Assembly (NCBI RefSeq): GCF_040409795.1
Contig: NZ_CP099571.1
Coordinates: 1,612,001-1,676,000, forward strand
Direction: 5' to 3'
Origin: Polynucleobacter sp. MWH-UH19D
Lineage (GTDB): Bacteria > Pseudomonadota > Gammaproteobacteria > Burkholderiales > Burkholderiaceae
Length of the DNA stretch: 64,000 bases
Below, in pieces: positions 1 through 64,000 of this stretch. The notes under the pieces are model-generated. The model was not told the DNA's origin. It did not search any database and saw only the letters and a program-made list of their open reading frames with translations. Numbering within the stretch: position 1 is the stretch's first letter; the number at the start of each line of letters is the position of its first letter. A program made the translations under genes and the position numbers.

Positions 1-178
1 AATGGGCGATGGGTCCAGTTAATGGAGCTACGTGGCCAATCTTGACCTCAATACCATCAGCTGAAACGGCGGCAGCTTTATCGTCACCTTTGCCGCACGC
101 CGTCAAAATTAACGCCGTTACCGATAAAGCAATGGCGCTTTTCATAAAATTCATTTTTGATACATTGGAATTCATCAT
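1..178 (-). CDS. ABC transporter substrate-binding lipoprotein, LivK-like (N-terminal part only)
   Basis: Partial gene: only the first 59 codons lie in the window and the rest runs off the left edge. The start is one of two adjacent ATGs, preceded by the ribosome binding site GAGGAG. The product begins with a basic stretch and a hydrophobic segment ending in the lipobox LTAC (Cys at about residue 28), so it should be a lipid-anchored periplasmic protein. After an acidic linker comes EVKIGHVAPLTGPIA, the typical first strand of type-1 periplasmic binding proteins for branched-chain amino acids and related ligands. The ligand cannot be told from this fragment. It lies downstream of ispH on the same strand but has its own ribosome binding site. 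Confidence 0.8.
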   Translation of the reverse strand, partial: MMNSNVSKMNFMKSAIALSVTALILTACGKGDDKAAAVSADGIEVKIGHVAPLTGPIAH

Positions 179-206
179 CTACAGCTCCTCTGTTATGAAT
201 CAAACT

Positions 207-1148
207 TCAATCAACTAAATTTTTGGGTAAAGAAAAAGTTACATCTTCAACAACACCGGCTAGGGCACGAACACTACGCGGCCCAAATTCTTGAATACGC
301 GCCACAATGGCTTGAGCAAGACTTTCGGGAGCAGATGCACCCGCCGTTAAGCCAACGCGCTTTTTGCCCGCAAACCATTCAGGCTTTAACTGCTCTGGCG
401 CATCCACCATGTAGGATGGTACGCCCAATTTTTCCGACAGTTCACGCAAGCGATTAGAGTTCGAGCTTGTCGCACTACCCACCACAATAACAAGCTCAAC
501 TTGCGGCGCCATGAACTTGACTGCATCTTGACGATTCTGAGTGGCATAACAAATATCTTGTTTGCGAGGCTGAACAATACTGGGAAATTTTTTTGTGAGC
601 GCTTCAACAATTTCTTTAGTCTCATCAACTGACAATGTTGTTTGCGTCACAAAAGCGATTTTTTCATCACTCGAAAAGGGGAGCTTATCCACATCACCGA
701 TATTTTCGATTAAGAAAACACCCTCTTTCACCTGGCCCATAGTGCCCTCTACTTCGGGATGGCCTGCGTGACCAATCATCAAAACGGTATAACCTTCTTT
801 GCACATCTTGACGACCTCCAGATGCACCTTTGTCACCAGTGGGCAAGTTGCGTCATACACTTGCAAGCCACGCTGCTCAGCATCTTTGCGCACTTCTTGA
901 GATACGCCATGAGCACTAAACACCACAATCCCGCCTCTGGGAACTTCGTGCAACTCGTCTACAAACACTGCACCCTTCTCGCGCAATTCATTCACAACAT
1001 AGACATTGTGAACAATTTCGTGGCGCACATATATTGGCGCACCAAAACGCACCAGCGCCTCATTCACAATATTGATTGCACGATCCACCCCTGCGCAAAA
1101 ACCGCGGGGTTGCGCCATCAAAATTTCTGCGTGATCAGATCCACTCAT
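207..1148 (-). CDS. ispH: 4-hydroxy-3-methylbut-2-enyl diphosphate reductase
   Basis: Last enzyme of the MEP isoprenoid pathway; it makes IPP and DMAPP from HMBPP with an iron-sulfur cluster. The 313-residue length is normal for the family. The three conserved cluster cysteines are visible in RGFCAGVDRA (Cys18), DATCPLVTKVH (near residue 102) and DICYATQNRQ (near residue 199). The catalytic region TQTTLSVDET is also present. The gene starts 6 bases after the fkpB stop codon. The fkpB-ispH pair is a conserved neighbour pair in proteobacteria, so the two should be one transcript. No clear Shine-Dalgarno is seen, so translation may depend on coupling to fkpB. Confidence 0.97.
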   Translation of the reverse strand: MSGSDHAEILMAQPRGFCAGVDRAINIVNEALVRFGAPIYVRHEIVHNVYVVNELREKGAVFVDELHEVPRGGIVVFSAHGVSQEVRKDAEQRGLQVYDATCPLVTKVHLEVVKMCKEGYTVLMIGHAGHPEVEGTMGQVKEGVFLIENIGDVDKLPFSSDEKIAFVTQTTLSVDETKEIVEALTKKFPSIVQPRKQDICYATQNRQDAVKFMAPQVELVIVVGSATSSNSNRLRELSEKLGVPSYMVDAPEQLKPEWFAGKKRVGLTAGASAPESLAQAIVARIQEFGPRSVRALAGVVEDVTFSLPKNLVD

Positions 1149-1154
1149 ATTATT

Positions 1155-1601
1155 TTAGAGAATAGCGACTATCTGCGCTTCAAAAGTAACTTCATGGCCA
1201 GCCAATGGGTGGTTGAAATCAAACCACGCACCTTCATCATCAATCGATTGCAATACACCTGCATATTGGGCTCCACCAGGAGCATTAAATTCGATGACAT
1301 CACCTGGATTAAATTCCATGTCATCATCGCGACCCTCTTTAAGGGCTTTCAACGAAACCCACTGCACCAAATCTTTTTTGCGCTCACCAAAACTCTCTTC
1401 TGGTGAAAGCAAAGCACTCTTTTTATCGCCAACACCCAGTCCCAACAACACCTTTTCAAAGCAAGGCGCAAATTGTCCAGAACCCATCAAAACCGTCGCA
1501 GGTCGATCAACAAACGTATTGATGTAATCCTCCCCGTTGGGCAAGGTCAGCCGATAGTTCAGGGTCAAATAGGAGTTGGGCAAAACAGTAAGCTTAGTCA
1601 T
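1155..1601 (-). CDS. fkpB: FKBP-type peptidyl-prolyl cis-trans isomerase, SlpA/FkpB type
   Basis: Small cytoplasmic prolyl isomerase of 148 residues. The FKBP part begins with YLTLNYRLTLPNGE and contains the MGSGQFAPCFEKVLLGLGVGD region. An inserted flap rich in acidic residues precedes the C-terminal DFNHPLAGHEVTFEAQIV block typical of SlyD/SlpA proteins. There is no histidine-rich metal tail, so it is SlpA-like rather than SlyD. I chose the ATG at 1601 because the upstream extension of 12 residues is basic and unlike the family. A -10-like TACAAT lies 6 bases before this ATG and there is no ribosome binding site, so the mRNA may be leaderless. It is divergent from radC with 30 bases between them. 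Confidence 0.92.
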   Translation of the reverse strand: MTKLTVLPNSYLTLNYRLTLPNGEDYINTFVDRPATVLMGSGQFAPCFEKVLLGLGVGDKKSALLSPEESFGERKKDLVQWVSLKALKEGRDDDMEFNPGDVIEFNAPGGAQYAGVLQSIDDEGAWFDFNHPLAGHEVTFEAQIVAIL

Positions 1602-1607
1602 AAGGTG

Positions 1608-1613
1608 ATTGTA
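1608..1613 (-). promoter_or_regulatory. Candidate -10 element of fkpB-ispH (leaderless geometry)
   Basis: On the minus strand TACAAT (5 of 6 to TATAAT) is followed by 6 bases and then the fkpB ATG. Transcription would begin at or next to the start codon. No convincing -35 hexamer is seen at the usual distance. Confidence 0.5.
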
Positions 1614-1631
1614 TCTAGCCCTGCACCTGGC

Positions 1632-2318
1632 ATGCACTCTTCAATACCCCAATGGCCTAAAAATGAACAACCCCGAGAAAAGCTCCGCCTATATGGCGCC
1701 AAATGCCTCACCGATGCAGAATTGCTTGCCATATTCTTGCGTGTTGGCGTCAAGGGCAAAAATGCCGTCACTTTAGCGAATGACCTTTTGCATCACTTTG
1801 GCAGCCTGCCCCGCCTACTTGCCAGTAGTCCTGCTGAATTTACCCGCATTCATGGCATTGGGCTTTCAAAATGGAGTCAAATTCAAGCCGCATACGAACT
1901 GATCAAACGCAGCTTAGAGGATGGCTTAGCCCAGCAGTCCATCTTCTCCTCCCCTGGGCGCGTCAAAGAGTTTTTACAAGCCAAAATTGGGGGTCTTCCT
2001 CATGAGGTTTTTCTTTGTTTGTATCTTGACTCTGGTCTGCACCTCCTAGAGTGCCAGGAGCTATTTCGGGGATCTATTACCCATACCGCCGTTTATCCCC
2101 GAGAAATTCTTAAAGAGGCCCTGTCCCGCAACGCCAGCGCCCTGATCGTTGCCCACAATCACCCAAGTGGCAACCCCTTACCCAGCAAAGCAGACCAAGA
2201 TTTGACCCAAACCCTCATTAAAGCCTTGCAGCTCGTTGATATCCCCCTCCTTGACCACTGCATTGTGAGTAATGGCGGATTTTTCTCCTTCTCAGAATCA
2301 GGTCTTATGGATATTTAA
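1632..2318 (+). CDS. radC: RadC/MPN-domain DNA repair family protein
   Basis: 228 residues. An N-terminal helix-hairpin-helix-like part (LTDAELLAIFLRVGVKGKN, then FTRIHGIGLSKW) is followed by the JAB/MPN metalloprotease-like domain. The metal-site motif AHNHPSGNP is near residue 175, with S and D following as in JAMM proteins, so a bound zinc is likely. The family name comes from an old repair phenotype; its actual biochemical role is not settled. The ATG at 1632 is preferred because MHSSIPQWPKNEQPREKL matches the usual RadC start. The gene stands alone, divergent from fkpB and followed by a nested inverted repeat. Confidence 0.93.
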   Translation: MHSSIPQWPKNEQPREKLRLYGAKCLTDAELLAIFLRVGVKGKNAVTLANDLLHHFGSLPRLLASSPAEFTRIHGIGLSKWSQIQAAYELIKRSLEDGLAQQSIFSSPGRVKEFLQAKIGGLPHEVFLCLYLDSGLHLLECQELFRGSITHTAVYPREILKEALSRNASALIVAHNHPSGNPLPSKADQDLTQTLIKALQLVDIPLLDHCIVSNGGFFSFSESGLMDI

Positions 2319-2331
2319 TAAAATTGATAGT

Positions 2332-2364
2332 AAGTGCTAACTTATTTATAAGATACCAGCACTT
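2332..2364. repeat. Nested inverted repeat downstream of radC
   Basis: Outer arms AAGTGCT and AGCACTT (7 bp) enclose a second hairpin CTTATTTATAAG. No T-run follows, so this is not a standard intrinsic terminator. It may still end or stabilise the radC transcript. Confidence 0.4.
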
Positions 2365-2443
2365 TATTGGCAATTTCACGAAATTTTGGCCTTGTAGGCC
2401 TGTCGCCAAAGCCACATAGGACTAGCCCAAAACAGGCTTTGAC

Positions 2444-2452
2444 TGATACAAT
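2444..2452 (+). promoter_or_regulatory. Candidate extended -10 promoter of rpmB-rpmG
   Basis: TGATACAAT fits an extended -10 (TGn plus TACAAT, 5 of 6). It would start transcription near 2459, leaving a short leader that carries the rpmB ribosome binding site. The -35 region is weak. The rest of the 164-base gap between radC and rpmB holds only the nested repeat. Confidence 0.45.
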
Positions 2453-2482
2453 CTTTCTTTTTCGCAATTAATGGAGTTAGTC

Positions 2483-2716
2483 ATGGCAAAAGTTTGCCAA
2501 GTCACTGGGAAAAAGCCGATGGTTGGCAACAACGTATCCCATGCAAACAATAAAACAAAGCGTCGCTTTTTGCCGAATTTGCAAAACCGCCGTTTCTGGG
2601 TTGAATCTGAAAACCGTTGGATTAGCTTGCGCTTAACCAATGCTGGTTTGCGCGTTATCGACAAAAATGGCATTGATGCTGTTTTGTCTGATCTCCGTGC
2701 ACGTGGCGAAATTTAA
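2483..2716 (+). CDS. rpmB: 50S ribosomal protein L28
   Basis: 77-residue basic ribosomal protein of the large subunit. It begins [20 protein letters not shown], the typical L28 N-terminus, followed by [17 protein letters not shown]. The start at 2483 is preceded by GGAG at a good distance; an in-frame ATG 12 bases upstream gives a non-family extension. It is followed after 11 bases by rpmG and then a strong terminator, the usual rpmB-rpmG unit. Confidence 0.97.
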
Positions 2717-2727
2717 GGAGCGCACAA

Positions 2728-2895
2728 ATGGCTAAAGGCGGCAGAGAAAAAATTAAATTAGAGTCATCAGCTGGTACTGGTCACTTCTACACAACTTCAA
2801 AAAACAAGCGTACAAAGCCTGAGAAAATGGAGATCATGAAATTTGATCCCACTATTCGCAAGCACGTTGCTTACAAAGAAACCAAACTCAAGTAA
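2728..2895 (+). CDS. rpmG: 50S ribosomal protein L33
   Basis: 55-residue protein beginning [20 protein letters not shown] and ending [10 protein letters not shown], a clear L33. AAGGAG stands 7 bases before the ATG. The zinc-binding cysteines seen in some L33 forms are absent, so this is the zinc-independent form. It is the second gene of the rpmB-rpmG operon and ends 39 bases before a terminator hairpin. Confidence 0.97.
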
Positions 2896-2934
2896 TTAGC
2901 CGATCATTAAAACTGATCCTTACTTGCAGTCAAT

Positions 2935-2961
2935 AAAAAACCCGCTCACAGCGGGTTTTTT
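2935..2961. terminator. Bidirectional intrinsic terminator, rpmG / desaturase
   Basis: Stem CCCGCT/AGCGGG with a 3-base loop, flanked by A6 on the left and T6 on the right. It ends rpmG on the plus strand and the desaturase gene on the minus strand. Confidence 0.93.
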
Positions 2962-2979
2962 ATTATCCATTCAAATTGC

Positions 2980-4179
2980 TTATGCATAACGACGCAATCT
3001 TAAGGAGAACTCTCTTAAGCTTGTTAAGCCACTATCTTCGGCGCGTTGGCACCATGCATGCAACTGAGACAGGAGTTGTTCACGCGTTGCTGAAGAACGA
3101 CTCCAAATGGCCTGAAGATCACGACGCATCTCAATCATCTTACGAAGCTGAGCATTGCTAGCCATCAACTCTTCCAGCTTAGCTTTCTCCTCTTGGCTCA
3201 AGCGTGATTCATCCTTCACGAGCCAAGTACGAGCATCGCTTAAATGGCTTGCGAGCACTTGCATATGCTGCACTTCATTACTAAAGAAGTTACGCAGAGT
3301 CTTGCTGTAACGCGCCATGATTTCATAACGATTAGCAATGATAGCTTCCAGCGTATTTTGATCAGCAGGGCGCAAATCACTTAAGACGGGTTTTGGTGGT
3401 GTCTTTTTCACAGTAGCTAAACCAACTGCACTCATCATCTGTATGTACAACCAACCAATATCAAATTCATACCATTTGTTTGAGAGCTTCGCACTAGTAG
3501 CAAAGGTGTGATGGTTATTGTGCAACTCTTCGCCACCAATCAAAATACCCCAAGGGAAAATATTGGTTGAGGCATCTTCACAGTCAAAATTGCGATAGCC
3601 CCAATAGTGGCCAATGCCGTTAATAACACCAGCAGCAGTAATCGGAATCCACAACATTTGAACAGCCCAAACTGTTAAACCAATTGCGCCAAATAAAAAC
3701 ACATCAATGATGAGCATGATGCCAACGCCTTGCCAAGTAAACCTGGAATAGATATTGCGCTCAAGCCAATCATCTGGAGTGCCATGACCAAATTTGATCA
3801 TGGTCTCTTGGTTTTTTGCTTCTTGCTTATACAGTTCAGCACCGCGGGACAAGACCGTAGTAATTCCCAAAATTTGTGGGCTATGAGGATCTTCAACTGT
3901 CTCGCACTTAGCGTGATGCTTACGATGAATGGAGGCCCACTCCTTGGTTACCATTCCGGTAGTAAGCCATAGCCAAAGGCGGAAAAAGTGAGAAACGATC
4001 GGATGCAGATCAAGAGCACGATGTGCCTGGCAACGGTGCAAGAAAATCGTTACAGCAGCAATTGTGATGTGCGTAGCAATCAGGGTGAACAGGGTAATTT
4101 GCCACCAAGACCAATCTAAATATCCATTGGCAAGCCAATTAAGGAATTGATCGAAAGCAGAGCTTGAGACTGTATTCAA
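2980..4179 (-). CDS. Membrane fatty acid desaturase with a transposase-like C-terminal tail
   Basis: Acyl-lipid or acyl-CoA delta-9-type desaturase that would add double bonds to membrane fatty acids. The three histidine boxes of the di-iron site are present: HRCQAH (48-53), HRKHH (85-89) and HNNHH (220-224). Hydrophobic segments lie at about 27-47, 60-76 and 150-190. The start codon is TTG at 4179, chosen because AAAGGA lies 6 bases upstream. Residues from about 270 to 399 are not part of the desaturase fold. They form a helical, charged tail, and the part from about 317 resembles the segment of ISL3-family transposases that precedes their last catalytic region. The enzyme call is firm; the chain position it acts on is inferred. 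Confidence 0.9.
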   Translation of the reverse strand: MNTVSSSAFDQFLNWLANGYLDWSWWQITLFTLIATHITIAAVTIFLHRCQAHRALDLHPIVSHFFRLWLWLTTGMVTKEWASIHRKHHAKCETVEDPHSPQILGITTVLSRGAELYKQEAKNQETMIKFGHGTPDDWLERNIYSRFTWQGVGIMLIIDVFLFGAIGLTVWAVQMLWIPITAAGVINGIGHYWGYRNFDCEDASTNIFPWGILIGGEELHNNHHTFATSAKLSNKWYEFDIGWLYIQMMSAVGLATVKKTPPKPVLSDLRPADQNTLEAIIANRYEIMARYSKTLRNFFSNEVQHMQVLASHLSDARTWLVKDESRLSQEEKAKLEELMASNAQLRKMIEMRRDLQAIWSRSSATREQLLSQLHAWCQRAEDSGLTSLREFSLRLRRYA

Positions 4180-4250
4180 AGTGTGTCCTTTAAGTATCAG
4201 CTCTCATTTTAATGCTTTTCAGCTGTTTTTTGACTTATCTTTCGCTAATT

Positions 4251-5762
4251 CTAGCTTTTGTGATTTTCTGGATTTTCAGATTTTGGGTTCTTTTTCTGAA
4301 AAACAGCTCCAAAAAACCCATCAGTGCCATGTATATGAGGCCACAACTGCCACCAAGGATGATCTGCCGAGCAGCCTAATGGTAACTTTTCCTTTGGAAA
4401 CAATGGCTTAAGAACTTCCGCTGCTGGAACTACCTCAAACTCGGGGTGATTTTTCAGGAAATCTTCTGCAACCCCTTGATTTTCCCGAGGTAATAGGCTG
4501 CAAGTGGCATAAACCAAACGACCGCCTGGCTTTAAGAGGCGAGCCGCTGAATTCAGAATGCTGATTTGCTTTTGATTGAGCTCCGCAACGCCCTCGGGGG
4601 TTTGGCGCCATTTGAGGTCAGGATTGCGGCGTAAGGTCCCCATACCGCTACAAGGGGCATCAACGAGGACGCGATCAATCTTGCCGGCTAGGCGCTTGAT
4701 CTTGGCATCATTCTCAGAATCAATCCACACGGGGTGGACATTAGAAAGACCGCTGCGAGCTTGTCGAGGTTTCAGGTTAGCCAAGCGACGCTCGGAGGTA
4801 TCAAAGGCATATAAGCGACCTGTTGATCGCATTAATGCGCCAATTGCTAAAGTCTTTCCGCCAGCGCCTGCACAAAAATCAACAATCATCTCACCGCGTT
4901 TTGGGGCCAACAAGTACGCCAGGAGTTGACTGCCTTCATCCTGCACTTCAAACATGCCCGCTTTAAAACCAGCTGTATTTTGCAAGGCAGGTTTACCCAT
5001 AATGCGAACACCATCTGGCGCAAAAGGAGTTGGGCTTGCTTGATAGCGCCCACCTAATGCATTCATCTGTGCAAGCAACTCTTCGCGATTAGTCTTTATC
5101 GTATTCGCACGTAAATCCAAAGAAGCGGGTTGCATTAATGATTTAGCCAACTCTTCGCGTGCTTGCTCACCTGGATATTTTCCGAACGCATCCCACAACC
5201 ACTCTGGCAAATTATTGCGCACCAGAGGATTAAGAGCGCTTGCATCTACTGTTGAAATTCGTTGTAACCACTCATACTCACCAGGCTTTAGAACGTGTGC
5301 CAAGTCTGCAATTGCACTCTCGGCACGATTGCCAGTGCCAAGTCCACCCTCAGATAAGGCGGACAGCAAACCCAATAGGGCTAAGCGTCTAGCCTGCGAA
5401 CCTTCGCCGCTTGAGGCAAATTGGGAGAACTCATTTTTACGACGCAAAATAGCAAACGCGCTCTCTGCAATCAATGCGCGATCACGATTGCCAAGCTTTG
5501 GTTCAGAACGAAAGTAGCGACTAACAATTCGATCGGCTGGTTGATCAAATTGCAGCAACTCCGGAAGCAAGCGCTCCAAATGAATCGCATGCTGAGGCAA
5601 AGCTTTTGCATGTGAAAAGTTTTTTTGCCCCTCTGGCGCAATCAGATTACCGCTTGCATTGCGTCGCTCAGAGCGACGTAATGGATCTTTTGATTTGGCG
5701 GCGTAACTTTTTTGCGAGCCTAAGCGCTTATTCAATTTTGGTTTGGAACGTTCTGCGCTCAT
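4251..5762 (-). CDS. rsmB: RsmB/NOP-type rRNA (cytosine-C5) methyltransferase
   Basis: S-adenosylmethionine-dependent m5C RNA methyltransferase of 503 residues. It has a long basic N-terminal extension of about 60 residues, a helical NusB-like middle part, and a C-terminal Rossmann domain. That domain contains VDFCAGAGGKT (cofactor loop), the catalytic VDAPCSGMGTLRRNP and the second cysteine in YATCSLLP. Both catalytic cysteines are present. The assignment to RsmB (16S C967) rather than another NOP-family member is by general likeness. It overlaps the purN stop by ATGA, which implies translational coupling. Confidence 0.85.
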   Translation of the reverse strand: MSAERSKPKLNKRLGSQKSYAAKSKDPLRRSERRNASGNLIAPEGQKNFSHAKALPQHAIHLERLLPELLQFDQPADRIVSRYFRSEPKLGNRDRALIAESAFAILRRKNEFSQFASSGEGSQARRLALLGLLSALSEGGLGTGNRAESAIADLAHVLKPGEYEWLQRISTVDASALNPLVRNNLPEWLWDAFGKYPGEQAREELAKSLMQPASLDLRANTIKTNREELLAQMNALGGRYQASPTPFAPDGVRIMGKPALQNTAGFKAGMFEVQDEGSQLLAYLLAPKRGEMIVDFCAGAGGKTLAIGALMRSTGRLYAFDTSERRLANLKPRQARSGLSNVHPVWIDSENDAKIKRLAGKIDRVLVDAPCSGMGTLRRNPDLKWRQTPEGVAELNQKQISILNSAARLLKPGGRLVYATCSLLPRENQGVAEDFLKNHPEFEVVPAAEVLKPLFPKEKLPLGCSADHPWWQLWPHIHGTDGFFGAVFQKKNPKSENPENHKS

Positions 5763-6388
5763 AATTTAAAAGATTGCGATTCTGGGGGTTGTAACTTCAC
5801 TTGATTACCTTCAATGCGCAATCGTCCGTCGAGGAACCATTTTACGGCTCGTGGATAAATCTGATGTTCTGCCTTTAAAACTCGAGCGGCGAGTGTGTCG
5901 GCATCATCACCCTCGAGCACCGGCACTGAAGCCTGACAAATGATTGGCCCCTCATCCACGCCCTCAGTTACAAAATGCACAGTGGCCCCATGTTCTTTTA
6001 CCCCGGCTTCAAGCGCCCTCTCGTGAGTGTGTAAACCAGGGAAAGCTGGCAAAAGAGCGGGGTGAATATTTATCAGACGCCCCTCAAAATGGCGAATAAA
6101 GCTAGGGGTCAAAATCCGCATAAAACCTGCCAAGACCACTAAATCAGCCCCCAACTCGTCAATCTTCTGAATGAGAGCAGCATCGAAGGAGTCCCGAGTT
6201 GCATGCTCCTTGTGCTCAATTGCAAATGCCGGAATACCCTGCGAGCGAGCAAAATCAAGGCCCTTAGCCGCAGAGTGATTCGCTATGACCCCCGCAAATT
6301 TGACTGGCCATTGCTCTTTTTGGGCGGTTTTAACGATCGCCTCGAAATTGGATCCGCGGCCTGAGATTAAGGTAACGATAGAAAGCAT
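5759..6388 (-). CDS. purN: Phosphoribosylglycinamide formyltransferase
   Basis: GAR transformylase of purine synthesis; it transfers a formyl group from 10-formyl-THF to GAR. The N-terminus MLSIVTLISGRGSNFEAI holds the GAR-binding loop. The catalytic Asn-His pair is in INIHPALLP, and the catalytic Asp is in VTEGVDEGPII. 209 residues from the ATG at 6388; a GTG two codons upstream is possible but less likely. TATATT lies 6 bases before this ATG, so the mRNA is probably leaderless. The gene is divergent from ribF and overlaps the start of rsmB by 4 bases. Confidence 0.95.
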   Translation of the reverse strand: MLSIVTLISGRGSNFEAIVKTAQKEQWPVKFAGVIANHSAAKGLDFARSQGIPAFAIEHKEHATRDSFDAALIQKIDELGADLVVLAGFMRILTPSFIRHFEGRLINIHPALLPAFPGLHTHERALEAGVKEHGATVHFVTEGVDEGPIICQASVPVLEGDDADTLAARVLKAEHQIYPRAVKWFLDGRLRIEGNQVKLQPPESQSFKL

Positions 6389-6394
6389 GCCCAC

Positions 6395-6402
6395 AATATA
6401 AT
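6395..6402. promoter_or_regulatory. Candidate shared divergent -10 for purN and ribF
   Basis: The 8-base block AATATAAT reads TATAAT on the plus strand (6397-6402, toward ribF) and TATATT on the minus strand (6400-6395, toward purN). On the minus strand the block ends 6 bases before the purN ATG. On the plus strand a start near 6409 leaves a leader with GAAGG before the ribF GTG. The -35 regions are weak on both sides. Confidence 0.55.
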
Positions 6403-6427
6403 TGATGGCTACCCTGAAGGCGATTTT

Positions 6428-7378
6428 GTGAACGTATTCCGTGGCTCGACCCCGTTTTCCGCAGGACCTGCTTGTGCCCTAACCATCGGTAATTTCGATG
6501 GCGTGCACAGGGGTCATCGCGCCCTGCTCAAAGAGTTGGTTGCCGGCGCCCGCGAAAGGGGCCTAGTTAGCTGCGTGCTGACCTTTGAGCCCCACCCAAA
6601 AGAATTTTTCTCACCCGAGCAGGCCCCACCCCGAATTCTGAATCTGCGCGACAAATTGGCTGCACTTGCAAAGCTTGGAATAGACCGAGTAGTTGTAGAG
6701 CACTTCAACTCCGCATTTGCTCGCTTATCTCCCGAAGAATTTGTATCAGAAATTATTGTTAAAAGACTCAATACCAAATGGATCTTGATTGGCGATGACT
6801 TTTGCTACGGAGCCAAACGTGCTGGAAATTTTGCAAGCCTCAAAGCAGCGGGCGAAAAATATGGCTTTGAGGTCTCCAGTATCCAAACCATCTTGGAAGA
6901 TGGTGAACGTATTTCTAGTTCAGCATTGCGCACCGCACTTGCGAATGGCGATATGAAGGAAGCAGAAAAATTATTAGGTCGTCCTTATGGAATTTCTGGT
7001 CATGTCATTCATGGGCAACAACTTGGTCGTCAATTGGGATTCCCCACTTTAAATTTAGCTGTAGCAAATCACCTGCACCATCGCAAGCCAGCCACCACTG
7101 GCATATTCACTGCACAGGTTCTAGGGCTTGGTGATAAACCGCTACCAGGTGTAGCCAGCTTAGGTGTACGGCCTACCGTAGAAGATAAAGGTCGCGTATT
7201 ACTTGAGACGCATATCTTTGATTACCAGCAAGATGTTTACGGAAAAATTATTACCGTTGAACTCTTAGAAAAAATTCGTGACGAGGAGAAGTATGACGAC
7301 CTCGACACACTCACACATGCGATTGCACAAGATGCAAAGCAAGCCAGAAATTATTTCCAGAAAAAATCTTATGTCTGA
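6428..7378 (+). CDS. ribF: Bifunctional riboflavin kinase / FAD synthetase
   Basis: Makes FMN and then FAD from riboflavin. The N-terminal nucleotidyltransferase domain shows [11 protein letters not shown] (about residue 20) and the ISSSALR motif. The C-terminal flavokinase domain starts around residue 185 with [20 protein letters not shown] and contains GFPTLNL and the [11 protein letters not shown] block. 316 residues is normal. The start is GTG, supported by GAAGG 8 bases upstream. It heads the ribF-ileS-lspA-coaBC-dut operon and its last 8 bases overlap the start of ileS. Confidence 0.96.
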
Positions 7379-10232
7379 AAAAGAAAATAACTATCCAGTC
7401 AATTTGCTCGATACCGCATTTCCTATGCGAGGCGATCTAGCCAAACGCGAACCACAATGGGTTGCGCAATGGCAAAAAAATAAGCTCTACGAAAAGATTC
7501 GTGCGGCGCACGCAGGTCAACCGAAATTCATCTTGCATGATGGCCCTCCTTATGCGAATGGCGATATTCATATTGGTCATGCGGTGAATAAGATTCTGAA
7601 AGACATGATTGTGAAATCCCGCTGGTTAATGGGATTTGATTCTGCTTATGTGCCTGGTTGGGATTGTCATGGTATGCCAATCGAGATTCAAATTGAAAAG
7701 CAGTTTGGCAAGAATCTACCTACTGCAGAGGTTCAGGCCAAAGCCCGCGCTTATGCTCAAGTGCAAGTGGATAAGCAAAAGAAGGATTTCGAACGCTTAG
7801 GGGTATTGGGTGATTGGAATAACCCCTATCTCACCATGAACTACCGCAACGAAGCCGATGAAATTCGTGCGCTTGGCAAGATCTGGGAAAAAGGTTACGT
7901 GTTCCGTGGATTAAAACCAGTGAACTGGTGCTTTGATTGCGGCTCTGCACTTGCCGAAGCTGAGGTGGAATACCAAGATAAAACGGATCCAACAGTTGAT
8001 GTAGGTTTCGCATTTGATGATGCGCAGCGTCCGCAACTTGCCAAAGCATTTGGCTTATCCGAACTACCCAATAAGCCCGGTCAGATTGTGATCTGGACAA
8101 CAACACCATGGACTATTCCCGCAAACCAGGCCATGAACGTGCACCCCGAGTTAACTTATGCACTGGTTGATGTAGGTGACAAGTTATTAATTCTTGCAAA
8201 AGATCGTGTTGAAACCTGCTTGCAAGAATATGGTCTCGAAGGCAAAGTAATTGCTACTTGCCTTGGTGAGAAGCTCGCAAACATTTCTTTCTGGCATCCC
8301 CTTGCTTCTTTGCACGAAGGCTATAAACGCCTTTCTCCAATTTATGTGGCCGACTATGTCACGCTTGATACCGGCACAGGTATTGTTCACTCCGCGCCCG
8401 CATATGGCGAAGAGGACTTTAAGTCTTGCAAAGCTAATGGGCTAGTGGATAAAGACATTTTGAACCCTGTCATGGGAAATGGCGTATATGCATCTTGGCT
8501 ACCACTTTTTGCAAATGAATATATCTGGAAAGCAAATCCAAAAATCGTAGAGGCAATGCGTGAAGCGGGTAGCTTATTGCGTGATAAGACTTATACCCAC
8601 TCGTATATGCATTGCTGGCGTCATAAGTCACCGATCATTTATCGTGCAACCTCACAGTGGTTTGCCAGCATGGATAAAAAGCCATCCGATGGTAAATCTA
8701 GTTTGCGTGAAACCGCTTTAGCCGGTATCGACAACACAGACTTCTTCCCAGCTTGGGGCAAACAACGCTTGCACAGCATGATCGCCAATCGCCCAGATTG
8801 GACGCTCTCACGTCAGCGTCAATGGGGTGTACCCATGGCTTTCTTTGTTCATAAAGAAACTGGGGATCCACATCCACGCACTGTCGAGTTACTCGAAGAG
8901 ATTGCAAAGCGAGTAGAAAAAGGTGGTATCGAAGCTTGGCAAAAACTTGAGGTTTCTGAACTACTCGGTGATGAGGCTACCCAATATGAGAAGAATCGCG
9001 ACACATTAGATGTGTGGTTTGATTCAGGCACAACACACTGGCATGTGATTCGTGGATCACATCGCGATGAACTACTCACATCAGAAGCAGAAACCCCTGC
9101 TGGGCGCCTTGCTGATCTCTATCTTGAAGGCTCTGACCAGCATCGTGGTTGGTTCCACTCATCATTACTCACTGGCGCGATGCTCGATGGCAAACCGCCA
9201 TACAAGGCGCTCTTAACCCACGGTTTCACAGTGGATGGTCAGGGTCGCAAAATGAGTAAATCCGTGGGCAACGTCATTGCGCCACAGCAAGTGGCAGACA
9301 AACTCGGCGCAGAAATTATTCGTTTATGGGTTGCTTCCACAGATTACTCGGGTGAAATGACAATCTCCGATGAAATTCTGAAACGCGTTACTGAAAGCTA
9401 TCGCCGTATTCGCAATACTTTGCGCTTCTTACTTGCCAATCTCTCTGATTTTGATCCCGCTAAGCACGCGATGCCTACTGATCAATGGCTAGAAATTGAT
9501 CGCTATGCTGTCGCACTAGCTAACCAATTACAGGGTGATATTGAGGCACATTACAAAGCTTATGAATTCCATCCTGCAGTCGCGCGCATGCTCACCTTTT
9601 GCTCGGAAGATTTGGGTGGTTTTTATTTAGATATTCTGAAAGATCGCCTCTACACTAGTGCACCTGATTCAGCAGACCGTAGAGCCGCGCAAAATGCGCT
9701 GTTCCACATCACTCGCAATCTCTTAAAGTGGCTCTCTCCGTTTCTTTCGTTCACTGCAGAAGAAGCCTGGCAAGATCTCCCCAAAGATCCTAGCAAGAAA
9801 CTATCTGAATCCATCTTCATGGAAGAATTTACCGCTTTTCCTGATATAGCCAACTCAGAAGAGTTGCTTGGTAAATGGAGTCGTATTCGTGAGATTCGCT
9901 CAGAAGTGACTAAAGCGATTGAGGTTGAGCGTGAAGCAGGCAATGTAGGCTCCTCGCTTCAGGCCGAACTCACGATTAAGCTTGGTGACGTTGACTTTGC
10001 CATCTTGCATTCACTAGAAAATGACTTGCGTTTTGTCACCATCACTTCAAGCGCTAACATTCAACTCAGTAATAATGGCCTAGAAGTGCTAGTTCGAGGC
10101 AGTCAATATAAAAAATGTGCTCGGTGCTGGCATCACACAAACGATGTTGGGGACAACCCAGATCACCCTGACCTCTGCGGCCGCTGCATAAGCAATCTTT
10201 TTGGTAGCGGTGATCATCGCCTTTTCGCTTGA
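7371..10232 (+). CDS. ileS: Isoleucyl-tRNA synthetase
   Basis: Class I aminoacyl-tRNA synthetase of 953 residues that charges tRNA-Ile. Visible are the HIGH motif in [13 protein letters not shown], the editing domain ([17 protein letters not shown] region), KMSKS in [12 protein letters not shown], and a C-terminal zinc finger formed by CARCWHH and DLCGRC. The start at 7371 ([20 protein letters not shown]) overlaps ribF by 8 bases; a longer in-frame extension upstream lies in ribF and was dropped. The ileS-lspA order is a classic conserved pair. Confidence 0.98.
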
Positions 10233-10244
10233 AGCAATTGATCA

Positions 10245-10742
10245 ATGAACCATAAAAAGATTTCATTTTTAACTTGCTTGGTCATTGCCACCATCACGCT
10301 GCTTTTAGACCAAGCAAGTAAATGGCTTGCCTTAAGTCAATTACAGCAAGGAATCCCAGTACCAGTTATGCCTTTTTTTAATTGGCTACTACTTTTTAAC
10401 CCTGGCGCTGCGTTTTCATTTTTAGCGCAAAGCTCTGGTTGGCAACGTTGGTTTTTTACTGCTCTTGGCTTGCTTGCCTGTATTTATATCGTCTATATGT
10501 TGCGCAAACATCAAGAAGAGCGAGCGCTTTGCATCGCACTAAGCCTCATTCTAGGAGGAGCTGCCGGCAATATTCTAGATCGCCTGATGTATGGCGCTGT
10601 TGTTGACTTTATTGATCTGTACTATGCCAACTGGCATTGGCCAGCCTTTAATCTAGCCGATAGCGCAATTTGTATCGGCGCTGCCTTGATGATTGCTAGC
10701 GAAGTGCGCAAGTCATTTGGCAAATCTCCTCAATCCCAGTAA
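10245..10742 (+). CDS. lspA: Lipoprotein signal peptidase (signal peptidase II)
   Basis: Inner-membrane aspartyl protease that cleaves signal peptides of prolipoproteins. 165 residues with four hydrophobic segments. The two catalytic aspartates lie in GGAAGNILDRLMYGAVVDFID and NLADSAI. FNPGAAFSFL is also typical. It follows ileS by 12 bases within the operon. One client is encoded at the left edge of this window (the LTAC lipoprotein). Confidence 0.97.
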   Translation: MNHKKISFLTCLVIATITLLLDQASKWLALSQLQQGIPVPVMPFFNWLLLFNPGAAFSFLAQSSGWQRWFFTALGLLACIYIVYMLRKHQEERALCIALSLILGGAAGNILDRLMYGAVVDFIDLYYANWHWPAFNLADSAICIGAALMIASEVRKSFGKSPQSQ

Positions 10743-10751
10743 GCTGGCGCC

Positions 10752-11963
10752 ATGCAATCCCTTTTAAACAAAAAAATCGTTCTCGGCATCTCTGGTGGTA
10801 TTGCTGCCTACAAGACACCCGAACTTGCTCGCTTACTGATGCAAGAAGGCGCATCTGTGCAAGTCATCATGACGGATGCCGCCCAGCAGTTTGTAACACC
10901 AGTGACGATGCAAGCCCTAACCGGCAACCCGGTTTACACCAGCCAGTGGGATAACAGCATCAGCAATAACATGGCGCATATTGAGCTGTCTCGCGCAGCC
11001 GATGCTATTGTGATTGTCCCAGGTAGTGCCGATCTGATGGCAAAGCTATCTCTGGGATTGGCAGATGATTTATTAAGCACTCTTTGCCTCGCTAGAGACT
11101 GCCCCCTCCTGATAGCCCCTGCCATGAATAAGCAAATGTGGGAGCACGCAGCTACCCAAAGAAGCGTGGAGCGATTAAGCAAAGACGGCGTAACACTACT
11201 TGGCCCAGCAAGCGGATTTCAGGCTTGTGGTGAAGTGGGTATGGGTCGCATGCTAGAGCCTTCAGAGATAGCTGAGCAGGTTATTGCATTCTTCCAGAAA
11301 AAAACTTTGCTGGGCAAAAAAGTATTGATTACCGCTGGACCAACATTCGAGGCAATTGATCCAGTTCGCGGCATCACCAATCACAGCTCTGGAAAAATGG
11401 GTTTTGCAATTGCTAGGGCTGCATTAGAGGCTGGCGCCCAAGTACATTTAATTGCGGGTCCTTGCCATTTGCCAACACCACTTGAAGTAACTGGTTTGAT
11501 TACTCGCACTAATGTCGTTAGCGCAAAAGAAATGCACGCTGCCACACTTGCTGCTAGCGATTGCGACATCTTTTTTGCAGTAGCTGCCGTTGCTGACTGG
11601 GGCATTGCCAAACCCGCCAAAGAAAAAATCAAACGTAATGGCAAAGAAGTGCCCAACATTGAATTTGTAGCTAACCCCGATATTCTGTTGGATGTTGCCA
11701 AAACGGCAAAAACCAAGGGCGGTAAACCTCATCCTTATTGCGTCGGCTTTGCCGCTGAATCCACGAATCTTGAGAAGCATGCTGATGAGAAACGTAAGCG
11801 CAAAGGCATTCCGATGATCGTAGGCAATATTGGCCCCGATACATTTGGCAGCGATTTAAATCAATTGCTTGTCATAGATGCTGGTGGCAGTAAAAAAATT
11901 GCCAAAGCAGAAAAGCTGCAGCTTGCACGTCAACTCATTGGGCTAGTGGCCAAGAAAATTTAA
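10752..11963 (+). CDS. coaBC: Bifunctional phosphopantothenoylcysteine decarboxylase / synthetase
   Basis: Coenzyme A synthesis. The N-terminal FMN-dependent decarboxylase (CoaC) shows [16 protein letters not shown], the PAMN motif and the active-site cysteine in [14 protein letters not shown]. The C-terminal synthetase (CoaB, from about residue 185) shows [20 protein letters not shown] and a lysine-rich KEKIKRNG loop. 403 residues is the standard fused length. It is followed by dut after 13 bases, the usual dfp-dut arrangement. Confidence 0.97.
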
Positions 11964-11976
11964 TTTAGGAAACCTC

Positions 11977-12426
11977 ATGCAATCTTTACAAGTCAAAATT
12001 CTTGATGAACGTATGCGCGATCAATTGCCAACTTATGGCACTCCCGGTAGCGCTGGATTAGATTTACGCGCCTGTATTGATGAAACGATTGAAATTACCC
12101 CAGGTCAAACAGTATTAATTCCAACGGGGCTAGCAATTTATGTTGAGGATCCACGTTATGCAGCATTTATTCTCCCACGCTCAGGCCTTGGTCATAAGCA
12201 TGGGATTGTGCTGGGTAATTTAGTTGGTCTAATCGACTCCGACTATCAAGGTCAGCTTATGGTGAGCACGTGGAATCGTGGCTCCACCCCATTCAAGCTC
12301 GAACCCATGGAGCGACTTGCCCAACTTGTGGTTATGCCAGTGCAACAGGTTGAACTCAAAGTCGTTGAAGAATTTACTGAAAGCAGTCGGGGCGCAGGGG
12401 GCTTTGGAAGTACTGGCCGCGGTTAA
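11977..12426 (+). CDS. dut: Deoxyuridine 5'-triphosphate nucleotidohydrolase (dUTPase)
   Basis: Hydrolyses dUTP to dUMP, keeping uracil out of DNA and supplying dTMP synthesis. 149 residues, trimeric family. The five dUTPase motifs can be followed: [41 protein letters not shown] and the glycine-rich C-terminal arm [19 protein letters not shown] precedes the ATG. It is the last gene of the ribF operon and is followed by a strong terminator. Confidence 0.98.
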
Positions 12427-12451
12427 TTGATTCAATAGTCAATTAGGCAAT

Positions 12452-12493
12452 AAAAAAGCCACTCAGTTCATAACTGAGTGGCTTTTATTTTTT
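12452..12493. terminator. Bidirectional terminator between dut and the H1-like gene
   Basis: 11-bp stem GCCACTCAGTT/AACTGAGTGGC with a 3-base loop, A-rich on the left and T-rich on the right. It serves two convergent genes. Confidence 0.93.
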
Positions 12494-12505
12494 AAAGCTT
12501 AAATC

Positions 12506-12739
12506 TTATTTACGCACATGAGCATGACGTGCTGCGTCCTGTGACATACCTGCGCCCTTACCCTCACGAGACTCTTTTTCAGCAGAGATCTCTTTGCGAC
12601 GCTCTTTGCAAGATCCAGCAATCTCTTGTAAAGCTTTACGAGCACGGGCAGCAGACGCTTTAATGCCTTTTTCCTGAAACTTTTCATTCTCAGCCTTATA
12701 CGTTTCAAACGCTTCAAGCAATTTATCGTGATGAGACAT
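12506..12739 (-). CDS. Small basic protein resembling histone H1-like (Hc1 family) proteins
   Basis: 77-residue hydrophilic protein, rich in Lys, Arg, Glu and Ala, with no membrane segment. The middle stretch (EKFQEKGIKASAARARKALQ, then RRKEISAEKE) resembles bacterial H1-like proteins of the Hc1 family, which have a KF.xKGN-x-AA-x-R-x-RK pattern followed by charged helices. This is from memory of the family and not a search result. If correct it would bind DNA or nucleoid components. AAAAGGAAAAT gives a good ribosome binding site. It lies between the dut terminator and clpA, 30 bases upstream of nothing on its own strand except clpA, whose stop is at 12770, so it could also be read from the clpSA transcript. 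Confidence 0.6.
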   Translation of the reverse strand: MSHHDKLLEAFETYKAENEKFQEKGIKASAARARKALQEIAGSCKERRKEISAEKESREGKGAGMSQDAARHAHVRK

Positions 12740-12769
12740 ATTTTCCTTTTTATCAAGAACGACGATTAA

Positions 12770-15076
12770 TTAAATTTCTTCCGCGGGTGCAATATCAACC
12801 TTGGCGGTTTTGCCTGGTAATTTTGGCACATCAAAACTAAGGGTCACTTTACCATCGGCATCAATATCCACATCTACATGCCCGCCCTGTGCTAACTTTC
12901 CAAACAGCAACTCGTCAGCCAAGGCTTTGCGAACAGTATCCTGAATAATGCGTTGCATTGGACGTGCGCCCATCAATGGATCAAAACCATGCTTAGCTAA
13001 GTGTGCTCGCAAAGCAGGGCTAAATGTAGCATCCACTTTCTTCTCATGAAGTTGCTCTTCTAATTGCATCAAGAACTTGTCAACCACACGCATGATGATG
13101 GTTTCGTCGAGCGCCTTGAATGACACAATGGCATCCAAGCGATTGCGGAACTCAGGCGTGAAGAACTTCTTAATATCCGCCATCTCATCACCAGATTCGC
13201 GAGCGTTGGTAAAGCCAATGGTTGACTTCTGCATTGCTTCAGCACCTGCATTGGTGGTCATAATGATGATCACGTTGCGGAAGTCTGTCTTGCGGCCGTT
13301 GTTATCGGTTAAGGTTCCGTGATCCATTACCTGCAGCAGAATATTAAAGATATCTGGGTGCGCTTTTTCAATCTCATCCAAGAGCAATACGCAATGAGGC
13401 TTTTTACTGACCGCCTCGGTCAATAAGCCACCCTGATCAAAACCAACGTATCCAGGAGGCGCGCCGATCAGACGGCTTACTGCGTGACGCTCCATGTACT
13501 CCGACATATCAAAACGCAAAAGTTCAATACCCAAGATAAAGGCTAATTGCTTAGCGACTTCAGTCTTACCAACACCAGTTGGCCCGGAGAATAAGAAAGA
13601 GCCAATCGGACGATCGATCTTACCGAGACCAGCACGCGTCATCTTAATAGCACTTGCCAAAGCCTCAATCGCTGGATCTTGACCAAATACCACGCTCTTA
13701 ATATCGCGATCAAGGGTCTGCAACTTACTACGATCATCAACCGTAACGGATTGCGGCGGAATGCGTGCAATCTTGGCAACAATCTCCTCAATCTCGGGAC
13801 GGCCAATCGTCTTCTTCTGTTTTGACTTAGGCAAAATACGTTGCGCTGCACCAGCTTCATCAATCACATCGATCGCCTTATCAGGCAAATGACGATCATT
13901 AATGTAGCGAGAAGAAAGTTCCGCAGCAGCCACTAAAGCACCAGCAGAGTACTTGACACTATGATGCTCTTCAAAACGAGATTTGAGGCCACGCAGAATT
14001 TGCACAGTCTGATCTACGGTCGGCTCAACCACATCTACTTTTTGGAAACGACGGGATAGAGCAGCATCCTTTTCGAAGATGCCGCGATACTCAGTAAAAG
14101 TGGTTGCGCCAATGCACTTCAATTGGCCATTAGACAAAGCAGGCTTTAACAAATTGCTGGCATCCAAAGTGCCGCCTGAAGCGGCGCCAGCGCCAATCAA
14201 TGTATGAATCTCATCAATAAATAAAATGCCATGAGCATGATCTTTTAAAGACTTCAGAACGCTTTTGAGTCGCTGCTCAAAATCACCACGATATTTAGTT
14301 CCCGCGAGCAAGGCGCCCATATCTAATGAATAGACTGTTGCGTTCGCCAAAACCTCTGGCACATCCCCTTTCACGATTCTCCAAGCCAAGCCTTCGGCGA
14401 TTGCAGTCTTACCTACGCCAGCCTCGCCTACCAATAACGGGTTATTTTTACGACGGCGGCATAGCACCTGAATGACACGCTCTACCTCACTCTCACGACC
14501 AATCAGTGGATCAATCTTGCCTTGGCGAGCCATGGCATTGAGGTTTTGAGTGTATTGATCAAGTGGGCTTTCTTTGCCAGAGGCTGCAGACTCTTCGGCA
14601 TCTTGCGTAGATTCCACTGGCTTAACTTGCTCAGCTTGATCTTTACGCACACCATGGCTAATAAAGTTCACCGCATCTAAACGGGTAACCCCCTGCTGCT
14701 GCAAGAAATACACGGCATGCGAATCTTTCTCACCAAAAATCGCAACCAACACATTAGCGCCAGTGACTTCTTTTTTTCCATTTGAAGTGGACTGAACATG
14801 CATGATCGCACGCTGAATAACACGCTGAAAACCCAAAGTAGGCTGCGTATCTACTTCATCATTACCTGGCACAACAGGAGTGTTGTCATTAATAAAGTTT
14901 TTTAACTGGGCACGCAGCTCGGCAATATTGACTGCGCAAGCTTTAAGCACCTCAACCGCAGTAGCGTTATCTAGCAAGGCTGCAAGCAAATGCTCCACCG
15001 TAATGAACTCATGTCTGGACGCACGGGCGTCAACAAACGCCATATGCAGACTTACTTCTAGTTCTTGAGCAATCAT
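12770..15076 (-). CDS. clpA: ATP-dependent Clp protease ATP-binding subunit ClpA
   Basis: AAA+ unfoldase that feeds proteins to ClpP. 768 residues. An N-terminal repeat domain ([20 protein letters not shown], then [12 protein letters not shown]) is followed by D1 with Walker [13 protein letters not shown] and D2 with Walker [13 protein letters not shown] and [20 protein letters not shown]. There is no long ClpB-type middle coiled coil, and ClpS lies next door, so it is ClpA. The start at 15076 overlaps the clpS stop by ATGA. Six further residues upstream in frame were dropped. Confidence 0.97.
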
Positions 15077-15420
15077 GCTTCCTCCATAGTGCACTGTAGT
15101 GGGTGACCAGCTTCACGTGATAATTCGATTACTTGATGTACTTTAGTGGCAGCAACATCGCGAGTAAATACGCCGCATACACCCTTACCAACTAAATGTA
15201 CTTGCAACATGATGCGTGTTGCAGTCTCATGATCCTTATTAAAATACTCCTGAATAATCATCACCACAAATTCCATTGGGGTGTAATCATCATTCAGCAA
15301 TAAAACTTTATACATTGAAGGAACCTTAACTTGCTCGACTTGCTTTTCGAGCAAAAGGGTATCCTCAACATGGGGATTAGCAGGGATGCCTGTAGTGGGA
15401 TTCTTTGGTGCGCGACTCAT
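15073..15420 (-). CDS. clpS: ATP-dependent Clp protease adaptor ClpS
   Basis: Adaptor that delivers N-degron substrates to ClpA. The core [17 protein letters not shown] is typical, as are the later [19 protein letters not shown] and the ending [11 protein letters not shown]. About 115 residues from the ATG at 15420 (MSRAPKNPT); upstream in-frame starts would add 6 residues. TAGAAT lies 7 bases before this ATG and there is no Shine-Dalgarno, so a leaderless mRNA is possible. It is translationally coupled to clpA through ATGA. Confidence 0.95.
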
Positions 15421-15427
15421 GAGAAAC

Positions 15428-15433
15428 ATTCTA
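15428..15433 (-). promoter_or_regulatory. Candidate -10 element of clpS-clpA (leaderless geometry)
   Basis: TAGAAT (5 of 6) on the minus strand, 7 bases before the clpS ATG. No good -35 hexamer is seen. No sigma-32-like pair was seen here either. Confidence 0.4.
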
Positions 15434-15565
15434 AACACAGATATACAAACTTGATTTAAGGGGCTCTTGTTGCGAAAAACCCTAAAAAACCCTCATTTAA
15501 CCCATATTGGGGCATTTTTCGACAAAAAAAGGGGTAATTACTGGTCAATAAAGGCACCTAACTCC

Positions 15566-15594
15566 TTGACACCCCTACAAAAAGGGCAAACAAT
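15566..15594 (+). promoter_or_regulatory. Candidate promoter of the cold shock gene, with flanking inverted repeat
   Basis: TTGACA at 15566-15571 and AACAAT at 15589-15594 are spaced by 17 bases. Transcription from here would give a 5' leader of about 100 bases, as is usual for cold shock mRNAs. The arms ACCCCT (15571-15576) and AGGGGT (15597-15602) form an inverted repeat around the -10. The rest of the 284-base gap between clpS and this gene holds only A-rich runs and repeated AACCC-like words. Confidence 0.45.
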
Positions 15595-15704
15595 CAAGGG
15601 GTAGGCCTCTAAAAGGGTTCTATTTAGGCGTGTTGTGGATTGAGACTGATTAAAAAGTATTTACCCTCATCACGGTTGTTTTAAGTTTATGTAATGGAGT
15701 TCGC

Positions 15705-15908
15705 ATGGCGACCGGAATTGTTAAGTGGTTCAATGATGCAAAAGGTTTTGGCTTTATCAAACCGGATGATGGTGAAGAAGAGTTGTTCGCGCATTTCAGC
15801 GCAATTACTATGCCTGGGTTCAAGACCCTCAAGGAAAACCAAAAGGTAACTTTTGATATTACCCAAGGTCCTAAAGGCAAACAAGCTACAAATATCCAAG
15901 CGGCTTAA
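15705..15908 (+). CDS. cspA: Cold shock-like protein (CspA family)
   Basis: 67-residue single-strand nucleic acid binding protein with one cold shock domain. RNP1 is seen as [11 protein letters not shown] and RNP2 as LFAHFSAI. A good ribosome binding site (GGAG, 6 bases) precedes the ATG. The long leader suggests post-transcriptional control, but whether this copy is cold-induced or constitutive cannot be told. It stands alone and ends at its own terminator. Confidence 0.95.
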
Positions 15909-15930
15909 TAGTCCTTAGATCATTATGAGA

Positions 15931-15959
15931 AACCCAGGATTTGCTCCTGGGTTTTTTTT
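15931..15959 (+). terminator. Intrinsic terminator of the cold shock gene
   Basis: Stem AACCCAGG/CCTGGGTT with a 7-base loop, followed by a T-run. Confidence 0.93.
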
Positions 15960-15979
15960 CGTCTGCAATTTGTCTCACT

Positions 15980-15985
15980 TAAAAT
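15980..15985 (+). promoter_or_regulatory. Candidate -10 element of the DUF192 gene (leaderless geometry)
   Basis: TAAAAT (5 of 6) ends 6 bases before the ATG at 15992. The cspA terminator lies just upstream, so the gene needs its own promoter, and only about 30 bases are available for it. Confidence 0.5.
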
Positions 15986-15991
15986 ACAAGC

Positions 15992-16441
15992 ATGTTTACA
16001 AAAGTAAAACTCATAAAGCTTTTTATTTCTAGCGTTCTGCTTTGTTCCGCAAATGTTTGGGCGCAGCTCAACGTGGGGCTGCCAACTGTTGAACTGAAAG
16101 CAGGCATCTATCGCATTCAAGCAGAGCTTGCAGATACTCCCAAGAGTAGAGAAATTGGTCTTATGAATCGTACCAGCATGCCAACGAACTCCGGCATGCT
16201 ATTTATGTTTGAGCAAAAAGCAGGTCATTGCTTCTGGATGAACAATACCAAGATTCCACTATCGATCGCTTTTATTGCTGACGATGGCAAGATCGTGAAC
16301 ATCGAAGAGATGCAGGCCGAAACAACTAATAATCATTGCCCCAAAGCTGCAGTGCGCTACGCCCTAGAGATGAACAAGCAATGGTTCTCTGATCGAGTGA
16401 TCGTTCCTGGAAGTGTCATTACTCGACTACCTAGAAAGTAA
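15992..16441 (+). CDS. DUF192 family exported protein
   Basis: 149 residues. A signal peptide (about residues 1-24, likely cut after NVWA) is followed by a DUF192 domain. Its typical signature is SREIGLMNRTSMPTNSGMLF, then FWMNNTKIPLSIAFI and a C-terminal block around GSVITRLPRK. The family is widespread in bacteria and archaea without an assigned function. Two cysteines (HCFW and NHCPKA) could form a disulfide in the periplasm. There is no ribosome binding site; the -10-like TAAAAT sits just upstream. It converges with the hydrolase gene that ends 9 bases later. Confidence 0.9.
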   Translation: MFTKVKLIKLFISSVLLCSANVWAQLNVGLPTVELKAGIYRIQAELADTPKSREIGLMNRTSMPTNSGMLFMFEQKAGHCFWMNNTKIPLSIAFIADDGKIVNIEEMQAETTNNHCPKAAVRYALEMNKQWFSDRVIVPGSVITRLPRK

Positions 16442-16449
16442 TTCGACAT

Positions 16450-17190
16450 CTAATTTTTTAGAATAAATTGGGCAGCAGATTTTATAAACTCAGATTCCTT
16501 CTGATTAAAGCCGTGGTAAGCCTTTGAGCCGCAGACATCGCCCTCACTCACTCCGCCATCAATCTGAATAAGCTGAGAAATTGTTTTGGGTGAACGACCT
16601 TCAATAATTCGCTCAGATGTAACCAATGGAGTAGAAGCGCAACCATCATCGGTATGGTGAATTGCCATTACTGGAATCGTAACATCTGAATCAATCGATG
16701 CAGATCGATATGTACCAGCAACAATTACTCCCGCAACCAAACGCTCTTTATCTTTTCCACCATTCACAAACTCTGTCACACTGACAGTTCCCATGCTGTG
16801 ACCAAAAATCCACACAGGCAAATTAAATTTATCTCTGTAGTAATTCACAACATTTAGGATTCGCTGCTGATGATCCCGAATTGAGCGGGAATTTCTCATC
16901 CCCGCACCTAGGTCATACGGAGTATCCACAAGAACCGCATCGATTCCATATTGAGCCCATAAATCTTTTGACCTAACAAAGGTGTGAAAATTTGTAGTGG
17001 AGCCATCATCTTGCAAACGCAGAACACCACCGCCACCAGGAAATAACAATACAACTGCCTTAGCATTTCTTACTGGAATCAATAATGTACGTGTGGGAGC
17101 ATCATCTTTATAGGGAACGTCAAAGACTTGAGCATTCGCAAGAGAAGAAACAAGAATCCAGGACAGAAGAAATAAGCGAATAAATTTCAT
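16450..17190 (-). CDS. Exported alpha/beta hydrolase
   Basis: 246 residues. A signal peptide of about 20 residues ends SSLANA. The alpha/beta hydrolase fold shows VVLLFPGGGG (oxyanion region), the nucleophile elbow FGHSMGTVS, an acid in AIHHTDDGCAST and a late histidine in KAYHGFNQKE. Two cysteines (DDGC and DVCGS) may pair in the periplasm. The substrate is unknown; dienelactone hydrolase or small-ester esterase activity is possible. An extended -10-like sequence lies 6 bases before the ATG with no ribosome binding site. It is a single gene convergent with the DUF192 gene. Confidence 0.85.
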   Translation of the reverse strand: MKFIRLFLLSWILVSSLANAQVFDVPYKDDAPTRTLLIPVRNAKAVVLLFPGGGGVLRLQDDGSTTNFHTFVRSKDLWAQYGIDAVLVDTPYDLGAGMRNSRSIRDHQQRILNVVNYYRDKFNLPVWIFGHSMGTVSVTEFVNGGKDKERLVAGVIVAGTYRSASIDSDVTIPVMAIHHTDDGCASTPLVTSERIIEGRSPKTISQLIQIDGGVSEGDVCGSKAYHGFNQKESEFIKSAAQFILKN

Positions 17191-17196
17191 TGAGCT

Positions 17197-17205
17197 ATTC
17201 TCACA
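17197..17205 (-). promoter_or_regulatory. Candidate extended -10 of the hydrolase gene (leaderless geometry)
   Basis: On the minus strand TGTGAGAAT fits TGn plus GAGAAT (4 of 6), and the ATG follows after 6 bases. This is one of the weaker examples. Confidence 0.35.
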
Positions 17206-17228
17206 TACTTAGCATGCAAATGAGCATG

Positions 17229-17255
17229 AAAAAAGCCACCCGCAGGTGGCTTTTG
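17229..17255 (-). terminator. Intrinsic terminator of argF-argG-ppnP
   Basis: Stem GCCACC/GGTGGC with a 4-base loop. On the minus strand it is followed by T6, just after the ppnP stop. Confidence 0.88.
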
Positions 17256-17269
17256 TTGAGTGGTTTGAT

Positions 17270-17575
17270 TTACTCAAAATGACAAACATAATGCACAGGC
17301 TGTTCAGCGCGGATGATGAAGTAACCGCCTTTTTGCACTTCCCAGCTTTGTCCAGCCTTGAACTCTTGCTCGGGGGCGCCATTGATACTCACAAATGCAG
17401 TGCCATCAACCACTTCCATCACCTCTTTAGTGCTGAGGTCAAAACGCAAGGTGCTTGGCAATACAACGCCCACAGATTTACGTACGCCATTAGGCATCGT
17501 GACAGTATGTGACACGCACTTGCCATCAAAAAATACATTGGCTTTCTTACCAACGGAAACTTGATCAAATTGCAT
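17270..17575 (-). CDS. ppnP: Pyrimidine/purine nucleoside phosphorylase (PpnP, DUF1255)
   Basis: 101-residue cupin-fold protein. The sequence runs FDGKCVSHTVTMPNGVRKSV, then VVLPSTLRFDLSTKEVMEVV and ends YFIIRAEQPVHYVCHFE, typical of the YaiE/PpnP family. Known members split a broad range of nucleosides with phosphate. It is the last gene of the argF-argG-ppnP unit, 36 bases after argG, and ends at a terminator. The link to arginine synthesis is positional only. Confidence 0.93.
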   Translation of the reverse strand: MQFDQVSVGKKANVFFDGKCVSHTVTMPNGVRKSVGVVLPSTLRFDLSTKEVMEVVDGTAFVSINGAPEQEFKAGQSWEVQKGGYFIIRAEQPVHYVCHFE

Positions 17576-17611
17576 CTGAATTCTTTCTATGTTGTTTGGT
17601 TCTGATTTAAA

Positions 17612-18844
17612 TTATTTCTTAGTACGCTTACGTTTTGCAGTCTCAGCAATACGCATACGCAGCGCATTGAGTTTGATGAAGCCGCCAGCATCAGCTTGGT
17701 TATAAGCACCACCGTCATCATCAAAGGTTGCGATAGTTTGATCAAACAAAGTATTGGCTGAGTCGCGTGAAATCACAGACACAGAACCCTTGTAGAGTTT
17801 CAAACGCACTACGCCGTTTACCATCTGTTGTGTATGGTCAATTAAAGTTTGCAAAGCAATGCGCTCTGGAGACCACCACAAGCCGTTATAGATCAGACTT
17901 GCATAACGCGGCATGAGATCATCTTTTAAGTGTGCTACTTCACGATCTAGCGTAATACTCTCAATGCCACGATGGGCTTTGAGCAAAATTGTGCCGCCAG
18001 GAGTTTCATAACAGCCACGGCTCTTCATGCCGACAAAACGGTTTTCTACTAAATCGAGACGACCGATACCATGCTTACCGCCTAGGCGATTCAGTTCAGC
18101 CAATAATTCATGTGGCTTATATGCCTTGCCGTTAATCGCAACCGGATCACCGGATTTAAATTCAATTTCAATAATTTCAGGGGCATCTGGAGCCTTTTCA
18201 GGAGAAACAGTCCAGCGCCACATGGATTCTTCAGCCTCAGCATTTGGATCTTCTAAGTGACGACCTTCATAACTGATGTGCAATAAGTTGGCATCCATGG
18301 AATATGGCGAGCCACCTTGCTTATGCTTCATCTCTACTGGAATGCCATGCTTTTCGGCGTAGGCCATCAACTTCTCGCGAGAAAGAAGATCCCACTCACG
18401 CCATGGAGCAATAACTTTAATTCCTGGCTCAAGCGCGTAGTAGCCTAATTCAAAGCGAACCTGATCATTACCCTTGCCGGTAGCACCATGAGATACAGAG
18501 TCCGCGCCAGTTAAGCGCGCAATTTCAATTTGACGCTTTGCAATTAATGGGCGAGCGATCGAAGTGCCGAGTAAATATTCGCCCTCATAAATCGTATTGG
18601 CACGAAACATGGGGAATACAAAGTCCCGTACAAACTCTTCACGCAAGTCATCGATAAAGATATTTTCTGGCTTGATGCCAAATTGGAGTGCTTTAGCACG
18701 AGCAGGCTCTAACTCTTCACCCTGACCCAAATCAGCAGTGAAAGTAACGATTTCACAACCATAAGTATCTTGAAGCCACTTCAAGATCACACTCGTGTCG
18801 AGTCCACCTGAATAGGCTAGTACGGCTTTTTTAATATCAGACAT
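17612..18844 (-). CDS. argG: Argininosuccinate synthase
   Basis: ATP-dependent joining of citrulline and aspartate, the next-to-last step of arginine synthesis. 410 residues. The N-terminal PP-loop is [15 protein letters not shown]; later blocks are [13 protein letters not shown] and [20 protein letters not shown]. The C-terminus ends in a basic tail ([10 protein letters not shown]). It follows argF by 36 bases and precedes ppnP. Confidence 0.97.
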
Positions 18845-18880
18845 GATTTCTTATTCAATAAAAATTAATAAACAAATGAC

Positions 18881-19861
18881 TTAATCTAAGCGACCACAGA
18901 GCAAATACTCCATCAAAGCTTTTTGAACATGCAAACGATTTTCCGCCTCTTCCCAGACGATACTTTGTGGACCATCCATCACACCCGCAGAAACTTCTTC
19001 GCCACGATGTGCAGGTAGGCAGTGCATAAATAAAGCGTCAGGCTTCGCGAGCGCCATCAACTCCTCATCAACCATCCAGTCTTTAAAAGCATGCATACGC
19101 GATGTATTCTCAGCCTCATAACCCATGCTAGTCCATACATCTGTGGTGACCAAATCGGCGCCTTTACATGCGTCCTTCGGATCTGCGCAAATAGTGAGGT
19201 GCTTAGCAGCATTACTGCTAAGGCGAGCAGGATCTAATTGATAACCCTCTGGCGCAGAAAAACGTAATTGGAAATCTAAGCACTCAGCGGCCTGAATCCA
19301 GGTATAGGCCATGTTATTGGCATCGCCTACCCACGCCACAGTCTTTCCTTGTATGGGTCCACGTGCTTCAACGTAAGTAAAAATATCCGCAAGCACTTGG
19401 CATGGGTGATATTCATTGGTCAGACCATTAATCACTGGCACACGAGAGTTCGCTGCGAAACGCTCGATGATTTCCTGTCCAAAGGTACGAATCATGATGA
19501 TGTCAGTCATTCTAGAAATGACCTGTGCAGCATCCTCTACAGGCTCGCCACGACCTAGCTGAGTATCGCGAGTATTGAGATAAACCGCATGACCACCCAG
19601 CTGATGTACACCCGCTTCAAAAGACAGCCGCGTACGGGTTGAATGCTTCTCAAAAATCATCGCCAAAGTACGATCATGCAAAGGGTGCCATGTCTCGTAA
19701 CTTTTAAATTTGGCCTTTAACCATGCCGATCTTTTCAGCAGATAGTCATACTCTTCACGAGTGAGGTCAGCAAACTGCAGGTAGTGCTTTACCTGACCAG
19801 GCACTTGGGGCTTTGCCAGAGATGTCATAGTTGAGCTTTCTACTAAAGTTTTGGCTTGCAT
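18881..19861 (-). CDS. argF: Ornithine carbamoyltransferase
   Basis: Makes citrulline from ornithine and carbamoyl phosphate. 326 residues. The carbamoyl phosphate loop is EKHSTRTRLSFEAG and the ornithine-side motif is FMHCLPAHRGEEV. VINGLTNEYHPCQVLAD is also conserved. The start at 19861 gives an 11-residue leader before MTSLAKPQ; the ATG at 19828 is an equally acceptable start since neither has a strong ribosome binding site. It heads argF-argG-ppnP and is divergent from the DUF3579 gene. Confidence 0.95.
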   Translation of the reverse strand: MQAKTLVESSTMTSLAKPQVPGQVKHYLQFADLTREEYDYLLKRSAWLKAKFKSYETWHPLHDRTLAMIFEKHSTRTRLSFEAGVHQLGGHAVYLNTRDTQLGRGEPVEDAAQVISRMTDIIMIRTFGQEIIERFAANSRVPVINGLTNEYHPCQVLADIFTYVEARGPIQGKTVAWVGDANNMAYTWIQAAECLDFQLRFSAPEGYQLDPARLSSNAAKHLTICADPKDACKGADLVTTDVWTSMGYEAENTSRMHAFKDWMVDEELMALAKPDALFMHCLPAHRGEEVSAGVMDGPQSIVWEEAENRLHVQKALMEYLLCGRLD

Positions 19862-19975
19862 TTTTTCTTAAATCAATCAACTGCACGAAAATAGAACATA
19901 AAGCCATCTTATGGCCACCTCAGGCTGTTAAGCTAGAGGGCTTAGTACTACTCCTTCAAATATCCAAACGTCAAC

Positions 19976-20290
19976 TTGAACCACAAAACGCTTTTCATTC
20001 AAGGCATTACAACCTCTGGTAAACCATTTAGGCCCAGCGATTGGGCGGAGCGTCTTTGCGGGGTTATGGCTACTTTTCGCCCTCCAGGTGACTCTGGAGA
20101 CCCTCGCTTCACTTATTCGCCCTACGTCAGACCAGTACTGATTGCAAAAGTGAAATGCGTTGTTATTGATACCAGACTGGGTGACCTCGACCCCAGAGCG
20201 TTGGACTTTGTCATGAACTTTGCCAAAGACAACAATCTACCGATCGAAGAGGCTTGCGAATTCAATCCAGCATCGCCTCCCCAGCCTTAA
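19976..20290 (+). CDS. DUF3579 family protein
   Basis: 104 residues. The sequence FIQGITTSGKPFRPSDWAER, then RFTYSPYVRPVLIAKVKCVV and DPRALDFVMNFAKDNNLPIEE matches DUF3579, a small family of betaproteobacteria with no assigned function. The only in-frame start after the upstream stop codon is TTG at 19976, with no clear ribosome binding site. It is divergent from argF, as often seen in Burkholderiales, and converges on rpsT across a terminator hairpin. Confidence 0.85.
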   Translation: MNHKTLFIQGITTSGKPFRPSDWAERLCGVMATFRPPGDSGDPRFTYSPYVRPVLIAKVKCVVIDTRLGDLDPRALDFVMNFAKDNNLPIEEACEFNPASPPQP

Positions 20291-20292
20291 AA

Positions 20293-20325
20293 ACAAAAAC
20301 CCGCTCTGATGAGGAGCGGGCTTAG
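20293..20325. terminator. Terminator of rpsT, possibly also of the DUF3579 gene
   Basis: Stem CCCGCTC/GAGCGGG with a 7-base loop. On the minus strand it is followed by a T-rich run, which fits rpsT. On the plus strand the T-run is poor. Confidence 0.85.
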
Positions 20326-20364
20326 GTCGAAGTATGCTTCGACCAGCCTAAAACAAAAACTAAA

Positions 20365-20631
20365 TTACGCTGCCATCGCCTTAATCGCTGCAGACAAACG
20401 TGACTTTTGACGTGCCGCAGTATTTTTGTGAGCAATCTTTTTATCAGCAATCTTGTCGATGGTTGATTGAGTTGCTGCGAATACTTTTGCAGCAGCAGCT
20501 TTATCGCCAGATTCAATTGCTTTACGCACTGCCTTAATGGAAGTACGGAGCTTTGAACGCAAGCTGGAATTGTGCTCGTTCTGTTTTACTGCCTGGCGTG
20601 CGCGCTTACGCGCTTGTGCTGTATTGGCCAT
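20365..20631 (-). CDS. rpsT: 30S ribosomal protein S20
   Basis: 88-residue highly basic protein beginning [20 protein letters not shown], with the alanine- and lysine-rich helices of S20 and the [20 protein letters not shown] ending. It is a single gene, divergent from murJ. The 151-base gap between them contains TATAGA (minus) and TATAAA (plus) around 20646-20653, but no promoter there is convincing enough to assign. Confidence 0.97.
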
Positions 20632-20782
20632 CTTTAAACCTTGCCTCTATAAATTGCTAAATACGATTAGTTAAATATCTTGCGACCCTGCTAAATTTGT
20701 AAGCAAGCTCGCCAAAACCCAAGATTTTACCTGAAAGGGGCAAAAAAGCCCAGTCAAACCATAAATAGGGGAAAATCGGCTC

Positions 20783-22336
20783 ATGAACCTGCTTTCTGCC
20801 GCTGCCAAGGTCAGTTCCCTCACCATGCTATCCCGCATTACGGGATTGCTACGGGAAACGCTCATTGCACGTAGTTTCGGGGCTTCAGAGTGGACGGATG
20901 CCTTTAACGTCGCCTTTAGGTTGCCCAACCTGCTACGGAGACTATTCGCGGAAGGGGCCTTTTCCCAGGCTTTTGTGCCCATTTTGGGAGAAATTTCCAC
21001 AAATGAGGACCAAAACAAGGCCAAAATCCTCATCAATGCCGTTGCCACCCTACTATTTTGGGCTTTATTACTGACGGTATTGGCGGGGGTCATTGGTGCC
21101 CCTTTATTGATTTTGGTGATCGCCACCGGCTTTAGTGGTAGCCCAGCCTACGATGCTAGCGTTGTCATGACGCGGATCATGTTCCCTTACATTGGACTCA
21201 TTTCCATGGTCTCATTGTCAGCTGGAATCTTGAACACCTACCAACGCTTTGCGATCCCAGCGTTTACACCTGTTCTCTTAAATCTTGCACTAATCGGTAG
21301 CGCCATTTTTTTAGCGCCCCATTTAGATCAGCCTATTTACGCCCTCAGTCTTGGAGTGCTTATTGGCGGCGTATTGCAGTTAGCTATTCAAGTGCCATCA
21401 CTTTTACGTTTGGGTCTGTTGCCGCGTATTGGCTTACTACCAAAAGCAATAAAAGCCGCCTTGAGCAATCACGACGCGAGACGCGTTATGAAACTGATGG
21501 GTCCTGCAGTATTCGCGGTATCCGTTGCGCAAATATCTCTCATCATTAACACCAACATTGCCTCCCGCTTACAAGCTGGAAGTGTGTCATGGCTTTCCTA
21601 TGCAGATCGTTTGATGGAATTTCCAACCGCTCTGCTTGGCGTTGCACTTGGTACGGTGCTGTTACCCAGCTTGAGTAAAGCAAATGCTAAAAATGATTTG
21701 GTGCATGCGGGTGAGTTATTAATTTGGGGCTTACAGCTCACTTTCTTGTTAGCTGCACCTTCTGCCATTGCGCTGTTTATTTTTGGCGAGCCTTTAGCAG
21801 CCGTCTTGTATCACTACGGAAAATTCAGCGCACTGGACGTCCTTATGACACAGCGCGCATTAGCCGCATACGGCGTTGGATTAATTGGTTTGATCTTGGT
21901 AAAAATTTTGGCGCCCGGTTTTTACTCACGGCAAGATATTCGTACGCCCGTCAAAATTGGCTTAGTTGTTCTCATTGCCACCCAGCTAGCAAACCTCGTC
22001 TTTGTTCCTTGGCTTGGTCATGCAGGACTGGCTTTGTCTGTTGGCACCGGCGCCTGCCTGAATGCAGCTCTACTATGGATAGGCCTAAGCAAGCGGGGTG
22101 CGCTTCCTAACGCTGCATGGCTTAAGTACCTAGGGCAACTTTTGCTTGCATTAATCCCGTTTTCAGCGGTGCTCTTTTACGCCGCCTCCACGCATAACTG
22201 GATCGCACTTCAAGCCGAACCCTGGACTCGTATTGGCCTATTAGCACTATGGTTAACGGCTGCGGCCTTGGTTTACTTTGTTTCTTTGGCTTTAGTAGGA
22301 ATTCGCTGGCAAAAATTCTTACGTCATGCAAAATAG
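20783..22336 (+). CDS. murJ: Lipid II flippase MurJ
   Basis: Inner-membrane MOP-family transporter that flips the peptidoglycan precursor lipid II. 517 residues and about 14 hydrophobic segments. The N-terminus MNLLSAAAKVSSLTMLSRIT continues into GLLRETLIARSFGAS and FRLPNLLRRLFAEGAFSQAF, the signature of MurJ. An RMFPYIGL-like block (RIMFPYIGLISMVS) follows. The gene is divergent from rpsT, which is the common arrangement in proteobacteria. The next gene starts 5 bases after its stop. Confidence 0.96.
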   Translation: MNLLSAAAKVSSLTMLSRITGLLRETLIARSFGASEWTDAFNVAFRLPNLLRRLFAEGAFSQAFVPILGEISTNEDQNKAKILINAVATLLFWALLLTVLAGVIGAPLLILVIATGFSGSPAYDASVVMTRIMFPYIGLISMVSLSAGILNTYQRFAIPAFTPVLLNLALIGSAIFLAPHLDQPIYALSLGVLIGGVLQLAIQVPSLLRLGLLPRIGLLPKAIKAALSNHDARRVMKLMGPAVFAVSVAQISLIINTNIASRLQAGSVSWLSYADRLMEFPTALLGVALGTVLLPSLSKANAKNDLVHAGELLIWGLQLTFLLAAPSAIALFIFGEPLAAVLYHYGKFSALDVLMTQRALAAYGVGLIGLILVKILAPGFYSRQDIRTPVKIGLVVLIATQLANLVFVPWLGHAGLALSVGTGACLNAALLWIGLSKRGALPNAAWLKYLGQLLLALIPFSAVLFYAASTHNWIALQAEPWTRIGLLALWLTAAALVYFVSLALVGIRWQKFLRHAK

Positions 22337-22341
22337 GTAGT

Positions 22342-23184
22342 ATGCCAACACAACAGCTCGACTACTTCACTTCATTAGTTGCTGAAGATGAACACTTTCC
22401 GCTAACGGAAGCTACCATCGCAGTAGCGCAACACGCATACCCAGATCTTGATGTTCAAGGAGTACTTGATCAGCTTGATGAGCTAGGTAATAAATTAAAA
22501 GCACGCATTACACCGGATACATCACCAGTGCAGCGCTTGCAAATATTGAAGCACTTTTTTTATACCGATTTAGGGTTTGGCCCAAACCCAAATGATTTTT
22601 ATGCCCCTGAGAATTCTTACTTGCACTATGTGCTTGAAAATCGTCGTGGTATACCCATCTCTCTAGCCATTCTGATGATGGAATTAGGACAGCAAATTGG
22701 TTTAAAGATTCGCGGTGTTTCATTTCCAAATCACTTTATGATGCGCATCTCCTTGCAGCAAGGCGAAGTGATTATGGATCCCCTCACTGGTGAATCACTC
22801 TCTAAAAACCAGTTACAAGAAATGCTGGATCCCTACCTCGATGCCAAAGGCTATCGAGGCGAGCTCAGTCTTCCTTTGAACGTCTTCTTGCGAGCCTCCA
22901 GCTCGAGAGAAATCCTCTCCCGATTTCTTAGAAACCTCAAAATGATCTACTCAGAACATGAGCGGTGGGAGCGCCTGCTAGGCATCCAAGAACGTCTCGT
23001 GATTTTGTTGCCTGATTCCATTGAAGAAGTTCGAGATCGCGGCCTGATCTTTGCGCAGCTGGAATATTTGCGGCCCGCCTTAGCAGATATGCATCGCTAT
23101 CTAAGCGAGGCTCCAGAGGCAGAGGATGCTAGCGATATTCGCGAGCATATCGCAACATTAGAAAGCCAAACAAAACTGCATTAA
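22342..23184 (+). CDS. SirB1 family protein (transglutaminase-like, TPR tail)
   Basis: 280 residues. The N-terminal transglutaminase-like region shows YFTSLVAEDEHFPLTEATIA and FGPNPNDFYAPENSYLHYVL, then NRRGIPISLAILMMELGQQI and FPNHFMMRI. The C-terminal helices (from about 215) look like TPR repeats. SirB1 proteins usually lack a proven enzymatic activity. The start at 22342 follows murJ by 5 bases with GGTAGT upstream, so they form an operon. A longer in-frame version that begins inside murJ was dropped. Confidence 0.88.
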   Translation: MPTQQLDYFTSLVAEDEHFPLTEATIAVAQHAYPDLDVQGVLDQLDELGNKLKARITPDTSPVQRLQILKHFFYTDLGFGPNPNDFYAPENSYLHYVLENRRGIPISLAILMMELGQQIGLKIRGVSFPNHFMMRISLQQGEVIMDPLTGESLSKNQLQEMLDPYLDAKGYRGELSLPLNVFLRASSSREILSRFLRNLKMIYSEHERWERLLGIQERLVILLPDSIEEVRDRGLIFAQLEYLRPALADMHRYLSEAPEAEDASDIREHIATLESQTKLH

Positions 23185-23229
23185 GCAATCTTCATTAAGA
23201 AATCTGAGAGACAACTTAAACTTGTCTGC

Positions 23230-23877
23230 TTAGTTTTTCTTGCGTTGAATAAGTTTATATAGCGCAGCCAAGAACACAGGTATTGCAGCTGCACCTATGC
23301 CGACTAAAACAATGACGTTAAGGTTTTGCCGAATAAACGGAATGTTGCCAAAGAAATATCCAGCAATCACCAAGCTGAAAATCCAAAGAGCGGCGCCCGC
23401 TATATTAAACAATTGAAAACGAGAAAAATTCATCTCTGATACACCGGCGACAAACGGCGCGAATGTACGAATGATTGGAAGAAAGCGCGCAAGAATAATA
23501 GTTTTACCACCATGCTTTTCATAGAACGCATGGGTCTTCAATAGAGCGCCTTGATCAATCCAACGAGATTGACTACTAAATACTTTTTTACCAATCCATC
23601 GACCAATGAAATAGTTCACCGTATTGCCTGAAACTGCGGCAATTAATAAACCAATACACAAAGTCCAAAGATTAAATTGCTCAGTTGCGCAATAAGCACC
23701 TGCGATAAAGAGCAAAGAATCGCCAGGCAAGAATGGGGCAATCACTAAACCCGTTTCCGCAAATACGATGGCAAAAAGTAATCCATATGCCCATGGACCA
23801 TATTGAGAAATCACCACATCTAAATGGCGATCAATGTGGAGCAATAAATCACTCAACTGCAAAAGGGCATCAATCAA
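23230..23877 (-). CDS. DedA family membrane protein
   Basis: 215-residue inner-membrane protein of the DedA/VTT family, linked to lipid carrier or phospholipid recycling. The typical order is seen: GLLFAIVFAETGLVIAPFLP, PGDSLLFIAGAYCA, then GNTVNYFIGRWIGKKVF, and FLPIIRTFAPFVAGVSEMNF. About five hydrophobic segments and a basic end. I chose the TTG at 23877 (product begins MIDALLQLSDLL) because GGAG stands 6 bases before it. Longer versions would run into miaA. TATAAG on the minus strand at 23925-23920 could be its -10. Confidence 0.88.
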   Translation of the reverse strand: MIDALLQLSDLLLHIDRHLDVVISQYGPWAYGLLFAIVFAETGLVIAPFLPGDSLLFIAGAYCATEQFNLWTLCIGLLIAAVSGNTVNYFIGRWIGKKVFSSQSRWIDQGALLKTHAFYEKHGGKTIILARFLPIIRTFAPFVAGVSEMNFSRFQLFNIAGAALWIFSLVIAGYFFGNIPFIRQNLNVIVLVGIGAAAIPVFLAALYKLIQRKKN

Positions 23878-23897
23878 CTTGCTCTCCAAAAATAGGT

Positions 23898-23927
23898 TTG
23901 ATGGGCATCTTAACAGGCTCTTATAAT
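23898..23927. promoter_or_regulatory. Candidate miaA promoter, -10 shared with dedA
   Basis: On the plus strand TTGATG (23898-23903), an 18-base spacer and a perfect TATAAT (23922-23927) are followed by only 5 bases before the miaA ATG. The same block CTTATAAT reads TATAAG on the minus strand (23925-23920), which would give dedA a leader of about 36 bases. Confidence 0.6.
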
Positions 23928-23932
23928 GCCTT

Positions 23933-24961
23933 ATGCAAACTGAACTACACATTCAGCCTATGCAGTCACTAGCAAACAACCCAATACTGTGTATTGTGGG
24001 GCCGACTGGTGCAGGCAAAACCCATCTCGCCATGTTGCTGGCGGAATATGCTAAATCTATTGGCCAGACTGTAGAGCTAATCAGCATGGATTCTGCGCTA
24101 GTCTATCGCGGCTTAGATATTGGCAGCGCGAAACCTACTAAAGCAGAACAGGCAACCGTCACCCATCATCTGATAGATATTCTTGAACCAACTGAAGTCT
24201 ACTCAGCAGCACGCTTTGCGAAAGATGCAAAGCAACTATGCACAGAAATTGTTGGCAGAGGAAATATCCCCGTGATTGTCGGGGGCACCATGCTCTACTG
24301 GAGAGCATGGGCATATGGGTTATCGTCATTGCCAACCGCAAACCCCGAGATCCGACAGCGATTAGATGATGAGGGTAAGCGTATTGGTTGGCCAGCGATG
24401 CATGCCAAACTCGCTGCGATCGATCCAGAAACTGCCATGCGTTTAGAGCCTAATGATTCACAACGAGTTCAACGCGCCCTTGAAGTTTATGAAATTACTG
24501 GCAAAGCAATGTCTAGCCTACTGGCAGAATCACCTAGCGAGGATGGCAGAGAGGGTTCTGATATTCCACAATGGATCAACTTGGTTTCACTAGAACCCAG
24601 TGATCGCAAGCAACTGCATCAAAATTTAGAAAAACGCTTTGATCAAATGCTAGCAGCAGGCTTTTTAGATGAAGTAAAGCGCTTGCGAAAAAATCCAGAC
24701 CTACATGAAGACTTACCTGCTATACGTTCAGTCGGTTATCGCCAAGCTTGGGAATTTCTGAATGGGGAAATTAATGCCGAGCAAATGCGCTACAAAGCAT
24801 TGGCAGCAACCAGACAATTAGGCAAGCGTCAACTCACTTGGCTCAGAGCCATCTCTGGGAGAAATACCTTTGACCCCTTCAACCCAACTGAGATGAAGGC
24901 GGCTCTGGACTATTGCAAAAAAAGTTTGAAGGCGCTTACTGAGATAAGCAATCTTAAATAA
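23933..24961 (+). CDS. miaA: tRNA dimethylallyltransferase
   Basis: Adds the dimethylallyl group to A37 of tRNAs that read UNN codons. It uses DMAPP, which the ispH product of this window also helps make. 342 residues. Walker A is [14 protein letters not shown] and the catalytic Asp is in [19 protein letters not shown]. The core [13 protein letters not shown] and the late [12 protein letters not shown] are typical. The ATG at 23933 is consistent with a leaderless mRNA because TATAAT lies 5 bases upstream; an internal ATG at 23960 is an alternative. Its last 8 bases overlap the purM end on the other strand. Confidence 0.96.
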
Positions 24962-26006
24962 CGATGGTTTGAGGAGCATCTTTTGGACGCTCTACCACTT
25001 CACCAACAACCCATGCCTTTAGACCTTGTGCAGTAAGTGATTTGATCGCTGCATCAGCCTGAGCTGGCGACACAATTACCACCATGCCAATACCGCAGTT
25101 AAACACTCGCACCATTTCTGTATCGGCAACCCCACCCTTCATCTGCAACCAACGAAAGAGTTCAGGCAACTGCCAGCTATCGCGATGCAAGACGGCTTGA
25201 GTATTCTCAGGCAATACGCGTGGTACGTTATCCACCAAACCACCACCAGTAATGTGAGCCATACCCTTCACATCGATTTCAGAAATCAACTTCAGGAGGG
25301 GCTTCACATAAATTTCTGTTGGAGCCATAACCACGTCACCTAATGAGCGACCACCCAAATCATCGCTTGGTTTTGCGCCCGCGCGTTCAATAATTTTTCG
25401 AACTAATGAGTAACCATTGGAATGTGCGCCGCTAGATCCAATTGCCAACACGACATCTCCAGGGACAATCGTGTTGCCCGTAATAATTTTGGATTTCTCA
25501 ACTGCACCGACAGCAAAACCTGCTAAGTCATATTCACCTGGAGGATACATTCCAGGCATCTCTGCAGTTTCACCGCCGATCAATGCACAACCTGATAATT
25601 CACAACCCTTAGCAATACCACCCACTACTGTTGCAGCAGTCTCCACAGACAGCTTGCCGCAAGCAAAATAATCCAAGAAAAATAATGGCTCAGCACCCTG
25701 GACCAAAATGTCATTCACGCTCATGGCCACCAAATCCTGACCAATGGTGCCGTGACGATTCCACTCAAAAGCCAAGCGAAGCTTTGTGCCCACTCCATCA
25801 GTACCTGATACCAAAACTGGCTCTTTATAGCGCTTTGGTACTTCAAAAAGAGCGCCAAAGCCGCCAATACCAGCCAAAACACCCTCTCGCATGGTTTTCT
25901 TGGCCAAGGGCTTAATGCGATCGACTAAATCATCCCCAGCATCAATATCAACGCCCGCATCGCGGTAAGAAAGGCCTTTTGAAGCAGAATTAGTAGAAGA
26001 AGTCAT
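24954..26006 (-). CDS. purM: Phosphoribosylformylglycinamidine cyclo-ligase
   Basis: AIR synthetase of purine synthesis. 350 residues. [20 protein letters not shown] at the N-terminus is the usual start, followed by [24 protein letters not shown] and [20 protein letters not shown]. The start at 26006 ([18 protein letters not shown]) was chosen because everything further upstream in this frame is antisense to the next gene. It is divergent from the perM-like gene and convergent with miaA. Confidence 0.97.
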
Positions 26007-26047
26007 ATCTAGAGCAGGAATATTAGTAAAAAATGCGACTGGGTCAG

Positions 26048-26053
26048 TAGAAT
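26048..26053 (+). promoter_or_regulatory. Candidate -10 element of the perM-hda operon
   Basis: TAGAAT (5 of 6) would start transcription near 26060. This leaves a 20-base leader with AGAGGA 9 bases before the ATG at 26080. It supports that ATG over the TTG at 26056, which would lie upstream of the transcript. Confidence 0.4.
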
Positions 26054-26079
26054 CATTGAATTCTAGAGGATTACTCGTA

Positions 26080-27069
26080 ATGGCTGAAATTTTTACCCCA
26101 TTTTTGACCGCATTTATCTTGGCATACGCACTCAGACCGGTTTGCCTATGGCTTGAACAGCACCGCATCCCTCGCGGCCTCGCTGCTGGCCTAGCCGTCC
26201 TATTTGGGCTAGGTCTCATTTTTTCTATTCTTAGCCTATTTATTGGGCTGCTCAAATACGAAATTCCGCTCATTCGTGCTCAGATCCCTAGCTGGATCAG
26301 TAATACCCAAACTTGGCTTGGTCCAAAGCTAAATGACCTGCATATCAATTTTGACTGGGCCGCACTCAAAGTGGATGCTATTCAAAAAATCACAACGCAT
26401 ATCAATGAAAATGCAGACACCTTAATGAGCTCCATCCTCGATACCGTTCTATTGTCAGGAAGCTCAGTAATCGCAGGCTTTGTGAACGGAGTACTGATCA
26501 TCTTTGTAATGTTTTACTTATTAATTGACTGGACGCACTTCTTTGGCTTGCTACAAACCATTGTTCCAGTACGGGCGCAAAAAACCGTGCACCACCTTGC
26601 CATGCACACAGATGGCCTTCTATCTCAATACTTGCGTGGAATGTTGATGGTGGTCTCCATCATGGCGGCTTACTACAGCGCTGGCCTTGCTTTAATCGGC
26701 ATCAAGGGTGCTGTGGCGTTGGGCGTATTCACAGCCCTCATGATTGTCATTCCTTATATTGGCATTGCTTTAGGCCTAAGTCTTGCAATTGTTTCGGCAC
26801 TTTTACAGTTTGGCCCCAATACAGAAGCACTCGGAGTGCTCGTCCTTTTTGGTCTTGGGCAATTTATTGAGGGTTTCTTCCTTACCCCGCGACTAGTGGG
26901 CGAACGTATCGGATTACACCCTGTAGCCGTGTTGTTTGCGTTGCTTTTATTTGGAAAACTGTTCGGCTTCTTCGGCATTCTCTTGGCGCTACCGATCAGC
27001 GCAGTGAGCTTGGTATTGGTTAAATACCTTTGGACTGTTTATACACAAAGCACTTGGTACCAAAAGTAA
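26080..27069 (+). CDS. AI-2E family transporter (PerM-like)
   Basis: 329-residue inner-membrane protein. Typical family blocks are [18 protein letters not shown], the central [17 protein letters not shown], and the late [20 protein letters not shown] and [21 protein letters not shown]. The family contains autoinducer-2 exporters but most members transport something unknown. I prefer the ATG at 26080 with AGAGGA upstream; a TTG at 26056 would add 8 residues. Either way the first membrane segment is shorter than in most relatives. It leads the perM-hda-HAD-pcnB-folK-panB unit. Confidence 0.88.
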
Positions 27070-27079
27070 TTTCGCTGCA

Positions 27080-27835
27080 ATGAATACGTCTCCACTGCCA
27101 AAGCAGTTTGCTTTAGATATCAGCCACACTCCAAAAGCAAGTCTTGAAAATTATCTTCCTGGAAACGATCGCGCACTCATCTCAACCCTGCAAGCACTTT
27201 GTAACTCTTGGAAGCAAGACTTACCAGAGAAAATCAATAATCCGCTAAATCATCGTTGGCTTTATTGGTGGGGGCCTGAGGGATCTGGGCGCACACATTT
27301 ACTTCAAGCGATTGCTAACGCAGCAGAATTAGCTGGCCTTCACTCGTTTGCCTTATCACCTAATGAACCTATCACTTGGGTGCGACTCGAAGAGAAAATT
27401 TTAGCTTTAGCGCAAAACGATGAGGCCTCCATCATCACCGTCGATGATGTGAATTATTTAGATGACAGGCTGGTTGGCGCTCTTTTTCGTATTTTGAATT
27501 CAGTTCAAGCCAGCAAGAATATTCATATCTTTATGGCTGGCAATGCTGCGCCGGCTAACCTGGTACTACGCGAAGATTTACGAACACGCCTCGGGTGGGG
27601 ACTAGTCTTTCAGACTCGGCTCTTGAGTGATGATGAGAAAATACAAGCTTTAGAGCAAGCAGCCAAAGACCGTGGCTTGGTGCTATCACCGGAAGTAGTG
27701 CCATGGTTACTAAATCGCTTTTATCGTGACATGCCTAACTTGATGGCATTAATCGATGCTTTGGATGCTTACTCTTTGGAAACTAAACGTGCTGTAACCT
27801 TACCGCTGGTGCGCGAGCTCCTGCAACCCAAATAA
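27080..27835 (+). CDS. hda: DnaA regulatory inactivator Hda
   Basis: AAA+ DnaA-like protein that, with the DNA clamp, triggers ATP hydrolysis by DnaA and limits re-initiation. 251 residues. An N-terminal KQFALDI fits a clamp-binding motif. The Walker A variant is GPEGSGRTHLLQAIA and Walker B is ITVDDVNYLDD. There is no DnaA DNA-binding domain IV. It follows the transporter gene by 10 bases, the conserved Burkholderiales order. Confidence 0.93.
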   Translation: MNTSPLPKQFALDISHTPKASLENYLPGNDRALISTLQALCNSWKQDLPEKINNPLNHRWLYWWGPEGSGRTHLLQAIANAAELAGLHSFALSPNEPITWVRLEEKILALAQNDEASIITVDDVNYLDDRLVGALFRILNSVQASKNIHIFMAGNAAPANLVLREDLRTRLGWGLVFQTRLLSDDEKIQALEQAAKDRGLVLSPEVVPWLLNRFYRDMPNLMALIDALDAYSLETKRAVTLPLVRELLQPK

Positions 27836-27853
27836 TTTTTTGATATTTCACTA

Positions 27854-28534
27854 GTGACAAACTTAGCCCTTTTTGATTTAGATCACACTTTACTTCCCTG
27901 CGATAGCGATTATGAATGGGGGCAGTTTCTGGCACGTATTGGTGTGGTTGATAGCGAATACTATGCGCGACAAAATGAACGCTTTTACCAAGATTACAAA
28001 GATGGCAAGCTCGACATTCATGAATTTTTGCGCTTTGCTCTAAAGCCGCTTTCCGAGCACTCGCGCGCACAACTGAAAGAATGGCATGATCAATTCATGC
28101 ATGAGGTGATTAATGGCCAGCTGCGTCAAAAAGCCATTGATTTAGTCAAACAACATCAAGATGCTGGCGATCTTTGTTGCGTTGTCACGGCTACCAATAG
28201 CTTTGTTACACGCCCAATTGTTGAGCGCTTTGGTATTGAGCATTTGATTGCTACTGAACCAGCAACTCATGGCGATAACCCGCTAGCCGACTTCACGGGC
28301 GAAGTCAAAGGCAGTCCAAATTTTCGTGAAGGCAAAATTTTGAATGTGCATAGTTGGCTTGCGCAACAACAACTCGCACTTGCTCAATTACCACGCAGCT
28401 ATTTTTATTCCGATTCCATCAATGACTTGCCATTGCTTGAACAAGTTAGCCATCCCGTTGTAACCAATCCCGATGATCGTCTGCGCAAGGAAGCACAATC
28501 ACGCAATTGGCCCATTCTTGAGTTGTTTGCATGA
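27854..28534 (+). CDS. HAD-IB family phosphatase (SerB-like)
   Basis: 226 residues. The catalytic motif I is LFDLDHTLLPCDSDYEW, motif II is VVTATNSFVTRP and motif III is SYFYSDSINDLPLLEQV. These place it in the HAD subfamily IB with phosphoserine phosphatase and CicA-like proteins. The substrate is not known. The start is GTG at 27854. The stop overlaps the pcnB start by ATGA, so the two are translationally coupled. Confidence 0.9.
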   Translation: MTNLALFDLDHTLLPCDSDYEWGQFLARIGVVDSEYYARQNERFYQDYKDGKLDIHEFLRFALKPLSEHSRAQLKEWHDQFMHEVINGQLRQKAIDLVKQHQDAGDLCCVVTATNSFVTRPIVERFGIEHLIATEPATHGDNPLADFTGEVKGSPNFREGKILNVHSWLAQQQLALAQLPRSYFYSDSINDLPLLEQVSHPVVTNPDDRLRKEAQSRNWPILELFA

Positions 28535-29934
28535 TTACTAAGTTTTTAAAACGCATTTTGCGGCGTGACCCCATGGTTAAGCATACGCAAGCTAATCAAA
28601 CGGGAGCTCCTAAGCGGATTCCTAAAAAATCTCATCGTATCGACCCACATCTTCTCTCTAAAAACGCGGTCAAAGTTACCCAAACTTTGCAACAAGCTGG
28701 CTACGAGGCATTTATTGTCGGTGGCGCAGTACGAGATCTCGTTTTAGGGATTGAGCCAAAAGATTTTGATGTAGCAACTAACGCAACACCAGATCAAGTA
28801 CAAAGACTCTTTCGCAAAGCGCGCCTCATTGGTAGACGCTTTCAAATTGTTCATGTCACCTTCTTTGGCAAAGGTCACCCAGAAATCATCGAAGTGTCTA
28901 CTTTTAGAGCGCTACTCGATAACGCTGGTGATCATGTAGCAGAAAGCGGTCGTATCTTGCGAGATAACGTCTGGGGCTCGCAAGGCGAGGATGCTGCCCG
29001 CCGCGACTTTACGATCAATGCCATGTATTACGACCCATCTACCGAAACTGTCCTGGACTATCACGGTGGCATGGCAGATATGCAAAGAAAAACCTTGCGC
29101 ATGATTGGCGACCCAGCTAAACGTTATCGGGAAGATCCCGTGCGGATGCTCAGAGCGATTCGTTTTGCCGCTAAAACCGGCTTTAGTCTTGATCAAAATA
29201 CTCGCTTGCCGATTGCTAGATTAGGCAAGCTATTACAAGATGTGCCAGCAGCAAGGCTCTTTGATGAAATACTGAAGCTTCTCATGTCTGGCTACTCTTG
29301 GGCGGCTATTCAAGGTCTTCAGGAAGCAGGATTGCATCACGGGCTACTCCCTCTGCTAGACCGCATCCTTGATGACAGCGAAAATGCTATTGGCGCAAAT
29401 GCTTTTGTGAAATTAGCGCTCGCCAATACAGATCAACGCATCCAATCTGGGAAAAGTGTATCTGCAGGATTTTTATTCGCCACCTTGCTTTGGCCAGATC
29501 TTCTGAAAAATTGGAAAACAAACCTTGCCAAAGGAATGGCTAATATTCCGGCACTACAAGATGCCATGGACGAAACCATCGCAACCCAAAGTAGCGGCAT
29601 GACCATACAGCGCCGTTTTGAGAGCGACATGCGAGAAATTTGGTCGATGCAACCCCGCTTCGAAAGACGTGTAGGGCGTTACCCTTATCGCTTGATTGAA
29701 ATGCCCCGTTTTAGGGCAGGCTATGACTTTATGCTCTTGCGTTGCGCAACAGGCGAGCAAAGCCCCGCACTTGGTGAATGGTGGACTAGCTTCATTGCAG
29801 CAGATCCAGTAGGGCAGGAGGCGTTAATGGCTAGCGCTAAGACCGAGCTAGGCAATACCACTAACTCGCCAACAAAAAGAAGGCGGCGCAGAAAACCAAA
29901 ACCCACAACTCCAATAGAAGCATCTTCGAGCTAA
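28531..29934 (+). CDS. pcnB: Poly(A) polymerase I
   Basis: Adds poly(A) tails that promote RNA decay. 467 residues. The nucleotidyltransferase core is AFIVGGAVRDLVLGIEPKDF followed by DVATNATPDQVQRLF. The second conserved block is RRDFTINAMYYDP. The C-terminus ends in a strongly basic tail (KRRRRRKPKP) suited to RNA binding. The conserved LG-x-P-KDFD order distinguishes pcnB-type enzymes from CCA-adding ones, although that split is never certain by eye. Coupled to the upstream HAD gene and followed by folK after 52 bases. Confidence 0.92.
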   Translation: MITKFLKRILRRDPMVKHTQANQTGAPKRIPKKSHRIDPHLLSKNAVKVTQTLQQAGYEAFIVGGAVRDLVLGIEPKDFDVATNATPDQVQRLFRKARLIGRRFQIVHVTFFGKGHPEIIEVSTFRALLDNAGDHVAESGRILRDNVWGSQGEDAARRDFTINAMYYDPSTETVLDYHGGMADMQRKTLRMIGDPAKRYREDPVRMLRAIRFAAKTGFSLDQNTRLPIARLGKLLQDVPAARLFDEILKLLMSGYSWAAIQGLQEAGLHHGLLPLLDRILDDSENAIGANAFVKLALANTDQRIQSGKSVSAGFLFATLLWPDLLKNWKTNLAKGMANIPALQDAMDETIATQSSGMTIQRRFESDMREIWSMQPRFERRVGRYPYRLIEMPRFRAGYDFMLLRCATGEQSPALGEWWTSFIAADPVGQEALMASAKTELGNTTNSPTKRRRRRKPKPTTPIEASSS

Positions 29935-29986
29935 GCAAACTTATATAAATTTCGGTAAAGTAATTCCATCTTGAATTTGGAATCGT

Positions 29987-30514
29987 ATGGCACGAGCTTT
30001 TATCGGATTTGGTGGCAATATCGGTGATACGCGTCAGCTCATTACCGACGCCATTGTTTGCTTAGCGCAACGTTCCCAACTTCACATCCTTGCTAAAAGT
30101 TGCTTCTATCAAAGCGCGCCTGTTGAAGCTACTGGTGGCGACTACATCAATGCTGTAATTGAAATCGAAACAGAACTCAGCCCCTATGGTCTACTGCATG
30201 TTTGCCAAGCAATTGAACAAGAATTTGGTAGAGAACGACCCTACGCAAACGCCCCGCGAACTCTAGATCTCGATATTTTGTCTTTTGAGGGCGTTACTCA
30301 AAATGAAACTGAGTTAATCCTGCCCCACCCCAAAATCATTGAACGGTCGTTTGTTCTACTACCTTTACTAGAGATTGCGCCTGATTTCTGTCTACCAAAC
30401 TTAGGCGAGTTAAAGACCTACCTACCCAAAGTAGCTCACCAACGAATCGAAAAACTACCCTGCCGCAACTGCAATTGCGGGGAAAAAGACGTTTATAGCC
30501 AAACGGCGCATTAA
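29987..30514 (+). CDS. folK: 2-amino-4-hydroxy-6-hydroxymethyldihydropteridine pyrophosphokinase
   Basis: HPPK of folate synthesis. 175 residues. FIGFGGNIGDTRQLI, FYQSAPVEATGG and the metal-binding NAPRTLDLDIL are conserved, followed by LPHPKIIERSFVLLPLLEI. After the normal end, the protein has an extra tail with a cysteine cluster, CRNCNCGEKD. It sits between pcnB and panB, the usual neighbourhood. Confidence 0.95.
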   Translation: MARAFIGFGGNIGDTRQLITDAIVCLAQRSQLHILAKSCFYQSAPVEATGGDYINAVIEIETELSPYGLLHVCQAIEQEFGRERPYANAPRTLDLDILSFEGVTQNETELILPHPKIIERSFVLLPLLEIAPDFCLPNLGELKTYLPKVAHQRIEKLPCRNCNCGEKDVYSQTAH

Positions 30515-30531
30515 TTCATTAAACTCTCGCC

Positions 30532-31347
30532 ATGGGTTACTTACAGGGCGACAAGCCAATCACAATTACTAAGCTCCTCGCAATGCATGCCGAGGGTGAG
30601 AAGATTTCAATGCTGACAGCATATGACTCCACAATGTCAGCGCTACTCAATCGCTGTGGTGTCGAAACCATTTTGATTGGCGACTCTCTTGGTAACGTGA
30701 TTCAGGGTCACACTAGCACTACCCCAGTGACAGTCGAGCAAGTTGCTTACCACACCGAATGTGTAGCGCGTGCCAACAGTCATGCGTTTGTTATTGCTGA
30801 TTTGCCATTTGCTAGCTATGGTGATCCAGTACAAGCTTTGGATTCTGCTGCGACCTTAATGCGTGCTGGTGCAGATATGGTCAAACTAGAAGGTGGTGAT
30901 TGGCAAATTGAGATCATTCAATACTTAGTTGAGCGTAGTGTGCCTGTGTGTGCACACCTTGGTCTGCTGCCACAGTCGGTTCATGTTTTAGGTGGCTATA
31001 AAGTTCAAGGAAAATCCAAAGACGCGGCAAGCTTGATGCTTGAGCAAGCGATTGCATGCGAACAAGCGGGTGCTCAAATGATTGTGCTCGAAGCCATTCC
31101 TTCATCGCTTGGTAAAAAGATTACTGAAGCTTTATCCATTCCAACCATTGGTATTGGCGCTGGCCCCGATTGCTCTGGTCAAGTATTGGTACTACAAGAT
31201 ATGTTGGGCATTAGCCCTGGTAAGCCTCCCAAGTTCGTAAAGAACTTTATGGAAGGTCACCATTCGATTGAAGCGGCCGTGAAGGCCTACGTCCGCGAAG
31301 TGAAGTCCGGGAAATTTCCCGGAGCGGAACATGGTTTTGCAGGTTAG
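30532..31347 (+). CDS. panB: 3-methyl-2-oxobutanoate hydroxymethyltransferase
   Basis: First committed step of pantothenate synthesis, feeding the CoaBC enzyme of this window. 271 residues. [43 protein letters not shown] and KLEGG with the catalytic Glu region are all present. It follows folK by 17 bases. No ribosome binding site is seen; TAAACT lies 6 bases before the ATG. It converges with dnaJ. Confidence 0.97.
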
Positions 31348-31375
31348 TTAAATAAGCAATTTGATGTTTAACTAA
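31344..31375. repeat. Inverted repeat spanning the panB and dnaJ stop codons
   Basis: Arms TTAGTTAAA (31344-31352) and TTTAACTAA (31367-31375), 9 bp, with a 14-base loop. It includes the stop codons of both convergent genes. AT-rich and without a T-run, so its value as a terminator is doubtful. Confidence 0.35.
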
Positions 31376-32501
31376 AGAAGCTTTTCACACCATCAAACCA
31401 ACCCTTTTGTTGTGGGCTGTGTTTGTCGCCAGCCGACTTCAAACTATCGTCAAACTGTTTGAGTAATTTCTTTTGGTCATCAGTTAACTTGACTGGGGTT
31501 TCAACAACCACATGAACAAATAAATCTCCAACCAGCGTAGAGCGAAGTCCCTTGATTCCCTTATTACGCAAGCGGAATGTTTTACCAGTTTGCGTCCCCT
31601 CGGGAATGGGAAACTCCACACGACCTGAGAGCGTTGGCACTTCGATCTCACCACCGATTGTTGCCGTAGCAAAAGAGATTGGCATCTGCACATGCAAATC
31701 GCTGCCATCACGCTCAAACACCTTGTGTGGCTTAACGCGTACCTCTACATAGAGATCCCCCGCTGGACCTCCATTGATTCCAGGCTCACCATTGCCAACA
31801 GAGCGCACACGCATTCCATCATCAATGCCAGCAGGAATCTTGATCTCGAGTGTTTTTTGCTCTTTATGTTTACCAGTGCCATGGCAAGTTTTACAAGGCT
31901 TTGGAATGTATTCACCAGTACCGCGACACTTGGGGCAAGTTTGCTGCATTGAGAAAAAACCTTGCTGCACACGCACTTGACCATGACCATCGCAAGTAGA
32001 ACATTTTTCTGCTTTTGTACCAGGTTCAGCACCCGTGCCGTGACATGGCTTGCAATCACTCCAGCTAGGCACACGAATCTGGGTGGTATATCCTTCGGCA
32101 GCCTGCTCAAGGGTAATGTCCATGTTGTAACGCAAATCCGCGCCTTTGTAGACTTGCGGGCCAGCATGGCGACCACCACCTTGGCCAAAAATGTCTCCAA
32201 AAATATCGCCAAAAGCATCCGCGAATCCACCGCCGCCAAACCCACCACCAAAACCACCGCCCATCGATGGATCTACACCAGCATGACCATATTGATCATA
32301 AGCAGCACGCTTGTTGGGATCAGATAGTGTTTCGTAGGCTTCTTTTGCCTCTTTAAATTGCGCTTCCGCAGTCTTGCTGTCGGGATTACGGTCTGGGTGG
32401 TATTTCATCGCTAGCTTGCGATAAGCTTTTTTCAACTCATCATCACTAGCACCCTTCGCTACACCAAGAACTTCATAAAAATCGCGTTTACTTTTAGGCA
32501 C
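31368..32501 (-). CDS. dnaJ: Chaperone DnaJ
   Basis: DnaK co-chaperone, type I Hsp40, 377 residues. The J domain carries the HPD triad in [11 protein letters not shown] glycine-rich linker ([17 protein letters not shown]) and four zinc-binding CxxCxGxG repeats follow ([32 protein letters not shown]). The start is GTG, with GAGAGGA 7 bases upstream. It follows dnaK after 108 bases that hold a strong hairpin without a T-run. Confidence 0.98.
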
Positions 32502-32538
32502 GGCCTATTCCTCTCAACTTCCCAACAACCTCAATGGC

Positions 32539-32563
32539 ACAAGTCGGCACGAGGCCGACTTGT
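32539..32563. other. Hairpin between dnaK and dnaJ
   Basis: Perfect 10-bp stem ACAAGTCGGC/GCCGACTTGT with a 5-base loop. There is no T-run on either strand, so it is more likely an mRNA processing, stability or partial attenuation site than a full terminator. Confidence 0.6.
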
Positions 32564-32609
32564 TATTTAAACACTTCAAAACTTTGTTAAAAAATAGTTT
32601 TTGACTTCA

Positions 32610-34541
32610 TTATTTCTTGTCATCAACCTCTTTAAAGTCCGCATCAACTACATCGGCATCTGGGGCTGCACCAGGGGCTGCGCCACCAGGAGCCGCACCT
32701 GCAGCGCCAGCCTTAGCCTGCTCTGCAGCCATTACCTTTTCACCTAGCTTCTGACTGACTTTACCCAATGCTTCGGTTTTCGCTTCGATGATTGCCTTGT
32801 CGCTACCTTTGATAGCCTCATCCAATTCCTTGAGAGCTGCCTCGATTGCGCTCTTCTCAGAAGCTTCTAGGCCAGCACCATGCTCTTCCAAGGCTTTCTT
32901 GGTTGAGTGAGCCAAGGCATCCGCAGTGTTGCGTGCAGTAACCAACTCAAGCGCTTTCTTATCTTCTGCAGCATTCGCTTCAGCGTCTTTAACCATACGC
33001 TGAATCTCTTCTTCAGTTAAACCAGAATTTGCCTTAATGGTGATCTTGTTCTCTTTGCCAGTGTTTTTATCTTTTGCAGTGACATGCAAAATACCATTGG
33101 CATCGATATCAAAGGTCACTTCAATTTGTGGCATGCCGCGTTGTGCAGGCGCAATACCTTCCAAATTAAACTCACCAAGCAACTTGTTGGCAGAAGCCAT
33201 CTCGCGCTCACCTTGGTAGCACTTAATGGTTACCGCAGGCTGATTGTCTTCAGCAGTTGAGTACACCTGTGAATGCTTGGTAGGAATCGTAGTGTTCTTT
33301 GGAATCATCTTAGTCATCACGCCACCAAGAGTTTCAATACCCAATGACAATGGGGTAACGTCCAAGAGCAATACGTCCTTACGGTCACCAGACAATACGG
33401 AACCCTGGATTGCAGCACCAACAGCTACGGCTTCATCAGGATTTACGTCTTTGCGAGGCTCTTTGCCAAAGATCTCTTTTACTTTATCTTGAACCGCAGG
33501 CATACGTGTCTGACCACCGACCAAAATCACGTCGTCAATATCAGAAACGCTAACACCAGCATCCTTAATCGCAGTCAAGCAAGGACCTGCAGTGCGATTG
33601 ATGAGTTCTTCAACCAAAGACTCCAACTTTGCACGAGTTAGCTTCAAGTTCAAGTGCTTAGGACCGCTCGCATCAGCTGTCACGTAAGGCAGATTGATTT
33701 CAGTTTGTTGAGCAGAAGACAATTCGATCTTGGCTTTTTCAGCGGCATCTTTCAAGCGTTGTAGCGCCAATACGTCTTTGCTCAAATCTACGCCTTGCTC
33801 TTTCTTGAACTCAGCAATGATCCAGTCAATGATGCGTTGGTCAAAGTCTTCACCACCTAAGAAAGTGTCACCATTTGTGGAAAGCACTTCGAATTGCTTC
33901 TCACCATCCACGTTGGCGATTTCAATAATGGATACGTCAAATGTACCGCCACCCAAGTCATACACAGCGATCTTGCGATCAGCTTTGTCCTGCTTATCCA
34001 AACCAAAAGCCAATGCAGCAGCAGTAGGCTCATTAATGATGCGCTTCACATCCAAACCAGCGATACGGCCAGCATCTTTAGTTGCCTGACGTTGGCTATC
34101 GTTAAAGTAAGCAGGAACTGTAATCACAGCCTCAGTCACTTCTTCGCCCAAATAATCTTCAGCAGTTTTTTTCATTTTGCGTAAGATTTCAGCGGACACT
34201 TGCTGTGGCGCCATTTTCTTATCGCGCGCTTCAACCCAAGCATCGCCGTTGTCCGCCTGAACAATCGAGTAAGGCATCAAGCTGATGTCTTTCTGTACTT
34301 CAGGATCAGTAAATTTACGACCCATCAAACGCTTCACTGCATAGATAGTGTTTTTTGGGTTTGTTACTGACTGACGTTTCGCTGGGGCGCCAACCAATAC
34401 TTCGCCATCCTCAACATAAGCGATGATGGATGGTGTAGTGCGAGCGCCTTCTGCGTTCTCTACAACTTTAGGCGCATTGTTTTCTACGACTGAAACGCAT
34501 GAGTTTGTGGTTCCTAAGTCGATTCCGATAATCTTTCCCAT
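32610..34541 (-). CDS. dnaK: Chaperone DnaK (Hsp70)
   Basis: ATP-dependent folding chaperone of 643 residues. It begins [19 protein letters not shown], followed by [23 protein letters not shown] and the linker [19 protein letters not shown]. The C-terminal tail is rich in Gly, Ala and Pro and ends EVDDKK, the usual co-chaperone contact. GGAG stands 5 bases before the ATG. It has its own sigma-32-type promoter downstream of a grpE terminator, so it can be read separately from grpE. Confidence 0.99.
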
Positions 34542-34648
34542 AATGGCTCCAAAAAATTAAATTACTTTGTTGTACTTCTAAGTTGTTTCAATTTGAGTGG
34601 CAACTCAGTGAATGACCCCGAATTGCCGCGAATATTCCAATACTCGTT

Positions 34649-34676
34649 AAATGGGGTTAATTCATCCAAATTCAAG
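34649..34676 (-). promoter_or_regulatory. Sigma-32 (heat shock) promoter of dnaK
   Basis: On the minus strand CTTGAA, a 14-base spacer and CCCCATTT match the sigma-32 consensus almost exactly. Predicted start is near 34643, giving a leader of about 100 bases. Confidence 0.85.
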
Positions 34677-34688
34677 GGCTGAAATAGC

Positions 34689-34714
34689 AAAAAAGGCAGA
34701 AATCTGCCTTTTTT
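34689..34714 (-). terminator. Intrinsic terminator of grpE
   Basis: Stem GGCAG/CTGCC with a 4-base loop, A6 on the left and T6 on the right. It separates grpE from the dnaK promoter. Confidence 0.85.
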
Positions 34715-34737
34715 ATGCAATTTTTCAGGTTTTTTAC

Positions 34738-35292
34738 TTATTTTGGAGCGCTTACAGTCACCAACGCTGGTCTCAAAACCCGATCGGCTACGGTGTAGCC
34801 CCGCTGCATTACCGAAACTACGGTATTGGGCTCTTGCTCTGATGGGACCGAGGCAATCGCCTGATGATGATGAGGATCAAACTTATCCCCTATTGCAGGA
34901 TTAATTTCAGTCATCTTGCCTTTTTCAAACGCAGACAGAAGTTGTTTGAGCGTAATTTCCAGGCCTTCTTTAAATGCTTTTGCATCACCCACATCTGTGC
35001 TGAGTGCGGCATACAAACTATCTGTTACCGGAACTAGATGTTCGGCAAAATTCTCAATAGCAAATTTGTGTGCTTTTGCAACGTCCTCAACAGCACGACG
35101 ACGAATATTTTCACCTTCAGCTTTGGCACGTAAGAAATTGTCCTGTAAATCTGCAATCTTTTGATTGAGCTCTGCAATTTCTTGCTCAGGAGTTTTTACC
35201 TCAGGCACGTCTGTAGCAGCTACATTTTCAGCGCTAGAAGGAGCGGCAGAATTCTCTTGCTCGGTCGATTGGTTTTGGTTTTCTTGAGTCAT
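34738..35292 (-). CDS. grpE: Nucleotide exchange factor GrpE
   Basis: 184-residue exchange factor for DnaK. An acidic, Gln- and Glu-rich N-terminus is followed by a long coiled-coil helix (about 35-85, with [20 protein letters not shown]) and the C-terminal beta domain [20 protein letters not shown] with VLRPALVTV. The ATG at 35292 is preferred over a TTG two codons earlier. It has its own sigma-32 promoter and is followed by a terminator. Confidence 0.96.
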
Positions 35293-35335
35293 GGACAAAA
35301 ATTCACTTTTCTATATTGAAGGCAATTGCTTTGAT

Positions 35336-35363
35336 ATGTGGGGTCAGTTTATTCAATTTCAAG
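35336..35363 (-). promoter_or_regulatory. Sigma-32 (heat shock) promoter of grpE
   Basis: On the minus strand CTTGAA, a 14-base spacer and CCCCACAT. The -35 half overlaps the last codons of hemH. Predicted start is about 38 bases before the grpE ATG. Confidence 0.82.
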
Positions 35364-36450
35364 ACTGCTTTTGAACAAACTCTGCCCGATCATTGCGCCT
35401 TGCAAGTTCTTCAGAAGACTCAGACCCCAATGACCATCCCTGTAAATGCGTATATGCAATATCAGTCAAGGCCTCAATCCACTTCGGACTGCTGTTCAAG
35501 CATGGAATATATCGATAATCTTTGCCGCCGCGCTCTAGAAAGGACTCTCTTGCTTCCATCGCGATTTCCTCTAGAGTCTCTAGGCAGTCCGCTGGGAAGC
35601 CCGGGCAAAATACATCAACGCGCTGACAACCTTCTTTCGCTAATTTTTCTAATGTAGGAGCGGTATAGGGCTTTAACCACTCCGCCTTACCAAAACGCGA
35701 TTGAAATGTAACGATGTATTGATTTGAATCTAGGCCTAGCGCTTCGCCTAGTAGTCGCCCAGTCTTCAGACATTCGCAATGATAGGGGTCACCTTTCATC
35801 AGGTTGCGTTTTGGTAGTCCATGAAAAGACATGACCAATCGATCACCTCTTAAAAAATCAGGGCGCCCATCTTTATCCCAACTGCTCAACACTTGATCAC
35901 GTAAAGCGGCAATATAAGCGGGGTTATCGTGATAATGCTTTACCAAACGCAATTCAGGTTGATTGCGCCAAGTGCTGAGTACTCGGAACACTTCATCAAA
36001 ACTAGATGCCGTCGTAGTGGCAGAGTACTGAGGGTATAAAGGTAATAGCAATAAGCGCTCCATGCCCTCTGCCTTTAGGTTCTCAAGGACTTCTTGGGTT
36101 GAAGGCTTACCATAGCGCATTGCCAAACTTACCAAGACAGTGTGCCCTTCATTTGTAAATTTTTCTTGTAATTCTTTTGCTTGTAAACGCGAGTAATGCA
36201 TCAATGGCGAACCTAATCGAGGCAACCAAATGGATGCGTATTTTTTAGCGGATGCGCTACTGCGAATCGGCAAAATAATGCCATTCAAAATAAACCACCA
36301 AATAAATCGTGGAATCTCAACAACCCGTGGGTCTGATAAAAATTCTTTTAGGTACGCTCTTACCGCTTTAGGGGTAGGCGCAGAAGGCGTTCCTAAATTT
36401 AAGAGAAGGACTGCTGTTTTACTTGCGCGCAAGTGTGGATTTTGATTCAA
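35359..36450 (-). CDS. hemH: Ferrochelatase
   Basis: Inserts iron into protoporphyrin IX, the last step of haem synthesis. 363 residues. [20 protein letters not shown] at the N-terminus and [10 protein letters not shown]-like [20 protein letters not shown] are conserved; [21 protein letters not shown] and [16 protein letters not shown] follow. The start appears to be TTG at 36450, the only usable start after an in-frame stop upstream, and no strong ribosome binding site is present. It lies between hrcA and grpE; its own promoter was not identified. Confidence 0.95.
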
Positions 36451-36513
36451 GATAAATTTCTCTAGTAACTATTTAATAAGGGCTTAATAAGAACTGTTGG
36501 TAGGACCCGATAC

Positions 36514-37524
36514 TCAAGAGCTGAGGGCACCCGATAACAATTTAGATGTGATATCTACAATCGGAATCACTCTATCGTAAGCCATTCGGGTAGGGCCAAT
36601 CACTCCCAAGGTGCCTACGATCTGACCATCAACGCTATACGGTGCACTAATCACCGCTAGATCTTCATAAGGCAATAAATCGCTCTCGCCACCAATAAAA
36701 ATCTGAATGCCGTCAGCATGACTGGATACATCCAATAATTGCATTAGTACGGATTTTTGCTCCAACATATCAAACATCTTGCGCAATTTATCAAGGTTAG
36801 AACTCAGGTCGCCAACATTTAGCAAGCGACGCTCCCCCGAGAGCAGCATGTCACCCCGGCTCAGGTCATAATCCGCTACACCACTTTGCAAAGCTAGCGC
36901 CATCAAACCAGAAATATCGGCACGCAAGTTATCCAAATCCGCCCGCAAGTGTTGGCGCACTTGTTCAAAACTTTTTCCAGCAAACTGCGTATTAATGTAG
37001 TTGCCCGCCTCTATCAGTTGGCTTGGTGTGTAATCTTGATTGGTTGGCAAAATACGATTCTGCACATCGCCTTCTGGCGTCACCATAATGAGCAAAATTT
37101 TGCCTTCACCCAAACGCAAAAACTCAATGTGCTTGAAAACTTGAGCTCGCTTCGGCGTCATCACCACCCCGGCGAAATGGCTGAGATTAGACAATATTTG
37201 TGCAGCGGAATTGAGCACCCGTTGAGGAGAATCCGGCAATAAGCCTTTTTCTACTTCTTTTGCGGCCATTTCTTCTAATGGACGCACCGTCACCATGGTG
37301 TCCACAAAGAGTCGGTACCCTCTAGGAGTTGGAATCCGGCCTGCGGAGGTATGCGGACTCGTAACCAAGCCCATATCCTCTAGATCTGCCATCACATTGC
37401 GAATAGTCGCCGCTGACAGGTCTAAACCTGAAAATCTCGATAGCGTGCGGGAACCAATAGGCTGGCCCTCCTCGATATAGCGTTCGATGAGGGTTTTTAG
37501 TAAGGCGCGAGAACGTTCATCCAT
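36514..37524 (-). CDS. hrcA: Heat-inducible transcription repressor HrcA
   Basis: Repressor that binds CIRCE operators. 336 residues. The N-terminal winged helix is seen as [20 protein letters not shown] and [19 protein letters not shown] followed by [11 protein letters not shown]. The C-terminal GAF-like part contains IFIGGES and [17 protein letters not shown]. No CIRCE-type inverted repeat was seen in front of any gene in this window, so its targets (probably groESL) lie elsewhere. It is divergent from nadK with 37 bases between them. TAAAAT on the minus strand lies 10 bases before its ATG. Confidence 0.96.
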
Positions 37525-37546
37525 GGTGGAAGGGATTTTATGCCTA

Positions 37547-37555
37547 TGGTTTAAT
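37547..37555 (+). promoter_or_regulatory. Candidate extended -10 of nadK (leaderless geometry)
   Basis: TGGTTTAAT fits TGn plus TTTAAT (5 of 6), followed by 6 bases and the nadK ATG. The whole divergent gap with hrcA is only 37 bases. Confidence 0.5.
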
Positions 37556-37561
37556 CATCAT

Positions 37562-38467
37562 ATGTTAAGCCCATCCCCAAATTCTTCCAAGAAGGCCTTT
37601 AGCCGAGTTGCTCTCGTGGGCAAATTCCAGGCGGATGGCATTGATGAGCACCTCAGGGAGCTAGCTAAACTGGTCAACAGCCTAGGTTGTGAAGTCTATA
37701 TAGAGGCCTCTACAGCTAGCCAATTAAGCTTAAAAGACTATCCCACCAAGACTGCGGAAGACTTTGCTGGGGCAATTGATTTGGTTGTAGTTTTAGGTGG
37801 GGATGGCACCATGCTCGGAATTGCCCGCCAACTTGCTGGCAGCCAAGTACCACTTGTCGGAATCAATATGGGACGACTTGGATACATGACTGATATTCCC
37901 ATTCGCTCCGTTCAAGATACTTTGCCCCAAATCATCGCTGGTGAATATGAAGCGGACACACGCACCTTACTAGATGCTGTAGTCATTCGCGCGGGTAAAG
38001 AAATGAACCACGCATTAGCTCTCAATGATGTGGTGGTAAATCGTTCTGGCATTTCTGGAATGGTTGAATTAGCAGTGCATGTTAATGGATCATTTATGTA
38101 CAACCAGCGCTCCGATGGCTTAATTGTCTCAACGCCAACTGGTTCGACTGCCTATGCCTTGTCTGCCGGTGGCCCCATATTGCATCCGCATGTTGCAGGT
38201 ATATTGCTGGCCCCAATCGCACCACACTCACTCTCCAATCGACCAATCGTTTTGCCGCAAGATAGCGTTACGATTATTGAAGTGGTTAATGGTCTTGATG
38301 TCATTGTGAATTTTGATATGCAATCACAAACCAATTTGCAAAGCGGCGATAAGGTTGAAGTGCGTCAGTCCAATAAGACAATCACTTTCCTACACCCTCG
38401 CAGTCATAGCGACTACAAAACCTTACGTGAAAAACTGCATTGGAATGAGTACCCATCGACTTTTTAA
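37562..38467 (+). CDS. nadK: NAD kinase
   Basis: Makes NADP from NAD with ATP. 301 residues. The glycine-rich LVVVLGGDGTMLGIARQLAG is the catalytic motif; YNQRSDGLIVSTPTGSTAYALSAGGP follows. The ATG at 37562 (MLSPSPNSSKKAFSRVALVG) was chosen because an extended -10 lies 6 bases before it; the longer in-frame version runs through hrcA. It is followed by recN after 26 bases, a widely conserved pair. Confidence 0.96.
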   Translation: MLSPSPNSSKKAFSRVALVGKFQADGIDEHLRELAKLVNSLGCEVYIEASTASQLSLKDYPTKTAEDFAGAIDLVVVLGGDGTMLGIARQLAGSQVPLVGINMGRLGYMTDIPIRSVQDTLPQIIAGEYEADTRTLLDAVVIRAGKEMNHALALNDVVVNRSGISGMVELAVHVNGSFMYNQRSDGLIVSTPTGSTAYALSAGGPILHPHVAGILLAPIAPHSLSNRPIVLPQDSVTIIEVVNGLDVIVNFDMQSQTNLQSGDKVEVRQSNKTITFLHPRSHSDYKTLREKLHWNEYPSTF

Positions 38468-38493
38468 TGTCGGGTTTCCAGCTACGCTAATAC

Positions 38494-40164
38494 ATGCTTC
38501 AAACCATCTCCCTTCGCGACTTTGTCATTGTTGACCAACTTGAGCTCGACTTTGCCAGCGGCTTTACTGTTCTAACTGGGGAAACAGGTGCCGGCAAATC
38601 TATTTTGCTAGATGCTTTAGGCCTTGTTCTTGGTGAGCGAGCTGATAGCAGCCAAATTCGGGAGGGCAGTAACCGGGCAGAAATCTCCGCTACCTTTAGG
38701 ATAGAAGCAGAGCTCATTCAATCCTTTGGGAAATGGCTTGATGAACAAGGACTTCCAGACGAAGATGAAGGTCAGACCCTACTGCTAAAAAGAATTGTGG
38801 AGTCCAATGGTCGCAGTCGTGCATTTATTAATGGTAGCGTTGCCACATTGACGCAATTGCGCGAAGCGGGCGATCAATTGGTTGATATTCATGGTCAACA
38901 CGCACATCAATTGCTTCTCAAGAGTGGCGCCCAAAGAGAGTTGCTAGACCGCCATGCCGGTTTACTGCCCCTAGCCTCCAATGTTGCACAAGCTTTCAAA
39001 ATTCTGAGCGACTCTCGTCGACGCTTGGCACAAGCCGAGAACGCAGGGCAAGATATTGAGCGGGAACGCGAGAGGCTTGAATGGCAACTAGAAGAACTGA
39101 CTGAACTTTCTCCACAAGAAGGTGAATGGGCGCAGATTCAGTTGGAGCACGCTAGGTTAGCTAATGGAGCGAAATTAATTGGGGGCTGCCAAGAAGCTAT
39201 TGAGATTTTGAGCGACGCCGACAACTCTTTAGAATCTTCTTTATCCAAAGTATGTGGCAATATCGGCGCGCTAGCGGAACACGATGCCGCATTAAAAGAT
39301 GTGAGTGATTCTCTTGAAAGCGCTCATATTCAACTCGATGAAGCGATTCATGGTCTAAACCGTTATTTACAAAAAATAGATTTAGATCCTGCCCGTCTTG
39401 AACAAGTAGAAGAACGAATGCAAGCTTTACATGGCGCCGCTAAAAAATATCGAGCTGATGTTGATGCGTTACCGCAGCTTCTCCTGGAAACTGCAGACCG
39501 CCTAGAAGCGCTCACAGCCTCACAAAACATTGAAGCACTAAGAGAAAAAGTAAAACAGGAAGAGGCTAGCTACCTAAAACTAGCAAAGCAACTTTCAGAG
39601 CATCGCAGCAAAGCCGCCAACGACCTTGGCAATCAAATAACAAATGCCATGCAAGATTTATCTATGGCGGGTGGACGTTTAGAAATTACCTTAAACCCTC
39701 TCCAAGAGGGTGGTTCACATGGACTTGAACAAGTTGAATTTTTAGTAGCGGGTCATGCTGGTAGCACCCCTAGATCATTAGCCAAGGTAGCCTCAGGGGG
39801 CGAGCTGGCGCGCATTAGCCTAGCAATCAGCGTTATCACCAGTAAAGCATCATTTACACCAACACTCATATTCGATGAAGTGGATGCGGGTATTGGCGGC
39901 GCAGTAGCCGAAACCGTTGGCAAACTATTGCATCAACTGGGTCAATCACATCAAATTTTGTGCGTCACCCATTTGCCCCAGGTGGCCGCGCAAGGCAATC
40001 ACCACCTCAAGGTCAGCAAGTCTCAGGCTGGGGATAAAACGGTTTCACAAGTTCAAACCCTTGGTAGATCAGAACGCGTCGAGGAAGTCGCCAGAATGCT
40101 CGGTGGTGCAACAATCACCGACACCACCCGCCGTCACGCACGCGAGCTTCTAGAACAACATTAA
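38494..40164 (+). CDS. recN: DNA repair protein RecN
   Basis: SMC-like ATPase for double-strand break repair. 556 residues. Walker A is LTGETGAGKSILLDALGLVL. Coiled-coil regions lie at about 165-230 and 290-370. The ABC signature is KVASGGELARISLAI and Walker B is LIFDEVDAGIGG. It follows nadK on the same strand. Its last 4 bases overlap the glnE end on the opposite strand. Confidence 0.97.
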   Translation: MLQTISLRDFVIVDQLELDFASGFTVLTGETGAGKSILLDALGLVLGERADSSQIREGSNRAEISATFRIEAELIQSFGKWLDEQGLPDEDEGQTLLLKRIVESNGRSRAFINGSVATLTQLREAGDQLVDIHGQHAHQLLLKSGAQRELLDRHAGLLPLASNVAQAFKILSDSRRRLAQAENAGQDIERERERLEWQLEELTELSPQEGEWAQIQLEHARLANGAKLIGGCQEAIEILSDADNSLESSLSKVCGNIGALAEHDAALKDVSDSLESAHIQLDEAIHGLNRYLQKIDLDPARLEQVEERMQALHGAAKKYRADVDALPQLLLETADRLEALTASQNIEALREKVKQEEASYLKLAKQLSEHRSKAANDLGNQITNAMQDLSMAGGRLEITLNPLQEGGSHGLEQVEFLVAGHAGSTPRSLAKVASGGELARISLAISVITSKASFTPTLIFDEVDAGIGGAVAETVGKLLHQLGQSHQILCVTHLPQVAAQGNHHLKVSKSQAGDKTVSQVQTLGRSERVEEVARMLGGATITDTTRRHARELLEQH

Positions 40165-42974
40165 ATCAGCTCTGTATTAGAGGTAGTCTTAAAAACACGC
40201 TTCCATAGCAATGAGACATTGTCTCTAGCGATCAGCAAATCAGACTCATTACTTAAATGGATCCGCGTTTTTTCAGCGCCATCTAGACGCAAACGATGTT
40301 GTCTTGCTCTTAGCAAACGATATGCATCACCAACGGCTTTTGCAATATCTGCCTCAATTAATCCCACTTCAGCGGCTATTCGCAATAAAGCAATGTTGCC
40401 TAAGTTACCAATCAGTTGCGGATGCTGATGCGAATAAGCCAGTACTAAAAACTGGACGATAAATTCGATATCTACCATGCCGCCTGCATCATGCTTTAGA
40501 TCGAAATCGTTTGTTGGATTGGGGTGGCCCTCATGAACTTTACGTCTCATCTCAACTATTTCATTGCGAAGATGATCAATATCGCGTTGCTGACTCAATA
40601 CCTCTTGGCGAACTGCATCGAATAAATTGCCTACCAAAACATTTCCAGCGACAAAGCGGGCACGGGTAAGTGCTTGATGCTCCCAAACCCAAGCAGCATT
40701 GTCACCTTCACGCATTTGATATTTTCTAAATGCATCCACATTCGTAACCAAGAATCCAGCCGAACCATTTGGACGAAGACGTGTATCGATCTCAAACAGG
40801 CTACCAGTAGAGGTGAACGCTGTTAACCAATTGATCATGCGCTTAGCTAATAAGGCATATATTTCTTGAGCCTCATAATCATTTTCTGTTGCTTGATATA
40901 AAAAAACTAAATCAAGGTCTGAAGCATAACCAAGCTCTTTGCCACCTAATTTTCCGTAAGCGATGATGGCAAAAGTTGGGGCTAAATTTTTCGGCAGATC
41001 AAATTTTTTAGCCACCAATGACCATACACGTTCAAAAGTAGCCTGCAGAATTAAATCGGCAAGCGCGGATAAGTGATCGCTAACTTTTTCGACCGAAAGA
41101 GCTTGCTCTACACCAATTCCCAAATCTGCCAATAGCGTAATAAATGTTTCGGTGTGATGGGTTACACGCAAAATATCCATCGCTTGCTCTGATCCATCAC
41201 CATCTGCCATTACATCGTCTAAGCGCATATCCAGATTGGCTTTTACTTCTCGCCAATAATCTTCTGGATGATCGATCAATGCCCTTTCCATATTCGGGTT
41301 AAGCAGATAATCCAGTAGATGCGGATGAGAGATGAGGTACTGCGCACCCCACTGAGATGATTGAAGCAAAGACAACACATTGGACAATGCGCCAGGATAC
41401 TCAGCCAATATAGATAAGTAAGCACTTCTTCGGGCAATTGCTTCAAGCAAATCAAAAAAGCGTGACAAAGTCTTATCAATATCTTCAGTAGCGTCGCGCT
41501 TACTCATCAAAGCATCGGCAGCACTTCGAACCAAGTTATCAAAAATCAGTCGACTTTTTTCAGGCAATTGCTTGGCTTTCGTGCTCGCGATCCATGCATT
41601 CCAGCGAGCCAAGGATTGCGGAAATATCTGGGCGTCTGGCAACCAAGTATCTTCGAGGGGTGCGAGATCGAGTCGCGTCTCGTCATCCAATAAGAATGCC
41701 TTTTCAAATAATCGCGCCACATTATTTTGATGAGCTTGTAGTACACCTAAAAAACTAGCCTCATCCTTACAGCCCATCGAGATAGCCAGACGTTCGCGAA
41801 TATCAGCTTGGTCTGGCAAATAATGGGTTTGCTGGTCATCCCAAACCTGGATGCGATGCTCTAGACGCCTTAAAAACTCATAGGCACCCTCAAGATGAGT
41901 TACATCATCTGCCGGCAAGATGCCACGTTGGCGAATCAAATCTAATACCTGTAAAGTTGGACGCACCCTGAATCGCGGATCTGTACCTCCGCGCATTAAC
42001 TGAAACATTTGCGCTAGGAATTCAATTTCACGAATTCCACCCCGCCCCAACTTAATATCATGCGAACGCCCTTGGTGTCCTACTGAACGCTTCTCCGCCT
42101 CCCGCTGAATTTGTGCATGCAAATCACGAATTGATGCGATCACCCCATAATCTAAATGCCTACGATAGACAAAGGGGCGAATTAATTGCTCAAGACTTTT
42201 TTCGCAATGAGTATGATCCTTGGTGCCTGGCAGTGGTGCTATCAACCTTCCCTTGATCCAAGCGTAACGCTCCCACTCTCGTCCCTGTACCAATAAATAC
42301 TCTTCTAGCATATCGAGACTGCAAACTAATGGACCTGAATCACCATTTGGTCGTAAACGCATATCCACACGAAATACGAAACCATTTGCATCATGCTCAG
42401 ATAAAAGCTTGATCAATCGCTTTCCCATGCGGGTAAACCATTCATGATGAGAAAGACTCTTTGGGCCATCCCTTGTCTCACCTTCATGCTCGTACAAAAA
42501 AATCAAATCAATATCAGATGAAAGATTTAACTCTAGGCCACCGAGCTTCCCCATCCCCACAACCATCAACGGCATTTCAGATTGGGTAGACTCGCTCCAT
42601 GGAATACCAAAGCGTGACTGCAAATCCTGATGAATGAAAGTCAAGGCATGATGCACTGCGAATTCGGCAAAATGGCTTAGGCTATGCGTCACCTCTTTCA
42701 GATCAGCCAAGCCATTAAGATCGCGAAAAGCTAACCAAAGCATCAATCGCTGGCGAGCAAGACGTAAATCCGCCATAAATTGCGCCTCATCTTGCCCTGC
42801 AGTCAAACTATCAAACTTGCAAGGCTCTAAAAGACCCTGGATTCCTTCTAAGGTAATCGCGTGCGGCCCAACAGACTGCAGCCAACCCCTCCATTCAGGT
42901 TTAGCACTTAACCAGCGACGAGCGTAATTGGAGTGTTGCTCTAAAAATGCGATTTGTTTTGAAAAATCATCCAT
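40161..42974 (-). CDS. glnE: Glutamine synthetase adenylyltransferase / adenylyl-removing enzyme
   Basis: Bifunctional regulator that adds or removes AMP on glutamine synthetase in response to PII. 937 residues. Both nucleotidyltransferase cores are visible: GMGKLGGLELNLSSDIDLIF (N-terminal, removing) and AYGKLGGKELGYASDLDLVF (C-terminal, adding), each followed by RLRPNG. It is divergent from yhdP (78-base gap) and ends inside recN. On the minus strand TAAGAT (4 of 6) lies 6 bases before the ATG. Confidence 0.97.
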   Translation of the reverse strand: MDDFSKQIAFLEQHSNYARRWLSAKPEWRGWLQSVGPHAITLEGIQGLLEPCKFDSLTAGQDEAQFMADLRLARQRLMLWLAFRDLNGLADLKEVTHSLSHFAEFAVHHALTFIHQDLQSRFGIPWSESTQSEMPLMVVGMGKLGGLELNLSSDIDLIFLYEHEGETRDGPKSLSHHEWFTRMGKRLIKLLSEHDANGFVFRVDMRLRPNGDSGPLVCSLDMLEEYLLVQGREWERYAWIKGRLIAPLPGTKDHTHCEKSLEQLIRPFVYRRHLDYGVIASIRDLHAQIQREAEKRSVGHQGRSHDIKLGRGGIREIEFLAQMFQLMRGGTDPRFRVRPTLQVLDLIRQRGILPADDVTHLEGAYEFLRRLEHRIQVWDDQQTHYLPDQADIRERLAISMGCKDEASFLGVLQAHQNNVARLFEKAFLLDDETRLDLAPLEDTWLPDAQIFPQSLARWNAWIASTKAKQLPEKSRLIFDNLVRSAADALMSKRDATEDIDKTLSRFFDLLEAIARRSAYLSILAEYPGALSNVLSLLQSSQWGAQYLISHPHLLDYLLNPNMERALIDHPEDYWREVKANLDMRLDDVMADGDGSEQAMDILRVTHHTETFITLLADLGIGVEQALSVEKVSDHLSALADLILQATFERVWSLVAKKFDLPKNLAPTFAIIAYGKLGGKELGYASDLDLVFLYQATENDYEAQEIYALLAKRMINWLTAFTSTGSLFEIDTRLRPNGSAGFLVTNVDAFRKYQMREGDNAAWVWEHQALTRARFVAGNVLVGNLFDAVRQEVLSQQRDIDHLRNEIVEMRRKVHEGHPNPTNDFDLKHDAGGMVDIEFIVQFLVLAYSHQHPQLIGNLGNIALLRIAAEVGLIEADIAKAVGDAYRLLRARQHRLRLDGAEKTRIHLSNESDLLIARDNVSLLWKRVFKTTSNTELI

Positions 42975-43015
42975 CCCATCATCTTAATCCCGAGTATTGG
43001 GAGCCACATAGAAGC

Positions 43016-43045
43016 TTGGCGGCATAGCAAAGCCTGACGGATAAT
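43016..43045 (+). promoter_or_regulatory. Candidate promoter of yhdP (leaderless geometry)
   Basis: TTGGCG (43016-43021), 18-base spacer, GATAAT (43040-43045, 5 of 6), then 7 bases to the ATG. Confidence 0.5.
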
Positions 43046-43052
43046 AGAGTCC

Positions 43053-46000
43053 ATGCCACCAAATTTCTTCTCGTCCCAGCTAAAAGGCCTATTTGCAAAG
43101 GGCCTTCAGAATTTAGGTAAAAATTGGCATAAACGCGCCTTCATATTGGCGGCGACCCTAGCAGCGTTATTTTTACTTGGCCATCTTACGGTCAGGTTCG
43201 TAGTTTGGCCACAAATCGAAAAATCCAAGGCCTCTGTTGAAAAAGTGATCGGGGCTCGTGTTGGGGTCAATGTAACCATTGATGATTTGCATGTTTCATG
43301 GACTGGCATTAGACCTTCTTTTGAAATTGATGGTCTACGTTTCACTGCCCCCGAAGAAACAAAGCCATCTCTCTTCATCAAAAGAATTTATGGTCAGTTA
43401 AGTTGGAAATCGTTTTACCATTTATTACCTTACTTTCATGAAATTCATTTCGAAGACGCAGAAATCTTTTCACAAAGAAATACGAAGGGCGTCATTACAA
43501 TTGCTGGTATCAAGATAGACAGCAGCCCAAGCGATTATTCAACTCAAAACTGGTTATTCTCGCAAGACCTCATTGAAGCTAAGCAAGTCAAACTAAATTG
43601 GGATGATCAGCTCAACCGCAAATCGCCAACCTTTATCGAAGTGCAAGAACTCACTTTAGAAAACGGTATTCGCCAACATAAAGGTTCGCTGATCGTTACC
43701 ACGCCATGGAACCAAGGACCAGCAGAAGTAAAGCTGGGCTTTGCCCATCACCTCGGTGGAGAGATAGGCAACTGGCGCAATTGGATCGGCAATCTCTCTT
43801 GGAACATCAATAATCTTGATCTCAAAAAAATCGCGAGCGAATTTCATTTCCAGTTAAGCGCTCTTGAGGGCCTATTGAGCTCAAATGGGAATTTGAAGAT
43901 TGACAATGCGCAACCTGATGGCGGTGAATTTTTTATTGCTGTTGACAATTTGATAGTGCAGTCCTCGAAAAGCGAAGATGCTATTGCGCTAGGTCGTTTG
44001 GAGGCAAATCTATCCCAAGAAACTACGGATGGCATGATTGCGATCTCCACCAAAACATTTGCTTGGCGTGAAATGGGTAGCTTAAAATCTACCCCGCTTG
44101 AAAATCTCAGCCCCATGACATTCCGCTGGCGACCTCCTGACGCAGATGGGGAAATTAAAGAGTTTGGCTTTTCATCTCCCAAGATATCCGTTGAAGACAT
44201 AGCCTTATTTGCGCTGAATCTTCCGCTTTCCAAAAAAGTACATCAATGGATTAAAGCATCTCAGGCGGAGGGTGATCTCGAAGACGTTGATATTCAGTGG
44301 GCAGAGAGTAAGTCTCCCCTATCCGCACTCAATATTCCAGGTGGCTGGTTTAAATCCAACAAACTTGATTTCAACGTTAGCGCAAAACTCATCAATCTCA
44401 CTTTTGTCGGCATCAACAAATCAATACCCTCTGTTTCAAATTTATCTGGATTCGTTACGAGCAACCAAAAAGAAGGGAGTTTTTCTGTTGATTCCCGAAA
44501 TCTTGATTTGGAAGTGTATGGCCTATTAAATGATCCCCAAATTCAACTCGATCGAGTAACGGGCCAGATCAACTGGTCCAAACAAAGAGGCAATTGGGTT
44601 ATAGCCACCAAAAAACTTGCCCTCAGCAATCCAGAGATCAGCACTAACCTCAGCGTTAACTATAAGATCGGTAACGGCAAAGAAGCCGACTACATGACGC
44701 TAGACATGGGCTTTGATCAAGCCAATCTCAAAACGGCATATCGTTACTTACCTGTTGGAATGGGGAAAGACGTTAGAACCTACCTCAGTAAAGCTTTTGA
44801 TGGGGGCATTATTCGAAAGGGGCAATTACACATTAAAGGAGACCCCAATCAAGCCCCCTACCCTGATAGACAACAGGGTGAACTGACTTTGAATCTTCCG
44901 ATTGCTAACGCCACTTTTAGTCCAACACCATTACTACCGAGCAATCAAGGAACATGGTCAGCATTCACAAGCGTAAATGGCAATATCACCATGAACAATG
45001 CTTTCTTCGCTGTTGATATTGCAAAAGCCAATTACAAACAAGTAGGCTTAGATACTTTCCATGCTGAAATTCCTAACGTCAGCGCAAATCAATTGACGCT
45101 TAGCGTCAGTGGAAATGCCAAAGGGGACGCACCGCAGTTGCTTGAATACTATTACTTATCACCTGTAGGTAAGAAGCAAAACGGGCTAGCGCAAAAATTA
45201 CGTATCACTGGCCCCATCAGCCTTAATCTTGGTTTAAAGGTACCTTTGTCAGGCTCAGCTGACACCAATTTAGATTTGAAATTAAATCTGCCAGGTAATC
45301 GCGCTCAATGGGCGGATACTCCGCCATTTGAAAATTTAAAGGGTGGCATACGAATCACCGAAGCTCACCCAGAGTTTGAAAATATTTCAGCAAATTTTTT
45401 AGGTGGAACTATCAATATCACTAGCGCCGAAGATAGCAAAGATAAGCAACACTTTAAAGTTACTGGGGATGTTCAATCCAAATTTATTCAGGACTATTTC
45501 GCAAATTCTTCAAATGCCGAGGCGCAAGCATTTATTAAGAGCATGAGCGGCTCCATTAAATATGATGGGCTTATTGGCTTTAACAAGACAGGCAGCGATT
45601 CTAATTTGCAATTTGATTTGCGTAACTGGGCTATTAATACTCCAGCACCCGTGAAGAAGATCAACGGTGCCGCCATGACTGGCCAAATTAATATTAAAAC
45701 TTCGAGTGATATCAATAACTCAAAACGAGTAAGCTGGTCAGGAAAAATTGGCAGTCTCTACAGCATTGAAGGCGCAGTGAATCGCGACTCTCAATTACAA
45801 GTTGGGCTTGGCATTGGTGGCACGGCGGTCGTTCCTCAGCAAGGCTCTCAAATTAGTATCGTCAGTAATGAACTGAATCTGGATGAATGGCAACGATTCC
45901 TACAGATAAATAAGGCAAACCGTAGCCAAGAAGCTCCAACAAATTCTGCTTCTACCGCCAGTAATTTCCTAATTACTGCGCAAGCAAAAAAACTCATACT

Positions 46001-47195
46001 ATTTGATCGCCCGTGGCAGGATGTGAATTTATCGGCAAGCAATAAAAAGAACGGCTGGGACTTGCGCATTAATTCACCCTTAGCCTCTGGGCAAATTCAG
46101 TATCAAGAAGCACAAAAATCAAATACGAATGGCTTGATCAGCGGGCGCTTTACAAAATTAAAAATTGCGGATGCTCTCAAGGCCGCTGAGGCGAAAGCAA
46201 CCCAAACCACAGTTCCTAAGAAAACATTAAAACCCGAATCTATTCCTAGCCTCGATATCGTCATTGAGGATTTTTCATGGTCAAAGGCTCAACTTGGTCA
46301 GCTGAAGGTGAAATCTAGTACTGCGGACAACACCTTAAAAATTGAATCTATTCAAACGAATAATCAGCAAGGCAGCACCACCATCAGTGGTCAATGGACT
46401 GGGGCAACAAAAAATACTCCAGATCATAGCGTGATGAATATTGATATGACGGTAAAAGATGCTGGCCAAATCATTGCTCATTGGACACCTCAAAAATCAG
46501 TGGAAGGCGGGCAAGGCAAGGTGAGCGCAAATGTTCAGTGGGATGGGCCACCTTTTGATCCTAAATATGAAACCTTATCTGGAAAGGCTAATTTAAATCT
46601 TGAAAAAGGTCGCCTGCTTGAAGTGAACTCGAGTGGCGCCAAACTACTTGATGTTCTTAGCCTTCAGAGTCTGTTTCGATTTGCCACACTCGACCTCAAG
46701 GGAAGTCTTGGCAATATCGTTACCAAGGGGACGCCTTTTAATACTATTAATGGAAACTTTGATATTAATAATGGCGTTGCCCAAACTCAACAATTTAATA
46801 TGAATCTAGATCAAGCCAATGTGGTGATGAGCGGTCAAATTAATATTCCAAAACAATCCCAGGATCTGCGTATCACCATCTTCCCAACTATCGATGCCAC
46901 AGCAGGATCACTAGCCGCCTTTGCAATTAACCCTATTGTCGGACTAGGTGCGCTGGTTGGCCAATACCTTCTGACAAGTCAAATTAACCGTGGCTTGCAA
47001 TCCGATTATTTAATCCAGGGTTCGTGGGATGATCCAGAGGTGATTCCGTTAGATCAAAAAGGTCAGCCAATCGACTCCAACACCCTCAATACAATTCGTA
47101 GTAAAAATTTACTGATTGAGCAAAATAAACCTGGCGCAAATGGTGCACCCAACCCCACGTCAACGCCCACTCAAAAAAATATTCCGACAAGGTAA
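43053..47195 (+). CDS. yhdP: YhdP family protein (AsmA-like, envelope lipid transport)
   Basis: 1380 residues, the largest gene here. An N-terminal membrane anchor (about residues 28-50, AFILAATLAALFLLGHLTVR) is followed by a very long periplasmic region rich in beta-strand-like repeats (alternating hydrophobic and polar residues). A C-terminal AsmA-like block is seen near KGTPFNTINGNFDINNGVAQ and MSGQINIPKQSQDLRITIFP. Family members (YhdP, TamB) are thought to bridge the periplasm and move phospholipids to the outer membrane. It leads yhdP-nitrilase-tldD; the common proteobacterial order places tldD close by. Confidence 0.9.
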   Translation: MPPNFFSSQLKGLFAKGLQNLGKNWHKRAFILAATLAALFLLGHLTVRFVVWPQIEKSKASVEKVIGARVGVNVTIDDLHVSWTGIRPSFEIDGLRFTAPEETKPSLFIKRIYGQLSWKSFYHLLPYFHEIHFEDAEIFSQRNTKGVITIAGIKIDSSPSDYSTQNWLFSQDLIEAKQVKLNWDDQLNRKSPTFIEVQELTLENGIRQHKGSLIVTTPWNQGPAEVKLGFAHHLGGEIGNWRNWIGNLSWNINNLDLKKIASEFHFQLSALEGLLSSNGNLKIDNAQPDGGEFFIAVDNLIVQSSKSEDAIALGRLEANLSQETTDGMIAISTKTFAWREMGSLKSTPLENLSPMTFRWRPPDADGEIKEFGFSSPKISVEDIALFALNLPLSKKVHQWIKASQAEGDLEDVDIQWAESKSPLSALNIPGGWFKSNKLDFNVSAKLINLTFVGINKSIPSVSNLSGFVTSNQKEGSFSVDSRNLDLEVYGLLNDPQIQLDRVTGQINWSKQRGNWVIATKKLALSNPEISTNLSVNYKIGNGKEADYMTLDMGFDQANLKTAYRYLPVGMGKDVRTYLSKAFDGGIIRKGQLHIKGDPNQAPYPDRQQGELTLNLPIANATFSPTPLLPSNQGTWSAFTSVNGNITMNNAFFAVDIAKANYKQVGLDTFHAEIPNVSANQLTLSVSGNAKGDAPQLLEYYYLSPVGKKQNGLAQKLRITGPISLNLGLKVPLSGSADTNLDLKLNLPGNRAQWADTPPFENLKGGIRITEAHPEFENISANFLGGTINITSAEDSKDKQHFKVTGDVQSKFIQDYFANSSNAEAQAFIKSMSGSIKYDGLIGFNKTGSDSNLQFDLRNWAINTPAPVKKINGAAMTGQINIKTSSDINNSKRVSWSGKIGSLYSIEGAVNRDSQLQVGLGIGGTAVVPQQGSQISIVSNELNLDEWQRFLQINKANRSQEAPTNSASTASNFLITAQAKKLILFDRPWQDVNLSASNKKNGWDLRINSPLASGQIQYQEAQKSNTNGLISGRFTKLKIADALKAAEAKATQTTVPKKTLKPESIPSLDIVIEDFSWSKAQLGQLKVKSSTADNTLKIESIQTNNQQGSTTISGQWTGATKNTPDHSVMNIDMTVKDAGQIIAHWTPQKSVEGGQGKVSANVQWDGPPFDPKYETLSGKANLNLEKGRLLEVNSSGAKLLDVLSLQSLFRFATLDLKGSLGNIVTKGTPFNTINGNFDINNGVAQTQQFNMNLDQANVVMSGQINIPKQSQDLRITIFPTIDATAGSLAAFAINPIVGLGALVGQYLLTSQINRGLQSDYLIQGSWDDPEVIPLDQKGQPIDSNTLNTIRSKNLLIEQNKPGANGAPNPTSTPTQKNIPTR

Positions 47196-47209
47196 ATCTT
47201 TTAACTTTA

Positions 47210-48034
47210 ATGAGCACAACAGCAAACCTCAAGATTGCATCTGTACAAATGGTCTCCACACCAGACCTTGAGCAGAATTTGAATACCGCAAGCAAACTAA
47301 TCAAACAGGCGACTGATGAAGGTGCTCAGTTGATAGTACTACCCGAATATTTTTGTATGATGGGCTTAAAAGATACCGATAAAGTTCGCATTCGTGAACC
47401 ACTCTGTAGCGGCCCTATTCAAGATCAACTTGCCCGAATTGCTCAGGATAATCACATTCATCTAGTCGCTGGCACCATTCCTCTAGAAGCAAAAGATTCA
47501 AACAAAGTTTTAAATACGACCCTTGCCTTTGATTCAAATGGCTTACAAATTGGTCGCTATGACAAGATCCATTTGTTCGGTTTTCAAACTACAACCGAAC
47601 GTTACCAAGAGTCCGAAACGATTGAAGCTGGTGATACGCCTGGACTCCTAAAAGTTCAGATCAATAATCAGGAATGGGTATTTGGACTCAGTATTTGCTA
47701 TGACATCCGTTTCCCTGAACTCTATCGAGCCATGGGGACTGTAGATTGCCACATCATTCCCGCCGCCTTCACCTACACCACAGGCAAAGCACACTGGGAA
47801 ATTTTATTGCGAGCGCGTGCTATTGAAAACCAATCCTATGTTATTTCTTCGGCTCAGGGGGGTGTTCATCTAAACCAACGCAGAACTTGGGGGCACAGCA
47901 TGCTGATCGACCCTTGGGGTACTGTATTAGCCGACCTTCCTGAGGGCGAGGGCTTCATCACTGGGGCGTTAAGCAAAGAAAAAATAAACGAGGTACGCTC
48001 TCAGTTACCAGCACTAGCACATCGCAAGCTTTAA
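47210..48034 (+). CDS. Carbon-nitrogen hydrolase (Nit2/omega-amidase-like)
   Basis: 274 residues. The nitrilase catalytic triad can be placed as Glu in LIVLPEYFCMMG, Lys in RYDKIHLFGF and Cys in GLSICYDIRFPELYRAMG. It is closest in pattern to the Nit1/Nit2 group that hydrolyses deaminated glutathione or alpha-ketoglutaramate. It lies between yhdP and tldD (14 and 16 bases away), a conserved position in proteobacteria. Confidence 0.9.
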   Translation: MSTTANLKIASVQMVSTPDLEQNLNTASKLIKQATDEGAQLIVLPEYFCMMGLKDTDKVRIREPLCSGPIQDQLARIAQDNHIHLVAGTIPLEAKDSNKVLNTTLAFDSNGLQIGRYDKIHLFGFQTTTERYQESETIEAGDTPGLLKVQINNQEWVFGLSICYDIRFPELYRAMGTVDCHIIPAAFTYTTGKAHWEILLRARAIENQSYVISSAQGGVHLNQRRTWGHSMLIDPWGTVLADLPEGEGFITGALSKEKINEVRSQLPALAHRKL

Positions 48035-48050
48035 TTAACCATATAAGTAC

Positions 48051-49541
48051 ATGAACGCTCCCGAAGCATTATTTCCAGCCAATTGGACCAAGGCCAAAAG
48101 TCAAGCAGATCTTGTCAAACTTGCAAAATCCATCCTACTCGAGCCAACAGGATTATCAGAGCAAGACTTGCATCACACCTTTAGCAATATGTTTAGTCAT
48201 CAATTGGATGATGCAGATTTATATTTTCAGCACACGCGTAGCGAAAGTTGGAGCCTAGAAGAGGGTATTGTTAAATCCGGTAGCTTTAATATTGATCAGG
48301 GTGTTGGTGTTCGATCGATCTATGGCGATAAAACTGCTTTCGCCTATTCGGATGAAATCAATCTAGATGCACTTAATAAAGCCGCCAAGGCAACGCGGGT
48401 AATTGGACCTACCGGTGGTAAGCAGGCAATCGCGAGCAAGATATTCAACCCACTATCTAATCAGCTGTATGGGGATTTAAATCCGCTGGATTCATTAAAG
48501 CCTCAAGAAAAAATTGCATTGTTAGAAAGCATCGAACGTCGCGCAAAGGCTCGTGATCCACGCGTTATTCAAGTCATGGCGAGCCTTGCTGGTGAGTTTG
48601 ATGTGGTGCTCGTAGCTAGGGCTGATGGCTTGCTAGCAGCTGATATTCGTCCACTCGTGCGTGTTTCGGTTCATGTTATCGCCGAACAAAATGGTCGTCG
48701 CGAATCTGGATCATCTGGTGGTGGCGCACGTCATGATTATCTCTACTTTGATACGGATTTAATTAACCGCTATGTCGATGAAGCAGTCGATGGTGCATTA
48801 GTCAATTTAGAATCACGCCCTGCTCCAGCCGGTCCTATGACAGTGGTAATGGGGCCAGGCTGGCCTGGTGTACTTTTGCATGAAGCAGTAGGACACGGGC
48901 TTGAGGGTGACTTCAACCGAAAAGGCTCATCTGCTTTTGCAGGCCGTATCGGCCAGCGAGTAGCCGCTAAGGGTGTAACGGTGGTAGATGACGGAACTTT
49001 ATCGGGTCGCAGAGGGTCGCTCAATATTGATGACGAAGGTACGCCTACACAGTGCACAACCTTAATCGAAGATGGCATCTTGAAGGGATACATTCAAGAT
49101 AGCCTGAATGCACGTCTCATGAAAATGCCCCTGACTGGCAATGGACGTCGTGAAAGCTTTGCATCACTTCCAATGCCACGCATGACCAATACTTACATGC
49201 TGGCTGGCAAAGATGATCCCCAAGAAATTGTGGCAAGCATTAAACGCGGGCTATACGCAGTCAATTTTGGTGGAGGCCAAGTCGACATCACTAGCGGCAA
49301 ATTTGTTTTTTCAGCATCAGAAGCCTACTGGGTAGAAAACGGAAAAATTCAATACCCAGTCAAAGGCGCCACCATTATTGGCAGCGGTCCCGAGTCCTTA
49401 AAGCAGGTATCGATGATCGGGAACGATCTCAAGCTTGACGGCGGGGTTGGAGTATGTGGCAAGGAGGGACAAAGCGTTCCTGTCGGGGTTGGCCAGCCTA
49501 CTTTACGCATTGATAGCCTTACCGTGGGCGGAACCGCCTGA
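48051..49541 (+). CDS. tldD: Metalloprotease TldD
   Basis: 496-residue zinc protease that works with TldE/PmbA in degrading unfolded peptides. The zinc motif [11 protein letters not shown] (HExxxH) is present near residue 278, and the later [19 protein letters not shown] is typical of the C-terminus. The partner gene pmbA is not in this window. It is the last gene of the yhdP operon and is followed by aroG 31 bases later. Confidence 0.95.
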
Positions 49542-49560
49542 TTTTGTTCTAAATACGGCT

Positions 49561-49566
49561 TAAAAT
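49561..49566 (+). promoter_or_regulatory. Candidate -10 element of aroG (leaderless geometry)
   Basis: TAAAAT (5 of 6) ends 6 bases before the aroG ATG. The gene has no ribosome binding site. The -35 region is weak. Confidence 0.5.
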
Positions 49567-49572
49567 AGCCGT

Positions 49573-50697
49573 ATGAGCCAACAAAATACAAACCCGACTA
49601 ATTGGTATTCCGCCGTTGACAAAACGTCAGATACCGACGACCAACGCATTGCCACAATCTCAGTTCTGCCTCCACCAGAACATTTGATCCGCTTTTTCCC
49701 AATCTCGGGAACGCCAACAGAAGCGTTGATCAGCAAAACACGTAAAAAGATTCGCGACATTATTCATGGCAAAGATGATCGCTTGTTGGTGATCATTGGG
49801 CCCTGCTCTATTCATGATCCTCGTGCAGCATTGGAATACTGTCATCGTCTTTTAGCAGAGCGTAGCCGACTTTCAGGCGAACTCGAAATTGTGATGCGGG
49901 TGTACTTTGAGAAACCTCGTACCACGGTTGGTTGGAAAGGTTTAATTAACGACCCATACCTTGACGAGTCTTATCGCATCGAAGAAGGCCTTCGCTTAGC
50001 ACGTCAAGTGTTAATGGAAATTAATCGACTAGGCATGCCGGCAGGTAGCGAATTCTTGGATGTGATTTCTCCTCAGTACATTGCAGATCTCATCTCATGG
50101 GGTGCAATCGGCGCTCGTACAACTGAAAGCCAAGTTCACCGCGAGCTTGCTTCTGGGCTATCTGCTCCAATCGGCTTCAAGAATGGCACTGATGGCAATA
50201 TCAAGATTGCTACGGATGCTATCCAAGCTGCTGGGCGCCCACATCACTTCTTATCTGTCCATAAAAATGGTCAGGTATCTGTAGTGGAAACCAAGGGCAA
50301 TAAAGATTGCCACGTGATTTTGCGCGGTGGCAAAGAGCCTAACTATGAAGCCAAATTTGTTCAGGCAGCTTGTGCTGAACTTGAAGCTGCCAAGCTTCCA
50401 GGCAGCTTGATGGTTGACTTATCCCACGCTAATTCCAGCAAGAAGCATGAGCGTCAAATCGTTGTAGCAGATGACATCGCCAAGCAAATTGAATCAGGCT
50501 CACACCAAATCTTCGGTGTGATGGTTGAAAGTCACCTTAATGATGGTGCACAAAAATTCACACCAGGCAAAGACGATCCAAGCAACTTGGAATACGGCAG
50601 AAGTATTACCGATGCATGCATCAACTGGGATGACTCAGTGCAAGTACTAGAACGACTTGCAGCCGCCGTTAAAAAACGTAGAGCAAAGAAAAAATAA
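49573..50697 (+). CDS. aroG: 3-deoxy-7-phosphoheptulonate synthase (DAHP synthase)
   Basis: First step of the shikimate pathway. 374 residues of the type I (AroF/AroG/AroH) family. LLVIIGPCSIHDPRAALEYC, VYFEKPRTTVGWKGLINDP and the metal and substrate sites in GARTTESQVHRELASGLSAP and LMVDLSHANSSKKHERQ are present. Which amino acid inhibits it cannot be told by eye. It ends in a basic tail (KKRRAKKK) and is followed by a terminator shared with pduO. Confidence 0.95.
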   Translation: MSQQNTNPTNWYSAVDKTSDTDDQRIATISVLPPPEHLIRFFPISGTPTEALISKTRKKIRDIIHGKDDRLLVIIGPCSIHDPRAALEYCHRLLAERSRLSGELEIVMRVYFEKPRTTVGWKGLINDPYLDESYRIEEGLRLARQVLMEINRLGMPAGSEFLDVISPQYIADLISWGAIGARTTESQVHRELASGLSAPIGFKNGTDGNIKIATDAIQAAGRPHHFLSVHKNGQVSVVETKGNKDCHVILRGGKEPNYEAKFVQAACAELEAAKLPGSLMVDLSHANSSKKHERQIVVADDIAKQIESGSHQIFGVMVESHLNDGAQKFTPGKDDPSNLEYGRSITDACINWDDSVQVLERLAAAVKKRRAKKK

Positions 50698-50720
50698 AAG
50701 TTTGAATTATTTTGGAAAGT

Positions 50721-50754
50721 AAAAAGAGACTAATTTATTTAGTCTCTTTTTTTT
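50721..50754. terminator. Bidirectional terminator of aroG and pduO
   Basis: 11-bp stem AAAAAGAGACT/AGTCTCTTTTT with a 9-base loop. The pduO stop codon (50735-50737) lies in the loop and the last pduO codons form the right arm. Confidence 0.9.
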
Positions 50755-51304
50755 CGTGCTTCCACAACACATCGGATCCGCCCGCAGCACGATTGAGAAC
50801 TCGGGCTAGAACAAATAACAAATCAGATAAGCGATTGACATACTGTCTTGGGGCATCATACAAAGGCTCTTCCCAACCCAAGCGCACTATCGAACGCTCT
50901 GCCCTTCTGCACACCGTTCTGCAAACATGCGCTTGTGCTGCAGCACGAGTACCACCGGGTAAAATAAATTCCGTTAAGGGCGGTAACTGCTGATTGTATT
51001 TTTCTAACCAAACATCTAGTTGAGCCACATGCTCAGGATTGAGCAACTTGTAGTTCGGAATGCAAAGTTCGCCACCCAAATCAAACAAATCATGCTGAAT
51101 CTGTAAAAACAGAGTTTTTAGCTCCTCTGCAATGCTTGTAGGCATCTCTTCGGTCATCAAAACGCCGATTTCAGAGTTGAGCTCGTCAACATCACCCATC
51201 GCGCAGATGCGCAAATGATCCTTTTCAACGCGACTGCCATCCCCAAGGCCGGTCATACCCGCATCACCGGTTCTAGTAGCGATTTTTGATAGTCGATTTC
51301 CCAT
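50735..51304 (-). CDS. pduO: Corrinoid adenosyltransferase, PduO type
   Basis: Makes adenosylcobalamin from cob(I)alamin and ATP. 189 residues. The ATP-binding N-terminus RLSKIATRTGDAGMTGLGDG is the PduO signature; FILPGGTRAAAQAHVCRTVCRRAERSIV contains the conserved basic residues. The ATG at 51304 (MGNRLSKIATRTGD) was chosen because the upstream extension does not resemble the family and would lie inside glcD. TATAAT lies 7 bases before it, predicting a leaderless mRNA. Only 18 bases separate it from the nearest glcD start. Confidence 0.92.
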   Translation of the reverse strand: MGNRLSKIATRTGDAGMTGLGDGSRVEKDHLRICAMGDVDELNSEIGVLMTEEMPTSIAEELKTLFLQIQHDLFDLGGELCIPNYKLLNPEHVAQLDVWLEKYNQQLPPLTEFILPGGTRAAAQAHVCRTVCRRAERSIVRLGWEEPLYDAPRQYVNRLSDLLFVLARVLNRAAGGSDVLWKHEKKETK

Positions 51305-51311
51305 AAGCTTA

Positions 51312-51342
51312 ATTATAGGTAAATGGCTAAAATGAATGTCAT
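51312..51342 (-). promoter_or_regulatory. Candidate pduO promoter inside the 5' end of glcD
   Basis: On the minus strand ATGACA (51342-51337, 5 of 6), a 19-base spacer and a perfect TATAAT (51317-51312), then 7 bases to the ATG. The plus strand of the same block reads TATAGG (51314-51319), which could be a weak -10 for glcD. Confidence 0.55.
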
Positions 51343-52837
51343 GAATATGGTGACCCCGCCCCCCGATTTGGCCGCTATTAGCGCCCTTCAATCCAAACTG
51401 GTTTCCGCCTTGCGTCCTGTTCTCCCAGAACATGCCCTACTTTGGGAGCCAGAAGACACAATTCCTTATGAATGTGATGGTTTGGCAGCATATCGCCGTA
51501 TGCCATTAGCGGTTGCCCTTCCTGAAACCGAAGAGCAAGTAGCACAAATATTAAAGATTTGTTTTGCTATGGAAATTCCGGTTGTGCCACGTGGATCTGG
51601 AACAGGACTCTCTGGAGGCGCAATGCCGCTTTCTCAAGGCTTAGTTCTGTCACTTGCTAAGCTCAAGAAAATTTTAAGTATTGACCCATTTACTCGCACT
51701 GCAGTTGTTCAACCAGGGGTACGCAATCTGGCGATTTCTGAAGCAGTAAGTCATCTTGGTCTGTATTACGCACCTGATCCTTCATCACAAATCGCTTGTT
51801 CGATTGGTGGCAATGTGAATGAAAACTCTGGTGGTGTTCACTGCCTCAAATATGGCCTCACACTGCATAACGTCTTGCGCGTTCGCGGCGTACTGATGAA
51901 TGGTGAGATTGTGGAATTCGGAAGTCTGGCACCAGATTCTCCAGGCCTTGATTTGCTTGCCATCATGATGGGTAGCGAAGGTATGCTCGCAGTAGTTACC
52001 GAAGTCACCGTCAAGCTCGTTGCTAAACCTAAATTGGCAAGAGTAATCATGGCGAGCTTTGATGACATTGAAAAAGGTGGCAATGCGGTTGCCGCAATTA
52101 TTGCTGCAGGCATTATTCCGGCTGGTTTAGAAATGATGGACAAAGCTACCACCCGTGCTGTTGAAGAGTTTGTGCATGCGGGTTACGACTTGGATGCTGA
52201 AGCAATTTTGTTATGCGAATCTGATGGCACACCCGAAGAAGTTGCCGAAGAAATTGAGCGCATGACCCAAGTGCTAGAAAAAGCTGGCGCAAGTGGCATT
52301 CAGATTTCTAAAGATGAAGCTGAGCGTCTGAAGTTTTGGAGTGGGCGTAAAAATGCATTCCCTGCTGCCGGTCGTTTAGCCCCTGATTACTACTGCATGG
52401 ATGGAACTATTCCCCGCCGTCACATCGCCACTTTACTTAAACGCATTCAAGTCATGGAAACAAAATATGGACTTGGTTGCTTGAATGTATTTCATGCAGG
52501 TGATGGCAATATGCACCCGCTTATTTTGTTTAATGGCGCTGACCAAGATGAATGGCATCGTGCCGAAGAATTTGGTACAGAAATTCTTGAAGCTTGTGTT
52601 GAGCTCGGTGGCACTATCACTGGCGAACATGGTGTTGGAATTGAAAAAATTAATTCCATGTGCGTACAATTTGGTGAAGGAGAACGGGAATCCTTCTGGG
52701 GTGTCAAAGCTGCCTTTGATCCAGAGAAACTATTAAATCCTGACAAAGCCATACCAACCCTAAATCGCTGCGCTGAATATGGACGTATGCGCATCAGTAA
52801 TGGCAAATTACCCCATCCAGAATTGGAGCGCTTCTAA
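51323..52837 (+). CDS. glcD: Glycolate oxidase subunit GlcD (FAD-linked)
   Basis: FAD-binding catalytic subunit of glycolate oxidase, oxidising glycolate to glyoxylate. 504 residues. The FAD-binding PCMH domain shows VPRGSGTGLSGGAMPLSQG and QIACSIGGNVNENSGGVHCL; the C-terminal part has NVFHAGDGNMHPLILF and GTITGEHGVGIEK. Three nearby ATGs (51323, 51332, 51341) are possible starts. The order glcD-glcE-glcF and the TAATG junction to glcE are typical. Confidence 0.94.
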   Translation: MAKMNVMNMVTPPPDLAAISALQSKLVSALRPVLPEHALLWEPEDTIPYECDGLAAYRRMPLAVALPETEEQVAQILKICFAMEIPVVPRGSGTGLSGGAMPLSQGLVLSLAKLKKILSIDPFTRTAVVQPGVRNLAISEAVSHLGLYYAPDPSSQIACSIGGNVNENSGGVHCLKYGLTLHNVLRVRGVLMNGEIVEFGSLAPDSPGLDLLAIMMGSEGMLAVVTEVTVKLVAKPKLARVIMASFDDIEKGGNAVAAIIAAGIIPAGLEMMDKATTRAVEEFVHAGYDLDAEAILLCESDGTPEEVAEEIERMTQVLEKAGASGIQISKDEAERLKFWSGRKNAFPAAGRLAPDYYCMDGTIPRRHIATLLKRIQVMETKYGLGCLNVFHAGDGNMHPLILFNGADQDEWHRAEEFGTEILEACVELGGTITGEHGVGIEKINSMCVQFGEGERESFWGVKAAFDPEKLLNPDKAIPTLNRCAEYGRMRISNGKLPHPELERF

Positions 52838-53988
52838 TGACTCACTCCAACGCACATCAAATAGCGATTGATGCATTTCGTGAACAAATTCTGAATGCCG
52901 CCAAAAGCAATACACCTCTTTCTATCGAGGGCGGTGGTACTAAATCTTGGTATGGCAATCCAAATCAATTTACAAGATTAAATACACAAACCTACTCTGG
53001 AATCTTGGAGTACCAACCAGAAGAATTGGTGATTACCGCTTGTGCTGGCACACCACTCAAAGAAATCGAAGCAGCCCTTAAAGAAAAAAACCAGGTGCTT
53101 GCTTTTGAGCCCCCACATTTTGGTGAGCATGCCACTTTTGGTGGTGCGATTGCCGCAGGACTTGCTGGGCCTGGGCGTATTAGTGTGGGCAACTTTCGTG
53201 ACTTTGTATTAGGTGCACGCATTCTTGATGGTAAGGGACAAGATCTGTCCTTTGGTGGAAAGGTCATGAAAAATGTGGCGGGGTATGACGTTTCCCGTCT
53301 GCTACCGGGCTCGATGGGAACACTTTCTTTACTACTCGAGGCATCAGTCAAAGTATTGCCAAAGCCAGCAGCAACAGCAACGCTACGTTGTCGTATCACT
53401 CAAGAGCAAGCACTAAAAGTTCTGAATGAATGGGCAGGTCAACCGCTACCACTCTCTGCCAGTTGCTGGATTGGAGGTGCTAGTGACGATGGCGAGCTAA
53501 CCATTCGCTTAGCTGGTGCGGTGGCAGCAGTAAAGTCAGCGACCCCACTGATAAGTGCTGAGGTTAATGCGCAACTCATTTCACCTGATGAGGCCGAAGA
53601 CTTTTGGAATCAGTTGCGTGAACAAAAACTCTCACCATTCACCAGCCTTGGCACGGATCAAACCCTGTATCGCCTAGCTCTACCAGCTGCCTGCGGTCCA
53701 CTAAACATTCCTGGAGCAGAAAGTGATGTTGTTCTGGAATGGCATGGACAGCAACGTTGGATCAAAGCCCCTGGCGATCAAGCGACATTTGACTCCATCA
53801 AAAAATTGGCAAATAGCCATGGTGGACATGCAACCCGCTTTAAGCAAGGCGCCAACGTTAATCCTGCGTTTGAGCGCTTTACTTTACTGAGCGAGCAAGC
53901 ACACTCAAAAGCCCTTGAAGCAGTTCAAGCGCGCCTAAGATCTGCATTCGATCCTGCGGGCGTATTCGCGACTAAACGTCTTCCTTAA
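52837..53988 (+). CDS. glcE: Glycolate oxidase subunit GlcE
   Basis: Second FAD-binding subunit, 383 residues. SIEGGGTKSWYGNP and FGGAIAAGLAGPGRISVGNF followed by GGKVMKNVAGYDVSRLLPGS are typical of GlcE. It lacks the long C-terminal part of GlcD. The start overlaps the glcD stop by one base (TAATG), implying coupled translation. glcF follows after 21 bases. Confidence 0.93.
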   Translation: MTHSNAHQIAIDAFREQILNAAKSNTPLSIEGGGTKSWYGNPNQFTRLNTQTYSGILEYQPEELVITACAGTPLKEIEAALKEKNQVLAFEPPHFGEHATFGGAIAAGLAGPGRISVGNFRDFVLGARILDGKGQDLSFGGKVMKNVAGYDVSRLLPGSMGTLSLLLEASVKVLPKPAATATLRCRITQEQALKVLNEWAGQPLPLSASCWIGGASDDGELTIRLAGAVAAVKSATPLISAEVNAQLISPDEAEDFWNQLREQKLSPFTSLGTDQTLYRLALPAACGPLNIPGAESDVVLEWHGQQRWIKAPGDQATFDSIKKLANSHGGHATRFKQGANVNPAFERFTLLSEQAHSKALEAVQARLRSAFDPAGVFATKRLP

Positions 53989-54009
53989 GCGCACCTCTTT
54001 CGTTTTTAT

Positions 54010-55287
54010 ATGCAAACTCAACTCGCCCCCCAATTTGCCAATACACCTGAAGGCATTGAAGCCGCACGCATCCTAGGCAAATGTGTGCATTGCGGTTTTT
54101 GTACCGCTACTTGCCCGACTTATCAGCTGCTTGGTGATGAATTAGATGGTCCGCGTGGTCGCATCTACTTAATTAAACAGATTGCAGAAGGGCAAGCGCC
54201 TACTGAAAAAACACGCTTGCACCTAGATCGCTGCTTAACTTGTCGCAATTGCGAAAGTACTTGCCCAAGCGGAGTTCAATACGGCAATCTAGTTGATATT
54301 GGACGCAAGTGGGCTGAGGAAAATACGCCATCGCGACCCATAGGAGAACGCATCACTCGCTGGGCTCTCAAAGAGGGCCTTACAAAACCAGTCTTATTTA
54401 ATTCAGCAATGAGTTTAGGTCGCTTAGTTCGACCATTCATGCCAAGCGGTATGAAGCGCAAGATTCCTTTGGTTAAAAATAAGGTTCTCGATTCACAGAT
54501 TAATCCTTACGCTCGGCCTAATGCACACCATGCTCGCAAGATGCTCATTCTGGAGGGCTGCGTTCAACCTGGCATGCTTCCCAATATCAACTCTGCTACT
54601 GCAAGGGTATTGGACGCACTCAAAATCCAACTGCTTAGTGCCCCAAGTGCCAGCTGCTGTGGCGCACTTCGCTACCATCTCAATGATCAAGTGGGTGGCT
54701 TGGATAATGCCAAACAAAATATTGATGCTTGGTGGCCGATGATAGAGAGTGGTGTTGAAGCCATCATCATGACTGCATCTGGATGCGGTGTCATGGTAAA
54801 AGACTACGGACATTTATTAGCCAACGACCCTGCTTATGCCAATAAGGCCAAGAAAGTCTCTGAGCTCACAAAAGATATTTCCGAGGTGATGGCAAACTTG
54901 CAAAATGAACTCGTCACATTAATCGGCGCCGATCAAAAGCCGGGTGTGGTGTATCACCCACCTTGCACACTGCAGCATGGCCAACAAATTCGAGGCAAAG
55001 TTGAAGGTTTGCTTGGCAGCTTAGGTATTGGTGTTCGCCTATGCAATGACAGTCATCTCTGCTGTGGCTCTGCCGGCACTTACTCAGTGACTCAGCCAGA
55101 ACTATCTGAACAATTGCGCAAAAATAAATTGAAGAATTTAACGGTTGCCTGTGAAGAGTCTGGCGCAGATGTGATTGTTTCTGGAAATATTGGTTGCATT
55201 ACTCATCTGCAGCAAGATGAAAAACCAGTATTACATTGGATCGAAATTGTAGACCAACTCCTCAGCAAACAAGCGCGGAGCAAATGA
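54010..55287 (+). CDS. glcF: Glycolate oxidase iron-sulfur subunit GlcF
   Basis: 425 residues. Two 4Fe-4S ferredoxin-type motifs are visible: CVHCGFCTATCPTY (near residue 25) and CLTCRNCESTCPSG (near residue 75). The C-terminal half has the two CCG-type domains, with SASCCGAL and HLCCGSAGTYS. It passes electrons from GlcDE to the membrane quinone pool. Its stop overlaps the yggS start by ATGA. Confidence 0.95.
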   Translation: MQTQLAPQFANTPEGIEAARILGKCVHCGFCTATCPTYQLLGDELDGPRGRIYLIKQIAEGQAPTEKTRLHLDRCLTCRNCESTCPSGVQYGNLVDIGRKWAEENTPSRPIGERITRWALKEGLTKPVLFNSAMSLGRLVRPFMPSGMKRKIPLVKNKVLDSQINPYARPNAHHARKMLILEGCVQPGMLPNINSATARVLDALKIQLLSAPSASCCGALRYHLNDQVGGLDNAKQNIDAWWPMIESGVEAIIMTASGCGVMVKDYGHLLANDPAYANKAKKVSELTKDISEVMANLQNELVTLIGADQKPGVVYHPPCTLQHGQQIRGKVEGLLGSLGIGVRLCNDSHLCCGSAGTYSVTQPELSEQLRKNKLKNLTVACEESGADVIVSGNIGCITHLQQDEKPVLHWIEIVDQLLSKQARSK

Positions 55288-56009
55288 ACTCAATCGTTGT
55301 CAATCTCATTCAGGTTAAAGAGCGTATTGAGCTCGCAGCCCTAGCAGCTAAGCGCGAACCAGAAGAAATTGAACTTTTAGCAGTTAGCAAGACTTTTCCC
55401 GCCAGCGCGATCGAGGAAGCGATGCACGCCGGTCAATCAGCTTTTGGTGAAAACTATGTCCAAGAAGCTGTTGAAAAGATCACTCAACTCGAAAAGCTAC
55501 GTCCTTGGTTAGTGTGGCACTTCATTGGCCCACTTCAAAGCAATAAAACCCGTGATGTTGCCGAGCACTTTGATTGGGTTCATAGCATCGATCGACTCAA
55601 GATTGCGCAGCGTCTCTCGACCCAACGGGGTGAGTTTGCAAACTTACCAGAATTACAAGTCTGCATACAAGTTAATGTAAGTGAAGAGGAAAGCAAAAGC
55701 GGTGTATCTCTCTCAGATGCCTTAGAGCTCTGTGATGCCGTCAGTAAACTTCCAAATATCGTTCTTCGAGGTCTGATGGCAATTCCCGAACCCACTTCAG
55801 ATCCATTAAAACAAAGTCAGGCTTTTGCGGCAGTACGTACTTGCTTTGAACAAATTAAAACAAATCGTTTAGCGGATCCTGGCTACCAATTCTTTGACAC
55901 CCTATCCATGGGCATGTCAGATGATTTAGAGACTGCCATTGCTGAAGGCAGCACAATGGTTCGGGTAGGAACCGCTATTTTTGGGAAGCGCGATAAGATT
56001 ACAAAATGA
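55284..56009 (+). CDS. yggS: YggS family pyridoxal phosphate homeostasis protein
   Basis: 241 residues, alanine-racemase-like barrel without a second domain. The PLP lysine is in ELLAVSKTFPASAIEEA; FGENYVQEAVEKI, WHFIGPLQSNKTRDV and LSMGMSDDLETAIAEGSTMV are typical. It is thought to buffer PLP and amino acid levels. The start at 55284 overlaps the glcF stop, and the stop overlaps proC by ATGA. The yggS-proC order is conserved in many bacteria. Confidence 0.95.
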   Translation: MNSIVVNLIQVKERIELAALAAKREPEEIELLAVSKTFPASAIEEAMHAGQSAFGENYVQEAVEKITQLEKLRPWLVWHFIGPLQSNKTRDVAEHFDWVHSIDRLKIAQRLSTQRGEFANLPELQVCIQVNVSEEESKSGVSLSDALELCDAVSKLPNIVLRGLMAIPEPTSDPLKQSQAFAAVRTCFEQIKTNRLADPGYQFFDTLSMGMSDDLETAIAEGSTMVRVGTAIFGKRDKITK

Positions 56010-56875
56010 GTCAACAAAATACCAATCAAAACCATAGCAACGCACACATCACTTTTATTGGTGGTGGCAATATGGGCCGCGCCTTAATCAGCGGCTTATT
56101 AGCTAACGGGTTTGAACCCAATCAAATTTCTGTAGTTGAAGCAAATGCAACTACCGCCCTTAAGCTTTATGAAGATTTTGGTGTTCAAGGTATCGGCGCT
56201 CTTGAGCAAATTGCATTTGATTTCACCAAAAATAATGTGGTGGTTATGGCTATCAAACCACAAGACTTTAATGTTGTCGCTAAGGGTCTCGCATCCAAAC
56301 TCAAACATGCTAGTGCACCAGGTCCATTGATCTTAAGTATTGCCGCTGGCATTCGACTCAAGGATATGAGCCGCTGGTTAGATCACACGCGTTGCGTGCG
56401 GGCTATGCCAAATACCCCAGCCTTAATTGGCAAGGGTATTACAGGATTATTTGCTGATGCAGCCGTCAGCACATCTGATCGCGCACTTGCACAAACCATT
56501 TGCACCGCAGTAGGTCAAACGGTCTGGGTCTCTGATGAAAAACTAATGGATGCAGTTACAGCAGTATCTGGCAGCGGCCCTGCTTATGTTTTTGCTTTCT
56601 TAGAGGCAATGCAATCTGCTGGTGAGAAGCTTGGTTTAGATGCCAAGACAGCTCGCCAATTAGCTTATGCCACTCTCGAGGGCGCCACTCAGTTGGCTCA
56701 CAACTCAGACGAACATGCTGGGATTTTGCGGGAGCGCGTTACCTCTAAGGGTGGCACTACCGCTGCAGCACTTGAAGTCATGAAACATCATGGCTGGCAT
56801 GAAATCCTAGAAAAAGCGATTGATGCAGCTAGTCAGCGCGGCAAGACAATGGGTGATGAGCTAGGTCAGCACTAA
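56006..56875 (+). CDS. proC: Pyrroline-5-carboxylate reductase
   Basis: Last step of proline synthesis, NAD(P)H-dependent. 289 residues. The Rossmann motif is ITFIGGGNMGRALISGLL. RCVRAMPNTPALIGKGITGL and VTAVSGSGPAYVFAFLEAM are conserved, and the C-terminal RERVTSKGGTTAAALEVM is the standard end. Start overlaps yggS by ATGA. It ends 8 bases before the convergent ubiA stop. Confidence 0.96.
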   Translation: MSQQNTNQNHSNAHITFIGGGNMGRALISGLLANGFEPNQISVVEANATTALKLYEDFGVQGIGALEQIAFDFTKNNVVVMAIKPQDFNVVAKGLASKLKHASAPGPLILSIAAGIRLKDMSRWLDHTRCVRAMPNTPALIGKGITGLFADAAVSTSDRALAQTICTAVGQTVWVSDEKLMDAVTAVSGSGPAYVFAFLEAMQSAGEKLGLDAKTARQLAYATLEGATQLAHNSDEHAGILRERVTSKGGTTAAALEVMKHHGWHEILEKAIDAASQRGKTMGDELGQH

Positions 56876-56883
56876 TTAATGCT

Positions 56884-57747
56884 TCAATAAATGCTCAATC
56901 CGAGCACAATTCCTAAGAATAAAAATCCACCTAACCAATTATTGTGTCGAAAAGCGAGGAAACATTCCTCGCGTTTGCGGGTCGAAACAAGCTGCATGTG
57001 ATAAATGGCACAAGCTAAAGCCATAATCCAACCGACCAAAAAGTAATTACTCAAATCCGCCAAATATGCCACCCACAATTGAGTCATCAATAAGATTCCA
57101 TAGCAAACACCAATTGCAACCACATCATACTTTCCAAAAGTAATCGCTGAAGTACGTAGCCCTAGACGCAAATCATCCTCTCGATCAACCATGGCATATG
57201 CAGTGTCATAAGCAATCGCCCAAAAAATATTTCCCACAAACAAAACCCATGCCTCTAGTGGAATAAAGTTCAAGACTGCTGCATATGCCATTGGGATACC
57301 AAATCCAAATGCAATTCCTAAAATTGCTTGTGGTATTGCAAAAAAGCGTTTCGTAAATGGATAAATAAAAGCCACTAACAATGCAAGAACAGATAACTGC
57401 TTAGTAAAAATATTTAAGGGTTGAATCAATAAAAATGCGATCAATGCCAAAGCAAGTGCAACAGCCACGGCCTCTTTGCCCGATATCTTTCCGCTCGTTA
57501 CTGGGCGATCTTTGGTTCTTTGGACATAACGATCAAAATCACGATCCGCATAATCATTCATAGCGCAACCAGCACTACGCATTAAAAATGTGCCCATAAC
57601 AAAAATAAACAGAATACTAAGGTCGGGCATTCCGGAACTGGCCAACCATAGAGCCCATAGCGTTGGCCACAATAATAAAAGTGTGCCAATCGGCTTATCT
57701 AAACGGATTAGATATGCATAGGCTTGTAGTCGATTACGAAAAGACAT
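56884..57747 (-). CDS. ubiA: 4-hydroxybenzoate octaprenyltransferase
   Basis: Membrane prenyltransferase of ubiquinone synthesis. 287 residues and about eight or nine hydrophobic segments. The two Asp-rich motifs are present: [19 protein letters not shown] and the second, [39 protein letters not shown] is the typical N-terminus. The start at 57747 ([13 protein letters not shown]) is 8 bases downstream of the recG stop; longer versions overlap recG and were dropped. Confidence 0.95.
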
Positions 57748-57755
57748 ATCCAGAA

Positions 57756-59825
57756 TTATGCCTTCAGAAATTCTGCGCGAGAGCCCAGCCAACGTTCCAA
57801 GTGTCGCTCCACGATATCGCCATGCTCTGCCAGCAAACGTTCAGCCGCTTTCTGCGCTAACTCAATCAACCATGCATCTCGCTGTAAATCTACAAAACGT
57901 AACATCGCATCTCCTGATTGCTTTGCTCCCAAAAGCTCTCCGGGGCCACGCAAAGATAAATCGCGCTCTGCAATTACAAAGCCATCAGAAGTTTCACGCA
58001 AAGTCTGTAAACGCTCTTTGGCAGTCATTGACAATGGCTCTGCGTACATCAAGATACACACTGAATCTGCCGACCCACGGCCGACCCGCCCCCGCAACTG
58101 ATGAATTTGGGCATAACCAAATCGTTCCGCATGCTCAATCACCATTAATGCTGCATTGGGCACATCAACACCAACTTCAATTACCGTAGTTGCCACCAAT
58201 AACTGAATTTCATTAGCCTTAAATGCTGCCATCACTGCAGCTTTCTCATCCGCTTTCAGGCGCCCATGAACTAGACCCACTCTGAAATCAGGCAAAGCCT
58301 TAGTAAGTTCTTCAAAGCTCTCAACGGCAGTCTGTAGTTGCAATACCTCAGACTCCTCAATCAAAGGGCATACCCAATACGCTTGCAAACCTTTTGAAAG
58401 CCAGCTTTGCAAGCCATGAATCACTTCCTCTCTTCGGCTTGCTTTCACGACCTTAGTGGCAATAGGCTTACGCCCTGGAGGTAGCTCATCAATTACAGAT
58501 ACATCCAAGTCAGCGTAATACGTCATTGCTAAAGTCCGCGGAATTGGCGTTGCCGACATCATGAGTTGGTGGCAATAAAATAATTCTGAGCCAACCCTTT
58601 GTTGGATCTCTAAACGCTGTCGAACACCGAATCGATGCTGCTCATCAATAACCGCCAAACCTAATTTGGCGAAGCGCACATTTTCTTGAATCAAGGCATG
58701 CGTACCAATGATGAGTTGTGCAGCACCATCCTCAATCAACTCTTGGGCCAATTTCTTTTCTTTTGCCTTGAGACTGCCAGATAGCCATGCGATTTGCGCC
58801 CCCAAAGGCTCAAACCATTCTTTCATTTTGAGGTAATGCTGTTCGGCCAATATCTCTGTTGGCGCCATGATTGCTGCCTGATAACCATGATCCATTACCC
58901 GCGCTGCTGCTAATGCTGCGATCACAGTCTTGCCACTACCTACATCACCCTGCAATAAGCGATTCATTGGAAATGATTGCGATAAATCCCCCCCAATTTC
59001 ATCCCACACACGTGACTGAGCCCCAGTTAAATGGAACGGTAGAATTTTTATTAAGGCCTCTTCCAGGCTAGTAGTGGATGCACTATTTTTGTTGAAGCTT
59101 GGCGCATGCCGCTCTCGCCGAATCGCATGGGCACGCTTTAATGAAATCTGTTGAGCTAGCAATTCTTCAAACTGGACACGACGCCATGCAGGATGTGTAC
59201 GCTCTAGCAATGATTGTGTATCTGCAATGGCTGGTGGTTGATGCAGATATGTAATAGCGGATTGCAAACTTGGCCAGTCATTGCTTGGTAATAACTGATT
59301 CATCAATTTGCTTGGCAAAAACTCAGCCAGACTGTCTTTCAAACTTGGATCTCGTAAAGCCTGCGTCACCGCTTTGCGAATTACTGCTTGAGAAACGCCT
59401 GCACTGGCTGGATAGACCGGGGTCAAGCTCGTTGGAAGTGGTGCATCTGGCGTAACGGCACGGACGGTTGGGTGAACCATCTCTGGGCCCTGAAAACCTT
59501 CACGCACATCTCCGCGAACTCGAATATGGGCACCAACAGCCATCTGCTTCTGCTGACTCGGGTAAAAATTTAGGAAACGTAGATTAAGAGTCTCAGTGTC
59601 GTCCTCTATAGTGACAACCATTTGTCTTCTGGGCCTAAATAAGACTTGATTCCGAATCACTACACCCTGAGTCTGAACCGAGCTAAATCGCCCCTGAACA
59701 AGCGCTTGATCAATTGAGAGCAACTCCGTCTCATCCTCATAGCGAGAGGGAAGATGCAAAGCAAGAGCCATTGGGCTGTCTAAACCCATTTTTTGGAGTG
59801 TGTTTGGCGTTTGCTTAGTAGTCAT
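57756..59825 (-). CDS. recG: ATP-dependent DNA helicase RecG
   Basis: Branch-migration helicase for stalled replication forks. 689 residues. An N-terminal wedge/OB-like part ([20 protein letters not shown]) is followed by the SF2 helicase core. Walker A is [20 protein letters not shown], motif II is [13 protein letters not shown], then [15 protein letters not shown] and [13 protein letters not shown]. Transcribed ahead of ubiA and divergent from queA with 30 bases between. TAGATT lies 6 bases before the ATG. Confidence 0.97.
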
Positions 59826-59831
59826 CGTTAA

Positions 59832-59855
59832 AATCTAATACCTGATGGTAACGCT

Positions 59856-59861
<6 letters not shown>
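59832..59861. promoter_or_regulatory. Candidate shared divergent -10 for recG and queA
   Basis: The block AATCTAAT (59832-59839) reads TAGATT on the minus strand (6 bases before the recG ATG) and TCTAAT on the plus strand (start near 59846 for queA). A possible recG -35 (TTGCAT, 59861-59856, 18-base spacer) covers the queA start codon. A possible queA -35 is TTGCTT at 59811-59816 with a 17-base spacer. Confidence 0.5.
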
Positions 59862-62053
<2,192 letters not shown>

Positions 62054-62186
62054 CCCCCTCTAGGGGCAATAAACCCCCTCAAATCACCTCCAAAGCCCCA
62101 TACAGTTTAGAATTGCGGGTTTACGGCTTTCTCTTAAAAGCTTAAAAATGCAGCAGTTTCTTATTAGCCATTAACGGAGGTTTGAT
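62054..62186 (+). other. Spacer between tgt and yajC
   Basis: 133 bases without a gene. A short palindrome CCCCTCTAGGGG follows the tgt stop but has no T-run. TAGAAT near 62111 could be a -10, but no matching -35 was seen. No firm promoter can be named. Confidence 0.3.
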
Positions 62187-62513
62187 ATGTGGATTAGTAA
62201 TGCTTTTGCCCAGGCTCCAGCCGCGGGCGCAGATGCAGGTGGCTTGATGAGCTTCCTTCCTTTGATTTTGATGTTCGCAGTTTTGTACTTCATCATGATT
62301 CGCCCACAAATGAAGCGCCAAAAAGAGACTAAAGCAATGCTCGAGGCACTTGCGGTAGGTGACGAGGTTGTCACTGTTGGCGGCATTATGGGCAAAGTAA
62401 CCGCATTGAAAGATCAGGTAGTGACTGTTGAAATTGCTACCGGAACAGATGTGCAATTACAAAAAGGTGCTATCACCGCCGTATTGCCAAAAGGCACATT
62501 GAAGTCCGCTTAA
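62187..62513 (+). CDS. yajC: Preprotein translocase subunit YajC
   Basis: 108-residue membrane protein of the SecDF-YajC complex. One membrane segment (about residues 23-43, LMSFLPLILMFAVLYFIMIR) followed by PQMKRQKETKAMLEALAVGD and VVTVGGIMGKVTALKD. A strong ribosome binding site (GGAGG) lies 7-8 bases before the ATG. secD begins 21 bases after its stop. Confidence 0.96.
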   Translation: MWISNAFAQAPAAGADAGGLMSFLPLILMFAVLYFIMIRPQMKRQKETKAMLEALAVGDEVVTVGGIMGKVTALKDQVVTVEIATGTDVQLQKGAITAVLPKGTLKSA

Positions 62514-62533
62514 TTTTTTAAAAGTATCTCGAC

Positions 62534-64000
62534 ATGAATCGCTATCCTCTCTGGAAATATTTAGTCATCGTCATTGCCTTGCTCATTGGCGGACTGTATT
62601 CATTGCCTAATTTCTATGGAGAGGCTCCAGCGGTTCAAGTCTCATCTGCCAAACCAACTATTAAGGTTGATTTGGCAACACAATCTCGTGTTGAAAAAAT
62701 TCTGACTGATGCCAGTATTGATAACACTGGAGTATTTTTTGAAGCAGCTGGTAATGTAGGCTCAATCAAAATTCGCTTTAACAATACTGATATTCAATTA
62801 CGTGCTCGTGATCTTCTGCAACAAAAATTAAATGCGGATCAAAATGATCCTAACTACACTGTAGCCCTTAACCTACTCTCCAACACGCCCGGTTGGCTCA
62901 ATGCGATAAATGCGCTGCCAATGCCATTAGGCTTAGATTTGCGCGGTGGCGTCTACTTCCTCTTGCAAGTAGATATGAAAGGCGCAGTGCAGAAAAAAGT
63001 CACCTCATTGGCTACAGATATTCGCAGCCAATTGCGTGATAAAAACATTCGCCATCAAGGTATTGATCGTGGAGCAGACTCAATCACGATTAATTTTGGC
63101 AGTGCTGATGAAGCTGAAACTGCACGCTCACTTTTAAATACTTCCCAACCTGATCTCACTTGGTTGGTTAAAGCAAACGGCAGCGCCGCAAAACTACTCG
63201 GTGAATTTAAGCCAAAGGCATTGAAAGACATTCAGGACAATGCGGTTAAGCAAAATATCATTACCTTAAATAAACGGGTAAATGAGCTAGCAGTTAAAGA
63301 ACCGGTAATCCAACAACAAGGCGCCGAACGCATTGTTGTTCAACTTCCAGGCGTACAAGATACTGCTCGCGCCAAAGACATCATTGGTCGTACCGCTACT
63401 TTGGAAGCTCGTCTTGCAGATCCATTGGTATCGACCATCAGCGTCGGTGAAATTCCACCCCCAGGCATGGATACTTTCCGTTTTGGTGAAAACCGCTTAG
63501 GCGTATTTAAAAAGTCCGTGATTTTTAGCGGTGATCGCATTACTGATGCAAGCGCCGGCTTTGATCAAAACCAACGTCCTGCTGTAAACATCTCTTTGGA
63601 TGCTGCTGGTGGTCGCGTTATGCAAGAGGTCACTCGGGAAAACATTGGCAAGCCCATGGGCATGATTTTGTTCGAAAAAGGCAAAGGTGAAGTTCTCACG
63701 ATTGCCACCATTCAAGGTGAGTTTGGCTCAAAGTTTCAGATTACTGGTCAACCAACTACAGAGAGCGCCAATGACTTAGCCCTCTTATTGCGCGCTGGAT
63801 CGCTCGCAGCCCCAATGGAAATTATTGAAGAGCGCACTATTGGTCCTAGCTTGGGTGCCGAGAATATCGAAAAAGGTTTTACATCCCTTTTAATCGGCTT
63901 CTCTGCAATTGCAATTTTCATGATGGCTTACTACATGCTATTTGGAACTTTCTCGGTAGTAGCTTTAGCAGTCAACCTGCTCTTATTAATTTCAGTTCTA
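62534..64000 (+). CDS. secD: Protein translocase subunit SecD (N-terminal part)
   Basis: Partial: the gene runs off the right edge after 489 codons. It begins MNRYPLWKYLVIVIALLIGG, a membrane segment, and has the P1 periplasmic part with LGLDLRGGVYFLLQVD, the signature of SecD, then the P1 head domain. A second membrane segment begins near residue 455. SecD uses the proton motive force with SecF to complete protein export. secF should follow outside the window. Confidence 0.95.
   Translation, partial: MNRYPLWKYLVIVIALLIGGLYSLPNFYGEAPAVQVSSAKPTIKVDLATQSRVEKILTDASIDNTGVFFEAAGNVGSIKIRFNNTDIQLRARDLLQQKLNADQNDPNYTVALNLLSNTPGWLNAINALPMPLGLDLRGGVYFLLQVDMKGAVQKKVTSLATDIRSQLRDKNIRHQGIDRGADSITINFGSADEAETARSLLNTSQPDLTWLVKANGSAAKLLGEFKPKALKDIQDNAVKQNIITLNKRVNELAVKEPVIQQQGAERIVVQLPGVQDTARAKDIIGRTATLEARLADPLVSTISVGEIPPPGMDTFRFGENRLGVFKKSVIFSGDRITDASAGFDQNQRPAVNISLDAAGGRVMQEVTRENIGKPMGMILFEKGKGEVLTIATIQGEFGSKFQITGQPTTESANDLALLLRAGSLAAPMEIIEERTIGPSLGAENIEKGFTSLLIGFSAIAIFMMAYYMLFGTFSVVALAVNLLLLISVL

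Follow-up and report, generated by a model that had tools for sequence, protein, structure and literature searches.

The window analyzed here is a stretch of 64,000 nucleotides from a freshwater Polynucleobacter, whose genome of 1.95 Mb lies in one contig. In this window purN and ribF are transcribed away from each other, each followed in its own direction by a gene that overlaps it (Table 1). The short gap between the two genes contains the eight-base block AATATAAT, which reads TATAAT on the plus strand toward ribF and TATATT on the minus strand toward purN. A preliminary description had claimed that these two hexamers are offset by two bases inside one block, and that 39 bases separate the start codons. 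Both statements hold in the sequence, where the purN ATG starts at 6388 (minus strand) and the ribF GTG at 6428 (plus strand). The ORF list also allows a longer purN ORF from a GTG at 6394; the genus-wide start is the ATG at 6388. The reading frame of ribF is open upstream for up to 335 codons. An upstream in-frame start was ruled out by eye, since the gap has lost single bases in some relatives, which destroys the frame. ribF and ileS are expected to be essential and purN only conditionally, and "two essential operons" is loose wording for this pair.

Table 1. Genes, putative promoter elements and predicted transcription starts at the purN/ribF locus (positions in the window).
Feature	Position	Strand	Remarks
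Putative shared -10 block AATATAAT	6395..6402		Invariant in 151/151 genus loci, with 117 distinct 160-nt regions
Candidate ribF -10 hexamer TATAAT	6397..6402	+	6/6 to consensus; 151/151 genus loci
Candidate purN -10 hexamer TATATT	6395..6400	-	5/6 to consensus, A at -11 and T at -7 present; 151/151 genus loci
purN transcription start, predicted (A of ATG, leaderless mRNA)	6388..6388	-	Inferred from spacing
ribF transcription start, predicted (leader of about 19-20 nt)	6408..6409	+	Inferred from spacing
purN, phosphoribosylglycinamide formyltransferase	5759..6388	-	TIGR00639 match above cutoff
ribF, bifunctional riboflavin kinase/FAD synthetase	6428..7378	+	TIGR00083 match above cutoff
rsmB-like rRNA methyltransferase, next in purN direction, overlaps purN	4251..5762	-	Best rsmB models below curated cutoffs
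ileS, next in ribF direction, overlaps ribF	7371..10232	+	TIGR00392 match above cutoff

Symmetry alone was dropped as an argument because the counts of the motif and of overlapping pairs are at or below those of shuffled sequences. AATATAAT occurs once in the window, while 2.77 occurrences are expected from shuffles. Of 53 divergent gaps, 11 hold overlapping -10-like pairs (7-25 bp), fewer than the average of 18.25 over 100 base-composition shuffles; these gaps, which do not include the purN/ribF pair, were taken with a crude gene caller from a 424-kb sample of the source genome (the window plus L218-L235). What lies beyond chance is the conservation of the block and its fixed distance from purN, not the bare motif.

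The gap was aligned across 151 Polynucleobacter loci. These comprise the window, 71 loci from other genomes of the genus (one genome twice), drawn from the 147 genomes, out of 151 in the genus, that gave a ribF match, and 79 of 80 contig loci, most of them labeled Polynucleobacter and the rest beta-proteobacterial metagenome bins; L103 was left out as it ends before the gap. AATATAAT is intact in all 151 loci, followed by T in 150 and by G in one, counts that are not independent events because many loci are close relatives and some genomes are present in both sets (117 of the 151 160-base regions are distinct). When the loci are aligned without gaps on the block, its eight columns form the only invariant run among 46 (6375-6420), and a lone extra invariant column is found at 6418. 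In every locus TATAAT and TATATT share four bases. Within about 120-150 bases on either side, they are the only hexamers with at least 5/6 matches (including T1, A2 and T6) that occur in more than five of the 151 loci, and both are at the block. The block is thus conserved across species as a unit and as the longest invariant run, with no other widely conserved -10 nearby, which supports the earlier proposal that it may serve as a -10 in both directions.

For comparison, 36 third positions that are four-fold degenerate were followed at conserved residues of 114 ribF genes; none is invariant, and the identity of ribF to the window falls to 60% within the genus set. That the invariance covers exactly the union of the two hexamers, against 0/36 of such sites, supports a shared -10. 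In addition, the bases A6395 and A6396 are relevant to the purN hexamer alone, as its T at -7 and T at -8, yet they are invariant too, which supports the same interpretation. The single-genome statistics, being at chance level, would agree with ordinary AT-rich intergenic DNA, symmetric by chance and conserved through recent common descent. However, this explanation is already contradicted by eight invariant columns, when no four-fold site is invariant, and by the divergence of ribF, and we give it practically no weight.

The distance between TATATT and the purN ATG is 6 nt in 108 and 7 nt in 39 of the 147 loci where the ATG was located. These come from 152 loci attempted; L096 and L097 (residue pattern missed, distance of 6 nt in both), L103 (truncated), and L139 and L146 (no ATG) are left out of the count. 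The gap between the start codons, obtained for 145 loci, is 39 bases in 81, 51 in 23, 27 in 20, 38 in 17, 50 in two, and 61 and 26 in one each. The purN spacing is therefore fixed at 6-7 nt while the gap ranges from 26 to 61 bases. With a spacing of 6 nt, the usual 7-bp rule makes the first base of the purN ATG position +1, and by this measure the purN mRNA should have no leader. Inspection by eye of the window and of the genus gaps viewed showed no Shine-Dalgarno sequence at a proper distance from purN. In the 23 loci with a 51-base gap (L048 and 22 others), about 12 bases (GAAAGCGA repeat) are present as a tandem copy between the block and ribF; by eye, the block-side copy seems to vary less than the ribF-side copy.

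In leaderless genes a TANNNT precedes the start codon by about 12 bp (PMC3160421), and such genes are also reported for Burkholderia cenocepacia (PMC4603805). The purN -10 would lie at the same distance, although, unlike the usual leaderless -10, it would also be the -10 of a divergent neighbor. Among 106 divergent genes of the source genome, 12 hexamers of at least 5/6 are placed 6 nt before the ATG and no more than four at any other distance, while only two are found at 6 nt among 124 genes that closely follow a same-strand neighbor (crude ATG-only gene calls in the 424-kb sample). This peak before the ATGs of divergent genes suggests a leaderless class in Polynucleobacter. A consensus promoter scan, with the sigma-70 criterion of a -35 at 16-18 bp, gave no promoter of at least 9/12 at the block in either direction. 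The sequence CTGAAAGCGA, between the block and ribF, was considered as a -35 for purN and rejected by eye, as it does not fit at 16-18 bp. In mapped Salmonella promoters the -35 is poorly conserved too (PMC10268837).

Other Burkholderiaceae resemble Polynucleobacter in the gene pair, its orientation and the purN spacing, but differ in the size of the gap, which is 97-301 bases in 24 family loci with both start codons located, and in having two distinct -10-like elements. purN and 80 nt upstream of it were readable in 41 of the 57 family and order loci tried, several of which share a genus and are not all independent. A TANNNT hexamer of at least 4/6 is present 6-9 nt before the purN ATG in 35 of these 41 loci, at 6 nt in 24, 7 nt in eight, 8 nt in two and 9 nt in one, and almost none are found at other distances; in the genus, a TANNNT at about this distance is found in 147 of 147 loci. 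The outgroup hexamer is mostly TAAAAT, with TACAAT, TAGAAT and others also present, and the six loci that lack it are all order-level (L203-L206, L208 and L210). A simple Shine-Dalgarno pattern precedes purN in one of the 41 (L198). No purN was found beside ribF in several of the family loci.

Of 40 family loci, 29 have a separate TATAAT for ribF, eight are without it and three have no readable motif. The two bases before this TATAAT are TT in 16 loci, TC in six, CT in three, TA and GT in two each, and AA in none. In the 424 kb of the source genome AA stands before 4 of 32 TATAAT, so that the bare motif is not above chance; set against both counts, the invariance of the AA in the genus supports its use by purN. 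The purN hexamers at leaderless distance and the separate TATAAT of ribF suggest that the rest of the family usually has two -10 elements, one for each gene, whereas Polynucleobacter would have a single element meeting both demands. Outgroup ribF promoters (L152-L180) often share GAGCGTTTATAATC or a near variant of it, which is more than a -10 needs.

The block could instead be the -10 of ribF only, with the purN promoter inside ribF and AATA kept for another reason, such as local melting or spacer effects. The TATAAT of ribF in most outgroup loci is in line with this, as are two genomes, G099 and G043 (L191 and L192), in which the gap is re-expanded. In both, purN starts with TTG at 107 nt from the block, a different 5/6 hexamer lies 35 nt before this TTG (TAGAAT in G099, TAAAAT in G043), and AATATAAT is nevertheless intact. 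The two genomes are close relatives, with ribF genes 90% identical. A6395 and A6396 may therefore be kept in these genomes for a reason other than purN, or the change may be too recent for decay; their state may be expected if the promoter split recently, and also if AATA serves ribF or something else. However, a scan on the ribF side, over its first 150 bases, found no conserved 5/6 hexamer in the purN direction, and a purN promoter inside ribF was rejected. The missing AA before the outgroup TATAAT, the fixed purN spacing, which is the same as for the separate purN -10 of most outgroups, and the want, as judged by eye in the sequences viewed, of a well-placed Shine-Dalgarno sequence also make a block devoted to ribF unlikely.

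Still less probable are two starts on separate weak -10 elements in the gap, below the 5/6 level of the scan. Two such hexamers, each with 4/6, can be read by eye on the reverse strand: AATTAT (6403-6398) and TATTGT (6398-6393). Both overlap the block, and therefore would still form a shared element, in another register. Furthermore, two separate cores would not fit into the 26-27 nt that make up the gap in 21 loci.

In our view AATATAAT is very probably one shared, pseudo-palindromic -10 of the sigma-70 type, which would serve ribF in one direction and a leaderless purN in the other, in a mutually exclusive manner, and which would have arisen from the merger of two promoters. RNA polymerase with sigma-70 may bind the block facing either way, but only one way at a time. 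Toward purN, transcription would begin at the A of the ATG; toward ribF it would leave a short leader, which is predicted to shrink to about 6 nt where the gap is 27 nt. Most likely, two elements that once stood apart, a leaderless purN -10 and the TATAAT of ribF, merged as the gap was reduced from about 100-300 to 26-61 bases. The start points, the use in both directions, the mutual exclusion and the merging are all deduced from the sequence of the block, its conservation and spacing, and the two outgroup elements. Against a shared -10 stand the lack of a recognizable -35 in both directions, the persistence of the block in G099 and G043, and the fact that the bare overlap of hexamers is not rarer than chance.

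The bidirectional promoter with a shared -10 is itself already known, and was reportedly introduced by a 2021 paper. In the examples of Warman, Grainger and co-workers from E. coli (PMC12825309) and Salmonella (PMC10268837), -10 elements overlap on opposite strands and mRNA is produced both ways, as is predicted for purN/ribF. By definition their starts are 7-25 bp apart (PMC10268837), a range that includes the predicted separation of 21 bp, compared with preferred separations of 18, 10 and 23 bp (PMC12825309). The latter source also describes such promoters as having low basal activity and as interfering only if one direction is strongly activated. Unlike the published examples, purN/ribF combines a two-base offset with a common TATA core, one of its mRNAs is predicted to lack a leader, and the element does not vary within the genus, where it would replace the two promoters of relatives.

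The main text of a Polynucleobacter transcriptome paper (PMC7522526), in the part that was accessible, makes no mention of transcription start, leaderless or purN. Likewise, the arrangement is not described among the matches listed in searches on leaderless and bidirectional promoters, purN/ribF and Polynucleobacter promoters (titles and beginnings of abstracts). The present analysis adds that purN would be leaderless, that relatives hold two -10 elements, and that similar arrangements occur elsewhere in the genome; the preliminary description had none of these three points.

It is an open issue whether bidirectional promoters are selected or are a by-product of -10 symmetry. purN/ribF offers a before-and-after comparison, with relatives that have two -10 elements, a genus with one non-drifting -10 that suits both genes, and two genomes in which the promoters seem separated again. 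The question of selection is therefore testable by single-base changes. The locus also illustrates how tightly divergent genes can be packed, into 26-61 bases here, in small free-living genomes.

Similar arrangements are seen elsewhere in the source genome, a hint of a genome-wide habit. Matches to the pattern CAT-N5..8-AATTATAATT-N5..10-ATG occur in 46 of 61 genus genomes, while its reversed control matches in 1 of 61. In L217:1025-1051 (G000:C1:1593423-1593452), a uvrD-like gene (minus strand) and valS (plus strand) have 24 bases between their ATGs, with the perfect palindrome AATTATAATT; the identity of the two genes was also confirmed in six other loci that were checked. Both start codons are 7-9 nt from a perfect TATAAT, and both genes are predicted to be leaderless. 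Tentatively, and with somewhat more doubt than confidence, we suggest that Polynucleobacter repeatedly collapsed two promoters into one palindromic -10, with start codons as transcription starts and gaps of 11-40 bases reduced to the shared core, so that either-or binding would tie the expression and the noise of the two genes. purN/ribF and uvrD/valS would then be the first two documented cases.

Three further divergent pairs were noted. recG (minus strand) and queA (plus strand), at 59823-59858 (59825/59856), are separated by 30 bases, where two -10-like hexamers overlap, namely TAGATT, 6 nt upstream of the recG ATG, and TAAAAT, which is directed toward queA. The pair in L234:6822-6834 has 11 bases between predicted start codons, and a TATACT 6 nt before the ATG of the plus-strand gene overlaps the start of the other gene. 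In L226:2255-2273 the gap is 17 bases, with TACAAT 8 nt before the ATG of the plus-strand gene.
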